Positions 1 to 64,000 of a stretch of DNA of 64,000 nt are shown here, piece by piece. How positions within the stretch are numbered: position 1 is the first letter of the stretch; every line of letters starts with the position of its first letter. The position numbers and the translations under genes are program-made. This DNA comes from Jiella endophytica (GTDB lineage: Bacteria; Pseudomonadota; Alphaproteobacteria; Rhizobiales; Rhizobiaceae), in NCBI RefSeq assembly GCF_004519335.1, contig NZ_SOZD01000001.1, positions 1 to 64,000 of the forward strand. The letters are read 5' to 3'. Under the pieces are notes generated by a model, which was not told the origin of the DNA, did no database searches, and was given only the letters and a program-made list of their open reading frames with translations.

Positions 1-902
<902 letters not shown>

Positions 903-914
903 GAAACGCGTCTT

Positions 915-958
915 CGGCCGGCGCGCCGGGGCCCCTTGCGGGCCGCAAGCGCCGGCCG
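915..958 (+). terminator. Hairpin between tuf and rpsJ, possible terminator or attenuator
   Basis: Perfect 10-base arms (915-924 and 949-958) flank a 24-base loop that can itself form a 5-base stem (930-934 with 940-944). It starts 12 bases after the tuf stop. Only TTT follows, so it is a weak intrinsic terminator and could equally be an attenuator or an mRNA-processing stem ahead of the S10 operon. Confidence 0.4.
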
Positions 959-1084
959 TTTCGTCCCTTCCTTGAAGGGGCGGGCGGGAGAAGCTTCCCG
1001 CGCTCGATTTGGCTGATGAGAAGAATGACAAGCGCTCGGAAAAGGGCTGGCTTGCCGGTCGCTTCCGACAGAGGACAATAGAAC

Positions 1085-1393
1085 ATGAACGGCCAGAATA
1101 TCCGCATCCGTCTGAAGGCGTTCGACCACCGGGTCCTCGACGCTTCGACGCGCGAGATCGTCTCGACGGCCAAGCGCACGGGCGCGAATGTGCGCGGACC
1201 GATCCCGCTGCCGACGCGCATCGAGAAGTTCACCGTCAACCGCTCGCCGCACATCGACAAGAAGTCGCGCGAGCAGTTCGAAATGCGCACCCACAAGCGG
1301 CTTCTCGACATTGTCGATCCGACGCCGCAGACGGTCGATGCGCTGATGAAGCTCGACCTCGCCGCCGGCGTCGACGTCGAGATCAAGCTCTGA
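1085..1393 (+). CDS. rpsJ: 30S ribosomal protein S10
   Basis: First gene of the ribosomal operon. The 102-residue product has the normal S10 length and the conserved start [15 protein letters not shown], with the [14 protein letters not shown] and [13 protein letters not shown] segments. S10 also serves as NusE in antitermination. An AGAGG-type ribosome site lies about ten bases before the ATG. The 182-base spacer from tuf suggests its own promoter or leader; rplC follows after 26 bases. Confidence 0.98.
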
Positions 1394-1419
1394 TCAGAGC
1401 ACGGGAAGGATAACGCCCC

Positions 1420-2145
1420 ATGCGTTCAGGTGTGATTGCACAGAAGGTCGGCATGACCCGCGTCTACAACGACGCCGGCGAGCATGTTCCGGTCACCGTC
1501 CTGAAGGTCGAAAACCTTCAGGTCGTCGCCCAGCGGACCCGCGAGAAGAACGGCTACACCGCCGTTCAGCTCGGCGCCGGTCTCGCCAAGGTGAAGAATA
1601 CGTCGAAGGCCATGCGCGGCGTGTTCGCCCAGGCCTCCGTCGAGCCCAAGCGCAAGCTCGTCGAGTTCCGCGTCTCGGAAGACAACATGATCGACATCGG
1701 TGCCGAGATCACCGCCGATCATTTCGTCCCCGGCCAGATCGTCGACGTGACCGGGACCTCGATCGGCAAGGGCTTTGCCGGTGCGATGAAGCGGCACAAT
1801 TTCGGCGGCCTGCGGGCCACCCACGGCGTGTCCGTGTCGCACCGTTCGCACGGTTCGACCGGTCAGCGCCAGGATCCCGGCAAGGTCTTCAAGAACAAGA
1901 AGATGGCCGGCCACATGGGCCAGGTTCGGGTGACCACCCAGAACCTCGAGATCGTTCGCACCGACCCCGAGAAGGGCCTGATCCTCGTTCGCGGCGCCGT
2001 GCCGGGTTCGAAGGGCGGCTGGATCGAGGTCCGCGACGCGGTGAAGGCTTCGCTGCCGGACAACGCGCCGAAGCCGGCTGCGCTGCGCCAGGCTGCGAAC
2101 GATGCGGCTCCGGCCGAAGCGAGCGAAGCCGAGGGGGCTGAGTAA
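1420..2145 (+). CDS. rplC: 50S ribosomal protein L3
   Basis: Binds 23S rRNA near the peptidyl-transferase centre and is needed early in 50S assembly. The 241-residue product starts [18 protein letters not shown] and carries the conserved FGGLRATHG and [17 protein letters not shown] segments. It is about 30 residues longer than E. coli L3, through an Ala/Glu/Pro-rich acidic tail common in this order. Its stop codon shares one base with the rplD start (TAATG), so the two are coupled. Confidence 0.98.
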
Positions 2146-2765
2146 TGGACATCACGATCAAGAGCCTCGACGGCAAGGATGCCGGCAAGGTGACGCTGGC
2201 GGACGAGATCTTCGGTCTCGACCCGCGCGAGGACATCCTGCAGCGGATGGTTCGCTGGCAGCTCGCCAAGCGTCAGCAGGGCACGCACCAGTCGCTCGGC
2301 CGCGCCGAGATCGCCCGCACCGGCGCCAAGCTGTACCGGCAGAAGGGCACCGGCCGGGCCCGTCACGGCTCGGCGCGCGCGCCGCAGTTCCGCGGCGGCG
2401 GCAAGGCCCATGGCCCGGTCTCGCGTGACCACTCGCACGAGCTTCCGAAGAAGTTCCGGGCGCTGGCGCTGAAGCATGCCTTGTCGGCCAAGGCGAAGTC
2501 CGGCGGCATCGTCGTCGTCGACGAGCTGAAGGCGGCCGACGCCAAGACCAAGGCGACGGTGAAGCGTTTTGCCGATCTCGGTCTTGCCAATGCGCTGATC
2601 ATCGGCGGCTCTGAGCTCGACGAGAACTTCTCGCGCTCGGCCCGCAACATTCCGCACATCGACGTCCTGCCGGTGCAGGGCATCAATGTTTACGACATCC
2701 TGCGCCGGCAGACGCTGGTCCTGTCGAAGGCCGCAGTCGAGGCTCTCGAGGAGCGGTTCAAATGA
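2145..2765 (+). CDS. rplD: 50S ribosomal protein L4
   Basis: 23S rRNA-binding protein of the exit-tunnel wall. The 206-residue product has the basic loop [19 protein letters not shown] followed by [10 protein letters not shown], the part that reaches into the tunnel. L4 represses the S10 operon in enterobacteria; no equivalent leader can be recognised here. It overlaps rplC by one base and rplW by four (ATGA), so translation of all three is coupled. Confidence 0.98.
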
Positions 2766-3055
2766 TCGATCTGCGCCATTACGACGTGATCACCTCGCCG
2801 GTGATCACCGAGAAGTCGACGCTTCTTTCGGAAGCGAACCAGGTGGTCTTCAACGTGCCGGGCACGGCGACCAAGCCGCAGATCAAGGCGGCGGTCGAGA
2901 GCCTCTTCGGCGTCAAGGTCACCGCCGTGAACACCCTCGTCCGCAAGGGCAAGGTCAAGCGCTTCAAGGGCCGGATCGGCCGTCAGAGCGACCAGAAGAA
3001 AGCCGTCGTGACCCTGGCCGAGGGCCAGTCGATCGACGTCTCGACCGGACTCTGA
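2762..3055 (+). CDS. rplW: 50S ribosomal protein L23
   Basis: Exit-tunnel rim protein and docking site for trigger factor and SRP. At 97 residues it has normal length, with the conserved start region [13 protein letters not shown], the [16 protein letters not shown] helix and a [15 protein letters not shown] loop. It overlaps rplD by four bases and is followed by rplB after 22 bases with a GGAGGA ribosome site. Confidence 0.98.
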
Positions 3056-3077
3056 GCGGGACCGGAGGAATAGGCAG

Positions 3078-3914
3078 ATGGCACTGAAGAATTTCAAGCC
3101 GAACACGCCGAGCCAGCGCCAGCTGGTCATCGTCGACCGTTCGGGCCTGCACAAGGGCAAGCCGGTCAAGCACCTGACCGAGGGTCTGTCCCAGAAGGGC
3201 GGGCGCAACAACACCGGCCGCGTTACCGCCCGCTATCAGGGCGGCGGCCACAAGCGGACCTATCGCGTCGTCGACTTCAAGCGTCGCAAGCTGGATGTCG
3301 CGGGCACGGTGGAGCGGCTCGAATACGATCCGAACCGCACCGCCTTCATCGCGCTGATCCGCTATGAGGACGGCGAGCTCGCCTACATCCTGGCGCCGCA
3401 GCGTCTCGCCGCCGGCGACACGGTGATCGCCGGCCTGTCGGGCGTCGACGTGAAGCCGGGCAACGCGATGCCGCTTTCGGCGATCCCGGTCGGCACCATC
3501 ATCCACAATGTGGAGATGAAGCCGGAGAAGGGTGGCCAGATCGCACGCTCCGCCGGGGCCTACGCACAGCTCGTCGGCCGCGACCAGGGCATGGCGATCC
3601 TGCGCCTCAACTCGGGCGAGCAGCGTCTCGTGCCGTCGTCGTGTTTCGCGACGGTCGGTGCCGTGTCGAACCCCGATCACGGCAACATCAATCTCGGCAA
3701 GGCCGGCCGGACGCGCTGGCTCGGCAAGCGGCCGCATGTTCGCGGCGTCGCGATGAACCCGGTCGACCATCCGCACGGCGGTGGTGAAGGCCGCACCTCG
3801 GGCGGCCGCCATCCGGTCACCCCGTGGGGCAAGCCGACCAAGGGCAAGCGCACGCGCCAGAACAAGTCGACCGACAAGTTCATCATGCGCTCGCGCCATC
3901 AGCGCAAGAAGTAA
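3078..3914 (+). CDS. rplB: 50S ribosomal protein L2
   Basis: Conserved 23S rRNA-binding protein needed for subunit association and peptidyl transfer. The 278-residue product shows the L2 hallmarks [14 protein letters not shown] in the N-terminal domain and the [13 protein letters not shown] segment, whose histidine lies near the active centre, with a basic tail ending RSRHQRKK. It follows rplW and precedes rpsS by 12 bases in the normal order. Confidence 0.99.
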
Positions 3915-3926
3915 GGGAAACTTTCA

Positions 3927-4205
3927 ATGGCACGTTCTGTCTGGAAGGGCCCGTTCGTCGATGGCTTTCTTCTCAAGAAGGCCGACAAGGCCCGTTCGAG
4001 CGGTCGCAACGACGTCATCAAGATCTGGACCCGGCGGTCGACCATCCTGCCGCAGTTCGTCGGTCTGACCTTCGGCGTCTACAACGGCTCCAAGCACATT
4101 CCGGTCTCGGTCAACGAGGACATGATCGGACACAAGTTCGGCGAGTTCGCACCGACCCGCACCTATTACGGCCACGGCGCCGACAAGAAGGCGAAGAGGA
4201 AGTAA
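3927..4205 (+). CDS. rpsS: 30S ribosomal protein S19
   Basis: Protein of the 30S head near the decoding A site. The 92-residue product starts [19 protein letters not shown] and contains [13 protein letters not shown] and the [21 protein letters not shown] tail region typical of the family. It sits between rplB and rplV with gaps of 12 and 3 bases. Confidence 0.98.
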
Positions 4206-4208
4206 ACC

Positions 4209-4598
4209 ATGGGCAAGGCGAAAGCCGAGCGTCGGCTTGCGGATAACGAGGCGAAGGCGGTTGCCCGCTCGATCCGCGTCAGCCCGCAGAAACTCAATCT
4301 CGTGGCTCAGCTGATCCGCGGCAAGAAGGTCGACCGGGCTCTCGCCGATCTGACCTTCTCGCGCAAGCGGATCGCCGAGACGGTCAAGAAGACGCTGGAA
4401 AGCGCCATCGCGAACGCCGAGAACAACCACGACCTCGACGTCGACGCCCTCGTCGTCGCCGAGGCCTATGTCGGCAAGTCGATCACCATGAAGCGCTTCC
4501 ACGCCCGCGGCCGCGGCCGCGCGAGCCGTGTCGAGAAGCCCTTCGCGCATCTGACGATCGTCGTGCGCGAGGTCGAGGAAATCGAGGAGGCCGCATAA
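4209..4598 (+). CDS. rplV: 50S ribosomal protein L22
   Basis: Exit-tunnel protein. The 129-residue product has the core [27 protein letters not shown] and the long beta-hairpin region [18 protein letters not shown] that lines the tunnel and is a common site of macrolide-resistance mutations in other bacteria. No unusual insertion is seen in that loop. The stop is one base from the rpsC start. Confidence 0.98.
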
Positions 4599-4599
4599 G

Positions 4600-5307
<708 letters not shown>

Positions 5308-5335
5308 GCGCCCATAAGAATTCGGAGTTGGATGG

Positions 5336-5749
5336 ATGCTGCAGCCAAAGCGTACGAAGTACCGGAAAGCGTTCAAGGGACGCATTCACGGTACCGCCAA
5401 GGGTGGAACGGCTCTCAATTTCGGCGCCTATGGCCTGAAGGCCGTGGAGCCGGAGCGGGTCACCGCCCGCCAGATCGAGGCGGCCCGCCGCGCGATCACC
5501 CGTCAGATGAAGCGTCAGGGCCGGGTGTGGATCCGGATCTTCCCGGATCTTCCGGTGACGTCGAAGCCGACGGAAGTCCGCATGGGTAAGGGCAAGGGCT
5601 CGGTCGACTATTGGGCGGCCCGGGTTCACCCCGGCCGCGTGATGTTCGAGATCGACGGCGTGCCCGAGGATATCGCCCGTGAGGCGCTGCGGCTCGGTGC
5701 CGCCAAGCTTCCGGTGCGCACGCGCTTCATTCAGCGCATCGCGGAATAA
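5336..5749 (+). CDS. rplP: 50S ribosomal protein L16
   Basis: Contacts the A-site tRNA elbow and is essential for late 50S assembly. The 137-residue product starts [19 protein letters not shown] and contains [22 protein letters not shown] and the [11 protein letters not shown] loop, close to the site hydroxylated in some bacteria. The start chosen is the family start; an out-of-frame ATG four bases upstream is ignored. Confidence 0.98.
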
Positions 5750-5761
5750 GGAGAGTTTGAC

Positions 5762-5962
5762 GTGAAAGCTTCCGACGTCAGATCGATGACCCAGGACGAA
5801 CTCACCGACGAGCTCGCCAAGCTGAAGAAAGAGCAGTTCAACCTGCGTTTCCAGCGGGCCACGGGTCAACTCGAGAACACTGCGCGCGTGCGCCAGGTCC
5901 GTCGCGACATCGCCCGGATCAAGACGATCGCACGCGCCAAGGCGGACACCGCCAAGGCCTAA
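5762..5962 (+). CDS. rpmC: 50S ribosomal protein L29 (GTG start)
   Basis: Small helical protein beside the exit tunnel. The 66-residue product reads [21 protein letters not shown] from a GTG start, preceded by GGAGAG seven bases upstream; no in-frame ATG is better placed. The length and the [28 protein letters not shown] segment are typical. It lies between rplP and rpsQ. Confidence 0.97.
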
Positions 5963-5973
5963 AGGACCAGAAT

Positions 5974-6228
5974 ATGCCGAAACGCATCCTGCAGGGGACG
6001 GTGGTCTCCGACAAGAACGACAAGACGGTGGTGGTGCTGGTGGAACGCCGTTTCGCCCATCCGCTCCTGAAGAAGACCGTGCGCCGGTCGAAGAAGTACA
6101 AGGCGCACGACGAGAGCAACGCGCACAAGGTCGGCGACATCGTCTCGATCGAGGAGTCGCGGCCGATCTCGAAGGACAAGAGCTGGATCGTCGTTTCCAG
6201 CGCGTCGACGACGCAAGCAGCAAGTTGA
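5974..6228 (+). CDS. rpsQ: 30S ribosomal protein S17
   Basis: Primary 16S rRNA-binding OB-fold protein. The 84-residue product starts [21 protein letters not shown], with the [19 protein letters not shown] and [19 protein letters not shown] segments. The stop is followed by a 65-base spacer before rplN, wider than most gaps in the operon. Confidence 0.98.
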
Positions 6229-6293
6229 ACGAATGCGCCGGCCCGCCCAGACATGGGACGCGTCCGGCGGCAAGCTTTTGAAGGCGGTCTGAC

Positions 6294-6662
6294 ATGATTC
6301 AGATGCAAACAAACCTCGACGTCGCCGACAATTCTGGCGCCCGTCGTGTCATGTGCATCAAGGTGCTGGGCGGCTCGAAGCGGAAATACGCCTCGGTCGG
6401 CGACGTCATCGTCGTGTCCGTCAAGGAGGCGATCCCGCGCGGCCGTGTGAAGAAGGGCGACGTGATGAAGGCCGTGGTGGTTCGTACCGCCAAGGACATC
6501 CGCCGCGCCGACGGTTCGGTGATCCGCTTCGACAAGAACGCTGCGGTTCTCATCGACAACAAGAAAGAGCCGATCGGCACGCGTATCTTCGGCCCGGTTC
6601 CCCGCGAGCTTCGCGGCAAGAACCACATGAAGATCGTGTCGCTCGCCCCCGAAGTTCTTTAA
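6294..6662 (+). CDS. rplN: 50S ribosomal protein L14
   Basis: Forms intersubunit bridges and contacts silencing factor RsfS in other bacteria. The 122-residue product starts [22 protein letters not shown] and ends [16 protein letters not shown]-like (here [16 protein letters not shown]), exactly the family length. rplX starts 14 bases later. Confidence 0.98.
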
Positions 6663-6676
6663 GAGGAGAGCGGACG

Positions 6677-6991
6677 ATGCAGAAGATCCGCAAAGGCGAC
6701 ACCGTCGTCGTGCTCGCCGGCAAGGACAAGGGCCGGTCGGGTGAAGTCATCAAGATGATGCCGAAGGACGATCGCGCTTTGGTGCGCGGCGTCAACATGG
6801 TCAAGCGCCATCAGCGCCAGACCGCTTCGCAGGAAGCCGGCATCATCACCAAGGAAGCACCGATTCACCTGTCGAACCTGGCGGTCGCCGACCCGAAGGA
6901 CGGCAAGGCGACCCGGATCGGCTTCAAGACTCTCGAGGACGGCACCAAGGTGCGCGTCGCCAAGCGTTCGGGGGAAGAGATCAATGGCTGA
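6677..6991 (+). CDS. rplX: 50S ribosomal protein L24
   Basis: Assembly-initiator protein with a KOW motif. The 104-residue product starts [20 protein letters not shown], the KOW segment, and contains [11 protein letters not shown]. The ATG is preceded by AGAGGAGAG. The open frame extends far upstream, but family alignment and the ribosome site fix the start here. It overlaps rplE by eight bases. Confidence 0.97.
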
Positions 6992-7547
6992 AGCCGCCAC
7001 CTACGAGCCTCGCCTCAAGCGCGTCTATCGCGAGGACATCCGCAAGGCCCTGCAGGACCAGTTCTCCTACGAGAACGGCATGCAGGTTCCGCGCCTCGAC
7101 AAGATCGTCATCAACATGGGCGTCGGTGAAGCCACCGGCGACTCCAAGAAGCCTTCGGTCGCCGCCGAGGACCTCGCCAGGATCGCCGGTCAGAAGCCGG
7201 TGATCACCCGCGCCGGCAAGTCGATCGCCGGTTTCAAGGTCCGCGAGGGCATGCCGATCGGCTGCAAGGTGACGCTGCGCCGCGAGAAGATGTACGAGTT
7301 CCTGGATCGGCTGATCCAGATCGCTCTGCCACGCGTGCGAGACTTCCGGGGCCTCAACCCCAAGAGCTTTGACGGCCGTGGCAACTTCGCCATGGGCATC
7401 AAGGAGCACATCGTGTTCCCCGAGATCAACTACGACAAGGTTGATCAGATGTGGGGCATGGACATCATCGTTTGTACGACGGCCAAGTCGGACGAGGAAG
7501 CGCGCGCCCTTCTCAAGGCGTTCAACTTCCCCTTCCGAGCCAACTGA
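6984..7547 (+). CDS. rplE: 50S ribosomal protein L5
   Basis: 5S rRNA-binding protein of the central protuberance. The 187-residue product has [17 protein letters not shown], the [24 protein letters not shown]-type region and the [17 protein letters not shown] segment, with the normal length for the class. It overlaps rplX by eight bases, implying coupled translation. Confidence 0.98.
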
Positions 7548-7581
7548 CGCTAGTAACGGCAGACGAGCAAAGGACGACAAA

Positions 7582-7887
7582 ATGGCCAAGAAGGGCATGA
7601 TCGAACAGAACAAGCACCGCCAGAAGATGGTGGCGAAATTCGCCGCCAAGCGGGCTGCTCTGAAGGCGATCACCAAGAATGCCGACGCTTCCATGGAGGA
7701 GCGTTTCAAGGCGCAGTTGCAGCTCGCCGAGCTGCCGCGCAACGGTTCGAAGGTCCGCATCCGCAATCGCTGCGAAGTGACCGGTCGGCCGCGCGCCTAT
7801 TATCGCAAGCTCAAGATGAGCCGTATCGCACTCCGGGAACTCGGCAACAACGGCCAGATCCCCGGCATCGTCAAGTCGAGCTGGTAA
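7582..7887 (+). CDS. rpsN: 30S ribosomal protein S14 (long, zinc-free form)
   Basis: Late-assembling 30S head protein. The 101-residue product starts [17 protein letters not shown] and ends [11 protein letters not shown], with [18 protein letters not shown]. It lacks the paired CxxC zinc ligands of the short S14 type, as expected for the C-minus form usual in proteobacteria. The start is set by the family N-terminus and a nearby AAAGGACG site; the frame is open further upstream. Confidence 0.97.
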
Positions 7888-7899
7888 GGAGGCTTCGTC

Positions 7900-8298
7900 A
7901 TGTCTTTGTCTGATCCGCTTGGCGACATGCTGACGCGCATCCGCAACGCGGTCCTGCGCAACAAGTCCTCGGTCTCGACCCCGGCCTCGAAGCTGCGCGG
8001 CCGTGTTCTCGACGTCCTCAAGGACGAGGGATACATCCGCGGCTACACCCAGACCGAATTCGAAAACGGCAAGTCCGAATTCGAGATCGAGCTGAAGTAC
8101 CACGAGGGCCAGCCGGTGATCCGCGAGATCGGCCGCGTCTCCAAGCCCGGCCGCCGCGTCTACGTTTCGGCGAGGACGATCCCGCAGGTCGCCAACGGCC
8201 TCGGCATTTCGGTTCTGTCGACGCCGAAGGGCGTGATGGCCGATCACGCCGCGCGCGAACAGAACGTCGGCGGCGAGATTCTCTGCCGGGTCTTCTGA
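7900..8298 (+). CDS. rpsH: 30S ribosomal protein S8
   Basis: 16S rRNA-binding protein and, in enterobacteria, the translational repressor of the spc operon. The 132-residue product starts with the [15 protein letters not shown] signature, has the [10 protein letters not shown] loop and ends [22 protein letters not shown]-like. A 143-base spacer with a strong hairpin separates it from rplF. Confidence 0.98.
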
Positions 8299-8320
8299 CG
8301 CGGCGAAAATCGTGCCATAG

Positions 8321-8362
8321 GACGGGCGCTCGCGAACCCTGAAGGTTCGCCGGTCGCCCGTC
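8321..8362 (+). promoter_or_regulatory. Strong two-part hairpin inside the spc operon
   Basis: Outer arms 8321-8328 and 8355-8362 (8 of 8 paired) enclose inner arms 8332-8338 and 8344-8350 (7 of 7 paired) with a 5-base loop. GGCATTTT follows. It lies 23 bases after the rpsH stop and 79 before rplF. It could be an attenuator, a processing site, a protein-binding structure, or a partial terminator; since the genes downstream are essential it cannot terminate fully. Confidence 0.55.
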
Positions 8363-8441
8363 GGCATTTTGAGCAACGCATGGTATGTCGCCTCTCAAAG
8401 GGCAGATGGCAGCCGTGCACGAAACGGACAGGGTTTCGAAG

Positions 8442-8975
8442 ATGTCCCGTATTGGAAAGAAGCCGGTGGCCATTCCCGATGGCGTCACCGCCTCGGTGGA
8501 CGGCCAGACCGTCAAGGCCAAGGGCCCGAAGGGCGAGCTTGCCTTCGTCGTCAATGACGAAGTGCTGGTGAAGATGGAAGACGGGGCGGTCAAGGTCGAC
8601 CCGCGCGATCAGTCGAAGGTTGCCCGCTCCAAGTGGGGCATGTCCCGCACGATGATCGAGAACATCTTCGCCGGCGTGAAGACCGGTTTCGAGAAGAAGC
8701 TCGAGATCAACGGCGTCGGCTATCGTGCCGCCATGCAGGGCAAGAACCTGCAGCTGTCGCTCGGCTTTTCCCACGAGGTCGTCTACCAGACGCCCGAGGG
8801 CATCTCGATCGCCGTGCCGAAGCCGACCGAGATCGTCGTGACCGGCATCGACAAGCAGCGCGTCGGCCAGGTCGCCGCGGAGATCCGCGAGTATCGCGGA
8901 CCCGAGCCCTACAAGGGCAAGGGCGTGAAGTACGCGGCCGAGAAGATCGTCCGCAAGGAAGGCAAGAAGAAGTAA
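8442..8975 (+). CDS. rplF: 50S ribosomal protein L6
   Basis: Two-domain protein near the GTPase-associated centre. The 177-residue product starts [17 protein letters not shown]; the in-frame ATG 57 bases upstream is rejected because the family begins at MSRIGKKP. The C-terminal [19 protein letters not shown] and [14 protein letters not shown] segments are diagnostic. rplR follows after 9 bases. Confidence 0.97.
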
Positions 8976-8984
8976 GGTCCCGTC

Positions 8985-9347
8985 ATGGCTACTCCTAAGG
9001 AATCGCTGCGGCGCCGTGCTTCGCGGATCCGCCGCTCGCTCAAGAAGGTCGCGAACGGCCGCCCGCGTCTGTCGGTGCACCGCTCGTCGAAGAACATCTA
9101 CGCCCAGGTCATCGACGACGAGGCGGGCCGCACGCTGGCCTCCGCCTCGACGCTCGAGCCGACCCTGCGCAAGGATCTGAAGACCGGCGCCGATGTGGCC
9201 GCGGCCACCGCCGTCGGCAAGCTCGTCGCCGAACGTGCCAAGGAAGCCGGCGTCACCGACGTGGTTTTCGATCGCGGCGCCTTCATCTATCACGGCCGGG
9301 TCAAGGCCTTGGCCGATTCGGCCCGCGAGGCCGGCCTGAACTTCTGA
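8985..9347 (+). CDS. rplR: 50S ribosomal protein L18
   Basis: 5S rRNA-binding protein working with L5 and L25. The 120-residue product has [20 protein letters not shown] and the conserved end [20 protein letters not shown]. The following 106-base spacer to rpsE contains a short 5-base-stem hairpin (9369-9384) of unknown meaning. Confidence 0.98.
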
Positions 9348-9453
9348 TCGGGCAGGACGACATTCCGACGGCGTGAGAGCGCCGCCGTTTCGCCCGGCCG
9401 CCACGATACGGCCGTTCCCATGGACGCCTCCGGAAAAGAACAAGGACTAGGAT

Positions 9454-10038
9454 ATGGCGCCTCGTAACGATCGCAATGATCGCCGTGACGATCACGACGA
9501 CGGTTTCGTCGACAAGCTCGTCCACATCAACCGCGTCGCGAAAGTCGTGAAGGGCGGCCGCCGCTTCGGCTTCGCCGCTCTCGTCGTCGTCGGCGACCTC
9601 AAGGGCCGCGTCGGCTTCGGCCACGGCAAGGCCCGCGAAGTGCCCGAGGCGATCCGCAAGGCGACGGAAGCTGCCAAGCGCGACCTGATCTTCGTGCCGC
9701 TGCGCGACGGCCGCACGCTGCACCACGACGTCTCCGGCCGCCACGGCGCCGGCAAGGTCATCCTGCGCACCGCCGAGGCCGGTACCGGCATCATCGCCGG
9801 CGGCCCGATGCGCGCCGTCTTCGAGGCGGTCGGCATGCATGACGTCGTCGCCAAGTCGCTCGGCTCGTCGAACCCCTACAACATGGTTCGCGCCACCTTC
9901 GACGGGCTGAAGAACGCCACCCATCCGAAGGACGTGGCTGCCCGTCGCGGCATCAAGTATTCGACGCTGCAGGCCCGTCGCCAGCACACCCACGGCGCGG
10001 CATCCGCCGGCGCCGATGAAGCCGCCGCGGCGGAATGA
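9454..10038 (+). CDS. rpsE: 30S ribosomal protein S5
   Basis: Protein of the mRNA entry pore, involved in decoding fidelity. The 194-residue product has the [20 protein letters not shown] start of the double-stranded RNA-binding domain and the [18 protein letters not shown] and [15 protein letters not shown] segments. The first 15 residues are an Asp/Arg/Asn-rich extension, and the C-terminus is Ala-rich, both common in the order. Confidence 0.98.
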
Positions 10039-10078
10039 TCTGGCCGGCCTTCGTGCCATCGTTTGAAGGAGCCTGAGC

Positions 10079-10282
10079 ATGGCCAAGAACACTCCCGCCG
10101 GCAAGACGGTGACCGTCGAGCAGATCGGCAGCCCGATCCGCCGTCCGAGGGATCAGCGTCAGACGCTGGTCGGCCTCGGCCTCAACAAGATGAATCGTCG
10201 CCGCACCCTGGAGGACACTCCCGCGGTGCGCGGCATGATCGCCAAGGTCCAGCACCTCGTTCGCGTCGTCGACGAGGCCTGA
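10079..10282 (+). CDS. rpmD: 50S ribosomal protein L30
   Basis: Small 50S protein between S5 and L15 genes. The 67-residue product contains [21 protein letters not shown] and the [19 protein letters not shown] motif typical of L30. An AAGGAG site stands about six bases before the ATG. It is slightly longer than the 59-residue E. coli protein through a short N-terminal extension. Confidence 0.97.
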
Positions 10283-10388
10283 GCTTTCGCCGTCGCGGTC
10301 AAGCGCCTGACGCGGACCGCTCAACCCTTTTGCCAGGTCGCCCGCGTGGGGCCCTTAGCGGCTCCCGGCGCGGCCAAGGAGAAAAGAC

Positions 10389-10877
10389 ATGAAACTCAAC
10401 GAGCTTTCCGATCTGGACGGCGCCACCCACTCGCGCAAGCGGGTGGGCCGCGGCATCGGTTCGGGCAAGGGCAAGACCGGCGGGCGCGGCGTCAAGGGCC
10501 AGAAGTCCCGGTCGGGCGTTGCCGTCAACGCCTTCGAGGGCGGTCAGATGCCGCTCTACCGGCGCCTGCCGAAGCGCGGCTTCGTCAACATCTTCGCCAA
10601 GAAGTTCAACACCGTCTCGGTTGGGCGCCTGCAGCAGGCGATCGACGCCGGCAAGCTGGACGCCTCGGCGCCGGTCGACGTGGCCGCGTTGGTCGCTGCC
10701 GGCGTTGTCCGTCGCCCGAAGGACGGCGTTCGCCTCCTCGGCGATGGCGAGTTGACCGCCAAGCTCACCCTCACTGTCGCCGGCGCTTCAAAGTCAGCGG
10801 TCGAGAAGGTCGAGAAGGCTGGCGGTTCGGTGACCGCCACGGTCGTCCGGAAGTCGGAAGAGACCGCCGAGGCTTGA
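10389..10877 (+). CDS. rplO: 50S ribosomal protein L15
   Basis: Late assembly 50S protein. The 162-residue product has the glycine-rich [22 protein letters not shown] region, [17 protein letters not shown], and a C-terminal globular part. AAGGAG precedes the ATG. A 321-base gap separates it from secY, the widest in the operon. Confidence 0.97.
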
Positions 10878-11198
10878 GGCTTCGGGACGTCGTGAACGGA
10901 TAGGGCCGGTTCGGCCCTCCCGTTGATCACGCCTTCGACATGATCGGAGCGGGCCGGTGATCGGCCCTGAACGCCTGCCGCTCCGAGACGGCGGTGGCCA
11001 ACCCATGGCCGCCGCAAAACAGGGCAGGGCCCCCGCTGAACGCGCCGTTCCCGTCAGGGAGGAATTGGGCGCTTGCGTGGCAAAGCTCTCCCGACTATCT
11101 GACGGGTCTCGGCAAAGGGTCCGTCTCAAGCCCGAGTCCGGTCGGGCGCCTGATGCGCTTCTCGGCCGAATGCGGGACAACCCGGGGAGCTCCTCGTC
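10878..11198 (+). other. 321-base spacer between rplO and secY
   Basis: No convincing gene. A perfect 7-base-stem hairpin (10902-10908 with 10912-10918, loop GTT) stands 24 bases after the rplO stop without a T-run. An open frame at 10957-11235 runs into the secY start in another frame and resembles no protein. The gap is long enough for a promoter for secY-adk, but no clear -35/-10 pair was recognised. Confidence 0.6.
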
Positions 11199-12542
11199 AT
11201 GGCATCGGCTGCGGAACAACTTGCCGCGAACCTGAACTTTTCGGCCTTTTCCAAGGCCGAGGACCTGAAGAAGCGCATCTGGTTCACCCTCGGCGCTCTC
11301 CTCGTCTACCGCCTCGGCACCTACATTCCGATGCCCGGCATCGACCCGGCCGCGCTCGCCCGCGCGTTCCAGCAGCAGTCGACCGGCATTCTCGGCCTGT
11401 TCAACATGTTTTCCGGCGGCGCCGTTGGCCGCATGGCGATCTTCGCCCTCGGAATCATGCCCTACATCTCCGCCTCGATCATCATCCAGCTGATGACGTC
11501 GGTCGTTCCCTCGCTCGAAAACCTCAAGAAGGAAGGCGAGCAGGGCCGCAAGGTCATCAACCAGTACACCCGCTACGGCACGGTGCTGCTTGCGACCTTC
11601 CAGGCCTACGGCATCGCTGCCGGCCTCGAGACGCAGGCGGGCATCGTCGTCGATCCGGGCTGGTTTTTCCGCGTCTCGGCGGTGATCACCCTCGTCGGTG
11701 GCACCATGTTCCTGATGTGGCTCGGCGAGCAGATCACCTCGCGCGGCATCGGCAACGGCATCTCGCTGATCATCTTCGCCGGCATCGTCGCGCATCTGCC
11801 GGCGGCCGTCGCCAACCTTCTGGAACTCGGCCGCACCGGCGCGCTGTCGACGGCGGTCATCCTGCTCGTCATCGTCGTCGCTGTGGCCTGCATCGCCTTC
11901 ATCGTCTTCGTCGAGCGCGCCCAGCGGCGACTCCTGATCCAGTATCCGAAGCGACAGGTCGGCAACCGGATGTTCCAGGGCGACACCTCGCACCTGCCGT
12001 TGAAGCTCAACACCGCCGGCGTCATCCCGCCGATCTTCGCCTCCTCGCTTCTGCTCCTGCCGGTGACGGTGGCGAATTTCGCCGACACCTCGCAGCTGCC
12101 GGACTGGGCGACGGCGATCGTCGCGTCGCTTGGCCACGGCCAGCCGCTCTATATGCTGTTCTATGCGGGCCTGATCGCGTTCTTCGCCTTCTTCTACACC
12201 GCGGTGGTCTTCAACCCGACCGATACGGCCGACAATCTGAAGAAGCATGGCGGCTTCATTCCGGGCATCCGGCCGGGTGAACGGACGGCGGAATATATCG
12301 ATTATGTCCTCACCCGCATCACGGTCATCGGCGCGATTTATCTTGTCTTGATCTGTCTTTTGCCCGAGTTTCTGATTTCGGCTGCGGGCGTCCCGTTCTA
12401 TCTCGGTGGAACCTCGCTGCTCATCGTCGTTTCCGTGACGATGGACACCGTGGCGCAGATCCAGGGTCACCTGCTGGCCCATCAGTACGAAGGCCTCGTC
12501 AAGAAGGCGAAGCTCAGAGGGGGGAGACGCGGAGCAAGATGA
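11199..12542 (+). CDS. secY: Preprotein translocase subunit SecY
   Basis: Channel subunit of the Sec translocon in the inner membrane. The 447-residue product has the ten-helix pattern, the plug region with [20 protein letters not shown], and the cytosolic loops [14 protein letters not shown] and RRGAR-type basic tail. Start [26 protein letters not shown] matches alphaproteobacterial SecY. Its stop overlaps the adk start by four bases (ATGA). Confidence 0.98.
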
Positions 12543-13186
12543 AGCTGATATTGCTGGGTCCGCCAGGTGCGGGGAAGGGTACGCAGGCGCAGCGTCTGGT
12601 GACGCGACACGACATCCCGCAGCTTTCGACGGGAGACATGCTGCGGGCGGCCGTTGCTGCCGAAACCGAAGTCGGCCTGAAGGCGAAGGCCATCATGGAT
12701 GCCGGCAATCTCGTGCCGGACGAAGTGGTCAACGCCATCGTCGCCGACCGGATCGCCGAGGAGGACTGCTCGGAAGGCTTCATCCTCGACGGCTATCCGC
12801 GCACGCTGAAACAGGCCGATGCGCTCGAGGCGCTGCTCGAAAAGCGCGGGCAGCATCTCGACCACGTCATCGAGCTGAAGGTCGACGACGACATCCTGGT
12901 GAAACGGGTCTCGGGGCGGTTCTCCTGCGCCAATTGCGGCACGGTCTATCACGACGAGGACAAGCTGCCGAAGGCGGAAGGCGTCTGCGACACCTGCGGC
13001 TCCACGGAGTTCAAGCGTCGCCCGGACGACAACGCCGAGACCATGCGCTCGCGGCTGCGGACCTACTACAAGGAAACCTCGCCGCTGGTCGGCTACTACT
13101 ATTGCAAGCGGACGCTCCGCTCCATCGACGGCATGGCGCCGATCGACGATGTGACGGGGAGCATCGAAGAGGTCCTGAAGGGCTGA
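12539..13186 (+). CDS. adk: Adenylate kinase, zinc-LID type
   Basis: Interconverts ATP + AMP and 2 ADP. The 215-residue product has the P-loop [10 protein letters not shown] at residues 7-16, the [14 protein letters not shown]-site segment, and a long LID with two CxxC pairs (CANC and CDTC near residues 130 and 150), so it is the zinc-binding LID form. It overlaps secY by four bases. In related genomes rpsM-rpsK-rpoA-rplQ follow; here they do not. Confidence 0.98.
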
Positions 13187-13200
13187 CCCCAACGCTTCGG

Positions 13201-13227
13201 CGGCCGGGGCCTTGAAGGTTCCGGCCG
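13201..13227 (+). terminator. Hairpin after adk, likely operon end
   Basis: Perfect 7-base arms (13201-13207 and 13221-13227) with a 13-base loop, 14 bases after the adk stop. The tail is AAACGCC rather than a T-run, so an intrinsic terminator is only possible. It lies where rpsM would normally begin and upstream of metX. Confidence 0.35.
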
Positions 13228-13284
13228 AAACGCCGAGGCCAGCCTTTCCCGCACCGTCGTCCCGCTTCGCGAGGACGGATCGAG

Positions 13285-14505
13285 ATGAGGGGCGAAACCA
13301 CCACCGTGACCGCGCCGATCAATGCCGACACCGTGCGGGCCGCCGCGACAAGCGACGCCGGCAACCGCGAGGCGCTGGATCCTTCGAGCCCGGTGGCGGT
13401 GTTCGGCAAGGACGAGCCGCTGCATCTCGACGCCGGCATCGACCTGTCGCCGCTGCAGATCGCCTACAACACCTATGGCGAACTCAACGCCGAGCGCACC
13501 AACGCCATTCTCGTCTGCCACGCGCTGACCGGCGATCACTACGCCGCCAGCCGCTCGCCGGTGACCGGCAGGCCCGGCTGGTGGTCGTCGATCATCGGCC
13601 CCGGCAAGCCGATCGACACCGACAAGTATTTCGTCATCTGTTCCAACGTCATCGGTGGCTGCCTCGGCTCGACCGGGCCGGCCTCGATCAATCCGGAGAC
13701 GGGCGAGCCCTATGGCCTTTCCCTGCCGGTGATCACCATCCGCGACATGGTGCGGGCGCAGGCGATGCTGGTCGAGCGGCTCGGCATCGACACGCTGTTC
13801 GCGGTGATCGGCGGGTCGATGGGCGGCATGCAGGTGCTGCAGTGGACCGTCAGCTATCCGGACAAGGTCTTCGCGGCGCTGCCGATCGCCACCGGTGCGC
13901 GCCACTCGGCCCAGAACATCGCCTTCCACGAGGTCGGCCGCCAGGCGGTGATGGCCGATCCCGACTGGCAGGGCGGGCGCTATTTCGCCCATGGCAAGCG
14001 GCCGGTGAAGGGCCTTGCCGTCGCCAGGATGACGGCGCATGTCACCTATCTCTCGGAAATGGCGCTGCAGCGCAAGTTCGGCCGCAATCTGCAGGATCGC
14101 GAGGCCTTCGGCTTCGGCTTCGACGCCGACTTCCAGATCGAGAGCTATCTGCGCCACCAGGGCATGACCTTCGTCGACCGGTTCGACGCCAACTCCTATC
14201 TCTACATGACGCGGGCGATGGACTATTTCGACATCGCCGCGGACTATGGCGGCTCGCTGGCGAAAGCCTTCCAGAACGCCCAAACACGCTTCTGCCTTGT
14301 CTCATTCTCCTCCGACTGGCTGTTTCCGACCGAGGAGAACCGCGCCGTCGTGCACGCCCTCAACGCCGCCGCCGCCTCCGTCTCCTTCGTCGAGATCGAG
14401 ACCGACCGCGGCCACGACGCTTTCCTTCTCGAGGAGCCGAACTTCTTCGCCGCCATCGACGGCTTCGTCTCGTCGGCGGCGCGGGCGAGGGGGCTTTCCT
14501 CGTGA
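13285..14505 (+). CDS. metX: Homoserine O-acetyltransferase
   Basis: Acylates homoserine at the branch point to methionine. Alpha/beta-hydrolase fold: early [10 protein letters not shown] loop, nucleophile elbow GGSMGGMQ with Ser at about residue 178, and the histidine in the [10 protein letters not shown] segment near the end. 406 residues, slightly long because of an N-terminal extension. The GTGA overlap with metW gives a two-gene unit, the standard alphaproteobacterial arrangement. Acetyl versus succinyl specificity cannot be told by eye. Confidence 0.95.
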
Positions 14506-15173
14506 CGCTGTCGGCCGATACGCGCGCCCACGGGCCGACGGCGACGAGCGAGACGGTGACCGCGACGCCGGCAGGCATCCGCCTCGACCTCGAGGTGATC
14601 GCCGATCTCGTCGCGCCGCATTCGCGTGTCCTCGATATCGGCTGCGGCGACGGCGCGCTCCTGCAGCTGATGCAGACACGCAGGCAGGTGGACGGGCGCG
14701 GCGTCGAGCTCAGCCAGGCCGGCGTCAACGAATGCGTCGCCCGCGGCCTTTCGGTGATCCAGGGCGATGCCGACCGCGACCTCGTCCACTATCCGGACGA
14801 CGCCTTCGACTATGTCATCCTCTCGCAGACCATCCAGGCGACCCACAATCCCAAGGTCGTGCTCTCCGAGCTGCTACGGATCGGCCAGCGGGCGATCGTC
14901 TCCTTTCCGAATTTCGGCCACTGGACGATCCGCTATGCCGTCGGCCTGCGCGGCCGCATGCCGGTGACGCGGAACCTCGCCCATGCCTGGTACGAGACGC
15001 CGAACATCCATTTCTGCACCATCCGCGACTTCGTGGCGCTCGCCGACGAACTTGGCGCGACGGTCGAGACGGCGATCGCCATCAATGCGACCGGCCAGAA
15101 GATGGGCATGAAGATGCCCTGGTGGTTCTGGAACCTCTTCGGCCAGCAGGCGGTGTTCGTGCTGAGGCGGTAA
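14502..15173 (+). CDS. metW: Methionine biosynthesis protein MetW
   Basis: SAM-methyltransferase-fold protein that acts with MetX. The 223-residue product contains [13 protein letters not shown] (motif I, about residues 41-53), the [11 protein letters not shown] segment, SFPNFGHW and the MetW-typical [19 protein letters not shown]. The start is a GTG inside the metX stop (GTGA); the frame is open far upstream but this start gives the family N-terminus. A 71-base convergent gap with a GC-rich inverted repeat follows. Confidence 0.95.
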
Positions 15174-15244
15174 GTGTCGGCCGCTGCGCTCGCGCCCATG
15201 GATCGCTGCTAAGCGATGCGCGCTCGGCGAGCGGCGACGACACT

Positions 15245-16237
15245 CTATGGCAGGAAGGTGAATTCCTGGCGGGTGCCATCGGCGCCGCTTTTGGTTTCGA
15301 GCGTGCCGTTCGCCTGTGCGGTGAGGCCGCGGATCAGGCGCATGCCGAGCGAGCCGGGCCGGCCCTCGCCGGTCATGCCCCGGCCATTGTCGCTGACGAC
15401 CAGATGATAGGCGCCGTCCTGCCTGCGGAAGCGGACGCGGATCTCGCCGCCGCCTTCCGGCTCGAAGGCGTGCTTGATGCTGTTGTTGACGACTTCGTTG
15501 ACCAGAAGGCCGACCAGTATCGCCCGGTCGCGCGGCATGTCGACCGCTTCGGTATCGCAGAGGATCTGCACGTTGCGGGCCGAGCCGATCGACGAGGCCA
15601 GCGCCTTGCACAGTCCTTCGAGATAGACGCGCATGTCGACGGCGCCGGTATAGTCGGCGTCGTGATAGAGGAATTCATAGGCCTGGGCGAAGCTTTCCAC
15701 CCGCCCCAGCGCAGCGTTCAGCTCCTGCTTGGCGTCGTCGCTGTCCGTCGCGGAGACCTGCAGCCGCAGTACCGAGGCGATGGAGGCGAAATTGTTCTTC
15801 ACCCGGTGCTGCAGTTCGAGGAGCAGCGCGTCCCGGTCGGCGAGGGCGTTGCGGACGGCGCGCCGGAACAGCTCCGCCAGCGCGACGACGAAATAGCCGG
15901 CGAGCATGTTGGCGATCACCCGCGGCCCGTCGGCGGCGGCGATGAACTGGAAGCTGCCCTGGATCGGCAGGACGAAATACCAGGCATAGAGGGAAGAGAT
16001 CGTCTCGGTGATCGCCCCGCAGAGCCAGCGGCCGAACAGCGTCGCGACCAGTACGGCGGGGATCGTCAGAGCGAAGGGGCCGGCGCCCGGCAGGAACAGG
16101 TCGGCGAAGAAGCGCAGGCCGATGGAGACGCCGCTGCAGACGATGGCGAATAGGATCTGCGTCGCGACGACCGGAAGGAGATGCGCGGCCTTCTGCGGCA
16201 GGTCGACATGCGTCAGACGCTTGATTCCAAGCCGCAA
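15245..16237 (-). CDS. Sensor histidine kinase with DUF4118-like membrane domain (HisKA_2 type)
   Basis: Four predicted membrane helices in the first ~130 residues resemble the DUF4118 sensor region of KdpD-like kinases. Then comes the phospho-acceptor motif LQHRVKNNFASIASVL, the N box NEVVNNSIKHAF and the G boxes DNGRGM and GSLGMRLI, so phosphotransfer residues are intact. The start is inferred: a TTG at 16237 preceded by GGGGAG seven bases upstream. Longer frames to 16441 add a basic tract without protein-like character. No response regulator is adjacent. The input signal is unknown. Confidence 0.85.
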   Translation of the reverse strand: MRLGIKRLTHVDLPQKAAHLLPVVATQILFAIVCSGVSIGLRFFADLFLPGAGPFALTIPAVLVATLFGRWLCGAITETISSLYAWYFVLPIQGSFQFIAAADGPRVIANMLAGYFVVALAELFRRAVRNALADRDALLLELQHRVKNNFASIASVLRLQVSATDSDDAKQELNAALGRVESFAQAYEFLYHDADYTGAVDMRVYLEGLCKALASSIGSARNVQILCDTEAVDMPRDRAILVGLLVNEVVNNSIKHAFEPEGGGEIRVRFRRQDGAYHLVVSDNGRGMTGEGRPGSLGMRLIRGLTAQANGTLETKSGADGTRQEFTFLP

Positions 16238-16451
16238 GCTGACACTCCCCGCCACGACACCTGCCGGAATCGTTAGGCAATGTCGCCGGCAATTGCCACC
16301 GCTTTCATGAATGCCGGCAATGGTTTCGCGGCGCCGACCGGCCCGATTGCGACCGACAGTGGCGAATGCGCCACGCTCCTCGCGTCGACACGGCAGAGCG
16401 GCCGAGCGAAGCGAGGAGGTCCGCTCCCGCTTCGCCCGCAATTGGTTGGCT

Positions 16452-17294
16452 TTAGCCGAGCCGCTTGGCGTGCCAGGCGAGGTGATCGGCCATGAAGCTC
16501 GAGATGAAATAGTAGCTGTGGTCGTAGCCTTCCTGCATCCTCAGGGTCAGGTCGATCCCGGCGGCGCGGCAGGCCTGTTGGAGGAGTTTCGGCTTCAACT
16601 GGCCGTCGAGGAAGTTGTCGGCGGTGCCCTGATCGACGAGGAGGGCGTCCACCCGGGCGCCGTCCTCGATCAGTGCCACCGCGTCGTGCTTTCGCCAGGC
16701 GGCCTTGTCGTCACCGAGATAGCCGGGCAGGGCCTTCTCGCCCCAGGGAACGACGCCGGGCGCGACGATCGGCGCGAAGGCAGAGACGGCCTTGTAACGC
16801 TCGGGGAAGGTCAGGCCGATGGTCAGCGCACCGTGGCCGCCCATCGAATGGCCGAGGATCGACTGGCGGCTCATGTCGGCCGGGAAATTCTCGGCGACAA
16901 GGGCGGGCAGTTCCTCGGTGACATAGGACCACATGCGGTAGTTTTTGGCGAAGGGCTCCTCGGTGGCGTCGACATAGAAGCCGGCGCCGAGGCCGAAGTC
17001 ATAGGCCCCCTCGGCATCGTCCGGCACGCCTTCGCCGCGGGGCGAGGTGTCCGGCGCGACGAAGATCAGCCCGAGTTCGGCGCAGGCCTTCCTGAACTCA
17101 CCCTTTTCCGTGACGTTGGCATGGGTGCAGGTGAGGCCGGAGAGGTACCAGACCACCGGCAGCTTCGCGCCTTCGGCATGGGGCGGCACATAGACCGAAA
17201 AGGTCATGTCCGTGCCTGTCTGCTGGGAAGCGTGTCTGTAGACGCCCTGGACGCCGCCATGGGCGCGGTTGGTCGATAGGGTTTCGAGAGACAT
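16452..17294 (-). CDS. fghA: S-formylglutathione hydrolase
   Basis: Hydrolyses S-formylglutathione to formate and glutathione, second step of formaldehyde oxidation. The 280-residue esterase-D-family product has LSGLTCTHANV (oxyanion region with the conserved Cys), nucleophile motif GHSMGGHGAL with Ser at residue 150, and the terminal DHSYYFISSF histidine segment. It follows frmA/adhI, with one acetyltransferase gene between. Also called frmB or yeiG in enterobacteria. Confidence 0.96.
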   Translation of the reverse strand: MSLETLSTNRAHGGVQGVYRHASQQTGTDMTFSVYVPPHAEGAKLPVVWYLSGLTCTHANVTEKGEFRKACAELGLIFVAPDTSPRGEGVPDDAEGAYDFGLGAGFYVDATEEPFAKNYRMWSYVTEELPALVAENFPADMSRQSILGHSMGGHGALTIGLTFPERYKAVSAFAPIVAPGVVPWGEKALPGYLGDDKAAWRKHDAVALIEDGARVDALLVDQGTADNFLDGQLKPKLLQQACRAAGIDLTLRMQEGYDHSYYFISSFMADHLAWHAKRLG

Positions 17295-17356
17295 TTGTTC
17301 TCCTCCGTGGATACCGGTGCCGCCGGCCGCGGCGATGCCACGGGACCGGCGGGATG

Positions 17357-17830
17357 TCAGGGGTGATCTTTCGGCGGCTCGGCCGGGCGGCGCATGTCGA
17401 GATGCGGGATATCGTCTTCCAGATAGATCTTCGAGACCGGAAGAAAGCCGTGACGGCGATAGAAGCCCTCAAGATGCGCCTGGGCGGAGAGGTCCACTTG
17501 CGCGCCGGGGAAGCGCTCCGCGCAAAAGCGCAGCGCTTCCTCCATCATGGCGTGGCCGAGCCCGGTGTCGCGATGGGCCGCCGCCGTGGCGATCCGGCCG
17601 ATCCTCGCGCGATGCTCCAGCGCCTGCGGCGCAAACAGCCTGAGGCAGCCGGCGAGGTCGCCGCCGACGAAGCGCCGCAGATGCAGCGCCTCCGGATCAC
17701 GGCCGTCGATCTCGGCGAAGGCGCAGGCCTGTTCGACGACGAACACGTCCATGCGCAGCTTGAGAAGATCGTGGACCTCCCGCCCGCTCAGTGCATCGAA
17801 CGTGGTCCAGCGCCACTCGCCTTCGGCCAT
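17357..17830 (-). CDS. ElaA-like GNAT acetyltransferase
   Basis: The 157-residue GNAT-fold product has the ElaA-type start LLKLRMDVFVVEQ and ends with HLEGFYRRHGFLPVSKIYLEDDIPHLDMR. The acetyl-CoA loop is around RIATAAAHRDTGLGHAMM. Substrate unknown. It lies eight bases after the frmA/adhI stop and 62 bases before fghA, so it is probably co-transcribed with the formaldehyde pathway genes; no functional link is established. Confidence 0.88.
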   Translation of the reverse strand: MAEGEWRWTTFDALSGREVHDLLKLRMDVFVVEQACAFAEIDGRDPEALHLRRFVGGDLAGCLRLFAPQALEHRARIGRIATAAAHRDTGLGHAMMEEALRFCAERFPGAQVDLSAQAHLEGFYRRHGFLPVSKIYLEDDIPHLDMRRPAEPPKDHP

Positions 17831-17838
17831 GGGCAGCC

Positions 17839-18948
<1,110 letters not shown>

Positions 18949-19283
18949 GCGTCGGATTCTCCTGCCGGGTGCCACGAACGCTTGCTAGCGGCTCCGGCCG
19001 GCAAAGAAAATCCCGGACGGGCGAGAAAGCGCTGGGAGGCGCGGATTATCAGTTGTGCAGCGACTTAGTTTTGCATCTAAATCTCGATCGGGCCAGAGAG
19101 TGGAAAGTTTCTTCGCAAACGAAAGGTTTGCAGCTCGCCAAAAATCTGATGCGAATGCACTAGCGTTGTAGAAGCAAATGTGTGCATCTTTCAATTGCGC
19201 TTCTGCATGCGAGAAATCCTCGGTCGTGTATCGTCATACGAATGCTGTCCTTAATTACAGCCGGCAATTCGAAAGGGCTTTCG
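18949..19283. other. AT-richer intergenic stretch at the left edge of an accessory island
   Basis: Base composition drops visibly from the surrounding GC-rich DNA from about 19040. Short open frames at 18969-19163 (plus) and 18985-19194 (minus) have no protein-like features. A perfect inverted repeat (19115-19120 with 19126-19131, GCAAAC/GTTTGC) could be an operator or hairpin. No integrase or attachment repeat is seen. The promoter of the two-gene unit downstream probably lies here. Confidence 0.5.
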
Positions 19284-19571
19284 ATGTTCGATGGAGTTAC
19301 CTATGTCGATCCGTCCTATGATCCTATCATTCATGAAGGTCGGGATAGTGCAACCGTTGTTGTGATGAACGCCGGTCCGGCGGTGGTCAGACTAATGTCG
19401 TGGCCGCAAACTAAACCGGAGGGTGGACCCGACGTTGATATGCAGATTTGGCCCGGCAATAGCCGTTCGATTAGTGGTTCCCTTATCCGGGCGCAACTCG
19501 ACGGACGGGGGCTGTATCATGTGCCACCCTCTGGCCCCTTCGCTGCATTGGGGTGGAGGGTCGTAAAATGA
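19284..19571 (+). CDS. Small protein of unknown function, coupled to a metallophosphoesterase
   Basis: Not recognised. The 95-residue product from ATG 19284 (AAAGGG six bases upstream) has no membrane segment or signal peptide. It has alternating hydrophobic/polar stretches such as SATVVVMNAGPAVVRLM and ends FAALGWRVVK, which suggests a small beta-sandwich. Its stop overlaps the next ATG by four bases, so the two proteins are probably made together. A longer start at 19242 is possible. Codon use is less GC-biased than in neighbouring genes. Confidence 0.6.
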   Translation: MFDGVTYVDPSYDPIIHEGRDSATVVVMNAGPAVVRLMSWPQTKPEGGPDVDMQIWPGNSRSISGSLIRAQLDGRGLYHVPPSGPFAALGWRVVK

Positions 19572-21271
19572 TGGACCCAAAACGCGGCGCCTCGGTGGAT
19601 TGGCAGCAACTCATCATCGTCCACGTGTCGGACATGCATTTCGGCGAGAAGCACAGGTTCGACCCGCCGCCCGGTGACAATGGCCAACGTGGCCCGCGGG
19701 AGGGGTTCCCAAAACTCGAAGAGTCGATACTGAAAGACCTCGGGAGCCTGATCCGCCAATCAAGCGCGGAGGGATTGGCGGACCCGAACGCCTTCGCAAG
19801 CCCGGCCAACGCACCGGTTCGTGTCATTTTTGTCCTGACCGGCGACTTCACTGAGACGGGAGCTGAGACGGAATACGACCAGGCCCGAAGATTTCTCTCC
19901 GCATTGCATGGCGCTACGGTGTTCAACTGGCGGATACAGTCGCGCGACATCTTCATGGTTCCAGGCAACCACGACGTTCGATACAGCGAGGAGCACTACG
20001 TTGACCGCTGGCATAGCTACTGCCGGTTTTATCGTGGCCACCTGGACGCACTGCACAAAGAGGAGAGCGCAACTGCGCTTGGTGGCGGCCACGCGCCCCC
20101 TCCGGCCCCAATGTACTTCAACGAAGAGAAGCCGCACCTGCTCTCTCGCGTCATTGACCAGTCTGACCAGGGATTGATCGTCGCCGAGATCAATTCATCG
20201 GCCTACGTGCAAAGGGGTGAGCCGGGGGAGAGACGGGGGGAGGTGGACCATAGTTCTATCGCCAATTTACGCGCAGGCCTGCACGAGCTTGGTGAGGCGG
20301 AGCAGGGCAGCGCTATCCGGATTGCACTGCTCCACCACCATCCGGTGTTACTGCCCGGCTTGGCCGAGGCCAGGCGAGGTAATGACGCGGTCGGCTACGG
20401 CGACATGCTCTTGAACCTGTTGCGGGACGAGGAATTTCAGCTCGTGCTGCACGGGCACAAGCACGTGCCATACATATTCCTCTTCGATGCCGAACTCGCC
20501 TGGGCAACAGAACGCGTGCGCCCGATCGTGGTGGTCGCAGGGGGTAGCGCCGGGAGCACAGAGCTGCCTCAGACGGACGGTGCGAAGAACACGTATAACT
20601 TAATCAGTCTGAGATGGCACGGGCCGGCCCGGCAAGCCCGAATCCATATCGAGACGCGTGGCTTGGTTCTAAAGGACTCGCGAAATCAAGACCTGCCGGC
20701 GCCGGAGTGGCATTGGCGTAGGCTGGCGGTGGACGACCGCGTTATCAGTCGACCCTCGCCCAGCGGTAAGGATCGGGCCTACTTCCGGCCGCGCGGTGAC
20801 GAGGACCAGCCCTTCGAAGCGTTGCGCGCCGAGGCAATCGGCAATTGTCGACGCAATTTTCCCGCGATTGAGGTATTCCCAACTTTCCATCCGGGGCAGG
20901 GGTTCGAAGCGCGAGTTTGGATCGAAGCGCAGGAAAAGCAAGGCAGGGATTTCCCGGTCCGCGTCGAGTGGTCGGCCGGTCCCTATTTTCCGAAGATAGC
21001 TGTCTGCCACGTCGAGGATGATCCGCAGTTTCGAGCCCGTTTCGCCTATTACGGACCCATGCTGATTCAGGCTCGGATGTACTGGCGAGATAGCACCTAC
21101 TCCATCGCGTACGTCTTTGCGCACTATCCCAGACGCGACGTTGAGGTCGAAGGCGCACCTCAATCGGTTCGGCCAGATTGGTCGGCTTTCAAAAACCGTG
21201 CAGAATCGGCAGGATCCCTGCCATCAACTCGTAGGTGCCTTCGACGAAAATTCCCGGAAGTGCAGTTCTAA
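19568..21271 (+). CDS. Calcineurin-like metallophosphoesterase with unknown C-terminal domain
   Basis: The 567-residue product has the full dimetal phosphoesterase set: HVSDMHFG (DxH), TGDFTE (GD), PGNHD (GNHD), the LLHHHP histidine and LHGHKH. The catalytic domain covers about residues 15-360. The remaining ~200 residues form an unrecognised domain, rich in beta-type segments, containing WSAGPYFPKIAV and a WRDSTYSIAYVFAHYPRR stretch. The start follows GGAGGG and overlaps the upstream gene by ATGA. The substrate (nucleotide, nucleic acid or protein) is not deducible. The AT-richer composition suggests acquisition. A defence role is only a hypothesis. Confidence 0.85.
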   Translation: MMDPKRGASVDWQQLIIVHVSDMHFGEKHRFDPPPGDNGQRGPREGFPKLEESILKDLGSLIRQSSAEGLADPNAFASPANAPVRVIFVLTGDFTETGAETEYDQARRFLSALHGATVFNWRIQSRDIFMVPGNHDVRYSEEHYVDRWHSYCRFYRGHLDALHKEESATALGGGHAPPPAPMYFNEEKPHLLSRVIDQSDQGLIVAEINSSAYVQRGEPGERRGEVDHSSIANLRAGLHELGEAEQGSAIRIALLHHHPVLLPGLAEARRGNDAVGYGDMLLNLLRDEEFQLVLHGHKHVPYIFLFDAELAWATERVRPIVVVAGGSAGSTELPQTDGAKNTYNLISLRWHGPARQARIHIETRGLVLKDSRNQDLPAPEWHWRRLAVDDRVISRPSPSGKDRAYFRPRGDEDQPFEALRAEAIGNCRRNFPAIEVFPTFHPGQGFEARVWIEAQEKQGRDFPVRVEWSAGPYFPKIAVCHVEDDPQFRARFAYYGPMLIQARMYWRDSTYSIAYVFAHYPRRDVEVEGAPQSVRPDWSAFKNRAESAGSLPSTRRCLRRKFPEVQF

Positions 21272-21374
21272 CGCCTCTTTGTAACATGCGGCATGACTGA
21301 AATGCGACCAGGCCGCCCTATATACCACTGATTGCGGGAGTCATTCCGCCAGCCAGCGTAACGAGAGAGCATCG

Positions 21375-21845
21375 ATGAGCGTCGCATTCGTCAAGGAGCC
21401 GAACGAGGATCAGGTCGAGGGCCTGCCGGAGCGCGATCTCGGGACGGATCCGAATTTCGTCACCGAGCGCGGCCTCGCTCAACTCGACGCCGAGATCGTC
21501 AAGGGCGAGGCGGCGCTGGAGGAGGCGCGGGAAAAGGGCGACAAGATCGCCATGGCGCATGTCAACCGGGACATGCGCTACTGGCGGGCCCGGCGCTCGA
21601 CCGCGCAGCTGACGATCCCGGAAGACGACACCGAGGTCGTGCAGTTCGGCCACCGCGTCGAGATCCGCCGGGACGACGGCAAGGTGTTGAGCTACCGGAT
21701 CGTCGGCATCGACGAGGCTGACCCGACCGAAGGGCTGATTTCCTATCTCTCGCCGATCGCACGGCAGATGATCGGCAAGGAAGAGGGCGACACGTTTCGC
21801 GCCGGCGCGCATCAGGCCGAAATCACCGCGGTCAGTCTCGACTGA
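21375..21845 (+). CDS. GreA/GreB-family transcription elongation factor
   Basis: The 156-residue protein has an N-terminal helical part (about residues 25-75) expected to form the coiled coil that enters the RNA-polymerase secondary channel. The C-terminal FKBP-like domain includes VVQFGHRVEIRRDDG, YRIVGIDEADP and YLSPIARQMIGKEEGDTF. The last segment (SPxxxxxxGKxxGD) is typical of the family. It is more GreB-like in overall form. Single-gene unit. Confidence 0.9.
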   Translation: MSVAFVKEPNEDQVEGLPERDLGTDPNFVTERGLAQLDAEIVKGEAALEEAREKGDKIAMAHVNRDMRYWRARRSTAQLTIPEDDTEVVQFGHRVEIRRDDGKVLSYRIVGIDEADPTEGLISYLSPIARQMIGKEEGDTFRAGAHQAEITAVSLD

Positions 21846-21908
21846 ACGGGCGAGCCGCGAAATGGCGGATACCGAGGCGTCGCGTTGGTCTTCAGCGCGA
21901 TGCCGCCC

Positions 21909-22715
21909 TCAGGCTTCCGGCTTGACCATCCTTGCCCCGACGCCGGCGCCGGCCGGCACCAGCACCGGCTTCATCACCTTGCGCTCCTTGGCGGCGGACG
22001 CGACGGGAATGCCACGATAGACCTGCTTGACCGCCTCGATCACCACGACGCCGGCAAAGAGCGGCCAGAACTTGCGGCCGATCCGCTCCAGCGCCGGCGC
22101 GAAGCCGACCAGCGAGCGGCGCTCGAAGGGCGGAAACAGCAGCGCCTCGCTCCAGCCATGCGGCGTGAAGCTCACCGATCGCAGGAGCCGGGTCAGCTGA
22201 CCCCGCGACCATGGCCGGCCGGAGCCGAAGGGCGTGTGCTCGAACCTTGCCCAGATGCCGCGCCGGTGCGGCACGACGACGACGAGGCTGCCGCCCGGCG
22301 CCAGCACCCGCCAGGCCTCGGCGAGCAGCGCCTCGGGGCTTTCGGCGAATTCCAGCGCATGGACCATCAGGATGCGGTCGATCGAGGCGTCGCCGAGCGG
22401 CAGGTCCTCGATACCGACGAGCGCGGTCCTCAGCGGTGCGGCGAGCGGCCAGCGCTCGGCGCCCTGCGCCGCCGGCATGAAGGCGAGCGAGCGCTCGCAG
22501 TCGGTGCCGAAGCGCGCCAGATAGGGCGTCGCATAGCCGAGCCCGAGCAGCCGCTCTTCCGAGATCGGCCGCCAGATCGGGATCAGCGCGACCGAAATGG
22601 AGCGGGTCGCCGCCACGCCGAGAGGCGAGGCGTAGAAATTGCACAGATCGATGATGTCGGCATTGGTCGACAGGGCGTCGTCTCCAAAGGTTTCAGCTCG
22701 GGCGCTGCTTCCCAT
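21909..22715 (-). CDS. Class I SAM-dependent methyltransferase (type 11)
   Basis: 268 residues. LGLGYATPYL stands at motif I in a degenerate form, followed by EDLPLGDASIDRILMVHALEF and LLAEAWRVLAPGGSLVVVVPHR (motifs III-IV), typical of Methyltransf_11. The start is MGSSARAETF; the frame is open far upstream but that part overlaps the divergent gloB promoter. Substrate unknown. It is divergent from gloB, a pairing often seen in Rhizobiales from general recollection; no function is inferred from it. Confidence 0.85.
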   Translation of the reverse strand: MGSSARAETFGDDALSTNADIIDLCNFYASPLGVAATRSISVALIPIWRPISEERLLGLGYATPYLARFGTDCERSLAFMPAAQGAERWPLAAPLRTALVGIEDLPLGDASIDRILMVHALEFAESPEALLAEAWRVLAPGGSLVVVVPHRRGIWARFEHTPFGSGRPWSRGQLTRLLRSVSFTPHGWSEALLFPPFERRSLVGFAPALERIGRKFWPLFAGVVVIEAVKQVYRGIPVASAAKERKVMKPVLVPAGAGVGARMVKPEA

Positions 22716-22893
22716 ATAAGACCAAGGTCGGCTGGCTCGAAACCGTCGCATATCAATTTCGGCGCTCGATGCGGTGATCCGCGGACGAGCGGTCTTGTCG
22801 CCGCCCGGCGACGACGTCGAAGCCGCGGCCACCCGGACGCCCCGCCGACAGGCGGGGCCGACATGCGCCCGCAACGCCCAGCCGGAGGGAATC

Positions 22894-23664
22894 ATGGCAT
22901 CCTTCGAGATCAGACAGTTCATGTGCCGGACCGACAATTTCGGCGTCCTCCTGCATGAGAAGGAGACCGGCACGACAATTTCCATCGACGCGCCGGAGGA
23001 GGGGCCGATCCTCGCCGAGCTGGAAAAGGCCGGCTGGACGCTGACCCACATCCTGACCACCCACCACCATGGCGACCATGTCGCGGGCAACGAGGCGCTG
23101 AAGGCCCGTTTCCACGCCGAGATCGTCGGCCCGGAAGAGGAGCGGATGAAGATCCCCGGCATCGATCGTGCGGTCTCGGGCGGCGAGACGATCGACGTCG
23201 GCGGCGTGACCGTCGAGGTGATCTCGACGCCGGGCCACACGCTCGGCGAAGTCTCCTACTATCTGCCGGAGGCGCAGGCGCTGTTTGCCGGTGACGCGCT
23301 TTTCTCGCTCGGCTGCGGCCGGCTGTTCGAGGGCGATCCGGAGATGATGTGGGGCTCGATGCAGCGGCTACGGGTGCTGCCGGGGACGACGATGCTCTAT
23401 TGCGGCCACGAATATACGGCGACGAATGCCAAATGCGCGCTCTCCGTCGACCCGGAGAACCTCACCTTGAGGGAGCGGGCGAAGGAGGTGGACGATCTGC
23501 GGCGAGGCGGCCGGGCGACCTTGCCCGTGCTGCTCGAGCGGGAGAAGAAGACCAATCCGTTCCTGAGGGCCGACGATCCGGGCCTCATGGCCGCGATGGG
23601 GATGGAAGGCGCCGCGCCGGTGGACGTCTTCGCAGCGATCAGAAAGAAGAGGGATCAGTACTGA
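22894..23664 (+). CDS. gloB: Hydroxyacylglutathione hydrolase (glyoxalase II)
   Basis: Hydrolyses S-lactoylglutathione to lactate and glutathione, completing methylglyoxal detoxification. The 256-residue metallo-beta-lactamase-fold product has the metal motif TTHHHGDHVAGN, TPGHTLGEVSYY, FAGDALFSLGCGRLFEG and the YCGHEYT histidine, plus a C-terminal NPFLRADD-type glutathione-binding region. Start MASFEIRQF follows a GGAGGGA site; longer in-frame starts are less likely. Overlaps the next gene by one base (TGATG). Confidence 0.96.
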   Translation: MASFEIRQFMCRTDNFGVLLHEKETGTTISIDAPEEGPILAELEKAGWTLTHILTTHHHGDHVAGNEALKARFHAEIVGPEEERMKIPGIDRAVSGGETIDVGGVTVEVISTPGHTLGEVSYYLPEAQALFAGDALFSLGCGRLFEGDPEMMWGSMQRLRVLPGTTMLYCGHEYTATNAKCALSVDPENLTLRERAKEVDDLRRGGRATLPVLLEREKKTNPFLRADDPGLMAAMGMEGAAPVDVFAAIRKKRDQY

Positions 23665-24116
23665 TGAGTTCAGCCGCGCTCAAGATCGTCAGGAGTCTCG
23701 AAATGAAGCCGCACCCCGAGGGCGGCTGGTATCGCGAGACCTTCCGGGACGAGCGTACCGACAAGGGCGGCCGGTCCTGCTCCACCGCCATCTACTATCT
23801 GCTCGAAGCCGGCGAGACGTCCGAGTGGCACCGGGTCAACGACGCCGCCGAGGTCTGGCACTGGTATGGCGGCGCGCCGCTGGTGATAACCATCTCCGAA
23901 AACGGCCACGATGCCTCCGCCCATCGCCTCGGTCCCGACATCGAGGCCGGGGAGCGGCCGCAATTCGTCGTGCCGGCCGGCTGCTGGCAGACCGCCACCT
24001 CGCTCGGCGAATACACCCTCGTCGGCTGCACGGTGGCACCGGCCTTCGACTTTGCCGGTTTCGAAATGGCCCCGAAGGACTGGCGGCCGACGCCGCGCAA
24101 ACCCGGCGGCAATTGA
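23664..24116 (+). CDS. DUF985-type cupin protein
   Basis: The 150-residue product begins with the family hallmark LKPHPEGGWYRET (here EMKPHPEGGWYRET) and contains TAIYYLLEAG, WHRVNDAAEVWHWYGG and a cupin-like C-terminal half (TLVGCTVAPAFDFAGFE). The metal site is probably built from the WHR and WHWY segments. Function unknown. Translationally coupled to gloB by a TGATG junction. Confidence 0.88.
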   Translation: MSSAALKIVRSLEMKPHPEGGWYRETFRDERTDKGGRSCSTAIYYLLEAGETSEWHRVNDAAEVWHWYGGAPLVITISENGHDASAHRLGPDIEAGERPQFVVPAGCWQTATSLGEYTLVGCTVAPAFDFAGFEMAPKDWRPTPRKPGGN

Positions 24117-24141
24117 GCCCGGCCCTGTCTCGGGGCGGCGG

Positions 24142-25014
24142 TCATGCCGCCCGGCGCGACAGCCTGCGGAACAGCGGCAGGGCGGCGAGCCCTGCGCCGA
24201 GAGTGATGAGAACGGCGGCGGCGGCGATCTCGAAGCGCATCTCCGCCTCGCCGGCCGCCACCAGCACCAGCGTCGACAAGAGCGGCGCGGCATAGCTTGC
24301 CGCGCCGATCAGCTGGATGTCGCCGTGCTTGACGCCGTAGTCCCAGACATAAAAGGCGCCGCCGACCGGGAGGAGGCCGAGCATCAGGACGGCGAGCCAT
24401 TCCGTTGAAGAGCTTGGCCAGACCGTCGTCTCGAAGGCGAGATGGGCGAAAAGCGACAGCACCGCAGTGGCGAGGCAGAAGCCGGTGACGACGTCGCTCG
24501 GAACGTCGCCGAAGCGGCGCGAGAGAAGCGAATAGCTCGACCAGGTGAGGGCGCAGAGAATGGCGAGGCCGTAGCCCACCGCGTATCTCGGGTCGAGCGA
24601 GACGCCGCCGCCCCGCGTGACGATCAGCGCTGCGCCGCAGAGGCCGAGGATCGCGCCGAGGGCGTGGAACCAGCGCAGCCGCTCGCCTGGCAGCGAGGCG
24701 GAGCCGAGAACGATGAGCAGCGGCCAGAGATAGGCGATCAGGCTCGCTTCCGCCGCCGGGGCATTCCTCAGCGCGGCGAAATAGAGCGCGTGATAGCCGA
24801 ACAGCCCGGCGACCCCGACGATCCAGACCGCCGGGCGCTGCCGGAAGACCCCGAGGCCGACGCCGCGAAGCTTCAGCATGACGAGACCGATGAGGCTGGC
24901 GATGGCGAAGCTCATCGCCGCGAGCTGGAAGGGCGGGACGTCGCCGCTGAGCGCGGTGAGCAGCGCCAGCAGCGCCCACATCAGGATGGCGGCAAAGCCG
25001 AGAAGCGTGCCCAT
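24142..25014 (-). CDS. EamA/DMT-superfamily transporter
   Basis: 290 residues with ten hydrophobic helices in two EamA repeats. The first carries the NAPAAEASLIAYLWPLLIVL segment and the second SAASYAAPLLSTLVLV-like (here GAASYAAPLLSTLVLV) helix typical of metabolite or amino-acid exporters such as YddG/YedA. Cargo cannot be assigned. Convergent with the cupin gene (25-base gap). Confidence 0.9.
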   Translation of the reverse strand: MGTLLGFAAILMWALLALLTALSGDVPPFQLAAMSFAIASLIGLVMLKLRGVGLGVFRQRPAVWIVGVAGLFGYHALYFAALRNAPAAEASLIAYLWPLLIVLGSASLPGERLRWFHALGAILGLCGAALIVTRGGGVSLDPRYAVGYGLAILCALTWSSYSLLSRRFGDVPSDVVTGFCLATAVLSLFAHLAFETTVWPSSSTEWLAVLMLGLLPVGGAFYVWDYGVKHGDIQLIGAASYAAPLLSTLVLVAAGEAEMRFEIAAAAVLITLGAGLAALPLFRRLSRRAA

Positions 25015-25068
25015 GTCAGCTCTTGGGTGATGACTGCGATCTGTTCGCCGGCACTGGTCGCTAGCTTA

Positions 25069-25243
25069 CTCCCCTCTGCCCTGCCGGGCATCGCCTCCGC
25101 AAGGGGGAGATCGATCTCGCACCGAGACTCGCGCCTCGTCGTCGGCCTCCGAGCTTGCGCAAGGGGTGTCGATTGAGCGGCGAGCCATCCGCTGCGTGAT
25201 CTCCCCCCTTGCGGGGGAGATGCCGGCAGGCACGGGGGGCGCT
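25069..25243. repeat. Inverted pair of ~45-base palindromic repeats
   Basis: The segment at about 25069-25112 reappears, inverted and slightly diverged, at 25198-25243. Each copy has the core GATCTCCCCC(C)TTGCGG followed by GATGCC and GGCAGG. This is the look of the short palindromic repeats scattered in Rhizobiales genomes. The intervening ~85 bases hold nothing recognisable. Together they lie upstream of the DMT transporter and downstream of the YrhK-like gene. Confidence 0.7.
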
Positions 25244-25261
25244 GGCGCCCGCCTCACGGTC

Positions 25262-25492
25262 TCACGATCCGGCGCCGCGCTTCTCCCGCCTCTCGTAGAG
25301 CGATTTCGCCACTTCGCCGAGGGAGCCGAGAAACATCCCGAACGACCCGACGAGAAACAGCCAGACGCCGAGCGTGTAATAGGCATCGAACATCTTGAAG
25401 AACAGCACCGAGCCGACGACGAAGCAGAAATTGCCGGTGAGGCCGATACCGAGATGGATCCAGGAATAGTCGCGGACCAGCGTTTGCAGCAT
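25262..25492 (-). CDS. YrhK-like small membrane protein
   Basis: 76 residues. WIHLGIGLTGNFCFVVGSVLF and WLFLVGSFGMFLGSLGEVAK-like helices form two membrane segments separated by a short loop, matching the YrhK domain. The start at MLQTLVRDYS is the only well-placed ATG. Function unknown. It lies 50 bases after the MFS gene on the same strand and may be co-transcribed with it. Confidence 0.75.
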   Translation of the reverse strand: MLQTLVRDYSWIHLGIGLTGNFCFVVGSVLFFKMFDAYYTLGVWLFLVGSFGMFLGSLGEVAKSLYERREKRGAGS

Positions 25493-25542
25493 GAGGCGGA
25501 GATTCTCCGGTGATGAGAGGGTGAGCGGTGGTTTCTGGCGCG

Positions 25543-26844
<1,302 letters not shown>

Positions 26845-26851
26845 CGTCGGA

Positions 26852-27250
26852 TCAGTCGAGCGTCTCGGACGGGATCGCCGCGGGGCGGCCGTCGTCGTCG
26901 ATGGCCACCATCACGAAGGTGCCCTCAGTCACCTTCGCCTCGACGCGGGACGTGCGCCGCTGGGTCCAGGCCTCGATGGCGAGGGTAATCGAGGTTCGGC
27001 CGACCTTTTCGATCATCGTGTAGACGCAGAGCGTGTCGCCGATCTTCACCGGTTTCTTGAAGACGAGGGCGTTGATCGCCACCGTCGCGACTCGGCCGCG
27101 GGCCCGTTCGGCGGCGCGGATACCGGCAGCAAGGTCCATCTGCGAGACGACCCAGCCGCCGAAGATGTCGCCATTGGCATTGGCGTCCGCCGGCATCGCC
27201 GGAATGCGAACGGTGAGTTCGCCCCTCGGCTGTTCGTCGCTCTCGTCCAT
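26852..27250 (-). CDS. Acyl-CoA thioesterase, hotdog fold (YciA-like)
   Basis: 132 residues. MPADANANGDIFGGWVVSQMDLAAG is the family signature, with the catalytic Asp in the NGDIFGGW part, followed by VAINALVFKKPVKIGDTL. It hydrolyses acyl-CoA esters to acid and CoA; chain-length preference is not visible. It sits seven bases before the MFS gene on the same strand, so a small operon is likely. Confidence 0.92.
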   Translation of the reverse strand: MDESDEQPRGELTVRIPAMPADANANGDIFGGWVVSQMDLAAGIRAAERARGRVATVAINALVFKKPVKIGDTLCVYTMIEKVGRTSITLAIEAWTQRRTSRVEAKVTEGTFVMVAIDDDGRPAAIPSETLD

Positions 27251-27476
27251 CGCCGCCGTTCCTCTTTCGCGATGCGCAGAATCGGGGAAGGCCCCGATCG
27301 GTCGGCGTCATAGGAAGGCGAGGCGGGCAGGATGGCAAGTCCGCCACCGCCTGCGAATGGCGCCGTGTCGGCCAAGCCGCGCGCCGCCGGGAACAATGTC
27401 CCCCGTGCAATCTCGATTTTGCGGGATTATATCCGGGCAACGCCATGACCTTCACGGCTTCAACGAGGAGACATCG

Positions 27477-28580
27477 ATGTCCGAGACGCAAGCCGCGCCG
27501 ATTCCCGTCACCGTTCTCACGGGCTATCTCGGCTCCGGCAAGACGACGCTGCTCAACCGCATTCTCTCGGAGGACCACGGGCGCAAATATGCCGTCATCG
27601 TCAACGAGTTCGGCGAGATCGGCATCGACAACGACCTCATCGTCGAGAGCGACGAGGAGATCTACGAGATGAACAATGGCTGTGTCTGCTGCACGGTGCG
27701 CGGCGATCTCGTGCGCGTCGTCGAGGGGCTGACGCGTCGCAAGGGCCGCTTCGACGCGATCGTCGTCGAGACCACCGGCCTTGCCGATCCCGTGCCGGTC
27801 GCGCAGACCTTCTTCATGGACGAGGACGTTCGGGCGAAGACCCAGCTCGACGCCGTCGTCGCGCTGGTCGACGCCAAGCACCTGCCGCTGCGGCTGAAGG
27901 ACAGCCGCGAGGCCGAGGACCAGATTGCCTTCGCCGATGTCGTGCTCCTCAACAAGACCGACCTCGTCAGCGCCGATGAACTCGCCGCCGTCGAGGCGAC
28001 GGTTCGGGCGATCAATCCGCATGCCGTCATCCACCGCACGGAGCGGGCCGGCGTCGACCTGAAGAAGGTGCTCGGCCAGAGCGCCTTCGACCTCAAGCGC
28101 GTTCTCGACGACGATCCGGACTTTCTGGAAGAGGCGGCCCATGCCCATGACGATCATGTCTGCGGGCCGGACTGCGACCACGATCATGACCACCATGGCC
28201 ATCATCACGACCACGGGCATCACCATCATGACCATGATCATGCGCACGGCGCCTCGCCGATCCATGACGTGACGGTGACCTCGATTTCCCTGAGGGGCGG
28301 CCCGCTCGATCCGAAGAAGTTCTTCCCCTGGATCCAGGCGCTGACCCAGGAGCAGGGTCCGAACATCCTGCGGCTGAAGGGCATCATCGCCTTCGACGAC
28401 GATCCGGACCGCTATGTCGTTCAGGGCGTCCACATGATCATCGAGGGCGACCACCAGCGGCCCTGGCGGGCCGGCGAGGCAAAACTCAGCCGCCTGGTCT
28501 TTATCGGCCGCAACCTCGACGCCGAAGAACTCGAGGCGGGGTTCGCCGCCTGTGCCGCGAAGGCGAAGGCCCCCGCCTGA
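27477..28580 (+). CDS. CobW/P47K-family GTPase metallochaperone with His-rich loop
   Basis: G3E-family GTPase of 367 residues: P-loop GYLGSGKTTL near residue 20, metal motif NGCVCCTVRGDL (CxCC), NKTD specificity motif, and a CobW C-terminal domain. Between the two domains (about residues 220-257) is an extremely His/Asp-rich loop with a CGPDC pair, suited to zinc or nickel binding. The start follows a GAGGAG site. A weak inverted repeat at 27424-27434 could be a regulator site, but no convincing Zur box is seen. It overlaps the WD40 gene (TGATG). Confidence 0.93.
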   Translation: MSETQAAPIPVTVLTGYLGSGKTTLLNRILSEDHGRKYAVIVNEFGEIGIDNDLIVESDEEIYEMNNGCVCCTVRGDLVRVVEGLTRRKGRFDAIVVETTGLADPVPVAQTFFMDEDVRAKTQLDAVVALVDAKHLPLRLKDSREAEDQIAFADVVLLNKTDLVSADELAAVEATVRAINPHAVIHRTERAGVDLKKVLGQSAFDLKRVLDDDPDFLEEAAHAHDDHVCGPDCDHDHDHHGHHHDHGHHHHDHDHAHGASPIHDVTVTSISLRGGPLDPKKFFPWIQALTQEQGPNILRLKGIIAFDDDPDRYVVQGVHMIIEGDHQRPWRAGEAKLSRLVFIGRNLDAEELEAGFAACAAKAKAPA

Positions 28581-29557
28581 TGCCTTCGATTGCCGCCTAC
28601 GAATTTTCCGATTTCGTCGAAACCGCATGCTTCTTGAACGATCGGCCGGCCTTCGCGCTGGCCGACGGCACGCTGCGCCTGCCGGCCGGCGGCGAGAAGG
28701 CCCTGACGCTGCATGAAGGCGGGCTGCTGTCGGCCGTCTATGACGGTTTCGGCCGGCGGCTCCTCAGCGGCGGCGAGGACGGCCGCGTCGTCGCGACCGC
28801 CGACGGCGAGAGCGCCGAGGAGCTGGCGAGCATCGGCCGCAAGTGGATTTCTGCCGTCGCAGGCGGGCCGAACGGTGCGGTCGGCTTTGCGTCCGGCCGC
28901 AGCGCCTATGTCCTCGCGGCGAAGTCGCCGCTGAAGGAACTGCCTCATCCGCGCACCGTCGAGGGTCTCGCCTTTTCGCCGAAGGGGCTGCGCATCGCGA
29001 CGGCCCACTACGACGGGGCGTCGCTGTTCTTCCCGGCGACCGATGCCGTGCCGACGATGCTCGGCTGGAAGGGCGCCCATCTCGACGCGACCTTCTCCCC
29101 GGACGGCCGCTTCCTCGTCACCGCCATGCAGGAAAACGCCCTTCATGGCTGGCGGGTCGAGGACGGCAAGCACATGCGCATGACCGGCTATCCGTCCAAG
29201 GTGAAGGACTGGTCGTGGTCCGCCAAGGGCAGGTTTCTCGCCACCTCGGGCGCCCCTGCGGCGATCCTCTGGCCGTTCTCCGGCAAGGAGGGACCGATGG
29301 GCAAGGCGCCGCTGGAACTCGGCACGAGAGGCGATTCGATGGTCACTGCCGTCGCCTGCCACCCGGCCGAGGACATGCTGGCGATCGGTTATGCAGACGG
29401 CATGATCCTCGCCGTGCGCTTTGCCGATTCGAAGGAAGCGCTGATCCGCCGCGGCGGCGCCTCGCCGGTCCGCACCATGGCCTGGGACGGCAAGGGCCGG
29501 CTGCTGGCCTTCGGCGCGGAGGACGGCGAGGCCGGCGTTGTCGACATCGCGGGGTGA
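28580..29557 (+). CDS. WD40-repeat protein coupled to CobW
   Basis: 325-residue soluble beta-propeller. Repeats include AFSPKGLRIATAHYDGASLFF, DATFSPDGRFLVTAM, WSAKGRFLATSG and AWDGKGRLLAFGAEDG, about seven blades. No signal peptide, so it is cytoplasmic. It starts inside the cobW stop, and the coupling suggests that the two act together, perhaps as a scaffold for metal delivery; that is inference. Confidence 0.85.
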   Translation: MPSIAAYEFSDFVETACFLNDRPAFALADGTLRLPAGGEKALTLHEGGLLSAVYDGFGRRLLSGGEDGRVVATADGESAEELASIGRKWISAVAGGPNGAVGFASGRSAYVLAAKSPLKELPHPRTVEGLAFSPKGLRIATAHYDGASLFFPATDAVPTMLGWKGAHLDATFSPDGRFLVTAMQENALHGWRVEDGKHMRMTGYPSKVKDWSWSAKGRFLATSGAPAAILWPFSGKEGPMGKAPLELGTRGDSMVTAVACHPAEDMLAIGYADGMILAVRFADSKEALIRRGGASPVRTMAWDGKGRLLAFGAEDGEAGVVDIAG

Positions 29558-29616
29558 GGGGACCGCGCCGGGTTGGTTCGATTGTGGCGACTGCCGGGAT
29601 AAAGGCGATGCTCGAC

Positions 29617-29860
29617 GTCCCTCGCCCTTCGAGGCTCGCCTCGCTTCGCGCGGCTCGCACCTCAGGATGAGGGACTTTGGATAGGCCTTGCGTTTCCTCG
29701 ATTGTCGCAGATGGAGGCTTCCTCCTGATCGTTTTGGCTGGATAGCGCATCTCAAAACAGCAGATCACCGTCGGAGCCGCGTCGGTTGAAAGGCGCACCG
29801 CGCCATAGCCGCACCTCATCCTGAGGCGCGAGCGCAGCGAGCCTCGAAGGGCGAGGGGCG
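29617..29860. repeat. MITE-like element, copy A
   Basis: About 244 bases with terminal inverted repeats of about 45 bases: the left end around CCCTCGCCCTTCGAGGCTCG matches the inverted right end. The interior (about 29740-29810) is nearly identical to copy B. No gene inside. It lies between the convergent WD40 and cco genes, 59 bases after the WD40 stop. Confidence 0.8.
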
Positions 29861-29933
29861 CTCCGCCAATCGCTGCAGTCTCTTTGCTGGCCATCGACAT
29901 TGGGCAGATCTGACGGTTTCAATGGAGCCTGCC

Positions 29934-30179
29934 GTCCCTCGCCCTTCGAGGCTCACCTCGCGTCGCTCGGCTCGCACCTCAGGATTAGGGACTTTGGAGA
30001 CGCCTTGCGTTCCTCGATTGTCGCATATGGGCGCTTCCTCCTGATCGTTTTGGCTGGATAGCGCATCGCATCAAAGCAGCAGATCACCGTCGGAGCCGCG
30101 TCGGTTGAAAGGCGCACCGCGCCACAGTCGCCCCTCATCATGAGGTGCGAGCGGAGCGAGCCTCGAAGGGCGAGGGGCG
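29934..30179. repeat. MITE-like element, copy B
   Basis: About 246 bases, a direct repeat of copy A with scattered substitutions, 73 bases downstream of it. It shares the terminal inverted repeats and the core beginning GATCGTTTTGGCTGGATAGC. It ends 16 bases from the ccoS stop, so cco transcripts run directly into it. No target-site duplication could be made out by eye. Confidence 0.8.
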
Positions 30180-30195
30180 CCGCTGCCATGCGAGA

Positions 30196-30363
30196 TCAGA
30201 GCTCCGATGACCGTTTCGGCCCGTCCTCCTCATCCTCAAGCACCCGCCAGGCGGCACCGTCGATGTCGTCATACTGGCCGCTCTTCAGCGACCAGAGGAA
30301 GGCCAGGAGGCCGAGCAGCCCGAGAAACAGCGCGGCCGGTATGAGGAAGAGGAGGGCGCTCAA
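30196..30363 (-). CDS. ccoS: cbb3 oxidase maturation protein CcoS (TTG start)
   Basis: 55-residue single-pass membrane protein needed with CcoI for active cbb3 oxidase. The start TTG at 30363 overlaps the ccoI stop (TTGA). The product reads SALLFLIPAALFLGLLGLLA, then FLWSLKSGQYDDIDGAAWRV, which is the CcoS signature (W-x-x-x-xGQ(F/Y)DD), and an acidic tail. No ATG start is available. Confidence 0.92.
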   Translation of the reverse strand: MSALLFLIPAALFLGLLGLLAFLWSLKSGQYDDIDGAAWRVLEDEEDGPKRSSEL

Positions 30364-32666
30364 GCGGTCGCCTCCAGATGCTGCGGGCGACGGGCGCTCT
30401 CCGTCTGCGTCGCGGCCGACGCCGGCGCGGTCCCGCCGAGCGATCCGCGCGCGAGGCGCAGGCTGTTGGCGACGACGAGGATCGAGGACGCCGACATGGC
30501 GATGGCGGCGACCAGCGGCGTGACGAACCCCGCCATCGCCAGCGGCACGGCGACGAGGTTGTAGACAATCGCCAGGGCGAAGTTGGTCTGCACCAGGCGC
30601 TTCGCCCGTCTTGCCACGGCGAGCGCGAAGGGAACCGCGGTGAGGCTGTCGCGGGTAAAGACGAAGTCCGCCGCCAGCCGGCCGGCGTCGCAGGCGGAAG
30701 CCGGGGCCATCGACACGTCGCCTGCCGCAAGGCTCGGCGCGTCGTTCAGCCCGTCGCCGATCATCAGCACCCGGTGATGTTTCGCCTGCAGCTCGCGGAT
30801 GCGGGCGATCTTCTCCTCGGGCCGGCAGCCCGAGCGGTGCCGCCCGATCGACAGGGCCGCCGCAACCCGGGCGACGGGCCCCTCGGCATCACCCGACAGA
30901 AGCTCGACCGGCAGGCCCGCCGCCGCGAGGCCCGAAGCCGCCTCCACCGCACCCTCGCGCAGCGTCTCGTGAAGCTCGAATATCGTGGCGGGGCCATTCT
31001 CGAAGGCGAAGGCGACGCCGCCGGCATCTCCGGTCGTCCGGTCCCCGGCGGCGATCTCCGCGACCCAGGCGGGTCGGCCAAGCCTTGTCCGCCGGCCGCC
31101 GACCAGCGCCTCGACGCCGACGCCGGGAATTTCCCGCACAGCCTCGATTGCCGGTTCGGTGCCGGCCGAAAGCCCGGCATGGATCGCCCGGGCGGCGGGA
31201 TGGCTCGACCGTGCCGCAAGGGCCCGCGCCGCGCCGCGCGCCTCTTCGTCGGCATCCGTCCGGGCGAGCGCCGGCGTGCCGGTGGTCAGGGTGCCGGTCT
31301 TGTCGAACACCACCGTGTCGATCTCGGCGAGCCGCTCCAGCGCCGAGCCGTCCTTCATCAGGATCCCGGCGGAGAAGAGCCGCGATGCCCCGACGACATG
31401 GACGACCGGCACTGCGAGCCCGAGGGCGCAGGGGCAGGTGACGATAAGGACGGCGATCGCGATGGTGATGGCGTGGTACCAGTCGCCGCCCGAGAGGAAG
31501 AGCCAGGCGAGGAAGGTCACTGCGGCAGCGAGATGGACCGCGGGGGCGTAGAGCCGCGCCATCCGGTCGGCAACCCGCACATAGGCGCCGCGTCCTACTT
31601 CTGCCGCCTCCATCATCGCCATGATCTCGGCGAGGAAGCTTTCCTTCGCATTGCTCAGCGCCTCGACGTCGAGAGGCCCGGAGAGGTTCAGGACGCCTGC
31701 CTCGACCCGCATCCCGGCAGAGGCGTCCAACGGCTCGCTCTCGCCGGTGACGAGGGAGCGGTCGAGGGTGCTTTCTCCCGCAACGATGCGCGCATCGACG
31801 GGCATCCGCTCGCCGGCGGAGACGCGGAGCCGCATGCCGGGCTCGACCTCGTCGATCGGCACATGCACCGGCGCCCCGTCGACGATGCGGGTGGCGCCCT
31901 TGGCGGCGAGACGCGCGATGCCGAGGACGGCGCTTCTCGCGCGCTCGCGCATCAGCTCGTCGAGATAACGCCCGACCAGCAGGAAGAAGGTCAGCGTCAC
32001 CACCGCGTCGAAATAGGCCTCGGCGCCGCCCGAAAGGCTCTCGACAATGCTCATGCCGAGGGCGAGAAGAAGGGCGAGGGAGATCGGCACGTCCATGTTC
32101 AGCCGGCCGGCCCTCAGGGCACCGAAGGCCGAGCGGAAGAACACCTGGCCCGAAAAGGCGACCGCCGGAATGGCGATCAGCGCGGAGATCAGGTGGAAGA
32201 GGTCGCGCGTCGCATCGTCGGCGCCGGCCCAGACCGAAACCGAGAGGAGCATGACATTGGCCGCGGCAAAGCCGGCGATCCCGAGCGCCGTCAGCAGCTT
32301 TGCCGACTGCCTGCCGCGCGCCAGCTCGTCGAGGTCGCCGAGATCGACGGGCGTTGCCGGATAGCCGAGGCGGGCGAGCGTCTCGGCGATGGGGAGGGGC
32401 GGGACGTCGGTCGTCGAGAGCACCACCGTCACCCGGCGAAGCGTCAGATTGACCCGTACCGAGTCGACGCCGGCTAGCGGCTTCAGCGCGTCCTCGATCG
32501 CGGCGATGCAGGCGCCACAGTGGACGTCAGGGACGGCGAAGACATAGGTGACGCTGCCGTCCCTGCCGACGCGGCCGGCATGGCGCAGTTCTTCGCCGCG
32601 CAGGTCCGCCGCGACGACGCGCTCCTCGGCCTCCGCCAGATCAAGCGCCGGGCTGCAGCAGCTCAT
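30360..32666 (-). CDS. ccoI: P1B-type copper ATPase for cbb3 oxidase assembly
   Basis: Transports copper for assembly of the cbb3 oxidase Cu(B) centre. The 768-residue product has an N-terminal Cys-rich start (MSCCSP), an HMA domain with HCGACIAAIE, eight membrane helices, the TGES phosphatase motif, the CPC transport motif (VTCPCALGLA), DKTGTLT with the phosphorylated Asp, and GDGLNDAP. The start MSCCSPALDL is preferred over a frame extension to 32753. It lies in ccoGHIS order, 11 bases from ccoH. Also called fixI. Confidence 0.96.
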   Translation of the reverse strand: MSCCSPALDLAEAEERVVAADLRGEELRHAGRVGRDGSVTYVFAVPDVHCGACIAAIEDALKPLAGVDSVRVNLTLRRVTVVLSTTDVPPLPIAETLARLGYPATPVDLGDLDELARGRQSAKLLTALGIAGFAAANVMLLSVSVWAGADDATRDLFHLISALIAIPAVAFSGQVFFRSAFGALRAGRLNMDVPISLALLLALGMSIVESLSGGAEAYFDAVVTLTFFLLVGRYLDELMRERARSAVLGIARLAAKGATRIVDGAPVHVPIDEVEPGMRLRVSAGERMPVDARIVAGESTLDRSLVTGESEPLDASAGMRVEAGVLNLSGPLDVEALSNAKESFLAEIMAMMEAAEVGRGAYVRVADRMARLYAPAVHLAAAVTFLAWLFLSGGDWYHAITIAIAVLIVTCPCALGLAVPVVHVVGASRLFSAGILMKDGSALERLAEIDTVVFDKTGTLTTGTPALARTDADEEARGAARALAARSSHPAARAIHAGLSAGTEPAIEAVREIPGVGVEALVGGRRTRLGRPAWVAEIAAGDRTTGDAGGVAFAFENGPATIFELHETLREGAVEAASGLAAAGLPVELLSGDAEGPVARVAAALSIGRHRSGCRPEEKIARIRELQAKHHRVLMIGDGLNDAPSLAAGDVSMAPASACDAGRLAADFVFTRDSLTAVPFALAVARRAKRLVQTNFALAIVYNLVAVPLAMAGFVTPLVAAIAMSASSILVVANSLRLARGSLGGTAPASAATQTESARRPQHLEATA

Positions 32667-32677
32667 CTCAGGCTCCC

Positions 32678-33157
32678 CTAACGCACGCTGAAGCGGACGG
32701 CGCGGTGCCAGGGCGCGAGCCCGTCCTTGTCGATCGTCACTCGCGCCTCCCACCGCCCGGCGGTCAGCGCAGTTGCCCCTTCATAGGCGCCGCCTGCCGG
32801 GGACAGGGTGAATGTACGATCGAAATTGGCGTTGACCGGATGGCCAATCGTCACCGTCACGGCCGCCCCCTCAATCGGCCGGCCGGCGGCGTCGCGCAAA
32901 TGCAGGCGGAAGCGTCCGTCGAGATAGCTCGTGTCCACCCTCCAGCCGCGGGCGATTTCACGCTCGCGGACCGCGGTGTCGGTATCGAAGGTCTGGCTGG
33001 CGACGTAGCTGTTCGAGACGACAAGCCCGCTCCACGTCGTCTCGGCGTACCAGGCCATGGTGACGTTCACCGAGATCACCGTTCCGAAGAACGCCACCAT
33101 GATGATTGCCATGTGCCGGCCGGTGAATTCGCGGGTGGCGCGGCCTTCTGCGCTCAT
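32678..33157 (-). CDS. ccoH: FixH/CcoH family protein
   Basis: 159-residue inner-membrane protein with one N-terminal helix (HMAIIMVAFFGTVISVNVTMA) and a periplasmic beta-rich domain (WRVDTSYLDGRFRLHLRDAAG, with GAAVTVTIGHP). It is needed for assembly or stability of cbb3 oxidase. It overlaps ccoG by four bases, so translation is coupled. Confidence 0.95.
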   Translation of the reverse strand: MSAEGRATREFTGRHMAIIMVAFFGTVISVNVTMAWYAETTWSGLVVSNSYVASQTFDTDTAVREREIARGWRVDTSYLDGRFRLHLRDAAGRPIEGAAVTVTIGHPVNANFDRTFTLSPAGGAYEGATALTAGRWEARVTIDKDGLAPWHRAVRFSVR

Positions 33158-34728
33158 CTGGCTTTCTCCGGGGCCTCGAAGGCGGCGTCGTAGACGGCGC
33201 GTTCGGAACTGCTCATGTCGTCGAGGACGAAGCGGAAGTCGGTCGTCCCCGGTTTGATCTCGCCGGCGGGCTGAACGACGAAGAATTTCAGCGTCCGCAG
33301 CCGGTCGGGATCGACCTTGACCGCGAAGCTGCGGCCGTCCGGCTGGTCGAGATCCTCGGAAAACATCGTCGCGCCCGGCAGTCCTTCGAGCGACAGGCGG
33401 AATTCGCGCGGCTCGGGGATCATGTTGAGGAGCTTGACGGTATAGCCGTTGCGGATCGAGCCGTCGCTGAGCGTGACGAAGACCGGATTACGGTCGCGCT
33501 GGACGTTGAGCTCCAGCCGCTCGCGGGACATCAGCGCGACCAGGAGGCCGATGCCGATCGCCGTCCAGAGGCCGGCATAGATCAGCGTGCGTGGCCGCAG
33601 GAAGACGCGCCAGTCGAAATGCTTCAGGGCGGTGACGAAGCGGCCTTCGGTATCGCGCACCCGGCCCGGCTCGATCGCGCCGGTGACCGGGTTCGTCGCG
33701 AGCGCCATATTGGCGTCGTAGTCCTTCAGCGTCGCATAGGAGATCAGGCCGCGCTCGCGGCCGATCTTGTCCATCACACCGTCGCAGGCGTCGATGCAGA
33801 GCGCGCAGGTGATGCAGGCCATCTGCTGGCCGTCGCGGATGTCGATGCCCATCGGGCAGACGGCGACGCAGGCGTTGCAGTCGACACAGTCGCCCGCCGC
33901 AATCCCTGCCGCCTTGGCTCGCCTCGCGCCACGGCTGCGCGGCTCGCCGCGCCAGTCGTTATAGGTGACGACGAGGGAGTCCTCGTCGAGCATCGCCGCC
34001 TGAATGCGCGGCCAAGGGCACATATAGATGCACACCTGCTCGCGCATGAAACCGCCGAAGACGTAGGTTGTAGCGGTGAGGATGCCGACGGTCGAATAGG
34101 CGACGAAGGGCGCATCGCCCTCGAGAAAGTCCTGCAGAAGGGTTGGCGCGTCGGCGAAATAGAAGATCCAGGCGCCGCCGGTCGCCACTGCAATGACGAT
34201 CCATGTCGCATGTTTCATGACGCGCTTGCGGATCTTGTCGAAGCTCCAGGGCGCCTTGTCGAGCCTGATCCGGGCGTTGCGGTCGCCTTCGAAGAAACGC
34301 TCGACCACCAGAAAGAGATCGGTCCAGACGGTCTGCGGGCAGGTGTAGCCGCACCAGGCGCGGCCGACCACGGACGTCACCAGAAACAGCCCGACCCCGG
34401 CCATGACGAGAAGCCCGGCGACGAAGATGAACTCCTGCGGCCAGATCTCGATGAAGAAGAAGTAGAAGCGTCGATGCGCGAGATCGACGAGCACCGCCTG
34501 GTCCGGCGCGAAGGGGCCGCGGTCCCAGCGCAGCCAGGGGGTGACGTAATAGATGCCGAGGGTGACCGCCATGATGATCCATTTCAGCCGGCGGAAGCTT
34601 CCCTCGGCGCGCTTGGGGTGGATCTTCTCGCGCTTGGCATAGAGTGGCTGGGTCTGCTGGCGCACCGGCGCATTGACGGGCACGACGTCGATGCGGTGGA
34701 TGTCAGGGCTGTCCGGGCGATTAAGCAT
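33154..34728 (-). CDS. ccoG: cbb3 oxidase accessory ferredoxin-like membrane protein
   Basis: 524-residue FixG/RdxA family protein. It has about five membrane helices, a polyferredoxin CxxxCP-type motif (GYTCPQTVWTD), two 4Fe-4S motifs (CVDCNACVAVCP and CITCALCIDACD) and a C-terminal Ig-like domain. It is thought to reduce Cu(II) for CcoN assembly in other bacteria. First gene of ccoGHIS, with an FNR-type box about 80 bases upstream of the ATG. Confidence 0.96.
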   Translation of the reverse strand: MLNRPDSPDIHRIDVVPVNAPVRQQTQPLYAKREKIHPKRAEGSFRRLKWIIMAVTLGIYYVTPWLRWDRGPFAPDQAVLVDLAHRRFYFFFIEIWPQEFIFVAGLLVMAGVGLFLVTSVVGRAWCGYTCPQTVWTDLFLVVERFFEGDRNARIRLDKAPWSFDKIRKRVMKHATWIVIAVATGGAWIFYFADAPTLLQDFLEGDAPFVAYSTVGILTATTYVFGGFMREQVCIYMCPWPRIQAAMLDEDSLVVTYNDWRGEPRSRGARRAKAAGIAAGDCVDCNACVAVCPMGIDIRDGQQMACITCALCIDACDGVMDKIGRERGLISYATLKDYDANMALATNPVTGAIEPGRVRDTEGRFVTALKHFDWRVFLRPRTLIYAGLWTAIGIGLLVALMSRERLELNVQRDRNPVFVTLSDGSIRNGYTVKLLNMIPEPREFRLSLEGLPGATMFSEDLDQPDGRSFAVKVDPDRLRTLKFFVVQPAGEIKPGTTDFRFVLDDMSSSERAVYDAAFEAPEKAR

Positions 34729-34801
34729 GAATGGGTCTCGGCATTGTACCCGTTGATACGGGCGACAGCCGAGCTCCTAGACCGCAGGGGAGCGGTCGTC
34801 C

Positions 34802-34815
34802 TTGATCGAGGTCAA
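34802..34815. promoter_or_regulatory. FnrL/FixK-type box upstream of ccoGHIS
   Basis: TTGAT-CGAG-GTCAA matches the consensus TTGAT-N4-ATCAA with one mismatch. Its centre is about 80 bases from the ccoG start, room for activation at -41.5. It also lies upstream of the divergent toxin-antitoxin genes. Confidence 0.75.
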
Positions 34816-34942
34816 GTGGAGCGATGCCCACTCTCCGTCGTGGCTCTACCGTCCGAAGCCTCAGACTGATCTCGGCGGGTGTGGCACCGCAGCCAGGGCA
34901 GAGAGTCGTTCGTCCTTGACAGGCTATGCAACTTACGCAGTC

Positions 34943-35314
34943 ATGGACCGGATGCATACGGTTTGCCAGACTCCTGCATTTGACCGGGCCGCACGCGACG
35001 CAGGAATGAGCGAAGCCGAGATCGAGAGGCTCGTCGTCTTCCTGTCGGCAAATCCCGACGCCGGGGTTGAAATGCAGGGTACGGGCGGATGCCGCAAACT
35101 GCGCGTTGCGGGGCGTGGCAAAGGCAAGAGCGGCGGCTACCGGACGATCACCTTTTATTCTGGTGACGACATGCCCGTCTTCCTCATTACCGTCTTCTCG
35201 AAAGGCGAGCGGGCCAATCTGACGGCAAAAGAGCGGAACGCGCTCAAGTCGCTATCCGCGGCGTTGGTAGATGATTATGGCGAACGGTCCCGTAAGACAG
35301 GTGGGGTGAGATGA
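34943..35314 (+). CDS. RelE/HigB-like toxin of a type II toxin-antitoxin pair
   Basis: 123 residues from ATG 34943. FDRAARDAGMSEAEIERLVVFL, GTGGCRKLRVAGRGKGKSGGYR and DDMPVFLITVFSKGERANLT match the HigB-2/RelE-fold (PF06296) toxins, which cleave mRNA. Conserved basic residues R and K in the LRVAGRGKGKSGGYR segment are intact. It overlaps the antitoxin gene by four bases, toxin first. A start at 34952 is also possible. Confidence 0.85.
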   Translation: MDRMHTVCQTPAFDRAARDAGMSEAEIERLVVFLSANPDAGVEMQGTGGCRKLRVAGRGKGKSGGYRTITFYSGDDMPVFLITVFSKGERANLTAKERNALKSLSAALVDDYGERSRKTGGVR

Positions 35315-35622
35315 GCAAGAAGGCTTTCGACAAGATCGCAGAGGGTCTCGGCGAGGCGATCGCGATTTCGAAGGGAGAGATGAACCCGGCGAGGCTTTAC
35401 GTCCCCGATGATATCGACGTTCGAAACCTGCGTATGCGTCTTGCGATGAGCCAAGACGATTTCGCATCGGCGTTCGGCTTCACAATCAATCAGATTCGTG
35501 AATGGGAACAGGGCCGAGCGCGCCCCATCGGGGGCGTGCGCGCCTATCTGTTCCTGATCGAGCGCGATCCGGAGAGCGTGCTGGCGCTGCTTCGGCAAAA
35601 GGACCCACGCGAAGCCGCCTGA
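35311..35622 (+). CDS. HTH (Xre/HigA-2-like) antitoxin
   Basis: 103 residues with a C-terminal helix-turn-helix: LRMRLAMSQDDFASAFGFTINQIREWEQGRARP. N-terminal part KAFDKIAEGLGEAIAISKGE probably binds the toxin. It should autoregulate the pair. The module separates ccoGHIS from ccoNOQP and converges on ccoP with a 52-base gap. Confidence 0.9.
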   Translation: MSKKAFDKIAEGLGEAIAISKGEMNPARLYVPDDIDVRNLRMRLAMSQDDFASAFGFTINQIREWEQGRARPIGGVRAYLFLIERDPESVLALLRQKDPREAA

Positions 35623-35674
35623 AGGGGTAGCGCGGCTCTCGCGAGACTAGGCGAGAGCCGTCGCGGATGCGCCG

Positions 35675-36547
35675 CTACTCGCCACCGCCCAGGCTGTGCA
35701 CGTAGACCGTCAGCTCCTTCACCGTCGTCTCGCCCAACCGCTCGCCCCAGGCCGGCATCACCCCGTGGCGCGGTGCGGTGACTTGGGCGACGATGTCGGC
35801 CTTCGAGCTGCCATAGAGCCAGATCGCATCGTTGAGCCGCGGCGCGCCGATCTCGTGCATGCCTTCGCCCTTCTCGCCGTGGCAGGCCGCGCAGTTGTCG
35901 GCAAAGATCGCCTGTCCCTTCTCGACCGCCGCCTCGTCGCCGCTCCTGCCGCCGAGCGAAAGGACGTATTCCGCGACGTCGCCGATCTGCGTCCGGTCGA
36001 GGACGCCGTCCCGTCCGAAGGCCGGCATTTCCGAGATCCGCGTGTCGTCGTCGGTGGCGTAGCGGATGCCGTGTTCCAGCGTCGTGTGGATGGCGTCGAG
36101 CGAACCGCCCCACAGCCATGAATCGTCGTTGAGGTTGGGGTAGCCGGGCCCGCCTTCCGCGCCGGAGCCATGGCACTGGACGCAGTTGACCTTGAAGGCT
36201 GCCTTGCCGGCGGCAATGGCCGTCGGCCGAAGCTCCGGGTTCGCGGCGATTTCCTCGACGCCGAGCGAAGCGATCTCATCCAGCTTGCCGGCATTCGCGG
36301 CCTTGGCCTCCTCGATCGACGCCTCCAGCTGGCCGCGGCTCGACCAGCCGAGAAGCCCGCCGGTCGCCGAGTTGATCATCGGCCAGGCCGGATAGAGCAC
36401 CGTGTAGACCAGCGCGAAGGCGATACAGCCGTAGAAGGTCCACAGCCACCAGCGCGGCAGCGGGTTGTTGAGTTCCTTGATGCCGTCCCAGGAGTGGCCC
36501 GTGGTCTCGACACCGGTGATCTGATCGACGTCCCTGGTCTCGGCCAT
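35675..36547 (-). CDS. ccoP: cbb3-type cytochrome c oxidase subunit III (dihaem)
   Basis: Membrane-anchored dihaem cytochrome c that passes electrons to CcoO. The 290-residue product has an N-terminal helix (PRWWLWTFYGCIAFALVYTVL) and two haem motifs CVQCH and CAACH with downstream Met ligands. The start is followed by the usual GHSWDGIKELNNPLPRWW segment. Last gene of ccoNOQP. Confidence 0.97.
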   Translation of the reverse strand: MAETRDVDQITGVETTGHSWDGIKELNNPLPRWWLWTFYGCIAFALVYTVLYPAWPMINSATGGLLGWSSRGQLEASIEEAKAANAGKLDEIASLGVEEIAANPELRPTAIAAGKAAFKVNCVQCHGSGAEGGPGYPNLNDDSWLWGGSLDAIHTTLEHGIRYATDDDTRISEMPAFGRDGVLDRTQIGDVAEYVLSLGGRSGDEAAVEKGQAIFADNCAACHGEKGEGMHEIGAPRLNDAIWLYGSSKADIVAQVTAPRHGVMPAWGERLGETTVKELTVYVHSLGGGE

Positions 36548-36550
36548 GGG

Positions 36551-36706
36551 TCAGTCCTCCTTGAGGGGGATGGCGGCGGCATCGTCGGCCGCCTGGCGGG
36601 CGCCGGGGCGCAGCACGAAGCCGACTACGCCGAGGAAGAAGAGGGCCATCGCAAGCAGCCCCCAGGAATCGGCGAATGCGCGCATGGCGTGATAGTCGAA
36701 GTCCAT
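36551..36706 (-). CDS. ccoQ: cbb3-type oxidase subunit IV (CcoQ/FixQ)
   Basis: 51-residue single-helix protein, MDFDYHAMRAFADSWGLL then AMALFFLGVVGFVLRPGARQ and an acidic tail, typical of CcoQ, which stabilises the complex. It lies between ccoO and ccoP with gaps of 12 and 3 bases. Confidence 0.92.
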   Translation of the reverse strand: MDFDYHAMRAFADSWGLLAMALFFLGVVGFVLRPGARQAADDAAAIPLKED

Positions 36707-36718
36707 CTGCGTCGCCTC

Positions 36719-37522
36719 CTAGCGCTGGTTTTCCTGCGGCTCGTAGGCCGAGAAATCGACCAGCGTGCCGAGCATCTGCAGATAGGCGACGAGGGCGTCC
36801 ATCTCGGTCAGGCGCTGGGGATTGCCGTCGAAATCGGCGACCACCGCCTTCGGATAGCGGGCGAGCAGCCCCGAAGTGTCGCCGTCCGGATCGACCTGCG
36901 CCCTCAGATCGGCGGCGGCGTTCTCGACCATCTCGTCGCTGTAGGGCACGCCGACGTCGCGATTGGCCGCGAGGTGGCCGGCCGGATCCTTCATGTCGAG
37001 ATCTGCCTGCATCAGGAAGCCGTAGGACGGCATGATCGATTCCGGCACGACAGAGCGCGGCTCGATCAGGTGCTGCACCTGCCATTCGTCGGAGTAGCGG
37101 CCGCCGACCCTGGCGAGATCCGGGCCGGTGCGCTTGGAGCCCCACTGGAACGGATGATCGAACATCGATTCCGCCGCCAGCGAATAGTGGCCGTAGCGCT
37201 CGGTCTCGTCCCGGAACGGGCGGATCATCTGGCTGTGGCAGTTGTAGCAGCCTTCGCGGATGTAGATGTTGCGCCCGGCGAGCTCGAGCGGCGAGTAGGG
37301 CCGCATCCCCTCCACCTTCTCGATGGTGTTCTGCAGGTAGAAGAGCGGGGCGATCTCGACGATGCCGCCGATCGTCACCACCAGGAACGACAGGACGAGG
37401 AGCAATGTGACGTTGCGCTCGATCTTGCCGTGATGGGCGAGGATGCCGCGGGCGACGGGGTCGGCCTTCAATTCGGGCCGCGCGCCGTCGAGGGCGGGAT
37501 TGGAGTTGCTGGATTGGGTCAT
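36719..37522 (-). CDS. ccoO: cbb3-type cytochrome c oxidase subunit II (monohaem)
   Basis: Monohaem cytochrome c subunit. The 267-residue product has one N-terminal helix ([20 protein letters not shown]), the haem motif GCYNCHSQM and the conserved [16 protein letters not shown] segment. A ~25-residue polar N-terminal extension precedes the usual start region, but the only earlier-position ATG gives the best spacing to ccoN (10 bases). Confidence 0.97.
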
Positions 37523-37532
37523 CGGTCGATCC

Positions 37533-39194
37533 TCACTCCGCCGGCTGCAGGGCGCTGCCCATCGGCACCTCCCGGCGGATTTCGCCGCGGATGGTCTTGT
37601 AGACGTTGAAGGCCATGATCAGAGCGCCCGCGAGGTACATCACCCCGCCCAGCATGCGCATCACATAGTAGGGATGCATGGCCGCGACGGTCTCGGCGAA
37701 GGAGTAGACGAGGTAGCCGTCCTCCCCGTATTCCCGCCACATCAGGCCCTGCATGATGCCCGACACCCACATGACCGCGGCGTAGACGACGATGCCGAGC
37801 GTCGCGAGCCAGAAGTGCCAGTTGACGAGGCGCAGCGAGTAGAGCCGCTCGCGCTGCCAGAGCTTCGGCGTCAGGTGGTAGACCGCCCCGAAGGAGATCA
37901 TGCCGACCCAGCCGAGCGCGCCGGAATGGACGTGGCCGATGGTCCAGTCGGTGTAGTGGCTGAGCGAATTCACCGACTTGATCGACATCATCGGACCCTC
38001 GAAGGTCGACATGCCGTAGAAGGCGACCGACATCACCATCATCCGCAGCACCGGATCGGTCCTGAGCTTGTCCCAGGCGCCGGAGAGCGTCATCAGGCCG
38101 TTGATCATGCCGCCCCAGGAGGGCATCCACAGCATGATCGAGAACACCATGCCGAGGGTCTGCGCCCAGTCGGGCAGGGCGGTGTAGTGGAGGTGGTGCG
38201 GGCCGGCCCAGATGTAGAGGAAGATCAGCGCCCAGAAGTGGATGATCGACAGCCGGTAGGAATAGACCGGCCGGTTCGCCTGCTTCGGGATGAAGTAGTA
38301 CATCATGCCGAGGAAGCCGGCGGTCAGGAAGAAGCCGACGGCGTTATGGCCGTACCACCACTGGGTCAGCGCATCCTGGACACCGGAGAAGGCCGAGTAG
38401 CTCTTGGCGCCGAGAAACGACACCGGCATCGACAGGTTGTTGACCACGTGCAGCATCGCGATGGTCACGATGAAGCTCAGATAGAACCAGTTGGCGACGT
38501 AGATGTGCGGTTCGCGGCGCTTCACCAGCGTACCGAGGAAGACCGCCAGATAGGCGACCCAGACGACGGTCAGCCACAGGTCGACATACCATTCCGGCTC
38601 GGCATATTCCCGCCCCTCGGTGATGCCGAGGAGATAGCCGGTCGCCGCCATGACGATGAACAGCTGGTAGCCCCAGAAGACGAACCAGGCGAGGTTGCCG
38701 CCCCACAGCCGCGCCCGGCAGGTGCGCTGCACGACATGGAAGGAGGTGGCGAGAAGGGCGTTGCCGCCGAAGGCGAAGATCACCGCCGAGGTGTGCAGCG
38801 GCCGCAGCCGGCCGAAATTGAACCAGGGCTGGATGTTGAGGTCCGGCCAGGCGAGCTGCGAGGCGATGACGACGCCAACGAGCAGGCCGACGACGGCCCA
38901 GAACACCGTGGCGACGACGCCGTAGCGCACCACCTCGTCCAGATAGGCGACGGTGGTGCCCTCGCTCGCCGCGGTGGCACCGGCAGCGGCCTTGCCGCTG
39001 CCGTCGGCCCTCAGCGGGATCATCTTGTCGCCGGAAAAGTCGATCCGGCGCATCAGGACGATCGTCGCCAGCGCCAGCACGATGAACAGCACATAGGCGT
39101 GCTGGCGGAATGGCTCGTCGGCGGCAAAGCCGGCGCCAAGAAGCGCCAGAAACGCGGCCAGACCGACGAGCATCGTCTCGGTCGTATATTTCAT
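37533..39194 (-). CDS. ccoN: cbb3-type cytochrome c oxidase subunit I
   Basis: Catalytic haem-copper subunit of the high-affinity terminal oxidase. 553 residues, about 14 helices. Metal-ligand regions are visible: [56 protein letters not shown] (Cu(B) histidines) and [16 protein letters not shown] (haem histidines). It heads ccoNOQP; an FNR-type box lies about 107 bases upstream of the ATG. Confidence 0.98.
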
Positions 39195-39293
39195 GGATTT
39201 GCCACCCTCCGTCGGTCGGGCCCCGGCGCCCCGCGGCTGTGCCGGACGCGCCCTGGACGAGGGTTCAACTGCCAGTTCGTCGGGCGAGGCGCT

Positions 39294-39307
39294 TTGACAT
39301 AGGTCAA
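39294..39307. promoter_or_regulatory. FnrL/FixK-type box between ccoN and the hemerythrin-hemN unit
   Basis: TTGAC-ATAG-GTCAA is a perfect dyad and fits the FNR/FixK consensus, with C/G replacing T/A at the inner position of each arm. It lies 100 bases from the ccoN start and 66 from the divergent start at 39373, so it could serve both directions under low oxygen. Confidence 0.8.
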
Positions 39308-39372
39308 GGCGTCCGGTCGCCGGCGTGGCGACAAATGACGGTACGCATCCTCGCTATCGGAGCCGTTCCGCG

Positions 39373-40080
39373 ATGTTTGAGCCGAGATTCCCGTCGCCGC
39401 GTTCTTCCCGACGTCGAGCCATGGACGACAAAGGCGAACACGTCGTCGTCATGCTGCCTCTGCCCGTGGCGGTGGAGCGCGGCGCGTCGGCTGCGGTGGA
39501 GCGCGCCGAGCGCCTCGGCGCGGCTCTCGGCCGTATCAAAGCCGTCATGCAGCCGGCAGTCCTGGCCGAGCTTCGCCGGGAGCTCGCCGTCCAGCGCCGG
39601 CTCTGCGATTCGCTCGAGGCAATTGCCGACGCCCTGCCGGACAATCTCGACCACCAGCATACGCTGCATGTCGCCCGCTCGATCGGATCGATCGTGCGGC
39701 GTGCCCACGCCTTCGAGGAGACGACGATCTTTCCGCTGCTCGACCGCAGCTTCAGGAACCGGCCGCAGCTCGCGGCGACGCTCGAACGGCTGCATTTCGA
39801 GCACTGGGAGGACGAGAGCTTCGCCGAGGAGCTGGCCGAAAAGCTCATCGACTACGTCAAGGCCGCCGCCGCAAGGCCCGGGCCGCTGGCGCCCCGCTGC
39901 GCGGCCTCGGTGCCGCGGGTCGGAGTCTTCGGAACGATCGTGAGCGGCCCGCTGTCGATCTCGGCCGATCCGGTCGCCGAGGCCCTCGGCTACATGCTGC
40001 GCGGTTTCTTCGAGGGGCTGCGCCGGCACATCGCCTTCGAGGAGGAGCATCTCCTTCCGCTTCTCGGAGAGATCGGGTGA
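39373..40080 (+). CDS. Hemerythrin/HHE-like protein
   Basis: About 235 residues, all-helical. VARSIGSIVRRAHAFEETTIFPLLDR, LERLHFEHWEDESFAEELAE and the C-terminal LRRHIAFEEEHLLPLL have the H...HxxxE spacing of hemerythrin-like di-iron sites. Such proteins sense or bind O2 or NO or repair iron centres. The start is uncertain: ATG 39373 (GGAG ten bases upstream) or 39421; a GTG at 39325 would sit too near the FNR box. hemN begins four bases after the stop, so the two form an operon. Confidence 0.8.
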   Translation: MFEPRFPSPRSSRRRAMDDKGEHVVVMLPLPVAVERGASAAVERAERLGAALGRIKAVMQPAVLAELRRELAVQRRLCDSLEAIADALPDNLDHQHTLHVARSIGSIVRRAHAFEETTIFPLLDRSFRNRPQLAATLERLHFEHWEDESFAEELAEKLIDYVKAAAARPGPLAPRCAASVPRVGVFGTIVSGPLSISADPVAEALGYMLRGFFEGLRRHIAFEEEHLLPLLGEIG

Positions 40081-40084
40081 GACC

Positions 40085-41461
40085 ATGACCGCCATCAACG
40101 CCGCGACGATCGACCACGACGCCGTCCTCGCGCGATACGGGGCGGAGGTGCCCCGTTATACGAGCTACCCGACGGCGCCGCATTTTGCCGCTGACAGCGC
40201 CGGGTCGCTCGCCGCCGAACTTCAAGGCGGCCTCGATCCGCAGATGCCGGCTTCGGTCTATCTGCACATTCCGTTCTGCGACCGGCTCTGCTGGTTCTGC
40301 GGCTGCCACACCAAGCAGACCCGCCGCTACGACCCCGTCGCCGCCTATGTCGGTTCGCTGGTTCTTGAGATCGCCGCCTTCCGCCGCAGCCTGGGCTTTG
40401 CGCCGCGGCTCGGCGCGCTGCATCTCGGCGGCGGTTCGCCAAGCTTCCTGACGGGGGAGGATCTGGCGCGGATTTCCGAGGCGCTGCACGAGGCGTTCGA
40501 CTTTGTGTCCGGCGCCGAGATCAGCGTCGAGATCGACCCGTCCGACGTCACCGCCGAGACCCTGGCCGGCCTCAGGCAACTCGAAATGACCAGAGCCTCG
40601 ATCGGCGTCCAGGACTTCGATCCCGCCGTGCAGGCGGCGATCAACCGGCCGCAGAGCTTCGAGCAGACCCGCGACGTCATCGCCGAGCTGCGCTCGTCCG
40701 GGCTCGTCTCCGTCAATGTCGACGTGCTCTACGGCCTGCCGCTGCAGACGCCGGAACGGCTGGACGCGACGGTCGATCAGGTGATCGCGCTGCAGCCGGA
40801 GCGCGTGGCGCTGTTCGGCTATGCCCATGTGCCGCACGCCAGGAAGCACCAGACGATGATCCGCGAGGAGGACCTGCCGTGCCGCAAGGCGCGGCTGGCC
40901 GATGCCGAGCGCGCGTCGAGCAGCTTCCGTCTCGCGGGATACGAGGCGATCGGCATCGACCATTTCGCCCGGCACGGCGATCCCCTCGCCAAGGCAGCCC
41001 GCTCCGGCGGGCTGCACCGGAATTTTCAGGGCTATACCGCCGATCCGCACGAAACGCTGATCGGCTTCGGCGCCTCGGCGATATCGAGTTTTCCCGGCGG
41101 CTATATCCAGAACACCGTGCCGACCGGGCTCTACCGCGACCAGGTCGATCGCGGCGAGGTGCCGGCCGCCCGCGGCTATCGGCTGACCCTCGACGACCGC
41201 ATCCGCGGCGCGATGATCGAGCGGCTGATGTGCGACTTTGCGATCGGCTTCGACGATCTCACGGCGCGTTTCGGCCTTGCCGCCGCGCCCTATGTCCGCG
41301 ATGCGCAGCGACTGGCCGCGAGCGATACGCACGGCATGACCCGCATTTCCGGTCGCCGCTTCGTCATCAAGCCGGAGGCGCGCTCGCTCACACGCGTCGT
41401 CGCCTCCTGGTTCGACGCTCATCTCTTCAGCGCCGAGGCGCGCTATTCGAAGGCTGTTTGA
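40085..41461 (+). CDS. hemN: Oxygen-independent coproporphyrinogen III dehydrogenase
   Basis: Radical-SAM enzyme making protoporphyrinogen IX precursors without O2. The 458-residue product has YTSYPTAPHF at the N-terminus, the cluster motif HIPFCDRLCWFCGCHTK (CxxxCxxC), GGGSPSFL, and a C-terminal HemN domain (GRRFVIKPE). It supplies haem under the low-oxygen conditions in which the cbb3 oxidase is made, which fits the shared FNR-type box. Confidence 0.96.
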   Translation: MTAINAATIDHDAVLARYGAEVPRYTSYPTAPHFAADSAGSLAAELQGGLDPQMPASVYLHIPFCDRLCWFCGCHTKQTRRYDPVAAYVGSLVLEIAAFRRSLGFAPRLGALHLGGGSPSFLTGEDLARISEALHEAFDFVSGAEISVEIDPSDVTAETLAGLRQLEMTRASIGVQDFDPAVQAAINRPQSFEQTRDVIAELRSSGLVSVNVDVLYGLPLQTPERLDATVDQVIALQPERVALFGYAHVPHARKHQTMIREEDLPCRKARLADAERASSSFRLAGYEAIGIDHFARHGDPLAKAARSGGLHRNFQGYTADPHETLIGFGASAISSFPGGYIQNTVPTGLYRDQVDRGEVPAARGYRLTLDDRIRGAMIERLMCDFAIGFDDLTARFGLAAAPYVRDAQRLAASDTHGMTRISGRRFVIKPEARSLTRVVASWFDAHLFSAEARYSKAV

Positions 41462-41466
41462 GCCAT

Positions 41467-41497
41467 CGTCCTGCGGCCGCAGGACGCATTTCTTTTC
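41467..41497 (+). terminator. Rho-independent terminator after hemN
   Basis: A perfect 20-base palindrome (41467-41486, arms CGTCCTGCGG/CCGCAGGACG) stands 5 bases after the hemN stop and is followed by GCATTTCTTTTC. The strong stem with a T-rich tail makes it the clearest terminator in the window. Confidence 0.8.
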
Positions 41498-41665
41498 GGC
41501 AGGGCGCCATCGGGGCGAGAGGGCGCCGCCGGCCGTACCGTGGCCGGCTGCTGCCGTGATGCGATGCAATTTGAAGCTGGCGCCCCGCTGTGGCATAGGA
41601 GCGGCGGGCGGGCATCCCGATGAGAGGGTAGCCGCACTGGCTCGCCGCCCTTTCCGAGGATATTC

Positions 41666-43534
41666 ATGCCGTTTCGCACGACCATCGCCCCGCTCGTCCG
41701 GGCTCTCTTAGAGCGTGGCTACGAGGAGCCGACGCCTGTTCAGGACGCGGTCCTGGAGGAAGGCACGGAGAGCCGCGACCTGCTGGTTTCGGCCCAGACC
41801 GGCTCGGGCAAGACCATCGCCTACGGGCTCGCGATCGCGACGACGCTGCTCGGTGAAAGCGAAAGGTTTGCGCCTGAGGCCATGCCGGCGGCGCTGATCG
41901 TCGCGCCGACCCGCGAACTGGCGATCCAGGTGACGAGCGAGCTTTCCTGGCTCTACGCCCAGACCGGGGCCGAGATCGTCACCTGTGTCGGCGGGATGGA
42001 CCCCCGCGCCGAGCGCCGCAGGCTCGACCGCGGCGCCCACATCGTCGTCGGAACGCCGGGACGGCTGCGCGATCACCTGGAGCGCGGGGCGCTGAAGATC
42101 GGCGCGCTGAAGGCGCTGGTTCTCGACGAGGCCGACGAGATGCTCAATCTCGGTTTCCGCGAGGATCTGGAGTTCCTGCTCGAGGCGACGCCGGCGGAAC
42201 GGCGTACGCTGCTGTTCTCCGCCACATTGCCGAAGACCATCATGGCGATGGCGCGCCAGTATCAGCGCGGCGCCCTGCGCATCGAGGTCGCCAAGGGCAC
42301 GGCCGGCCATGCCGACATCGAATACCGGGCGATCCGCATCGCGCCGAACGAGGTCGAGCACGCCATCGTCAACGTCCTGCGCGAGGCCGAGTCGCCGAGC
42401 GCCATCGTCTTCTGCAACACCCGCGAGTCGGTCCGCCATCTCTCCTCCGGCCTGATCGAGCGGGGCTTTGCCGCCGTGACGCTGTCCGGCGAGCTCGGCC
42501 AGGCGGAACGGAACCAGGCGATGCAGGCGCTGCGCGACGGCCGGGCGCGGGTGTGCGTCGCGACCGACGTCGCGGCGCGGGGCATCGACCTGCCGAGCCT
42601 CGGCCTCGTCATCCATGCGGAACTGCCGAGCGACGCCGAAACCCTGCAGCACCGGTCGGGCCGCACCGGCCGGGCGGGCAGGAAGGGCGTCTCGGCGCTG
42701 CTGGTGCCAATCTCCCGGCGCCGCAAGGCCGAGCGTCTGCTTGCCGAAGCCAATCTTCGCGCCGTCTGGTCCGGAGCGCCGTCGGCCGAGACGATCCGCC
42801 GGCTCGACGAGGATCGGCTCCTGTCGGATCCGCTTCTCACCGAGCCGGCCGGAGACGAGGATCTCGCCGTGGCGCGGCGACTTCTGGAAAACCGCAGCGC
42901 CGAGGATCTCGCGGCGGCGCTGGCGCGGCTTTACCGCGCCCGGCTGCCGGCGCCCGAGGACGTCTTCGACCCGGGCTTCGGGCCGGACCCGAAGGCCGGC
43001 AAGGACTTCGCCGGCAAGGGCCGGAAGGGCGGCGAGGGCGAGCGGGCGGCGAGGGAGCATGTGCGCGGCGGCCCGGTGGTCTGGTTCCACATGGATGTCG
43101 GCCGGCGCAACAATGCCGATCCGAAGTGGCTGCTGCCGCTGATCTGCCGGCGCGGCAAGATCACCCGCCAGGAGATCGGGGCGATCAAGATCTACGATCG
43201 CGAGACGAAGTTCGAAATCGCCGAGAGCGTTGCGAAGAAGTTCGCGAGCACTGCCGAGGTCAGCGACGGCGACGACATCACCATCAGCCTTGCCGACGGG
43301 CCGGCCGGCGACGCGCCGCCGCGTGGCAAGTTCGGCAAGGGAAAGCCGGGGGGGAAACCGGGCGGAAAGGGCGGCAAGCCGTTTGCGGGCGGCGGCAGGC
43401 CGGAGAATTTCGACCAGCCGCGCGGCAAGAAGCCGGCACACCGCAAGGGTGCCAAGCCAGGAAGCGCCGGGACCTCGTCACCGGCCGGAGCGCCACAGGG
43501 CAAACCGCGCAAGGAGCGCCGGCCGAAGGGCTGA
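41666..43534 (+). CDS. DEAD-box ATP-dependent RNA helicase with C-terminal RNA-binding domain
   Basis: 622 residues: Q motif GYEEPTPVQDAVL, motif I AQTGSGKT, Ia PTRELA, II DEAD, III SAT, VI HRSGRTGRAG. A DbpA/CsdA-type RNA-binding domain (WFHMDVGRRNNADPKWLLPLIC) follows at about residues 470-545, and the tail is Gly/Lys-rich and low in complexity. Related to DeaD/CsdA, which act in ribosome assembly and cold growth. The 204-base upstream gap holds the hemN terminator. Confidence 0.94.
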   Translation: MPFRTTIAPLVRALLERGYEEPTPVQDAVLEEGTESRDLLVSAQTGSGKTIAYGLAIATTLLGESERFAPEAMPAALIVAPTRELAIQVTSELSWLYAQTGAEIVTCVGGMDPRAERRRLDRGAHIVVGTPGRLRDHLERGALKIGALKALVLDEADEMLNLGFREDLEFLLEATPAERRTLLFSATLPKTIMAMARQYQRGALRIEVAKGTAGHADIEYRAIRIAPNEVEHAIVNVLREAESPSAIVFCNTRESVRHLSSGLIERGFAAVTLSGELGQAERNQAMQALRDGRARVCVATDVAARGIDLPSLGLVIHAELPSDAETLQHRSGRTGRAGRKGVSALLVPISRRRKAERLLAEANLRAVWSGAPSAETIRRLDEDRLLSDPLLTEPAGDEDLAVARRLLENRSAEDLAAALARLYRARLPAPEDVFDPGFGPDPKAGKDFAGKGRKGGEGERAAREHVRGGPVVWFHMDVGRRNNADPKWLLPLICRRGKITRQEIGAIKIYDRETKFEIAESVAKKFASTAEVSDGDDITISLADGPAGDAPPRGKFGKGKPGGKPGGKGGKPFAGGGRPENFDQPRGKKPAHRKGAKPGSAGTSSPAGAPQGKPRKERRPKG

Positions 43535-43537
43535 GCC

Positions 43538-44794
43538 TCACAGCATCGTCGCGAGCAAGGCCAGCGCCAGCGCCGGCAGCGTGACAATGATGCCGACCTT
43601 GAGAAACGGCAGCGCGCCGTAGGCGATGCCCTCGCGCCGCAGGGCGATGAGCCACAGGATCGTCGCCAGCGAGCCGGTGACCGAAATGTTCGGGCCGAGG
43701 TCGATGCCGATCAGGATCGCGTCGGTCACATGCGGCGGCGCATCGGCCGCCGCCACGACGCCGCCGGAAACGAGGCCGAGCGGCAGGTTGTTGGTAAGGT
43801 TGGTCAGCACCGCGACGACACCTCCGACGACCGGCGCGGCGAGCGCCCCCGTCTCCTGAACGGTGGCCTGCAGAGCCGCAACGAGCGCGGCTTCGAGTCC
43901 GATCCCATCGAGTGCCCGGACGATGACGAAAAGCCCTGCGACGAGGACGAGGGTCGACCAGGAGACGCCCGAAAGCGCGGGAAACGGGCTGCGCCTTTCG
44001 GCGAGCGTCACGAAGGCGAGCGTAGCGGCGCCCGCCATCGCCGTCGGCAGGCCGAGTTCGGTGCCGAGCGCCGAGGCGGTCAGTAGCGCAGCGACCGCCA
44101 GGATCAGCCCGATCGCGGCGATCCGCCCGCCGCGCGAAAGCCGCGGCGTTGCGGCCGGCTGCACGATCGCAGTGCCGAGAGATTTCCGCGTGATCAGGAA
44201 CAGCGCGCCATAGGTGGCGAGGATCGCCGCGAGCGAGGGCAGGGCGAAACGGGCGAGCCACGCGCCGAGCGGCGGGATCGCCTCGCCGAAGACGACGATG
44301 TTCGCAGGATTGGAGATCGGCAGGACGAAGGAGGCGGCGTTGGCGACGAAGGCGCAGGCGAGGAGATAGGGGATCGGATCCTTCACCTTGGCAGCGCGGG
44401 CAACAGCGATGACCGCGGGCGTCAGGACGACCGCCGTCGCGTCGTTGGAGAGGAACACCGTCACCGCCGTTCCGACCAGATAGACCAGCGCGAAGAGCCT
44501 CTGCGGCGAGCCTTTTGCCGCTCCTGCCGCGCGGGCGGCGAGATAGTCGAACAGGCCCTCGCGCCGGGCGATTTCGGCCAGCAGCATCATCCCGGCGAGA
44601 AAGAGGTAGACGTCTGTGCCGGCCGCGATGCCTTGCAGGGCGTCTGCCGGCGAAAGCAGCTGCAGCGCCACAAGGAGCGCCGCACCGGCAGTCGCGAAGA
44701 CCCATTCCGACCAGCCGAAGGGCCGCAGGATGACGCCGCCGACGGCAAGGGTGGAAATGACGCCCGTTGCGGCGACGGCGACGGGTGGGCTCAA
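43538..44794 (-). CDS. ArsB/NhaD-superfamily anion transporter
   Basis: 418 residues, 11-12 helices. The helix pairs around FLSNDATAVVLTPAVIAVA and NAASFVLPISNPANIVVFG, and their repeat in the second half (LTNLTNNLPLGLVSGG and GIDLGPNISVTGSLATILW), are typical of arsenite/citrate-type permeases. No arsR or arsC is nearby, so arsenite as substrate is only the family default. It converges on the helicase with only 3 bases between stops. Confidence 0.88.
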   Translation of the reverse strand: MSPPVAVAATGVISTLAVGGVILRPFGWSEWVFATAGAALLVALQLLSPADALQGIAAGTDVYLFLAGMMLLAEIARREGLFDYLAARAAGAAKGSPQRLFALVYLVGTAVTVFLSNDATAVVLTPAVIAVARAAKVKDPIPYLLACAFVANAASFVLPISNPANIVVFGEAIPPLGAWLARFALPSLAAILATYGALFLITRKSLGTAIVQPAATPRLSRGGRIAAIGLILAVAALLTASALGTELGLPTAMAGAATLAFVTLAERRSPFPALSGVSWSTLVLVAGLFVIVRALDGIGLEAALVAALQATVQETGALAAPVVGGVVAVLTNLTNNLPLGLVSGGVVAAADAPPHVTDAILIGIDLGPNISVTGSLATILWLIALRREGIAYGALPFLKVGIIVTLPALALALLATML

Positions 44795-44801
44795 GGCTGC
44801 C

Positions 44802-45389
44802 TCAGTAGATGCCGGGGATCAGCCGCGCCGTGCGGCTGCGGTAGTCGCGCCAGGCTTCGCCGAAGGTCTCTTCCATCATCGCCTCTTCCGGCCCGATGCG
44901 CAGGAAGAACAGCGTGCCGAAGCCGACGAGCCCGGCCAGCCCGGCGACGAGATTGGGCAGAAGCAGCGCCTGTGCGAGAGCCATCGTCCAGAACGCGGAG
45001 TACATCGGGTGGCGGACGTGCCGGTAGATGCCACTGGTGACGAGTTCGTGCTTCTCGCGGATGTCGAGAGAGACCGACCACATCCTGCCGAGCGCCTTGT
45101 GGGTGAGGCGGAAGAGGACGAGCGCGACGATCAGGGCGATCATGCCGAGGCCGGTCTGGAAAGGCGAGGGGACGTAGCTCGCAAAGCGCGGCAAGCCGGT
45201 CGCGACGAAGATGCCGGGAATGATGCCGAGGCCTGAGAGCGAGATCAGCATGCGCACCGTCTCGGCCCGGCCGCGCCGTGTCGCCGCGACGCGGCGGCGT
45301 TTTGCGCGACGCTCGAACGGGTAGCGGATGACGTACCAGCCGACGATCAACAGCACCCAGCAGATCTTGCCGACGAGGACCGTGCTCAT
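44802..45389 (-). CDS. Isoprenylcysteine carboxylmethyltransferase-family membrane protein
   Basis: 195 residues, about five helices. The conserved C-terminal block HELVTSGIYRHVRHPMYSAF and later EEAMMEETFGEAWRDYRSRT carry the SAM-binding HPxY and E-R signatures of the ICMT/PEMT superfamily. In bacteria such proteins methylate lipids or other small substrates; the real substrate is unknown. It overlaps the upstream hydrolase-like gene by four bases. Confidence 0.88.
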   Translation of the reverse strand: MSTVLVGKICWVLLIVGWYVIRYPFERRAKRRRVAATRRGRAETVRMLISLSGLGIIPGIFVATGLPRFASYVPSPFQTGLGMIALIVALVLFRLTHKALGRMWSVSLDIREKHELVTSGIYRHVRHPMYSAFWTMALAQALLLPNLVAGLAGLVGFGTLFFLRIGPEEAMMEETFGEAWRDYRSRTARLIPGIY

Positions 45390-46636
45390 GCCGGGCTTCC
45401 CTCTGCCGGCGCGGTGACTGAGATATCCTTCGGCGGTTCGGGAAGCGCCTTCAGCGGCGGCCGGTCGATGCTCGCCTCATAGGCGAGGTCGCCAATCGGA
45501 TGCGGTCCCGTCAGAAGCATGTGGAAGGAATAGGGCGCCCGTCTCTCGACCGGCAGGACGAACTGCCTGTGCAGGCGGAAGAAGTCGCGCTTGATGCGCT
45601 TGTAGGTCTCGGGCTTCACCAGCTTGCGGAAATGCACCCGGACGACACGGGGCGTCCGGCCCGTCTCGATGCCGAGGGAGGTGGCGGGGTTCGACTTGTA
45701 GAAGTTGATCGGGTCGGAAAGGCCCTGGCAGTCCGTCCAGGGCACGAGCCTCTCGGTGACAAGCCGCCGCACGGCTCTCCGTTCGTCGCTCGCGGCCGGA
45801 TGCAGTGCTGTCTTCATCAAGCTGGAGCCGACGGTGAGGACATGCGGCTGCAGTCCGGCGAGGGCGGGGCGCTGCAGCGCCTCGTCGAGGGCGAGGACGG
45901 CCATGACCGCACCAAGGCTGTGGGCGGCGACGACGAGTTCGGTGCCCTTGTCCGATGCCCCTTCGCCGAGGTGCGCGGCCAGTTGTTCGGCCTGCAGCAG
46001 GATGCGGCTGCGGATCGCCGGGTTGCGGTCACGGCAGATGTCCCGCGCCATTGCCCAGTCGTCGAGGGCGGTAAAGATGTGCAGACGGCGAGCGGCGAGG
46101 AAGATCAGTCCGGCAAAGACCGCAAGGCCCGCGGTAAGGCCAACGAGCGTCGCGGCGAGGCTGCCGAGCCCTCCTGCGAGACCGGCCAGCAAGACCCCGG
46201 CGAACGATCCGAACAGCAGGGCGGCGACGAGAATGGCGATCGGGAAGAGGTAGAAGAGGCCATAGCGCCAGCTGACACGGAAATAGCGGAACACCGTGCC
46301 GGAAAAGAGAAAGTCGGCAAGGGCGAGATAGCCGGTAAGAAAGCGCCGGTAGAACGGCCGCGCCGCATAGGCGAGGATCAGGTCGCCCCAGTCGAAGAAG
46401 ACGATCTCGGTGTCGGTGCGCCAGGGCCGGTTGCCCGCCGCTGCCCCGCCGAGCCGCAGTTTCAGGCGCGGAAACAGCCCGTCCGGCCCGCTGCTGCTGT
46501 CCGGCTCCTCGACCGCGATGGCGAGGTCCCAAAGCGCCGCCGCGCTTTCCGCGCCCCGGCGAAAGCGCCGGATATGGGCGTCGGCGCGCATCGGCTCGAA
46601 ACCGGGAAAGAGGCAGACGAGCCGGCGCGTGATCAT
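45386..46636 (-). CDS. Membrane-anchored alpha/beta-hydrolase-like protein
   Basis: 416 residues. A soluble N-terminal part precedes two or more helices at about 125-185 (LFYLFPIAILVAALLFGSFAG and ATLVGLTAGLAVFAGLIFLAA). Then LVVAAHSLGAVMAVLALDEAL stands where a lipase nucleophile elbow would be; the first Gly of GxSxG is replaced by Ala. DPINFYKSN and PYSFHMLL may carry the acid and His. Enzyme activity is unproven. Four-base overlap with the methyltransferase gene suggests joint action, perhaps on a lipid. Confidence 0.7.
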   Translation of the reverse strand: MITRRLVCLFPGFEPMRADAHIRRFRRGAESAAALWDLAIAVEEPDSSSGPDGLFPRLKLRLGGAAAGNRPWRTDTEIVFFDWGDLILAYAARPFYRRFLTGYLALADFLFSGTVFRYFRVSWRYGLFYLFPIAILVAALLFGSFAGVLLAGLAGGLGSLAATLVGLTAGLAVFAGLIFLAARRLHIFTALDDWAMARDICRDRNPAIRSRILLQAEQLAAHLGEGASDKGTELVVAAHSLGAVMAVLALDEALQRPALAGLQPHVLTVGSSLMKTALHPAASDERRAVRRLVTERLVPWTDCQGLSDPINFYKSNPATSLGIETGRTPRVVRVHFRKLVKPETYKRIKRDFFRLHRQFVLPVERRAPYSFHMLLTGPHPIGDLAYEASIDRPPLKALPEPPKDISVTAPAEGSPA

Positions 46637-46770
46637 GCTTCCTCCCTTTCAAGCGCATTCATGCTTCGGGGAGGAGGCTGTAGCGCAGTCGGGCGGCGAG
46701 CAAAAGCCATCGGCCGGCGATCGCCTGCGGCATCCGCGTGATTTTTCCGGCGTTTGGCGGCGATGCCGCG

Positions 46771-47778
<1,008 letters not shown>

Positions 47779-47887
47779 TGTGTGGCTCCGGTGTCCGATG
47801 AACGGTCAGGCTTTCTGACATGGTCCCGGTCGGGGTCGGTGAAAAGCCCCGTCAGCGAGGCTGACCGCTGCGTTCACGAAGACGAAT

Positions 47888-47912
47888 GCCTCGCCACCCC
47901 GCCGGGCGAGGC
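47888..47912 (-). terminator. Hairpin after corA
   Basis: Perfect 8-base arms (47888-47895 and 47905-47912) with a 9-base loop, 13 bases past the corA stop in the minus direction. ATTCGTCTTCG follows, only moderately T-rich, so the terminator call is tentative. Confidence 0.5.
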
Positions 47913-47925
47913 CGGCCAAAGGCGT

Positions 47926-48966
47926 TCAGAGCCAGTTCTTGTAGCGGAAATAGACCAGGGGAACGACGGCCGAGATCACCATCAGCGCCAGCGCGTAAGG
48001 ATAGCCGAAGGACCAGCCGAGCTCCGGCATGTTCTGGAAGTTCATGCCGTAGACGGAGGCGACCAGCGTCGGCGGTAGGAAGGCGACGGCGGCGACCGAG
48101 AAGATCTTGATGATGGCGTTCTGCTCGATCGAGATCATGCCGACCGTCGTGTCGAGCAGGAAGGTGGTCTTGTTGGAGAGAAACGAGACGAAATCGTTGA
48201 GCGAATGGATGTCGCGGGCCATCACCTTCACCCGCGCCTTGCCGTCCTTCATGCCGTTGCCCTTCTTGCGGTCGAGGGCCAGTTGCAGGAAGGGAAGGAG
48301 CCGGTCGAGCGTCGCGAGACTCTCGCGGACTCGCGAGGTCAGGTCGCCGGCCGCGCCGATCCGCTGCAAGAGCTTCTTGAAGTCCGCCGTGCCGGTCGGC
48401 TTCTTCTTCGCCGAGGAGGAGAAGATGTCGTCGCCGATGCGGTCGAGATCGGCGGAGATCAGCTCCAGAAGGTCGGCGACGCGGTCGACCACCGTCTCCA
48501 AAAGGCCGACCAAAAGCTGCTCCGCCGTCGGCGGCTTGCCGGCCGCGCGGGCGATCTCGCCCGGCTCGGCGTTCTCCTGATGCGGCGGCAGCACGGCCGG
48601 ATCGCGGCAGAGTTTCGCGACGAAGATCTTGAAGCTCTTCGGCTCGCTGTAGCGCACGGTGACGAGCCGGCCGCGGGCGAGCATGAAGGTCACCGGGGCG
48701 AAGGCCGGCGCGCCGTTCTGGACGCCGTGGACGACGCTCGCGGTCATCACGTCGGCGCCGTCCTCCGAATAGAGCCGGCTCGACACCTCGATTTCGCTCA
48801 TCTCCTCGCGGGTCGGGATGGCGATGGCGCAGAGTGCCTCGACGGCGGCGACCTCGTCCGGCGTCGGCGATGCGAGATCCACCCAGATCGCATTCGATGG
48901 CAGGTCGCCCGGGCCGGCCGTGTCGTGGACGACCTTCGTCCCGTCGAAGCTGTAGGTCTCGATCAT
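47926..48966 (-). CDS. corA: CorA-family magnesium/cobalt transporter
   Basis: 346 residues: a large cytoplasmic N-terminal domain, a long stalk helix, then two C-terminal helices with the ion-selectivity motif YGMNFQNMPEL between them. It is a pentameric divalent-cation channel in known members. The ATG overlaps the stop of the broken doc gene by four bases, so it is the last gene of the abrB-doc-corA run and may be read from that promoter. Confidence 0.95.
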   Translation of the reverse strand: MIETYSFDGTKVVHDTAGPGDLPSNAIWVDLASPTPDEVAAVEALCAIAIPTREEMSEIEVSSRLYSEDGADVMTASVVHGVQNGAPAFAPVTFMLARGRLVTVRYSEPKSFKIFVAKLCRDPAVLPPHQENAEPGEIARAAGKPPTAEQLLVGLLETVVDRVADLLELISADLDRIGDDIFSSSAKKKPTGTADFKKLLQRIGAAGDLTSRVRESLATLDRLLPFLQLALDRKKGNGMKDGKARVKVMARDIHSLNDFVSFLSNKTTFLLDTTVGMISIEQNAIIKIFSVAAVAFLPPTLVASVYGMNFQNMPELGWSFGYPYALALMVISAVVPLVYFRYKNWL

Positions 48967-49349
48967 CCGCTCACTTTCGAATGCTGTCTCAGCCAGTCGC
49001 CGATCGCCGGCTCTTCGATGATGCCTGCAGCCACACCCATCACCAACTCGTATACGCCGGCGTTGCTGGCCACGATTTCGATCCCGTTGATGTCGAGAAA
49101 CACATAGCAGGCAAGAAACGCGGTCCGCTTGTTGCCGTCATGGAAGGGATGGCTTCAGGCAAGCGCGAACAGTTGGCTTGCGGCAAGCTCGAAAATATCC
49201 GCCTCGCCGTAGGCGAACTTGTTTTGTGGGCGGGCAAGCGCGGCTTCGAGGGCGTTTTCGTCTCTCAATCCCGCCAGACCGCCATGCTCGGCGATCTGCT
49301 CATCGTGCATTGCCTCAATCGCGGCGCGACTGAGCCACGCAAAGCTCAT
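48963..49349 (-). pseudogene. doc: Doc-type (Fic-fold) toxin gene broken by an in-frame TGA
   Basis: Read through one TGA at 49155-49157, the frame gives about 128 residues of a death-on-curing protein. The first 64 residues (MSFAWLSRAAIEAMHDEQ...) are followed directly after the stop by SHPFHDGNKRTAFLACYVFLDINGIE, which contains the catalytic HPFxDGNKR motif. Related proteins have Arg at the stop position, so a single CGA-to-TGA change explains it. The frame is otherwise intact to its normal stop, which overlaps corA. Loss of toxin activity is expected. Confidence 0.88.
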
Positions 49350-49567
49350 TTCGAAAGCTCTTTCAGGGCAGCCCGGTATTTGGCCATGGCCTTTCGCGCA
49401 GAAGTCATCTGCTCTTCGAAGGATCCATGTTTCGGCACCAGGGTCATGCCGTCGGCGTGACTGATAATCTCGATCTCGTCTCCTGCCTTCAGATGCAGGG
49501 CGTCGAGAACGTCCTTCGGGATGATTACGCCCGCTTCGCTGCCGAATTTCCGAATGACGGTTGCCAT
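49346..49567 (-). CDS. AbrB/SpoVT-type antitoxin
   Basis: 73 residues. MATVIRKFGSEAGVIIPKDVLDAL and GDEIEIISHADGMTLVPK form the swapped-hairpin AbrB fold, and the C-terminal helix should wrap the toxin. It is coupled to doc by an ATGA overlap. The frame extends upstream, but the start is set by the domain. It should bind its own promoter region just upstream, near the end of the kinase gene. Confidence 0.9.
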   Translation of the reverse strand: MATVIRKFGSEAGVIIPKDVLDALHLKAGDEIEIISHADGMTLVPKHGSFEEQMTSARKAMAKYRAALKELSK

Positions 49568-49580
49568 CGCTGTCGCTCCA

Positions 49581-51332
49581 TCACCTTCCACGCGCGACGC
49601 CGTTCGCTTCCGGGCAGCTCCTGACCGATTCCCGCGGCACGGTGAGCGTCCAGACGACACCGGTAGCGGCATAGTCCATCGCCACCGAGCCGCCGAGACC
49701 GCGCGCCGTCATCTTCTGGGTGACCAGCGTGCCGAAGCCCGAATGGCGCGGCGGCGTCACCGGCGGGCCGCCGCTTTCGCGCCAGGAGAGCGTGACCGTC
49801 TCCTCCGCCGTCCAGGTGATCGTCACATGCCCCTCCGGGCGCGACAGGGCGCCGTATTTCGCCGCATTGGTCGCAAGTTCGTGGAGAGCGAGGCCGATCG
49901 TCTGGGCGGCGGTGGCGTTCAGCGGCAGCTCCGGTCCCTCGATGACGATCTGCTCGCTGTTCGATCCGAAGGCCTGCAGCTGGTTCTTCACGAGTTCGGC
50001 CATCGAGACGCTCTCCCAGCCGCCGGAGGAGAGGAGGTCGGCCGAGCGGGCGAGCGAGTTCAGGGCCTCGGAGAGCGTTGCCAGAAACTGCGTCGTGTCG
50101 GAGCTCTCATTGGCGGCGCGGCGGGCGATGGCAGCGATCAGCGCATACTGGTTCTTGGCGCGGTGGCTCATCTCGCGCATCAGGAAGCGGTTCTGCTCCT
50201 CCGCCTCACGGCGCTCGCGCGAAGCCTGGGCGAGCACCCGCGAGACCTGGCCGATCTCGGCGATGTCGGTGGAGATCACCGTCGCCGGCTCGCCGCGCCC
50301 GATCTGTTCGGCCTGTCTGGCGAGCTGGGAGATCGGCTCGGCGAGGCGGCGGCCGACGGTGATACCGAGAGCGACGCAGAAGGCGAGCAGTAACGCCCCC
50401 GCGGCGACGAGAAGCAGCCAGGAGCGCATCACCGGCCGGCCGATGACGGCGCTGGGGACCGCGACCGTCGTCGTCCAGCCGGACAGCGAAGACACGGTCG
50501 AGGCCTCGATCAGGTCGGCCGCCATGCGGGCATTGCCGACGGTCTCGACGATCGACGGATTGTCGTAGGAGATGCTCTGGCGCGGCCGCATCCTCCCGTC
50601 GCTGGTCACCGCGGCGAAAACGCGCTTGCCGAGCGCATCCTTGATGATCGCCGACCATTTGGTCGGCAGGTTGCGGTCGGCGATCACCGATTCGAACGAG
50701 GTCGTCGCCTTGGTCAGGATCAGCGCGTATTTGACCTTGGCGCCCTGCTTCACCGGGATCGCCACATGATAGACGAACTCTCCCCGCGACTTGCGGAAGC
50801 TGACGCCGGAGACCGTCGGCTGGAAGGTGCCGAAGACCCGATCAACGAGGGAGCGTTCGGGAAAGGGCGGGACGACCGGCGGAAATCCGCTCTGGGTGTC
50901 GACGAGGACGTTCATGTTGCGGTCGACCAGCTCGGCGGTGGTCGCGGTGCCGGCCAGCGCCGCCGCCGTCCGGTCGTGGAACTGCTGCAGCCGGTCGTTG
51001 AGGAGCGTCGGCGAGGCGGCCAGCACCCGTCCCGAGGTCAACAGGCCGTAGATCTCGCGGTCGATGGCGTTGGAGACGATCTCGGCGGTGTCGTTGACCT
51101 GCGCCGCCGCGATCTCCTGCTGCTGCTGGGAGAACTGGATGATCAGGAAGGCGCTGAACAGCAGCGCCGGGACGAGGACGATCAGCGCGAAGGTCACCAG
51201 ATGGACGAACAGCGTCGGCCGGCGCCACAGCCGCGACAGGACGAGCCTGCGCCAGCGCGGCAGCAGCGCCGCCATGGGTGGGCGTCGCGCCCCCCCGGCG
51301 GGCTGCCCGTCTGATCGCGTCTGAACGCTCAC
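49581..51332 (-). CDS. HWE-family sensor histidine kinase
   Basis: About 583 residues from GTG 51332; ATG 51275 is another possible start. Two helices (LFVHLVTFALIVLVPALLFSAF and WLLLVAAGALLLAFCVALGI) flank a ~230-residue periplasmic sensor. HAMP-like linker and the phospho-acceptor EMSHRAKNQYALI follow, then the N box LHELATNAAKYGAL and the HWE signature WRESGGPPVTPP. No regulator is adjacent. HWE kinases in this order often act in the general stress response; that is family knowledge, not shown here. Confidence 0.85.
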   Translation of the reverse strand: MSVQTRSDGQPAGGARRPPMAALLPRWRRLVLSRLWRRPTLFVHLVTFALIVLVPALLFSAFLIIQFSQQQQEIAAAQVNDTAEIVSNAIDREIYGLLTSGRVLAASPTLLNDRLQQFHDRTAAALAGTATTAELVDRNMNVLVDTQSGFPPVVPPFPERSLVDRVFGTFQPTVSGVSFRKSRGEFVYHVAIPVKQGAKVKYALILTKATTSFESVIADRNLPTKWSAIIKDALGKRVFAAVTSDGRMRPRQSISYDNPSIVETVGNARMAADLIEASTVSSLSGWTTTVAVPSAVIGRPVMRSWLLLVAAGALLLAFCVALGITVGRRLAEPISQLARQAEQIGRGEPATVISTDIAEIGQVSRVLAQASRERREAEEQNRFLMREMSHRAKNQYALIAAIARRAANESSDTTQFLATLSEALNSLARSADLLSSGGWESVSMAELVKNQLQAFGSNSEQIVIEGPELPLNATAAQTIGLALHELATNAAKYGALSRPEGHVTITWTAEETVTLSWRESGGPPVTPPRHSGFGTLVTQKMTARGLGGSVAMDYAATGVVWTLTVPRESVRSCPEANGVARGR

Positions 51333-51660
51333 CGCCGCATTTTCCCGAGCTTGTGCAGCCCCGTCGTCCGGAGCTGGCGCCTCGTCTGGATTCGGATTTT
51401 TCCCCACTCGGGGCAACCTTACGCGAGCCAAGGGCAATTTACCACATGGCGAAGGACATCGGAGCGGTCGATTTGCTCGCATCGGCGCGAAAATCGGAAC
51501 CGATTTCCTGAAGGGCCCGATGCGTCGATTCAATCAGTTAGCTGCGTCCTATATGCGTCCACTCGGACGCACAGCGCTCTGGCAGCGCCATCGTGCCGCG
51601 GCTTGTTCGAAGCCGCCGTAAGAATATACTTTCGCAGCGCCGCGCGGGAGGCGGTCGACC
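51333..51660. other. Divergent spacer between HWE kinase and DUF853 gene
   Basis: 328 bases with no gene. An imperfectly known promoter for each direction must lie here. A 7-base-stem inverted repeat (51554-51560 with 51565-51571, TGCGTCC/GGACGCA) sits 90 bases before the DUF853 start and could be an operator. If the kinase starts upstream of 51332, part of this is coding. Confidence 0.5.
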
Positions 51661-53406
51661 ATGGCTGAAACAGACCGGATCTACCTCGGCGCAAGCCGCA
51701 ACGACGACGGCACCGTCGGGCAGGGCGAATATCTCGACCTGAAGCTCGCCAACCGACACGGGCTCGTCACCGGCGCTACCGGCACCGGCAAGACGGTGAC
51801 GCTGCAGGTTCTGGCCGAAGGGTTTTCCGACGCCGGCGTGCCGGTGTTCTGCGCCGACATCAAGGGCGATCTCTCCGGCCTGTCGCAGCGGGGCGAGGCG
51901 AAGGACTTCCTCGTCAAGCGGGCCGCCGAGATCGGCCTCGAACCCTATTACAACGACCTCTATCCGGCGGTGTTCTGGGACATCTTCGGCGAGAAGGGCC
52001 ATCCGATCCGCGCCACCATCTCCGAGATGGGCCCGCTGCTCCTGTCCCGCCTGATGAGCCTTTCGGAGGCCCAGGAAGGCGTTCTCAACATCGCCTTCAA
52101 GATCGCCGACGACGAGGGCCTGCTGCTGCTCGACCTGAAGGACCTGCAGGCGATGCTGGCGCATGTCGCCGAGCAGTCCTCCGAGATCTCCAAGCTCTAC
52201 GGCAACGTCTCCAAGGCCTCGGTCGGGGCGATCCAGCGCTCGCTGCTCGTGCTCGAGCAGCAGGGGGCGGAGAGCTTCTTCGGCGAGCCGGCGCTGAAGA
52301 TCGACGATCTGATGCGCACCGACCGGGACGGGCGCGGCTTCGTCAACGTGCTGGCCGCCGACCGGCTGATGATGAATCCGCGGCTCTATGCCACCTTCCT
52401 GCTCTGGCTCCTGTCGGAGCTCTTCGAGGAACTGCCGGAGATCGGCGATCCGGAAAAGCCCAAGCTCGTCTTCTTCTTCGACGAGGCGCATCTTTTGTTC
52501 GACGGCGCGCCTTCGATCCTCGTCGAGCGCGTCGAGCAGGTGGTGAAGCTGATCCGCTCCAAGGGCGTCGGCGTCTATTTCGTCACCCAGAATCCCCTCG
52601 ACGTTCCGGAAGGCGTGCTCGCGCAGCTCGGCAACCGCATCCAGCATGCGCTGAGGGCCTATACGCCCCGCGAGCAGAAGGCGGTGAAGACGGCCGCAGA
52701 GACGTTCCGGCCGAACCCCGCCTTCAACGCTTTCGAGGCAATCACCACGCTCGGCGTCGGCGAGGCGCTGGTCTCGACCCTCGGCAAGGGCGGGGTTCCC
52801 TCAGTCGTCGAGCGCACTCTGATCCGCCCGCCTGCCGCAAGGCTCGGACCGGTCAGCGACGAGGAGCGGGCGGAGACCATGCGCCAGAGCCCGGTCGCAG
52901 GGCTCTACGACCATTCGATCGATTCCGAATCCGCCTATGAAATCCTCGTCGAGCGCGCCGGCGCGGAGCTGAAGCGCGAGGAAGAGGAGCGCGAACGCGA
53001 GGCGGAAGCCGCCCGCCAGCGGGAAGCGGCCGAGCGGGCGGGGCAGGAGGCGCGGGCAGAAGCCGCCCGGCGCCGCGCCGAGGCGGTGGACGAGAAAGGC
53101 GACGACGGGCGCGGCCCATGGGGCGGCGGGTCATCCGTTCCGCGGAGCCGACGCACCCGCACCGGCTTCCAGATTCCCGATTTCGGCCTCGGCGGGGACG
53201 GCCGCGACGATGCCGAGGACTACGCCGAATACGCCGACGACCAGCCGCGCCGCAGGGCGCCGCGGCGAAAGGCGACGCGCTCTTCCGGATACCAGCGCCA
53301 GACGGTGACCGAGACGATCATGAAGCAGGTCGGCCGCACGGTCGCCTCCACGGTGACGACTGCCATCGTCCGCGGCATCCTCGGGAGCCTGAAGCGCGGC
53401 AAGTGA
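51661..53406 (+). CDS. DUF853-family HerA-like ATPase
   Basis: 581 residues. Walker [14 protein letters not shown] near residue 40, Walker [18 protein letters not shown], and [37 protein letters not shown] are all typical of the HerA-like DUF853 family (YjgR). A charged coiled coil (about residues 440-485) and an Arg-rich tail follow, ending in [24 protein letters not shown]-like text. The role is unknown; HerA relatives are DNA pumps. Confidence 0.92.
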
Positions 53407-53609
53407 GGCTCTGGCCGAAAGCCGTCCCTCACGCTCCCCGGGCCACACACTCGGAGATTACCGAAATTTAATCTGACGAAAACTGTCTGCTTAGCCGCGT
53501 CGGGTGTATCCCTCCGGCATGCAGAAACCTTCGATCGCGCCTCAGGAGACGCATTCCCGGTCCTTGCAGCACTGGCGACGATCCCCGAACATTTTTCTCA
53601 GGAAAACCG

Positions 53610-53954
53610 ATGACGATTTCGATCCTTCGTCCCGCGATTCTCGCGGCCGCCTGCATCGCCTGTGCCGCCCTGCCGGCGGCGGCGGCCGACGTCCAGACCA
53701 TCGAACTGACGCTGAAGGACCACAAGTTCTCGCCAGAGACGATCGAGGTGCCGGCGAATGAGCGGTTCCAGATCAAGCTGACCAATGCCGACGCCACGCC
53801 GGACGAGTTCGACTCGACGGATCTCAGGGTCGAGAAGGTGGTCGGCGGCGGCCAGACCGGCATCATCCGAATCCAGCCGCTGGTCCCCGGGCGCTATATG
53901 TTCATGGGCGAATATCATGCCGCGACGGCGCGCGGCATCGTGGTCGCGAAGTAG
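53610..53954 (+). CDS. Periplasmic cupredoxin-domain protein, partner of FTR1
   Basis: 114 residues with a signal peptide ending ALPAAAA (about residue 26), then a cupredoxin-like fold: KDHKFSPETIEVPANERFQIKLTN and LVPGRYMFMGEYHAATARGIVV. The usual Cys copper ligand is absent; the site would rest on Glu, His and Met. Such EfeO-cupredoxin-like proteins accompany iron permeases. It lies four bases before the permease gene. Confidence 0.85.
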   Translation: MTISILRPAILAAACIACAALPAAAADVQTIELTLKDHKFSPETIEVPANERFQIKLTNADATPDEFDSTDLRVEKVVGGGQTGIIRIQPLVPGRYMFMGEYHAATARGIVVAK

Positions 53955-53958
53955 TCCG

Positions 53959-54789
53959 ATGCTCGCTGCCTTCATCATCGTCTTTCGCGAGGTCATCGAG
54001 GCCGGTCTCGTCGTCGGCGTCGTGCTGGCGGCGACCCGCGGCCTTGCCGGGCGCGGCACCTATGTCGCCGGGGGCATCTTCGCGGGCTTCCTCGGCGCCT
54101 GTCTCGTCGCGGCCTTTGCCGGCGGCATCGCCGATCTCTTCGAGGGCTCGGGGCAGGAGGCGCTGAATGCCGGAGTGCTGATCGTCGCCGTCGCCATGCT
54201 CGTCTGGCACAATGCCTGGATGGCGAGCCACGGGCGTGAACTCGCCCGGGAACTGAAGGCTGTCGGCCATGCGGTGAAGGAGGGCAGCCGCTCGCTGATG
54301 GCACTTGCCATCGTCTGCGCCGTCGCGGTGTTGCGCGAGGGCTCCGAGGTGGTGCTGTTCCTCTATGGCGTCGCCGCGGCCGGCCAGACCACTGCTCTCG
54401 GCATCCTGTCGGGCGGCCTCCTCGGCATTGCCGGCGGCGCGGTTATCTCGGCGCTGCTCTATCTCGGCCTCATCGCCATTCCGCTGCGCCATCTCTTCGG
54501 CGTGCTGACGGCGCTGATCACCCTTCTGGCGGCAGGCCTCGCCGCGCAGGCGATGCGCTTCCTTGCCCAGGGCGGGTGGCTGAACGACTGGGTGACGCCG
54601 CTCTGGGATACGAGTTCGGTGCTTTCCGAGGCCAGCATTCCCGGCCGCGTCGCGCATGTGTTGTTCGGCTACATGGCCCAGCCATCCGCCAGTGAACTTG
54701 CCGCCTACCTCGCCGTCATCGCGGTGATGCTGGTCGTGCGCCGGGTCATCGGCCAGGAGACCGGCGGCCGGATGCAGGCCTCGGCCTGA
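53959..54789 (+). CDS. FTR1-family iron permease
   Basis: 276 residues, seven helices. Two REXXE iron motifs, FREVIEAG near the start and VLREGSEVV in the fourth helix region, define the Ftr1/EfeU family. With the preceding cupredoxin protein it makes an iron-uptake pair resembling a reduced EfeUO system; no DyP-type peroxidase (EfeB) gene is present. The start ATG 53959 is chosen because helix 1 with REVIE begins immediately. Confidence 0.92.
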   Translation: MLAAFIIVFREVIEAGLVVGVVLAATRGLAGRGTYVAGGIFAGFLGACLVAAFAGGIADLFEGSGQEALNAGVLIVAVAMLVWHNAWMASHGRELARELKAVGHAVKEGSRSLMALAIVCAVAVLREGSEVVLFLYGVAAAGQTTALGILSGGLLGIAGGAVISALLYLGLIAIPLRHLFGVLTALITLLAAGLAAQAMRFLAQGGWLNDWVTPLWDTSSVLSEASIPGRVAHVLFGYMAQPSASELAAYLAVIAVMLVVRRVIGQETGGRMQASA

Positions 54790-54990
54790 CGGAGACGGTC
54801 CCTGGCGGAAAGCGGACCCGGCGAGTCGGACGGAAGGACGCCGGCGGCGATCTGGCTCGGCGGCTTTCGGCCTCTCGCTCGGGGTAGCGTGACGGCGGGG
54901 CCGTTTCGCGGGCCGCGCGGCACGACACCTCCGAGGCACAAGATTGCTGTTGCATCCGGCCCGCCGAAGCATTATTCCCAGCGCGGCCGA

Positions 54991-55066
<76 letters not shown>

Positions 55067-55147
55067 GTCTTCTTCTCCTGCCCGTTGTCCGAATTGTCGA
55101 AGGCAGGTGAGTTTGCCGGCGGTCCCAATGGGGATACTGTGCCGCTG

Positions 55148-55855
55148 ATGAACCAGATGACCAAGCCACCTGTCGTTCTGTTCGACGTCGGTTCCTACAC
55201 GGCGCAGGAGGCAGCGCGTCTTCTGCAAACGCCTGCGCGCAATATCCGGCGCTGGATGCGCGGCTACGGTCACAGCGTTGATGGTGAGATCCGACAGGTT
55301 CCGCCGCTCTGGGATTCGCAACTCCCATCCGCCGAAAACCACGTCGAAATCGGCTTTCGAGACCTGATCGAGCTTCGCTTCGTCAAAGCGTTCCTCGATG
55401 CGGGAATTGGGCTGAAGACTGTGCGTCACTGTCTCGAACACGCGCGAGAATGCGTCGGCGTCGACCACCCATTCTCAACGCGGCGGTTTCAGATGGACGG
55501 CCGGACAATTTGCCTTGAGAGCATCGAGCGATCCGGTGACCGAGAGGGTTTCCTCGATCTCAAAACGCGGCAATACGAGCTCAAGAAGGTCATCGAGAAA
55601 AGCTTCCGGGACCTCGATCTCGACGACACAGTCGTTGCGAGATGGCGCCCGTTCCAAGGCAAGAGCACGATCGTGATAGATCCGTCGCGATCCTTCGGAC
55701 AGCCGATTGCAGCAGAGTTTGGTGTGCCGACGGTCGCACTTTCCGATGCCGTCAATGCAGAAGGATCGATCGAAAAGGTTTCCGGTCTGTTCGATATCCC
55801 CGCGCTGATCGTGCGCGATGCGGTCAAGTTCGAAGAGAGCCTCGAAGCTGCGTGA
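55148..55855 (+). CDS. DUF433-type antitoxin with helix-turn-helix
   Basis: 235 residues from ATG 55148. SYTAQEAARLLQTPARNIRRWMRGY is a MerR-like helix-turn-helix; ENHVEIGFRDLIELRFVKAFLDAGIGLKTV resembles the linker region of such regulators; the C-terminal half (GVPTVALSDAVNAEGSIEKVSGLFDIPALIVRDAVKFE) is DUF433-like. It is coupled to the next gene by GTGA. The genes of this pair type act as antitoxin and toxin by association; activity here is inferred. Confidence 0.8.
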   Translation: MNQMTKPPVVLFDVGSYTAQEAARLLQTPARNIRRWMRGYGHSVDGEIRQVPPLWDSQLPSAENHVEIGFRDLIELRFVKAFLDAGIGLKTVRHCLEHARECVGVDHPFSTRRFQMDGRTICLESIERSGDREGFLDLKTRQYELKKVIEKSFRDLDLDDTVVARWRPFQGKSTIVIDPSRSFGQPIAAEFGVPTVALSDAVNAEGSIEKVSGLFDIPALIVRDAVKFEESLEAA

Positions 55856-56250
55856 GGATGCTGGTCGACGAGAACCTCTCACCGGCTCTCGCTCGTGCCC
55901 TACAGGCGCTCTTCCAGGGTGAACACGAGATCGTTCATCTACGGACGAAATTCGGCCCCGGCGTGACTGACGTCGAATGGATCTCCGCCTTGAGCTCCGA
56001 GGGACGATGGGTGATCCTGTCGGCTGACCGTCGCATCACGAAAAACGAGCTCGAATACCGGGCCTTCAGGAATTCTCGGCTCGTCGGCTTCTTCCTCTCG
56101 AGGGGGCTCTACAAGGCCAAGGTGACGAAGCAGATGGAGCGCATCCTCTCGCTTTGGGACACGATGGAGAAGCAGGCATCGATCGTGGCGGGTGGCGCGA
56201 TGTTCGAGCTGCCGATGCGAAGTTCGCTGATCGCCCAGCTCAAACGCTGA
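55852..56250 (+). CDS. DUF5615 PIN-like toxin
   Basis: 132 residues. It starts with GTG inside the previous stop: V/M-R-MLVDENLSPALARALQ is the DUF5615 N-terminus with the first metal Asp. WVILSADRRITKNELEYRAFR carries the second acidic/Arg cluster, and VGFFLSRGLYKAKVTKQ follows. PIN-like nucleases cut RNA. All predicted acidic residues appear intact. Confidence 0.82.
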   Translation: MRMLVDENLSPALARALQALFQGEHEIVHLRTKFGPGVTDVEWISALSSEGRWVILSADRRITKNELEYRAFRNSRLVGFFLSRGLYKAKVTKQMERILSLWDTMEKQASIVAGGAMFELPMRSSLIAQLKR

Positions 56251-56268
56251 GCGTGAAACGCTTTCGGC

Positions 56269-56697
56269 TCATACAGCCGCAACAACGTGCCCGGCGGCGG
56301 TGAGCGCTTCGGCCGCGCGGCCGGCATTCTCTGTCTTCACGAACAGATAGTCGGTGTCGAAGGTCGAGACGAGGAAGATCCCGATCCCCACCGCTGCCAG
56401 CGGTTCGAGCACGGCAGCCGCGATGCCTGTCTCCTCGAAGGCGAAGGGGCCGACGAACTGGAAGCCGCTCCACCCTGCATCGACGCGGACACCATCAGGC
56501 ACCCTCCCGGCCTCGCAGAGGATCGAAAGCTCTTCGCCCGTCCGGGAGATCGAGACGAAGCCTTCGCCGTCTGCCCAGTGCGGGATGGCCGCGTCCGGTC
56601 CGAGCCGGCTCACGGCATAGGTTTCTGGAAGGACCCGCAGCGTGATGCTGACCGGCGGTCTTCCATCTTCCGGCAAATCTCCGGCCGACACCGTCAC
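56269..56697 (-). CDS. ACT-domain (CASTOR-like) protein
   Basis: 142 residues with two ACT-like halves. YAVSRLGPDAAIPHWADGEGFVSISRTGEELSILCEA in the first and FAFEETGIAAAVLEPLAAVGIGIFLVSTFDTDYLFVK in the second match the ACT_7/CASTOR type. It probably binds a small molecule such as an amino acid; no partner is evident. It overlaps the exported-protein gene by four bases at its start, so it may be co-transcribed with the ABC cluster. Confidence 0.85.
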   Translation of the reverse strand: MTVSAGDLPEDGRPPVSITLRVLPETYAVSRLGPDAAIPHWADGEGFVSISRTGEELSILCEAGRVPDGVRVDAGWSGFQFVGPFAFEETGIAAAVLEPLAAVGIGIFLVSTFDTDYLFVKTENAGRAAEALTAAGHVVAAV

Positions 56698-57500
56698 AGC
56701 GCCTGTTCGGCGGCGCGGCCCAGCGCAAAGGCGCGTTGCTCGATCAGCGTCGGCACCTCGCAGACATAGCTCAGCGACTTGCGGCGCTCGTTGAAGACAC
56801 GGGTATCCCAGAGCACCCTCTGCCTGGCCTCGTCGAGGGCGGTCGGGTTTTCGGTCGGATTGTTCTGGCGGGTCGAGACGGTTTTCGCCTCCTCGCGCAG
56901 TTTCGCCGCAAGCGCCTTCTGCTTGGCGCCATAGCGCTCGATGCCGCGCATGATCTGGCCGCGTTCGGAATTGAAACGCGACAGAAGCACCGCGACGAAG
57001 GCGGTGGCCTGCTTTTCGCGCTCTGCCTCTGGCAGACCGCTCAGATAGTCCTTCACCGCGGCTTCCGCCTCGGAGAGCGGCGTGCGCCGCGCCGCCACCT
57101 GGTCGACGAGCCGGCGCAGTTCTTCGCCCGGATCGACCTCGGCGGCCTCCGGCAGCGGTGGTCCGGCCCAGATCTGCCCGGCCGAAATCTGCTCGACCCG
57201 TCGCTGGATGCAGGGCCAGTCGGTGGTCGCGGGGGCCGGGGCCTTGGCGAAGGCCATCGGGTTCTTCGTACCGCCGGTCTTGCCCTCGGCGGGCGGCGCG
57301 CCTGCGGAGGGGGCATTGCCGGTGCCGGCCGGCGCGTTGGTCGGCGCCGGGCCGGGCAGCACGAAGCCCTTCGGGATCGGCTTGGACGTGGCGCCATCCT
57401 GGGCGAAAGCGAGGCTTACCGGCGCAAATGCGCTGAGCGCCACGATCACGCCCGCGGTCACCCAGCGGTTCGCCCGTCTGACGACAAATTCTTTCGCCAT
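56694..57500 (-). CDS. Exported protein with WPC motif, in the position of LutG
   Basis: 268 residues, signal peptide about 1-33 (VIVALSAFAPVSLAFA), then a Pro/Ala/Gly-rich linker to about residue 90. TDWPCIQRRVEQISAGQIWAGPPLPE begins the folded part, with Cys97, and a second Cys is at about 247 (SLSYVCEVPTLIEQRA). The long helical middle has a charged pattern. No enzyme family is recognised. It follows the ABC permease, matching the place of the exported lutG product in Methylobacterium lut clusters; that is a positional inference. Confidence 0.65.
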   Translation of the reverse strand: MAKEFVVRRANRWVTAGVIVALSAFAPVSLAFAQDGATSKPIPKGFVLPGPAPTNAPAGTGNAPSAGAPPAEGKTGGTKNPMAFAKAPAPATTDWPCIQRRVEQISAGQIWAGPPLPEAAEVDPGEELRRLVDQVAARRTPLSEAEAAVKDYLSGLPEAEREKQATAFVAVLLSRFNSERGQIMRGIERYGAKQKALAAKLREEAKTVSTRQNNPTENPTALDEARQRVLWDTRVFNERRKSLSYVCEVPTLIEQRAFALGRAAEQAL

Positions 57501-57540
57501 GAGTTTTCCTCCCGTATTTTCCTGACGCTTTCTCCCGGCG

Positions 57541-58386
57541 TCACTGCCGCTTGCGGCTGATCAGCCCGCGCGCCGGATCGTAAGCGATGATCGCCCCGCC
57601 GAGAAACACCACCGTGCAGCCAAGGACGATCGCCAACGCCTGAAGGTTCAGCTCCCGGTAGAGGGCGAAACGCACGAGCTCCACCGCGTGGGTGAACGGA
57701 TTGACCTGGCAGATCCGGTAGAGCAGCGGGCTCGACTCCTGCACCCGCCAGAGCGGATAGAGCGCCGAGGAAGCGAAATACATCGGGAAGATCACGAAAT
57801 TCATCACCCCGGCGAAATTCTCCAGCTGCTGGACGAGCGAGGACAGGAGCATGCCGAGCGCGCCGAGCATCAGCCCGGCCAGCAGGATCGCCGGCAGCGC
57901 GTAGAGATAGCCCTGCCAGTCGGGCCGCACTTCCCAGAACCAGGCGATGGCGAGGAAGACATAGACCTGGACGACGCCGACGGCGACACCGGCGCAGAGC
58001 TTCGAGACGAGCAGGAACCAGCGCGGCAGCGGCGAGACGAGCAGCGTCTTCATCGTCCCCGTCTCGCGGTCGTAGACCATCGACAGCGACGACTGCATGC
58101 CGTTGAAGAGCAGGATCATGCCGATCAACCCGGGCGCGATGTAGACCTCGTAGAGGACATAGGTCTGGTAGGGCGGGATGATCGAGACGCCGAGCACCTG
58201 GCGAAAGCCGGCGGCGAAGATGAACAGCCAGAGCAGCGGGCGCACCAGCGCCGAGACGAAGCGTTCGCGCTGATGGATGAAGCGCAGCGCCTCGCGCCAG
58301 GCGATGCCGCCGGAACAGACCAGATAGGCCGAGAGCGGAAAGCCGCGGCGCACCGGCGTGGCAGTCTGGATCGTCGCTTCGCTCAT
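57541..58386 (-). CDS. ABC transporter permease of a PQQ-dehydrogenase-associated system
   Basis: 281 residues, ABC-2 type with six helices; FIHQRERFVSALVRPLLWLFIFAAG and the YEVYIAPGLIGMILLFNGMQSS segment are typical of the ABC-2 permeases found beside PQQ alcohol dehydrogenases (lutF/pedC-like). It forms a heteromer with the ATPase, whose gene overlaps by one base. Direction of transport (uptake or export) cannot be settled by sequence; ABC-2 members are usually exporters. Confidence 0.9.
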   Translation of the reverse strand: MSEATIQTATPVRRGFPLSAYLVCSGGIAWREALRFIHQRERFVSALVRPLLWLFIFAAGFRQVLGVSIIPPYQTYVLYEVYIAPGLIGMILLFNGMQSSLSMVYDRETGTMKTLLVSPLPRWFLLVSKLCAGVAVGVVQVYVFLAIAWFWEVRPDWQGYLYALPAILLAGLMLGALGMLLSSLVQQLENFAGVMNFVIFPMYFASSALYPLWRVQESSPLLYRICQVNPFTHAVELVRFALYRELNLQALAIVLGCTVVFLGGAIIAYDPARGLISRKRQ

Positions 58387-59216
58387 CAGGCCACTCCCTC
58401 CGGCTGAGCGGCCTTGGCGCGCACGCCCGTCAGCCGGGTGAAGGCGTCGCCGATCGAGCGGGCGCCCTGTGCGGCGACGATGTCGGGCACGAAGCCTTCG
58501 GCGAGCACCTCTCCCTGATGCAGCACGACGACCCGGTCGCCGGCGTCGATCTCATCGATCAGATGCGTCGCCCAGAGGACGCTGACGCCCTCCTCATGCA
58601 CAAGCCGCCTCACTTCGGAAAGGATCGCGGCGCGCGAGCGGACGTCGAGGCCGACGGTCGGCTCGTCAAGCAGGATGAGGCGTGGCCGGTGCATGAAGGC
58701 GCGGACGATCTCGATGCTGCGAAGCTGGCCGCCGGACAGGTTGCGGGCCTTCTCTTTCAGCCTCGAACGCAGCTCCGATGTCGCAAGAATCTCGCCGATG
58801 CGGGTTTTCGCCGCCGATGCCGGCAGGCCGTGCAGGGCAGCGTGGTAGATGAGGTTCTGGCTGATCGACAGGTCGAGATCGAGGGTTCTAGCCTGGAAGA
58901 CGACGCCGAGCCGGCGCAGCGCCTCGCCAGGATCTTTGGACAGGTCGAAGCCGAGAATCCGGATGGCGCCGTGCCGGACGTTGAACAGCCGGGTGATCAG
59001 CGAGAACAGCGTCGACTTGCCGGCACCGTTCGGCCCGAGGAGGGCGGTGAAGGAGCCCTGCGGCACCGTGAAGGAGACATCGTTCAGCGCCTTGCGCTGG
59101 CCATAGGAATGGCTGACCCGCTCGACGGCGAGTGCCGGGAGGTCGTCCGCCGGATGGGGGCCGTTCAGCTTGCCGTCCTGCATTGCCGCTTTCGCTCTTT
59201 CAGGCGCCTCTGCCAT
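58386..59216 (-). CDS. ABC transporter ATP-binding protein, PQQ-associated type
   Basis: 276 residues. Walker A GPNGAGKST at 61-69, signature LSGGQLRSIEIVRAFMHRP, Walker B LILLDEPTVGLD, switch His in VLWATHLIDEI. A 30-residue polar N-terminal tail precedes the domain. It fits the LutE/PQQ_ABC_ATP type, energising the permease next to it. Confidence 0.92.
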   Translation of the reverse strand: MAEAPERAKAAMQDGKLNGPHPADDLPALAVERVSHSYGQRKALNDVSFTVPQGSFTALLGPNGAGKSTLFSLITRLFNVRHGAIRILGFDLSKDPGEALRRLGVVFQARTLDLDLSISQNLIYHAALHGLPASAAKTRIGEILATSELRSRLKEKARNLSGGQLRSIEIVRAFMHRPRLILLDEPTVGLDVRSRAAILSEVRRLVHEEGVSVLWATHLIDEIDAGDRVVVLHQGEVLAEGFVPDIVAAQGARSIGDAFTRLTGVRAKAAQPEGVA

Positions 59217-59295
59217 GGAACAGATAGGGCAGTCGCGCGAAACGGCCGAGGCCGCGGAGACAGCCGCGGCCTCGGCCGGTGTTCGGATATTGTGG

Positions 59296-59928
59296 TCACT
59301 GGACGACGGTGATCGTCCCTTCCATCACGTGATCCTCGTCGAGGCCGCCGACCTTCCATTCGTAGCGGCCGGGGCGCACGGTCTGGAACTGGACGGTGAT
59401 CGTGCCGTGGGAGTCGTATTCGAGCCAGGCCGGGGCGCCGGCCATGTGCACCTCGAGATCGTCGATGACGATCTGGTTCATCCAGACGTTCCGGAAGAAG
59501 TCCGGCGCGTTGAACTTGTACTCGATGTCACCCTCGGACTTGATGTCCCAGCGATAGGCCTGGCCGGCCCTGAGATAGAAGTCCTTGTGGTTGGTCTTGA
59601 AGGCGTCGCCGCCGACGCCGAGGATCAGCGGCGTGACGATCTGCGAGGTCAGGCTCTTCTTCGGCAGGCCGAGCATGTCGCCGTTGAGCGCCGCGGCGGG
59701 CATCAGCTCCGACCCCGGCGGAACCTTCAGCCCGTCGGCTGCGGGCACCAAGCTGGCACTCTGGCTGGCACCGTCGCTATCGTCGTCGTCATCAGCCTTG
59801 GTGGTGGCGGCGCCGGCCGCCGGCTTGTCATCGTCGTCGTCCGCCTGGGCGAAGGCGGGGCCGGCCGGCGCGGCAAGGAGGCCGAGGCCGAAGAGCGCCG
59901 CCATCAGTGCGAGCCAGGGTGATTTCAT
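59296..59928 (-). CDS. Aspartate-rich exported protein with cupredoxin-like C-terminus
   Basis: 210 residues with a signal peptide (cleavage near AFA-QA at 27). The mature N-terminus has two runs of five Asp (30-34 and 46-50) separated by an Ala/Thr stretch. The C-terminal ~120 residues (FRNVWMNQIVIDDLEVHM, LEYDSHGTITVQFQTVRPGRYEWKVGG) look like a beta-sandwich. In the lut comparison it would stand with the exported lutC/lutD products. Lanthanide or calcium binding by the Asp runs is a hypothesis. Confidence 0.7.
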   Translation of the reverse strand: MKSPWLALMAALFGLGLLAAPAGPAFAQADDDDDKPAAGAATTKADDDDDSDGASQSASLVPAADGLKVPPGSELMPAAALNGDMLGLPKKSLTSQIVTPLILGVGGDAFKTNHKDFYLRAGQAYRWDIKSEGDIEYKFNAPDFFRNVWMNQIVIDDLEVHMAGAPAWLEYDSHGTITVQFQTVRPGRYEWKVGGLDEDHVMEGTITVVQ

Positions 59929-59970
59929 GATGTCAGTCCTCCCGAATTGCCTGCGATTTTCGAATGCCGC

Positions 59971-60951
59971 TCACTTCGGCGTCACGGCGACGCCCCATGG
60001 CTGCTGGCCGACCTGGACCGACTTGATCACCTCGTCGTCCTCGACGTCGATGATCGAGATGTCGTTGGAGAGGCCGTTGGTGGTGAAGAGGTATTTCTGG
60101 TCCGGCGAGAAGGCGAGCTGCCAGACCCGCTGGCCGACGAGGAGATAGTCCTCCACCTCGTAGGTCGCGGTATCGACCACCGCGACGCGATTGGCGGGGC
60201 CGAGCGCGACATAGGCCTTCTTGCCGTCGTCCGTGATGCGGATGCCCACCGGCTGGATCGCCTCGGAGCGGATGCCGGGGATCTCGAAGCTGATCTTGTG
60301 GGTGATTTCCTTGGTCGCCGCGTCGATCACCGAGACCGTGCCGCCAATCTCCGCCGAAACCCAGATTTCCGAACCGTCCTTCTTGTACTGGGCAAAGCGC
60401 GGCCGGGAATCGACGAGGACGTTGGCGGTGATCTGCTGGCTGTCGCGATCGATGAAATGCGCCATGTTCGTCGTCTCGGACGTGTTGACGATCGTCTGGC
60501 CGTCCGGCGAGACGCCCATGCCTTCCGGTTCCACGCCGACCGGAATCTCGGCAAGGCGCCCGCCGGTCTTCAGGTCGATGACGGTGACGAGGTTGTCGTC
60601 CTCGTTGGCGGCATAGAGCTGGTCGCCGTTGGGAGACAGCGTCAGGAGTTCGGGATCGGGGCCGGAGGGAAGCGTCCGTTTGAAGGCGTGGGTCTTCGTG
60701 TCGAATTCCTTGATGATGTCGTCGTCGCTGGTGCAGACGTAGAGCGAGGCGCCGTCCGGGCTGACGGCGATGCCGCGTGGCCGCTGACCGACCTTGAAGG
60801 TGTCGATGACGGAGAACTCCTTCTCCGAGTCGAGCACGGTGACGTCGTTGCCCTTCTCGTTCGAGACGAAGATCTTGTAGGCGAAGGCCGGGCTCGCGGG
60901 CAGCATGAGCGCCGCGGCAAGGGCCGCCAGTGACAGTCGTTTCAATACCAT
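59971..60951 (-). CDS. YVTN beta-propeller protein, PQQ-catabolism-associated
   Basis: 326 residues with signal peptide (ALMLPASPAFA-YK). Seven blades repeat the pattern GxxPxGIAVSPDGxxLYV: VGQRPRGIAVSPDGASLYV, LLTLSPNGDQLYAANE, VEPEGMGVSPDGQTIV, VWQLAFSPDQKYLF and the closing QQPWGVAVTPK. The family occurs beside PQQ dehydrogenases and ABC genes. The ATG is one base from a GGGAGGA site, too close; the in-frame TTG at 60945 (seven-base spacing) may be the real start. Confidence 0.9.
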   Translation of the reverse strand: MVLKRLSLAALAAALMLPASPAFAYKIFVSNEKGNDVTVLDSEKEFSVIDTFKVGQRPRGIAVSPDGASLYVCTSDDDIIKEFDTKTHAFKRTLPSGPDPELLTLSPNGDQLYAANEDDNLVTVIDLKTGGRLAEIPVGVEPEGMGVSPDGQTIVNTSETTNMAHFIDRDSQQITANVLVDSRPRFAQYKKDGSEIWVSAEIGGTVSVIDAATKEITHKISFEIPGIRSEAIQPVGIRITDDGKKAYVALGPANRVAVVDTATYEVEDYLLVGQRVWQLAFSPDQKYLFTTNGLSNDISIIDVEDDEVIKSVQVGQQPWGVAVTPK

Positions 60952-61241
60952 TCCTCCCTGAGCCGGACCCGGCCATCGCCGGCATCGTCCGGCCCCTTCA
61001 TGCGCCATCGCGCATCGCCCGTCGACCGCGTCGATCCTACGGCGCCGCTCAGCTCGATCCCGGACCGGCCGGTCACGCCCGGCGAACAGGGGCACATGGA
61101 CCCTGGCGCGCGTGTCGTCGAAGCGAGCCTCCCGTCTCGCCTGGCGGTGCCCGGCGCCCCCCGGGACCTGTCCTTGGGAGCGACAAGCCCCGAGGAGCAC
61201 CAGCGTCCAAACTGGTAGCTTATGAAATCGCCACCCGGCAA
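60942..61241 (-). CDS. Doubtful small gene or decayed lipoprotein upstream of the beta-propeller
   Basis: The 320-base gap between regulator and beta-propeller contains a 99-residue frame from TTG 61241 whose stop overlaps the TTG at 60945 (TTGA). It is Arg/Gly/Ser-rich and resembles nothing known. In another frame, LPVWTLVLLGACRSQGQ looks like a lipoprotein signal with a LGAC lipobox but has no start codon. The gap may hold a frameshifted lipoprotein gene, or just a leader. Confidence 0.25.
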   Translation of the reverse strand: MPGGDFISYQFGRWCSSGLVAPKDRSRGAPGTARRDGRLASTTRAPGSMCPCSPGVTGRSGIELSGAVGSTRSTGDARWRMKGPDDAGDGRVRLREEWY

Positions 61242-61271
61242 CGGGACAACTTCCCGGAAACCGGCGGCCGA

Positions 61272-61907
61272 TCAGTCGCCGCTGTCGAGCATCCTGCCGC
61301 CCTTGGTCTCGAGGGCAAAGCGCACGAGATCGGAGGTGCGCTCGACGCCGAGCTTCTCCTTCATCCGGGTCGAGGTGTTGGCGACGGTCTTGTAGGCGAC
61401 ACCGAGCCCGTCGGCGATTTCTGACAGGCTCTTGCCGTCGCCGAGCATGTGGAGGATCTGCAACTCCCGCCGGGTGAGATCGCCGACGCCGGTCTCCCGC
61501 GTCGCATGGTCCTTCATCAGCGCCGCGGTTTCGCTGTCGACATAGGGCTCGCCTGCGACAGCTTTCTCGACCGCCACCAGCAGCTCGTCCGACGGCGCGC
61601 TCTTGGAGACGTAGCCGAGGGCGCCGTCGCGCCTGGCCGAAACGGCATAGACGACGTCGGAATACATCGAGAAGACGACGATCCGCGCCTTCGGATCGTC
61701 GGCCCGCAGCCGGCGCAGCACGTCGAGCCCGCTGCCGTTCTTGAGGTTGATGTCGAGGATGGTGACGTCCGGCCGCATGTTGCGGAATTCGCGCAGCGCA
61801 TCGGAGGGGCTCTCGGCCTCGCCGATCTCGGTCACCGGGATGGTCTCCACCAGCCGTCTGATGCCATCCCGGACGACCTTGTGGTCGTCGACGATCAACA
61901 GTTTCAT
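61272..61907 (-). CDS. NarL/LuxR-type response regulator
   Basis: 211 residues. Receiver domain MKLLIVDDHKVVRDGI with phospho-acceptor Asp52 in VTILDINLKNGSG and Lys in YVSKSAPSDE, then a LuxR-type HTH (LTRRELQILHMLGDGKSLSEIADGLGVAYKTV). It overlaps the kinase gene by four bases. Regulators of this class (for example AgmR/PedR2 and ExaE) control PQQ alcohol dehydrogenases in pseudomonads, so the cluster is its likely target. Confidence 0.93.
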   Translation of the reverse strand: MKLLIVDDHKVVRDGIRRLVETIPVTEIGEAESPSDALREFRNMRPDVTILDINLKNGSGLDVLRRLRADDPKARIVVFSMYSDVVYAVSARRDGALGYVSKSAPSDELLVAVEKAVAGEPYVDSETAALMKDHATRETGVGDLTRRELQILHMLGDGKSLSEIADGLGVAYKTVANTSTRMKEKLGVERTSDLVRFALETKGGRMLDSGD

Positions 61908-63319
61908 CGTCCGTCCTTCGCTGCGGCCATGGCGTTCGCCGCCGCCGTTTCGTCGAGTCCCAGTCTATCCTCGCGGCGAGGAGGCTCGGCAAGGCTGCGC
62001 CCGCCGAGCGGCACCGCGCCGCTCACCCGGACGCCCCGCGGCGTCTTCGTCTCCTCGACAATCATCGTGCCGCCGGCCGCCTCGATCCGCTCGCCCATGC
62101 CGACCAGGCCGAAGCCGCCGTCGCCTCGCGGCCGGGTGAAGCCGCCGCCATCGTCGATGATCGTGAAGTTCAGCCGTCCGGGATGCTCCGCAACCTCGAC
62201 GGCGATCCTCGACGGATCGCCGTGGCGCAGCGCATTGGTGACGGCCTCCCGGACGGCGCGATGGACCAGCGTCTCGATGGTCGCGCCGAATTCGCCGTCG
62301 GCAAGGGTGAGGTCGAATTCGACGTCCGGGTGGCGTGGCTGAAGATCGGCGACCATCTCCTCGATCGCCCCCTTCAGCCCGAGGCCGGACGTCGCGCCGG
62401 GCCTGAGATTGCCGAGGATCCGCTTCAGCTCCCGCCGCGCCTCGTGAGCCGCGGCGGCAATCGCCCCGGCACGCTCCGCGATGATCTCCTTGCGGGGCGA
62501 TCCGTCAGCCGCCGCGCGCCTGATGCTCGAGGCATCGACGTCGATGGCGAAGAGCAGCGGGCCGACATCGTCGTGAAGATCGCGGGCGAGTTCCGCCCGT
62601 TCCTCGTCCTCGAGATGGAGAAGCCGGTCGGAAAGCCGCCGGTTGCGGTCCGAGATCGCGGCGAGGCGCTCGGTCATCGCATTGAGGCCGCCGGCGAGCT
62701 CCCGCATTTCCGGCGGGCCCTCAGGTGCGACCTTGGCCGAATAGTCGCCGTCGCCGATCCGGGAAAACGATGCATGGATCGCGTCGAGCGGCTTCAGCGC
62801 CCGATCCGCCACCACCCAGACCGCCCCGAAGGCGATCAGCAGGAACAGGACGAGAAGGCCGAGAACGATCAGAAGGTCGAGCCAGGCGTCGGCAAGTTCG
62901 TTGCGCGGATCGACGATGACCGCGACGGAGGTGATCGGGGCCGAGGCCGCCGTCAGCGGCATGACGACAGTCGAGGGATCGGGAGCGAGAAGCTTCACGA
63001 ACCATTCCGGCAGCAGGCCGGACTCCTTCGCCATGACCGATTCGTCACGGATGACGCCGACGGAATCGATGAGGATGACCTTCACCCGCCGGTCGCCGTT
63101 GAAGGTGCGCACGAAGCCGGCGAGCTTTCCCCGGACGTCGCGCGAGGCCGGAAGCTCGGCGACCATCTGGGCGACGCGGTTGGTGGCGACGCTGCGTGCT
63201 GCCTGAAGCTCGGTGGCGATGGTGTCGCGTGCCTGGAAGAAGGTGAGGACCGCGCCGATGACAAGGATCGCGACGAAGGCGATCGTCAGTGTCAGGGCAA
63301 GGCGGGCCTTCAGCGACAT
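61904..63319 (-). CDS. HisKA_3-type sensor histidine kinase
   Basis: 471 residues. Helix 1 (ALTLTIAFVAILVIGAVLTFF), a ~115-residue periplasmic sensor, helix 2 (LLIVLGLLVLFLLIAFGAVWVV), HAMP (about 170-220), phospho-acceptor ERAELARDLHDDVGPLLFAI, and HATPase motifs DDGGGFTRP and GFGLVGMGERIEAAGG. The start MSLKARLALT is preferred; the frame continues 39 codons upstream without protein-like text. Signal not known; a metal or alcohol is plausible from context. Confidence 0.92.
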   Translation of the reverse strand: MSLKARLALTLTIAFVAILVIGAVLTFFQARDTIATELQAARSVATNRVAQMVAELPASRDVRGKLAGFVRTFNGDRRVKVILIDSVGVIRDESVMAKESGLLPEWFVKLLAPDPSTVVMPLTAASAPITSVAVIVDPRNELADAWLDLLIVLGLLVLFLLIAFGAVWVVADRALKPLDAIHASFSRIGDGDYSAKVAPEGPPEMRELAGGLNAMTERLAAISDRNRRLSDRLLHLEDEERAELARDLHDDVGPLLFAIDVDASSIRRAAADGSPRKEIIAERAGAIAAAAHEARRELKRILGNLRPGATSGLGLKGAIEEMVADLQPRHPDVEFDLTLADGEFGATIETLVHRAVREAVTNALRHGDPSRIAVEVAEHPGRLNFTIIDDGGGFTRPRGDGGFGLVGMGERIEAAGGTMIVEETKTPRGVRVSGAVPLGGRSLAEPPRREDRLGLDETAAANAMAAAKDGR

Positions 63320-63569
63320 GGGACTGGCCGCCCGGCGGCAGCGCCACTCGCTGGCCTTCCCTGCCGGGACGCTCGCTGGTGAAGGTTGAGACGCATGGTG
63401 GGTCCGCATCCGACTGCAGCCGAAATGTCCGCACATCGTTGCAGGCTTGCGGCTGCGGCCGTCAACGCCTCGCCGTCCTTGGAGCGGTATCCGGGAGCGA
63501 CGAGGCCGCGAGGCGCTCCGATGTCATGGCTTGCCGGTGAACCGAGCGAAACTGGATCGCGTTCGGGCG

Positions 63570-64000
63570 TCACTTGTCGAAGTTGCAGGTCGATTCCGGC
63601 CGGTCGAAGCCGAGCGTGTCGAGCTCCGAGACCTGATGCAGGAAGCCTTCCTGGGGCGAGGACGAGACGACCGAATCCTCGGTGCCGAGCAGCACCGGCT
63701 GGCGCAATTGCCAGTCCCAGTCGCGGAAGGTCAGGCGCTGGCCCTTGAAGGCGGCGACGGTGAAGTCCTTGGAGCGGATGAAGGCGTCGATCTTTTCCGG
63801 ATCGGTCGACTGGGTCCGCGAGGCGGCCTCGCCGATCACCCGCACCGCGGTCCAGGCCTGCATGTCCTTCGATTCCATCCGCCGGCCGGAGGCGTCCACG
63901 AAGCGGTTCTGGATCTGCGCGCCGCCCCACTGCTCGCTCGCCGGATGCCATGAGCCGGGGACGAGCCCGGCGGTGCCGGCGACAGGCCGGGGGATCCAGG
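63570..64000 (-). CDS. ABC substrate-binding protein, PQQ-dehydrogenase-associated, cut by the window end
   Basis: The C-terminal ~143 residues are visible; the start lies beyond 64000. PVAGTAGLVPGSWHPASEQWG then NRFVDASGRRMESKDMQAWTAVRVIGEAA and ENPFLRADD-like end RPESTCNFDK match the branched-chain-type binding proteins found with PQQ alcohol dehydrogenases (LutA/PQQ_ABC_bind). 250 bases separate it from the kinase start, enough for a kinase promoter. Probable first gene of the system. Confidence 0.85.
   Translation of the reverse strand, partial: WIPRPVAGTAGLVPGSWHPASEQWGGAQIQNRFVDASGRRMESKDMQAWTAVRVIGEAASRTQSTDPEKIDAFIRSKDFTVAAFKGQRLTFRDWDWQLRQPVLLGTEDSVVSSSPQEGFLHQVSELDTLGFDRPESTCNFDK

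Follow-up and report, generated by a model that had tools for sequence, protein, structure and literature searches.

The cluster lies on the minus strand of the window, the 64,000-nucleotide stretch of Jiella endophytica DNA analysed here, where all genes named in the earlier note were found from 56694 to beyond 64000 (Table 1). It contains the row characteristic of lut and ped loci (binding protein, propeller, exported protein, ATPase, permease, exported protein), interrupted by a sensor kinase/response regulator pair placed between the binding protein and the propeller. The start of the kinase gene (63319) was chosen by homology with relatives; the longest open reading frame extends to 63436. 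Genes for a 4HFCP synthase/FolB and a DUF6513 protein (methanofuran-type) adjoin the cluster in divergent orientation.

Table 1. Features of the cluster in transcription order.
Feature	Position	Strand	Remark
lutA/pedA-like periplasmic binding protein, TIGR03863	63570..64000, continues to contig position 64826	-	profile match
HisKA_3 sensor kinase, MoxY/MxaY-like (two membrane helices, weak LapD_MoxY_N match, HAMP)	61904..63319	-	
NarL/LuxR-type response regulator	61272..61907	-	4-base overlap with kinase
Conserved dyad GGGAAN4TCCYGTTG, candidate operator	61239..61255	-	16 bases 3' of regulator gene
Gap; site of small PepSY-like exported protein gene in relatives	60952..61271	-	
Beta-propeller, TIGR03866, lutB-like by position	59971..60951	-	
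Exported protein with Asp-rich linker, no database family	59296..59928	-	
ABC ATPase, TIGR03864, lutE/ped-like	58386..59216	-	profile match
ABC-2 permease, TIGR03861 PedC, lutF-like	57541..58386	-	one base in common with ATPase
Exported protein, no database family, lutG-like by position	56694..57500	-	

Four NCBIfam marker families exceeded their curated cut-offs: TIGR03863 over the whole binding protein (488 versus 413.6 bits), TIGR03866 for the propeller (503 versus 287.3), TIGR03864 for the ATPase (336 versus 302) and TIGR03861 for the permease (398 versus 241). This bears out the earlier assignment of the ABC part to the lut/ped family, and the cluster is a lut/ped-type PQQ-linked ABC system; homology to LutA-LutG was deduced from the NCBIfam families together with PMC12628762. 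The gene for a 'WPC exported protein' is present, but the WPC label was the earlier reader's own and found no family support: the product of 56694..57500 has no Pfam or NCBIfam match at E<=0.001, and its best PDB match has E=0.52. The Asp-rich exported protein was ruled out as a speciality of the window, since runs of at least four acidic residues occur in the exported protein of 15 of the 24 other loci scanned; its AlphaFold model (pLDDT 43) was too poor for a structure search.

The earlier note had asked whether a PQQ dehydrogenase lies beyond the window, its absence from the genome counting against the proposed function. One is present: the single xoxF locus of the genome was found on another contig (C23), alongside genes for a cytochrome, an XoxJ-type protein and a CXXCW protein. 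Genome-wide, xoxF, TIGR03871 and TIGR03865 score above their cut-offs, and the cytochrome family TIGR03874 just below (157.4 versus 161.75). The best PDB match of XoxF is 6oc5 (1032 bits), and the D-x-D motif is present. No kinase or regulator was recognised in the 20 kb around xoxF. A profile search of the genome found no second PQQ dehydrogenase of the methanol/ethanol family and therefore no Ca/Ln enzyme pair to switch. Two Fae genes are present. The absence of a TonB receptor, LanM or dehydrogenase from the window was likewise confirmed, as every PF01011, PF00593 and EF-hand_5 match of the genome falls outside it. None of the four PF00593 matches, whose neighbours were judged by eye, is within 240 kb of the cluster on its own contig (C11), the nearest being at C11:305931. 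No LanM was found in the genome with EF-hand_5, a short profile that may miss LanM; its single sub-threshold match (E 0.021) falls in an unrelated-looking open reading frame.

Among known systems, the lut cluster of Methylorubrum extorquens AM1 (PMC7391723) has the same functional order of binding protein, exported proteins, ATPase, permease and exported protein, and likewise accompanies xoxF methylotrophy. In contrast, it includes lutH (a TonB receptor) and lanmodulin, neither of which was found linked here, and the available part of its description mentions no kinase/regulator pair. The ped system of Pseudomonas putida (PedA1A2BC with PedS2/PedR2) shares the ABC families, lacks LutH and has a kinase and a LuxR-type regulator clustered with the transporter genes (PP_2667-2669, PP_5538, PP_2671/2672), as far as the accessible text of PMC6839425, PMC6115532 and PMC12997753 shows. 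However, its pair switches PedE/PedH, whereas no such enzyme pair was found here, and in the window the pair sits inside the transporter row with the dyad ahead of the propeller. Plasmids of Phyllobacterium, Rhizobium and Paracoccus alcaliphilus carry the same lut-type row, in which binding protein and propeller are not separated by such a pair. The Phyllobacterium row lies between methanofuran-type genes and pqq/PQQ dehydrogenase genes; that of P. alcaliphilus includes a PepSY gene and is immediately followed by a kinase/regulator pair.

The kinase carries HisKA_3, HATPase and HAMP domains and adjoins a NarL-type regulator, a combination also reported for MoxY/MoxX (MxaYX) of Paracoccus and MxaY of Methylomicrobium buryatense; those pairs are located at mxaF according to the available text (PMC5018670), whereas the present one lies in a lut cluster with xoxF on another contig. 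LapD_MoxY_N matches the window kinase weakly (20.6 bits, cut-off 25) and was matched in 17 of the 23 kinases of the comparison set at E<=0.01. E141 of the window kinase, a Glu before the second membrane helix, is kept in 22 of these 23 and may correspond to E147 of MxaY; the periplasmic domain spans about residues 30-150. The sensor showed no recognisable lanthanide-binding motif. The AlphaFold model of the kinase (pLDDT 62.8) recovered only a DesK-type kinase core and gave nothing firm on the sensor part. Of 58 matching plasmid records, the four that were opened show relatives of the kinase beside methanol or alcohol dehydrogenase genes: mxa genes in Methylocystis and in Paracoccus, and genes of PQQ alcohol dehydrogenases in Gemmobacter and in Azospirillum. 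This association with methanol or alcohol dehydrogenases supports in part what the earlier note proposed for the sensor. In domain make-up the kinase is closer to MoxY/MxaY than to PedS2, which is compared here by its description, its periplasmic region being said to differ from LapD/MoxY in the accessible text of PMC6115532.

The order kinase-regulator-propeller is kept in all eight named Jiella, Aurantimonas and Fulvimarina loci and in all six further genomes (L120, from the same genome as L099, was not counted), four of which have a xox gene in the same 20 kb as the cluster (L121, L122, L125 and L126). Because the gene order is kept in relatives, a chance arrangement is excluded. The embedded kinases form one clade (support 100/99) in a tree that omits L102, where the kinase match lies in two frames; the tree carries a long-branch warning (own paralogue, Paracoccus MoxY and others), and its firm parts are this clade and the grouping of L040 with L054/L055. 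Other MoxY-type pairs adjoin the binding-protein gene in L054, L055, L127, L128, L130 and L131, on other branches, and related kinases beside lut genes in other lineages are apparently the outcome of separate recruitment. The embedded pair had been called unusual. This applies to the order sample, a non-random set of two same-family genomes and 17 of the 30 best-scoring propeller loci, in which none of 19 loci has the pair inside the row, but not to the cluster's own relatives, where the arrangement is kept. Since the propeller directly follows the binding protein in 18 of the 27 binding-protein loci of the family sample (27 of 30 returned loci inspected, the low-scoring fragments L179-L181 being left out), the transporter is also found with no pair inside. 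Our results show that the embedded pair is a conserved family-level variant of the known lut/ped system. No description of a kinase/regulator pair inside a lut row was found in titles and abstract openings, and no literature on xoxF in Jiella, in searches with most subscription journals outside their coverage; ped is the neighbouring case already known.

Of 15 loci, 13 retain the dyad behind the regulator gene, and it is absent from all other compared loci of at least 3000 bases. Its occurrence in the window is matched exactly nowhere else in the genome except in the identical assembly copy. The dyad is followed by a small PepSY-like gene in 11 of 14 relatives; the gap of the window contains none. 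The strict motif was found neither before xoxF nor before the binding protein, and the pair is therefore not tied to the dehydrogenase. A looser dyad, GGGA-N5-TCCC, between xoxF and the cytochrome gene was dropped, as it is missing there in L121, L122 and L126.

Taken together, we consider it reasonably probable that the lut/ped system supplies lanthanide for methanol oxidation by XoxF, and that the embedded MoxY/MoxX-type pair controls the transporter half via the dyad. Through its LapD/MoxY-like domain the kinase would sense a periplasmic cue of methanol oxidation, either lanthanide status or the methanol/XoxF state, and phosphorylate the translationally coupled NarL-type regulator. The regulator would in turn act on the dyad that lies just after its gene and ahead of the propeller-to-exported-protein genes. 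Control of the operon by the embedded pair is supported by context only; we infer both binding of the dyad by this regulator and the nature of the signal. A sensor pair of its own and a conserved DNA signal suggest that the cluster adjusts import to need by a local switch.

Somewhat short of an even chance, in our estimate, is that the same cluster under the same control responds to the substrate side (methanol, formaldehyde or periplasmic oxidation state) and does not sense lanthanide. The mox/mxa XYZ genes of Paracoccus are a precedent, and both the dehydrogenase neighbourhoods of related kinases and the lack of a visible second dehydrogenase of the methanol/ethanol family agree with it. However, the available text of PMC5018670 makes the lanthanide switch of M. 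buryatense dependent on MxaY, which belongs to the same named family, and the pair of the window is located in the transporter cluster, not at xoxF. More tentative than either is the specific proposal that in XoxF-only bacteria a MoxY-type kinase in the lut cluster measures periplasmic lanthanide and sets transport via one internal operator. If true, a lanthanide-sensing lut kinase would mean homeostasis of rare-earth uptake, distinct from the dehydrogenase switch already known. That PedS2 or MxaY binds the metal directly is no more than a proposal in the accessible literature. In P. putida the transporter is described as dispensable for the switch (PMC6839425), and a ped review holds that the metal has to enter the cytoplasm to be sensed (PMC12997753); in their available parts, the two sources disagree.

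By family membership, import of lanthanide by the ABC system is likely, with both cargo and direction deduced. Permeases of the ABC-2 type with this fold often work as exporters, which speaks against import, and DrrB-like models also match the permease in profile searches. Handling of another cargo, such as export of an alcohol-derived compound or handling of PQQ or of a dehydrogenase maturation factor, seems unlikely to us. It would fit the DrrAB exporter-type fold, the NCBIfam name of TIGR03861 ('alcohol ABC transporter') and the binding protein, whose weak similarity is to leucine-binding proteins (best E 1.7e-4) and not to known metal-binding proteins; but the homologous lut genes and PedA1A2BC are required for lanthanide-dependent growth, their mutants showing lanthanide-specific defects in the available text (PMC7391723, PMC6839425). 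It is very improbable that the pair is a mere passenger that plays no part in the cluster. Its absence from most lut loci of the family sample would fit this reading, as would L096, L097 and L123, where it is not preceded by the binding protein; but it stays before the propeller in all 14 loci traced through (8 + 6), the dyad between them is kept, and MoxY-type pairs of other branches also lie beside the binding-protein gene.

With lanthanide supply under control of the embedded pair as the preferred reading, the pair appears wired to one transporter unit through one conserved candidate operator in a genome without visible mxaF. This allows a two-variable test (metal, methanol) free of confusion by an enzyme switch, and gives a starting point for studying how Aurantimonadaceae regulate rare-earth uptake.

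A 7.3 kb block of the cluster is 100% identical on contig C24. The identity starts exactly at base 1 of C11 and holds at 7 of 10 sampled points; two copies as a biological feature were thus set aside, redundant assembly being the simpler reading and a recent large duplication the alternative.

The earlier note had described a minus-strand ABC transporter row with an embedded two-component system, and its gene-by-gene account was confirmed, as every listed gene was present on that strand. Profiles and gene order place the cluster in the lut/ped ABC family. The kinase and regulator genes overlap by 4 bases, and the ATPase and permease genes have one base in common. The exported-protein gene shares 4 bases with an A9CJY8-like/ACT-domain gene that followed the cluster in all eight named Jiella, Aurantimonas and Fulvimarina loci (L096-L103); a scan of nine other loci did not reveal it. 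About 2 kb from the cluster, two ORFs resemble by eye a cupredoxin-like exported protein and an FTR1-type iron permease. Within the assembly (5.25 Mb in 28 contigs), the contig carrying the window (C11) and contig C24 are identical over stretches of 13.7 and 18.7 kb and at seven of ten sampled points, to about 178 kb of C11, while three later points differ, so that either the assembly is redundant or a large region was duplicated very recently.

Features of the window cluster, in transcription order, and of related sites
Feature	Sequence	Position	Strand
TIGR03863 binding protein	C11	from window end	-
HisKA_3 kinase	C11	61904-63319	-
NarL-type regulator	C11	61272-61907	-
Dyad GGGAAN4TCCYGTTG	C11	61239-61255	-
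TIGR03866 propeller	C11	59971-60951	-
Asp-rich exported protein	C11		-
TIGR03864 ATPase	C11		-
TIGR03861 permease	C11		-
Exported protein without database family	C11		-
A9CJY8-like/ACT-domain gene	C11	56269-56697	-
Cupredoxin-like and FTR1-type ORFs	C11	53610-54789	+
Start of identity, C11	C11	1	
Start of identity, C24	C24	242254	
Second MoxY-type kinase and regulator	C5 (L132)	6691-8702	
YNCE-like propeller and SRPBCC-type protein	L009	14174-15762	
Paracoccus alcaliphilus plasmid row and pair	L135	13579-18213	

The embedded pair makes the window cluster a conserved family-level variant of the lut/ped ABC system. Among the named genomes, kinase relatives with 68-75% identity were found in six Jiella records, one Aurantimonas and one Fulvimarina, and a ninth match, in Phycicoccus, had 29% identity. 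The order from kinase and regulator through propeller, Asp-rich protein, ATPase and permease to exported protein was present in 8/8 of these Aurantimonadaceae loci (the L102 kinase match being split over two frames), with the binding protein before the kinase in six; it was not found in L096 and L097. All six further genomes (L121-L126) showed the kinase-regulator-propeller order, five with the binding protein ahead and L123 with it elsewhere in the genome. In a family sample, the binding protein exceeded the cut-off in 26 of 101 genomes, and at 27 inspected binding-protein loci the next gene was the kinase in 7 and the propeller in 18, with the propeller first in one and neither in one. The pair was inside the row in none of the 19 loci of the order sample, and a MoxY-like pair adjoined the binding protein in two (L054, L055). 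L127, L128, L130 and L131 have further layouts, in which such a pair adjoins a complete or partial binding-protein gene. Another transporter and sensor layout was seen in P. alcaliphilus, where a kinase/regulator pair directly follows a lut-type row that contains a PepSY gene (23.9 bits, slightly below the cut-off).

In a tree of 26 kinases, the 14 embedded kinases formed one clade (100/99), L127, L128, L130 and L131 fell outside it, and L054 and L055 grouped with the Methylocystis mxa kinase (100/96). The tree, whose deeper forks are weak, is read most simply as a single origin of the embedding and repeated arrival of MoxY-like pairs next to the binding-protein gene.

The embedded pair is likely to control the transporter genes. 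The dyad, a candidate operator, lies near the regulator-gene end in 13 of 15 loci (the window, L096-L103 and L121-L124): 9-41 bases past the stop codon in nine, 218 bases past it in L124, and overlapping the gene end in L100, L102 and L121. It has one change in the alignment in L125 and is absent from L126 and from every other compared locus of at least 3000 bases. In the genome of the window strain, the exact pattern occurs only at the window site and its assembly copy, and ten more sites have one mismatch, fewer than with a backward control (23). Part of this conservation is due to shared ancestry; the close Jiella loci weigh little and the more distant L122-L124 more. A second stretch, CTCCCAA(A/G)G, follows about 58 bases past the dyad in the window and is found in 6/8 aligned rows, with one change in L098 and L124 not aligned at that stretch.

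Between dyad and propeller, 11 of 14 relatives carry a small exported-protein gene, which is lacking at this position in the window strain, L101, L122 and L126; a search of the window strain's genome with the L098 protein gave no match, a weak negative. The L125 protein matched PepSY_2 (26.2 bits vs 24.3), and that of L098 had no Pfam match. Since a passage of PMC11996626 cites Lanpepsy as a known lanthanide-binding protein of Methylobacillus, the small PepSY-like gene would fit a lanthanide role, by analogy only. The regulator-propeller gap of L126 (1425 bases) contains a long ORF that by eye is 6-phosphogluconate dehydrogenase-like.

All 23 aligned kinases (E<=0.01) contain HisKA_3 and HATPase_c, 22 HAMP and 17 LapD_MoxY_N, for which the window kinase scored 20.6 bits, under the cut-off of 25. 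Neighbourhoods were viewed in four of 58 plasmid records with a kinase match: the relatives adjoin mxa genes in Methylocystis and Paracoccus (the latter with moxZ) and PQQ alcohol dehydrogenase genes in Gemmobacter and Azospirillum. The Glu of a DPxxExAxxW motif ahead of the second membrane helix is present in 22/23 kinases and may correspond to E147 of Methylomicrobium buryatense MxaY, a widely conserved residue whose alteration is described in PMC5018670 as locking the kinase on. The exception is a distant MoxY-type paralogue on C5 (tblastn 26%), which with its regulator is divergent from ORFs resembling by eye a MoxR-type ATPase, DUF58 and vWA proteins. Direct lanthanide sensing by the embedded pair appears rather doubtful. 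In P. putida, PedA1A2BC is required for growth that depends on lanthanides and is dispensable for the switch (PMC6839425), and according to section 7 of a ped review (PMC12997753) the metal has to enter the cytoplasm for sensing, so the sources disagree on where it is sensed.

In the literature sections consulted, the M. extorquens lut genes came from a transposon screen, with growth defects of lut mutants on La (PMC7391723), and Bradyrhizobium and Sinorhizobium have Lut homologues of 40-60% identity, S. meliloti without an obvious lutH (PMC12628762). As PedS2-PedR2 lies in the ped cluster together with the transporter (PMC12997753, section 20), a two-component pair near a lut/ped-type transporter is already known. 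Our search of titles and abstract openings, with most subscription journals outside its scope, returned no case in which such a pair, together with a conserved dyad, separates the binding protein from the propeller.

The cargo of the window ABC system is quite probably a lanthanide. The M. extorquens cluster has a linked TonB receptor, which was not found at the window cluster, and a weak test of the genome for lanmodulin was negative. Past the window end, the genes divergent from the binding-protein gene encode a PF11684 (DUF3280/DUF2380) protein, a 4HFCP synthase/FolB fusion, a member of the amino-acid-kinase family and a DUF6513/pterin-binding protein, and we take them to serve methanofuran/methanopterin synthesis; in Phyllobacterium, genes of this type lie near mch and fae, and the window strain has two Fae genes. 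Its genome has three loci with PF01011 matches. One, on C23, encodes XoxF (TIGR03075, 753 bits vs cut-off 480), so that xoxF, which the earlier note had suggested seeking beyond the window, is indeed present. This protein has the D-x-D motif WDYDGVN and XoxF 6oc5 as its top PDB match (1032 bits); its locus also encodes an XoxJ-type TIGR03871 protein (288 vs 212), a TIGR03865 CXXCW protein (219 vs 128) and a cytochrome slightly below the TIGR03874 cut-off (157.4 vs 161.75). For the remaining two, TIGR03074 (glucose/quinate type) gives a better fit than TIGR03075; against its cut-off of 832.65, one scores marginally higher (838.8) and the other lower (546.9). The xoxF neighbourhood in L009 encodes an SRPBCC-type protein together with another propeller, which is YNCE-like, and in Paroceanicella a propeller and an SRPBCC gene lie together near the lut row.
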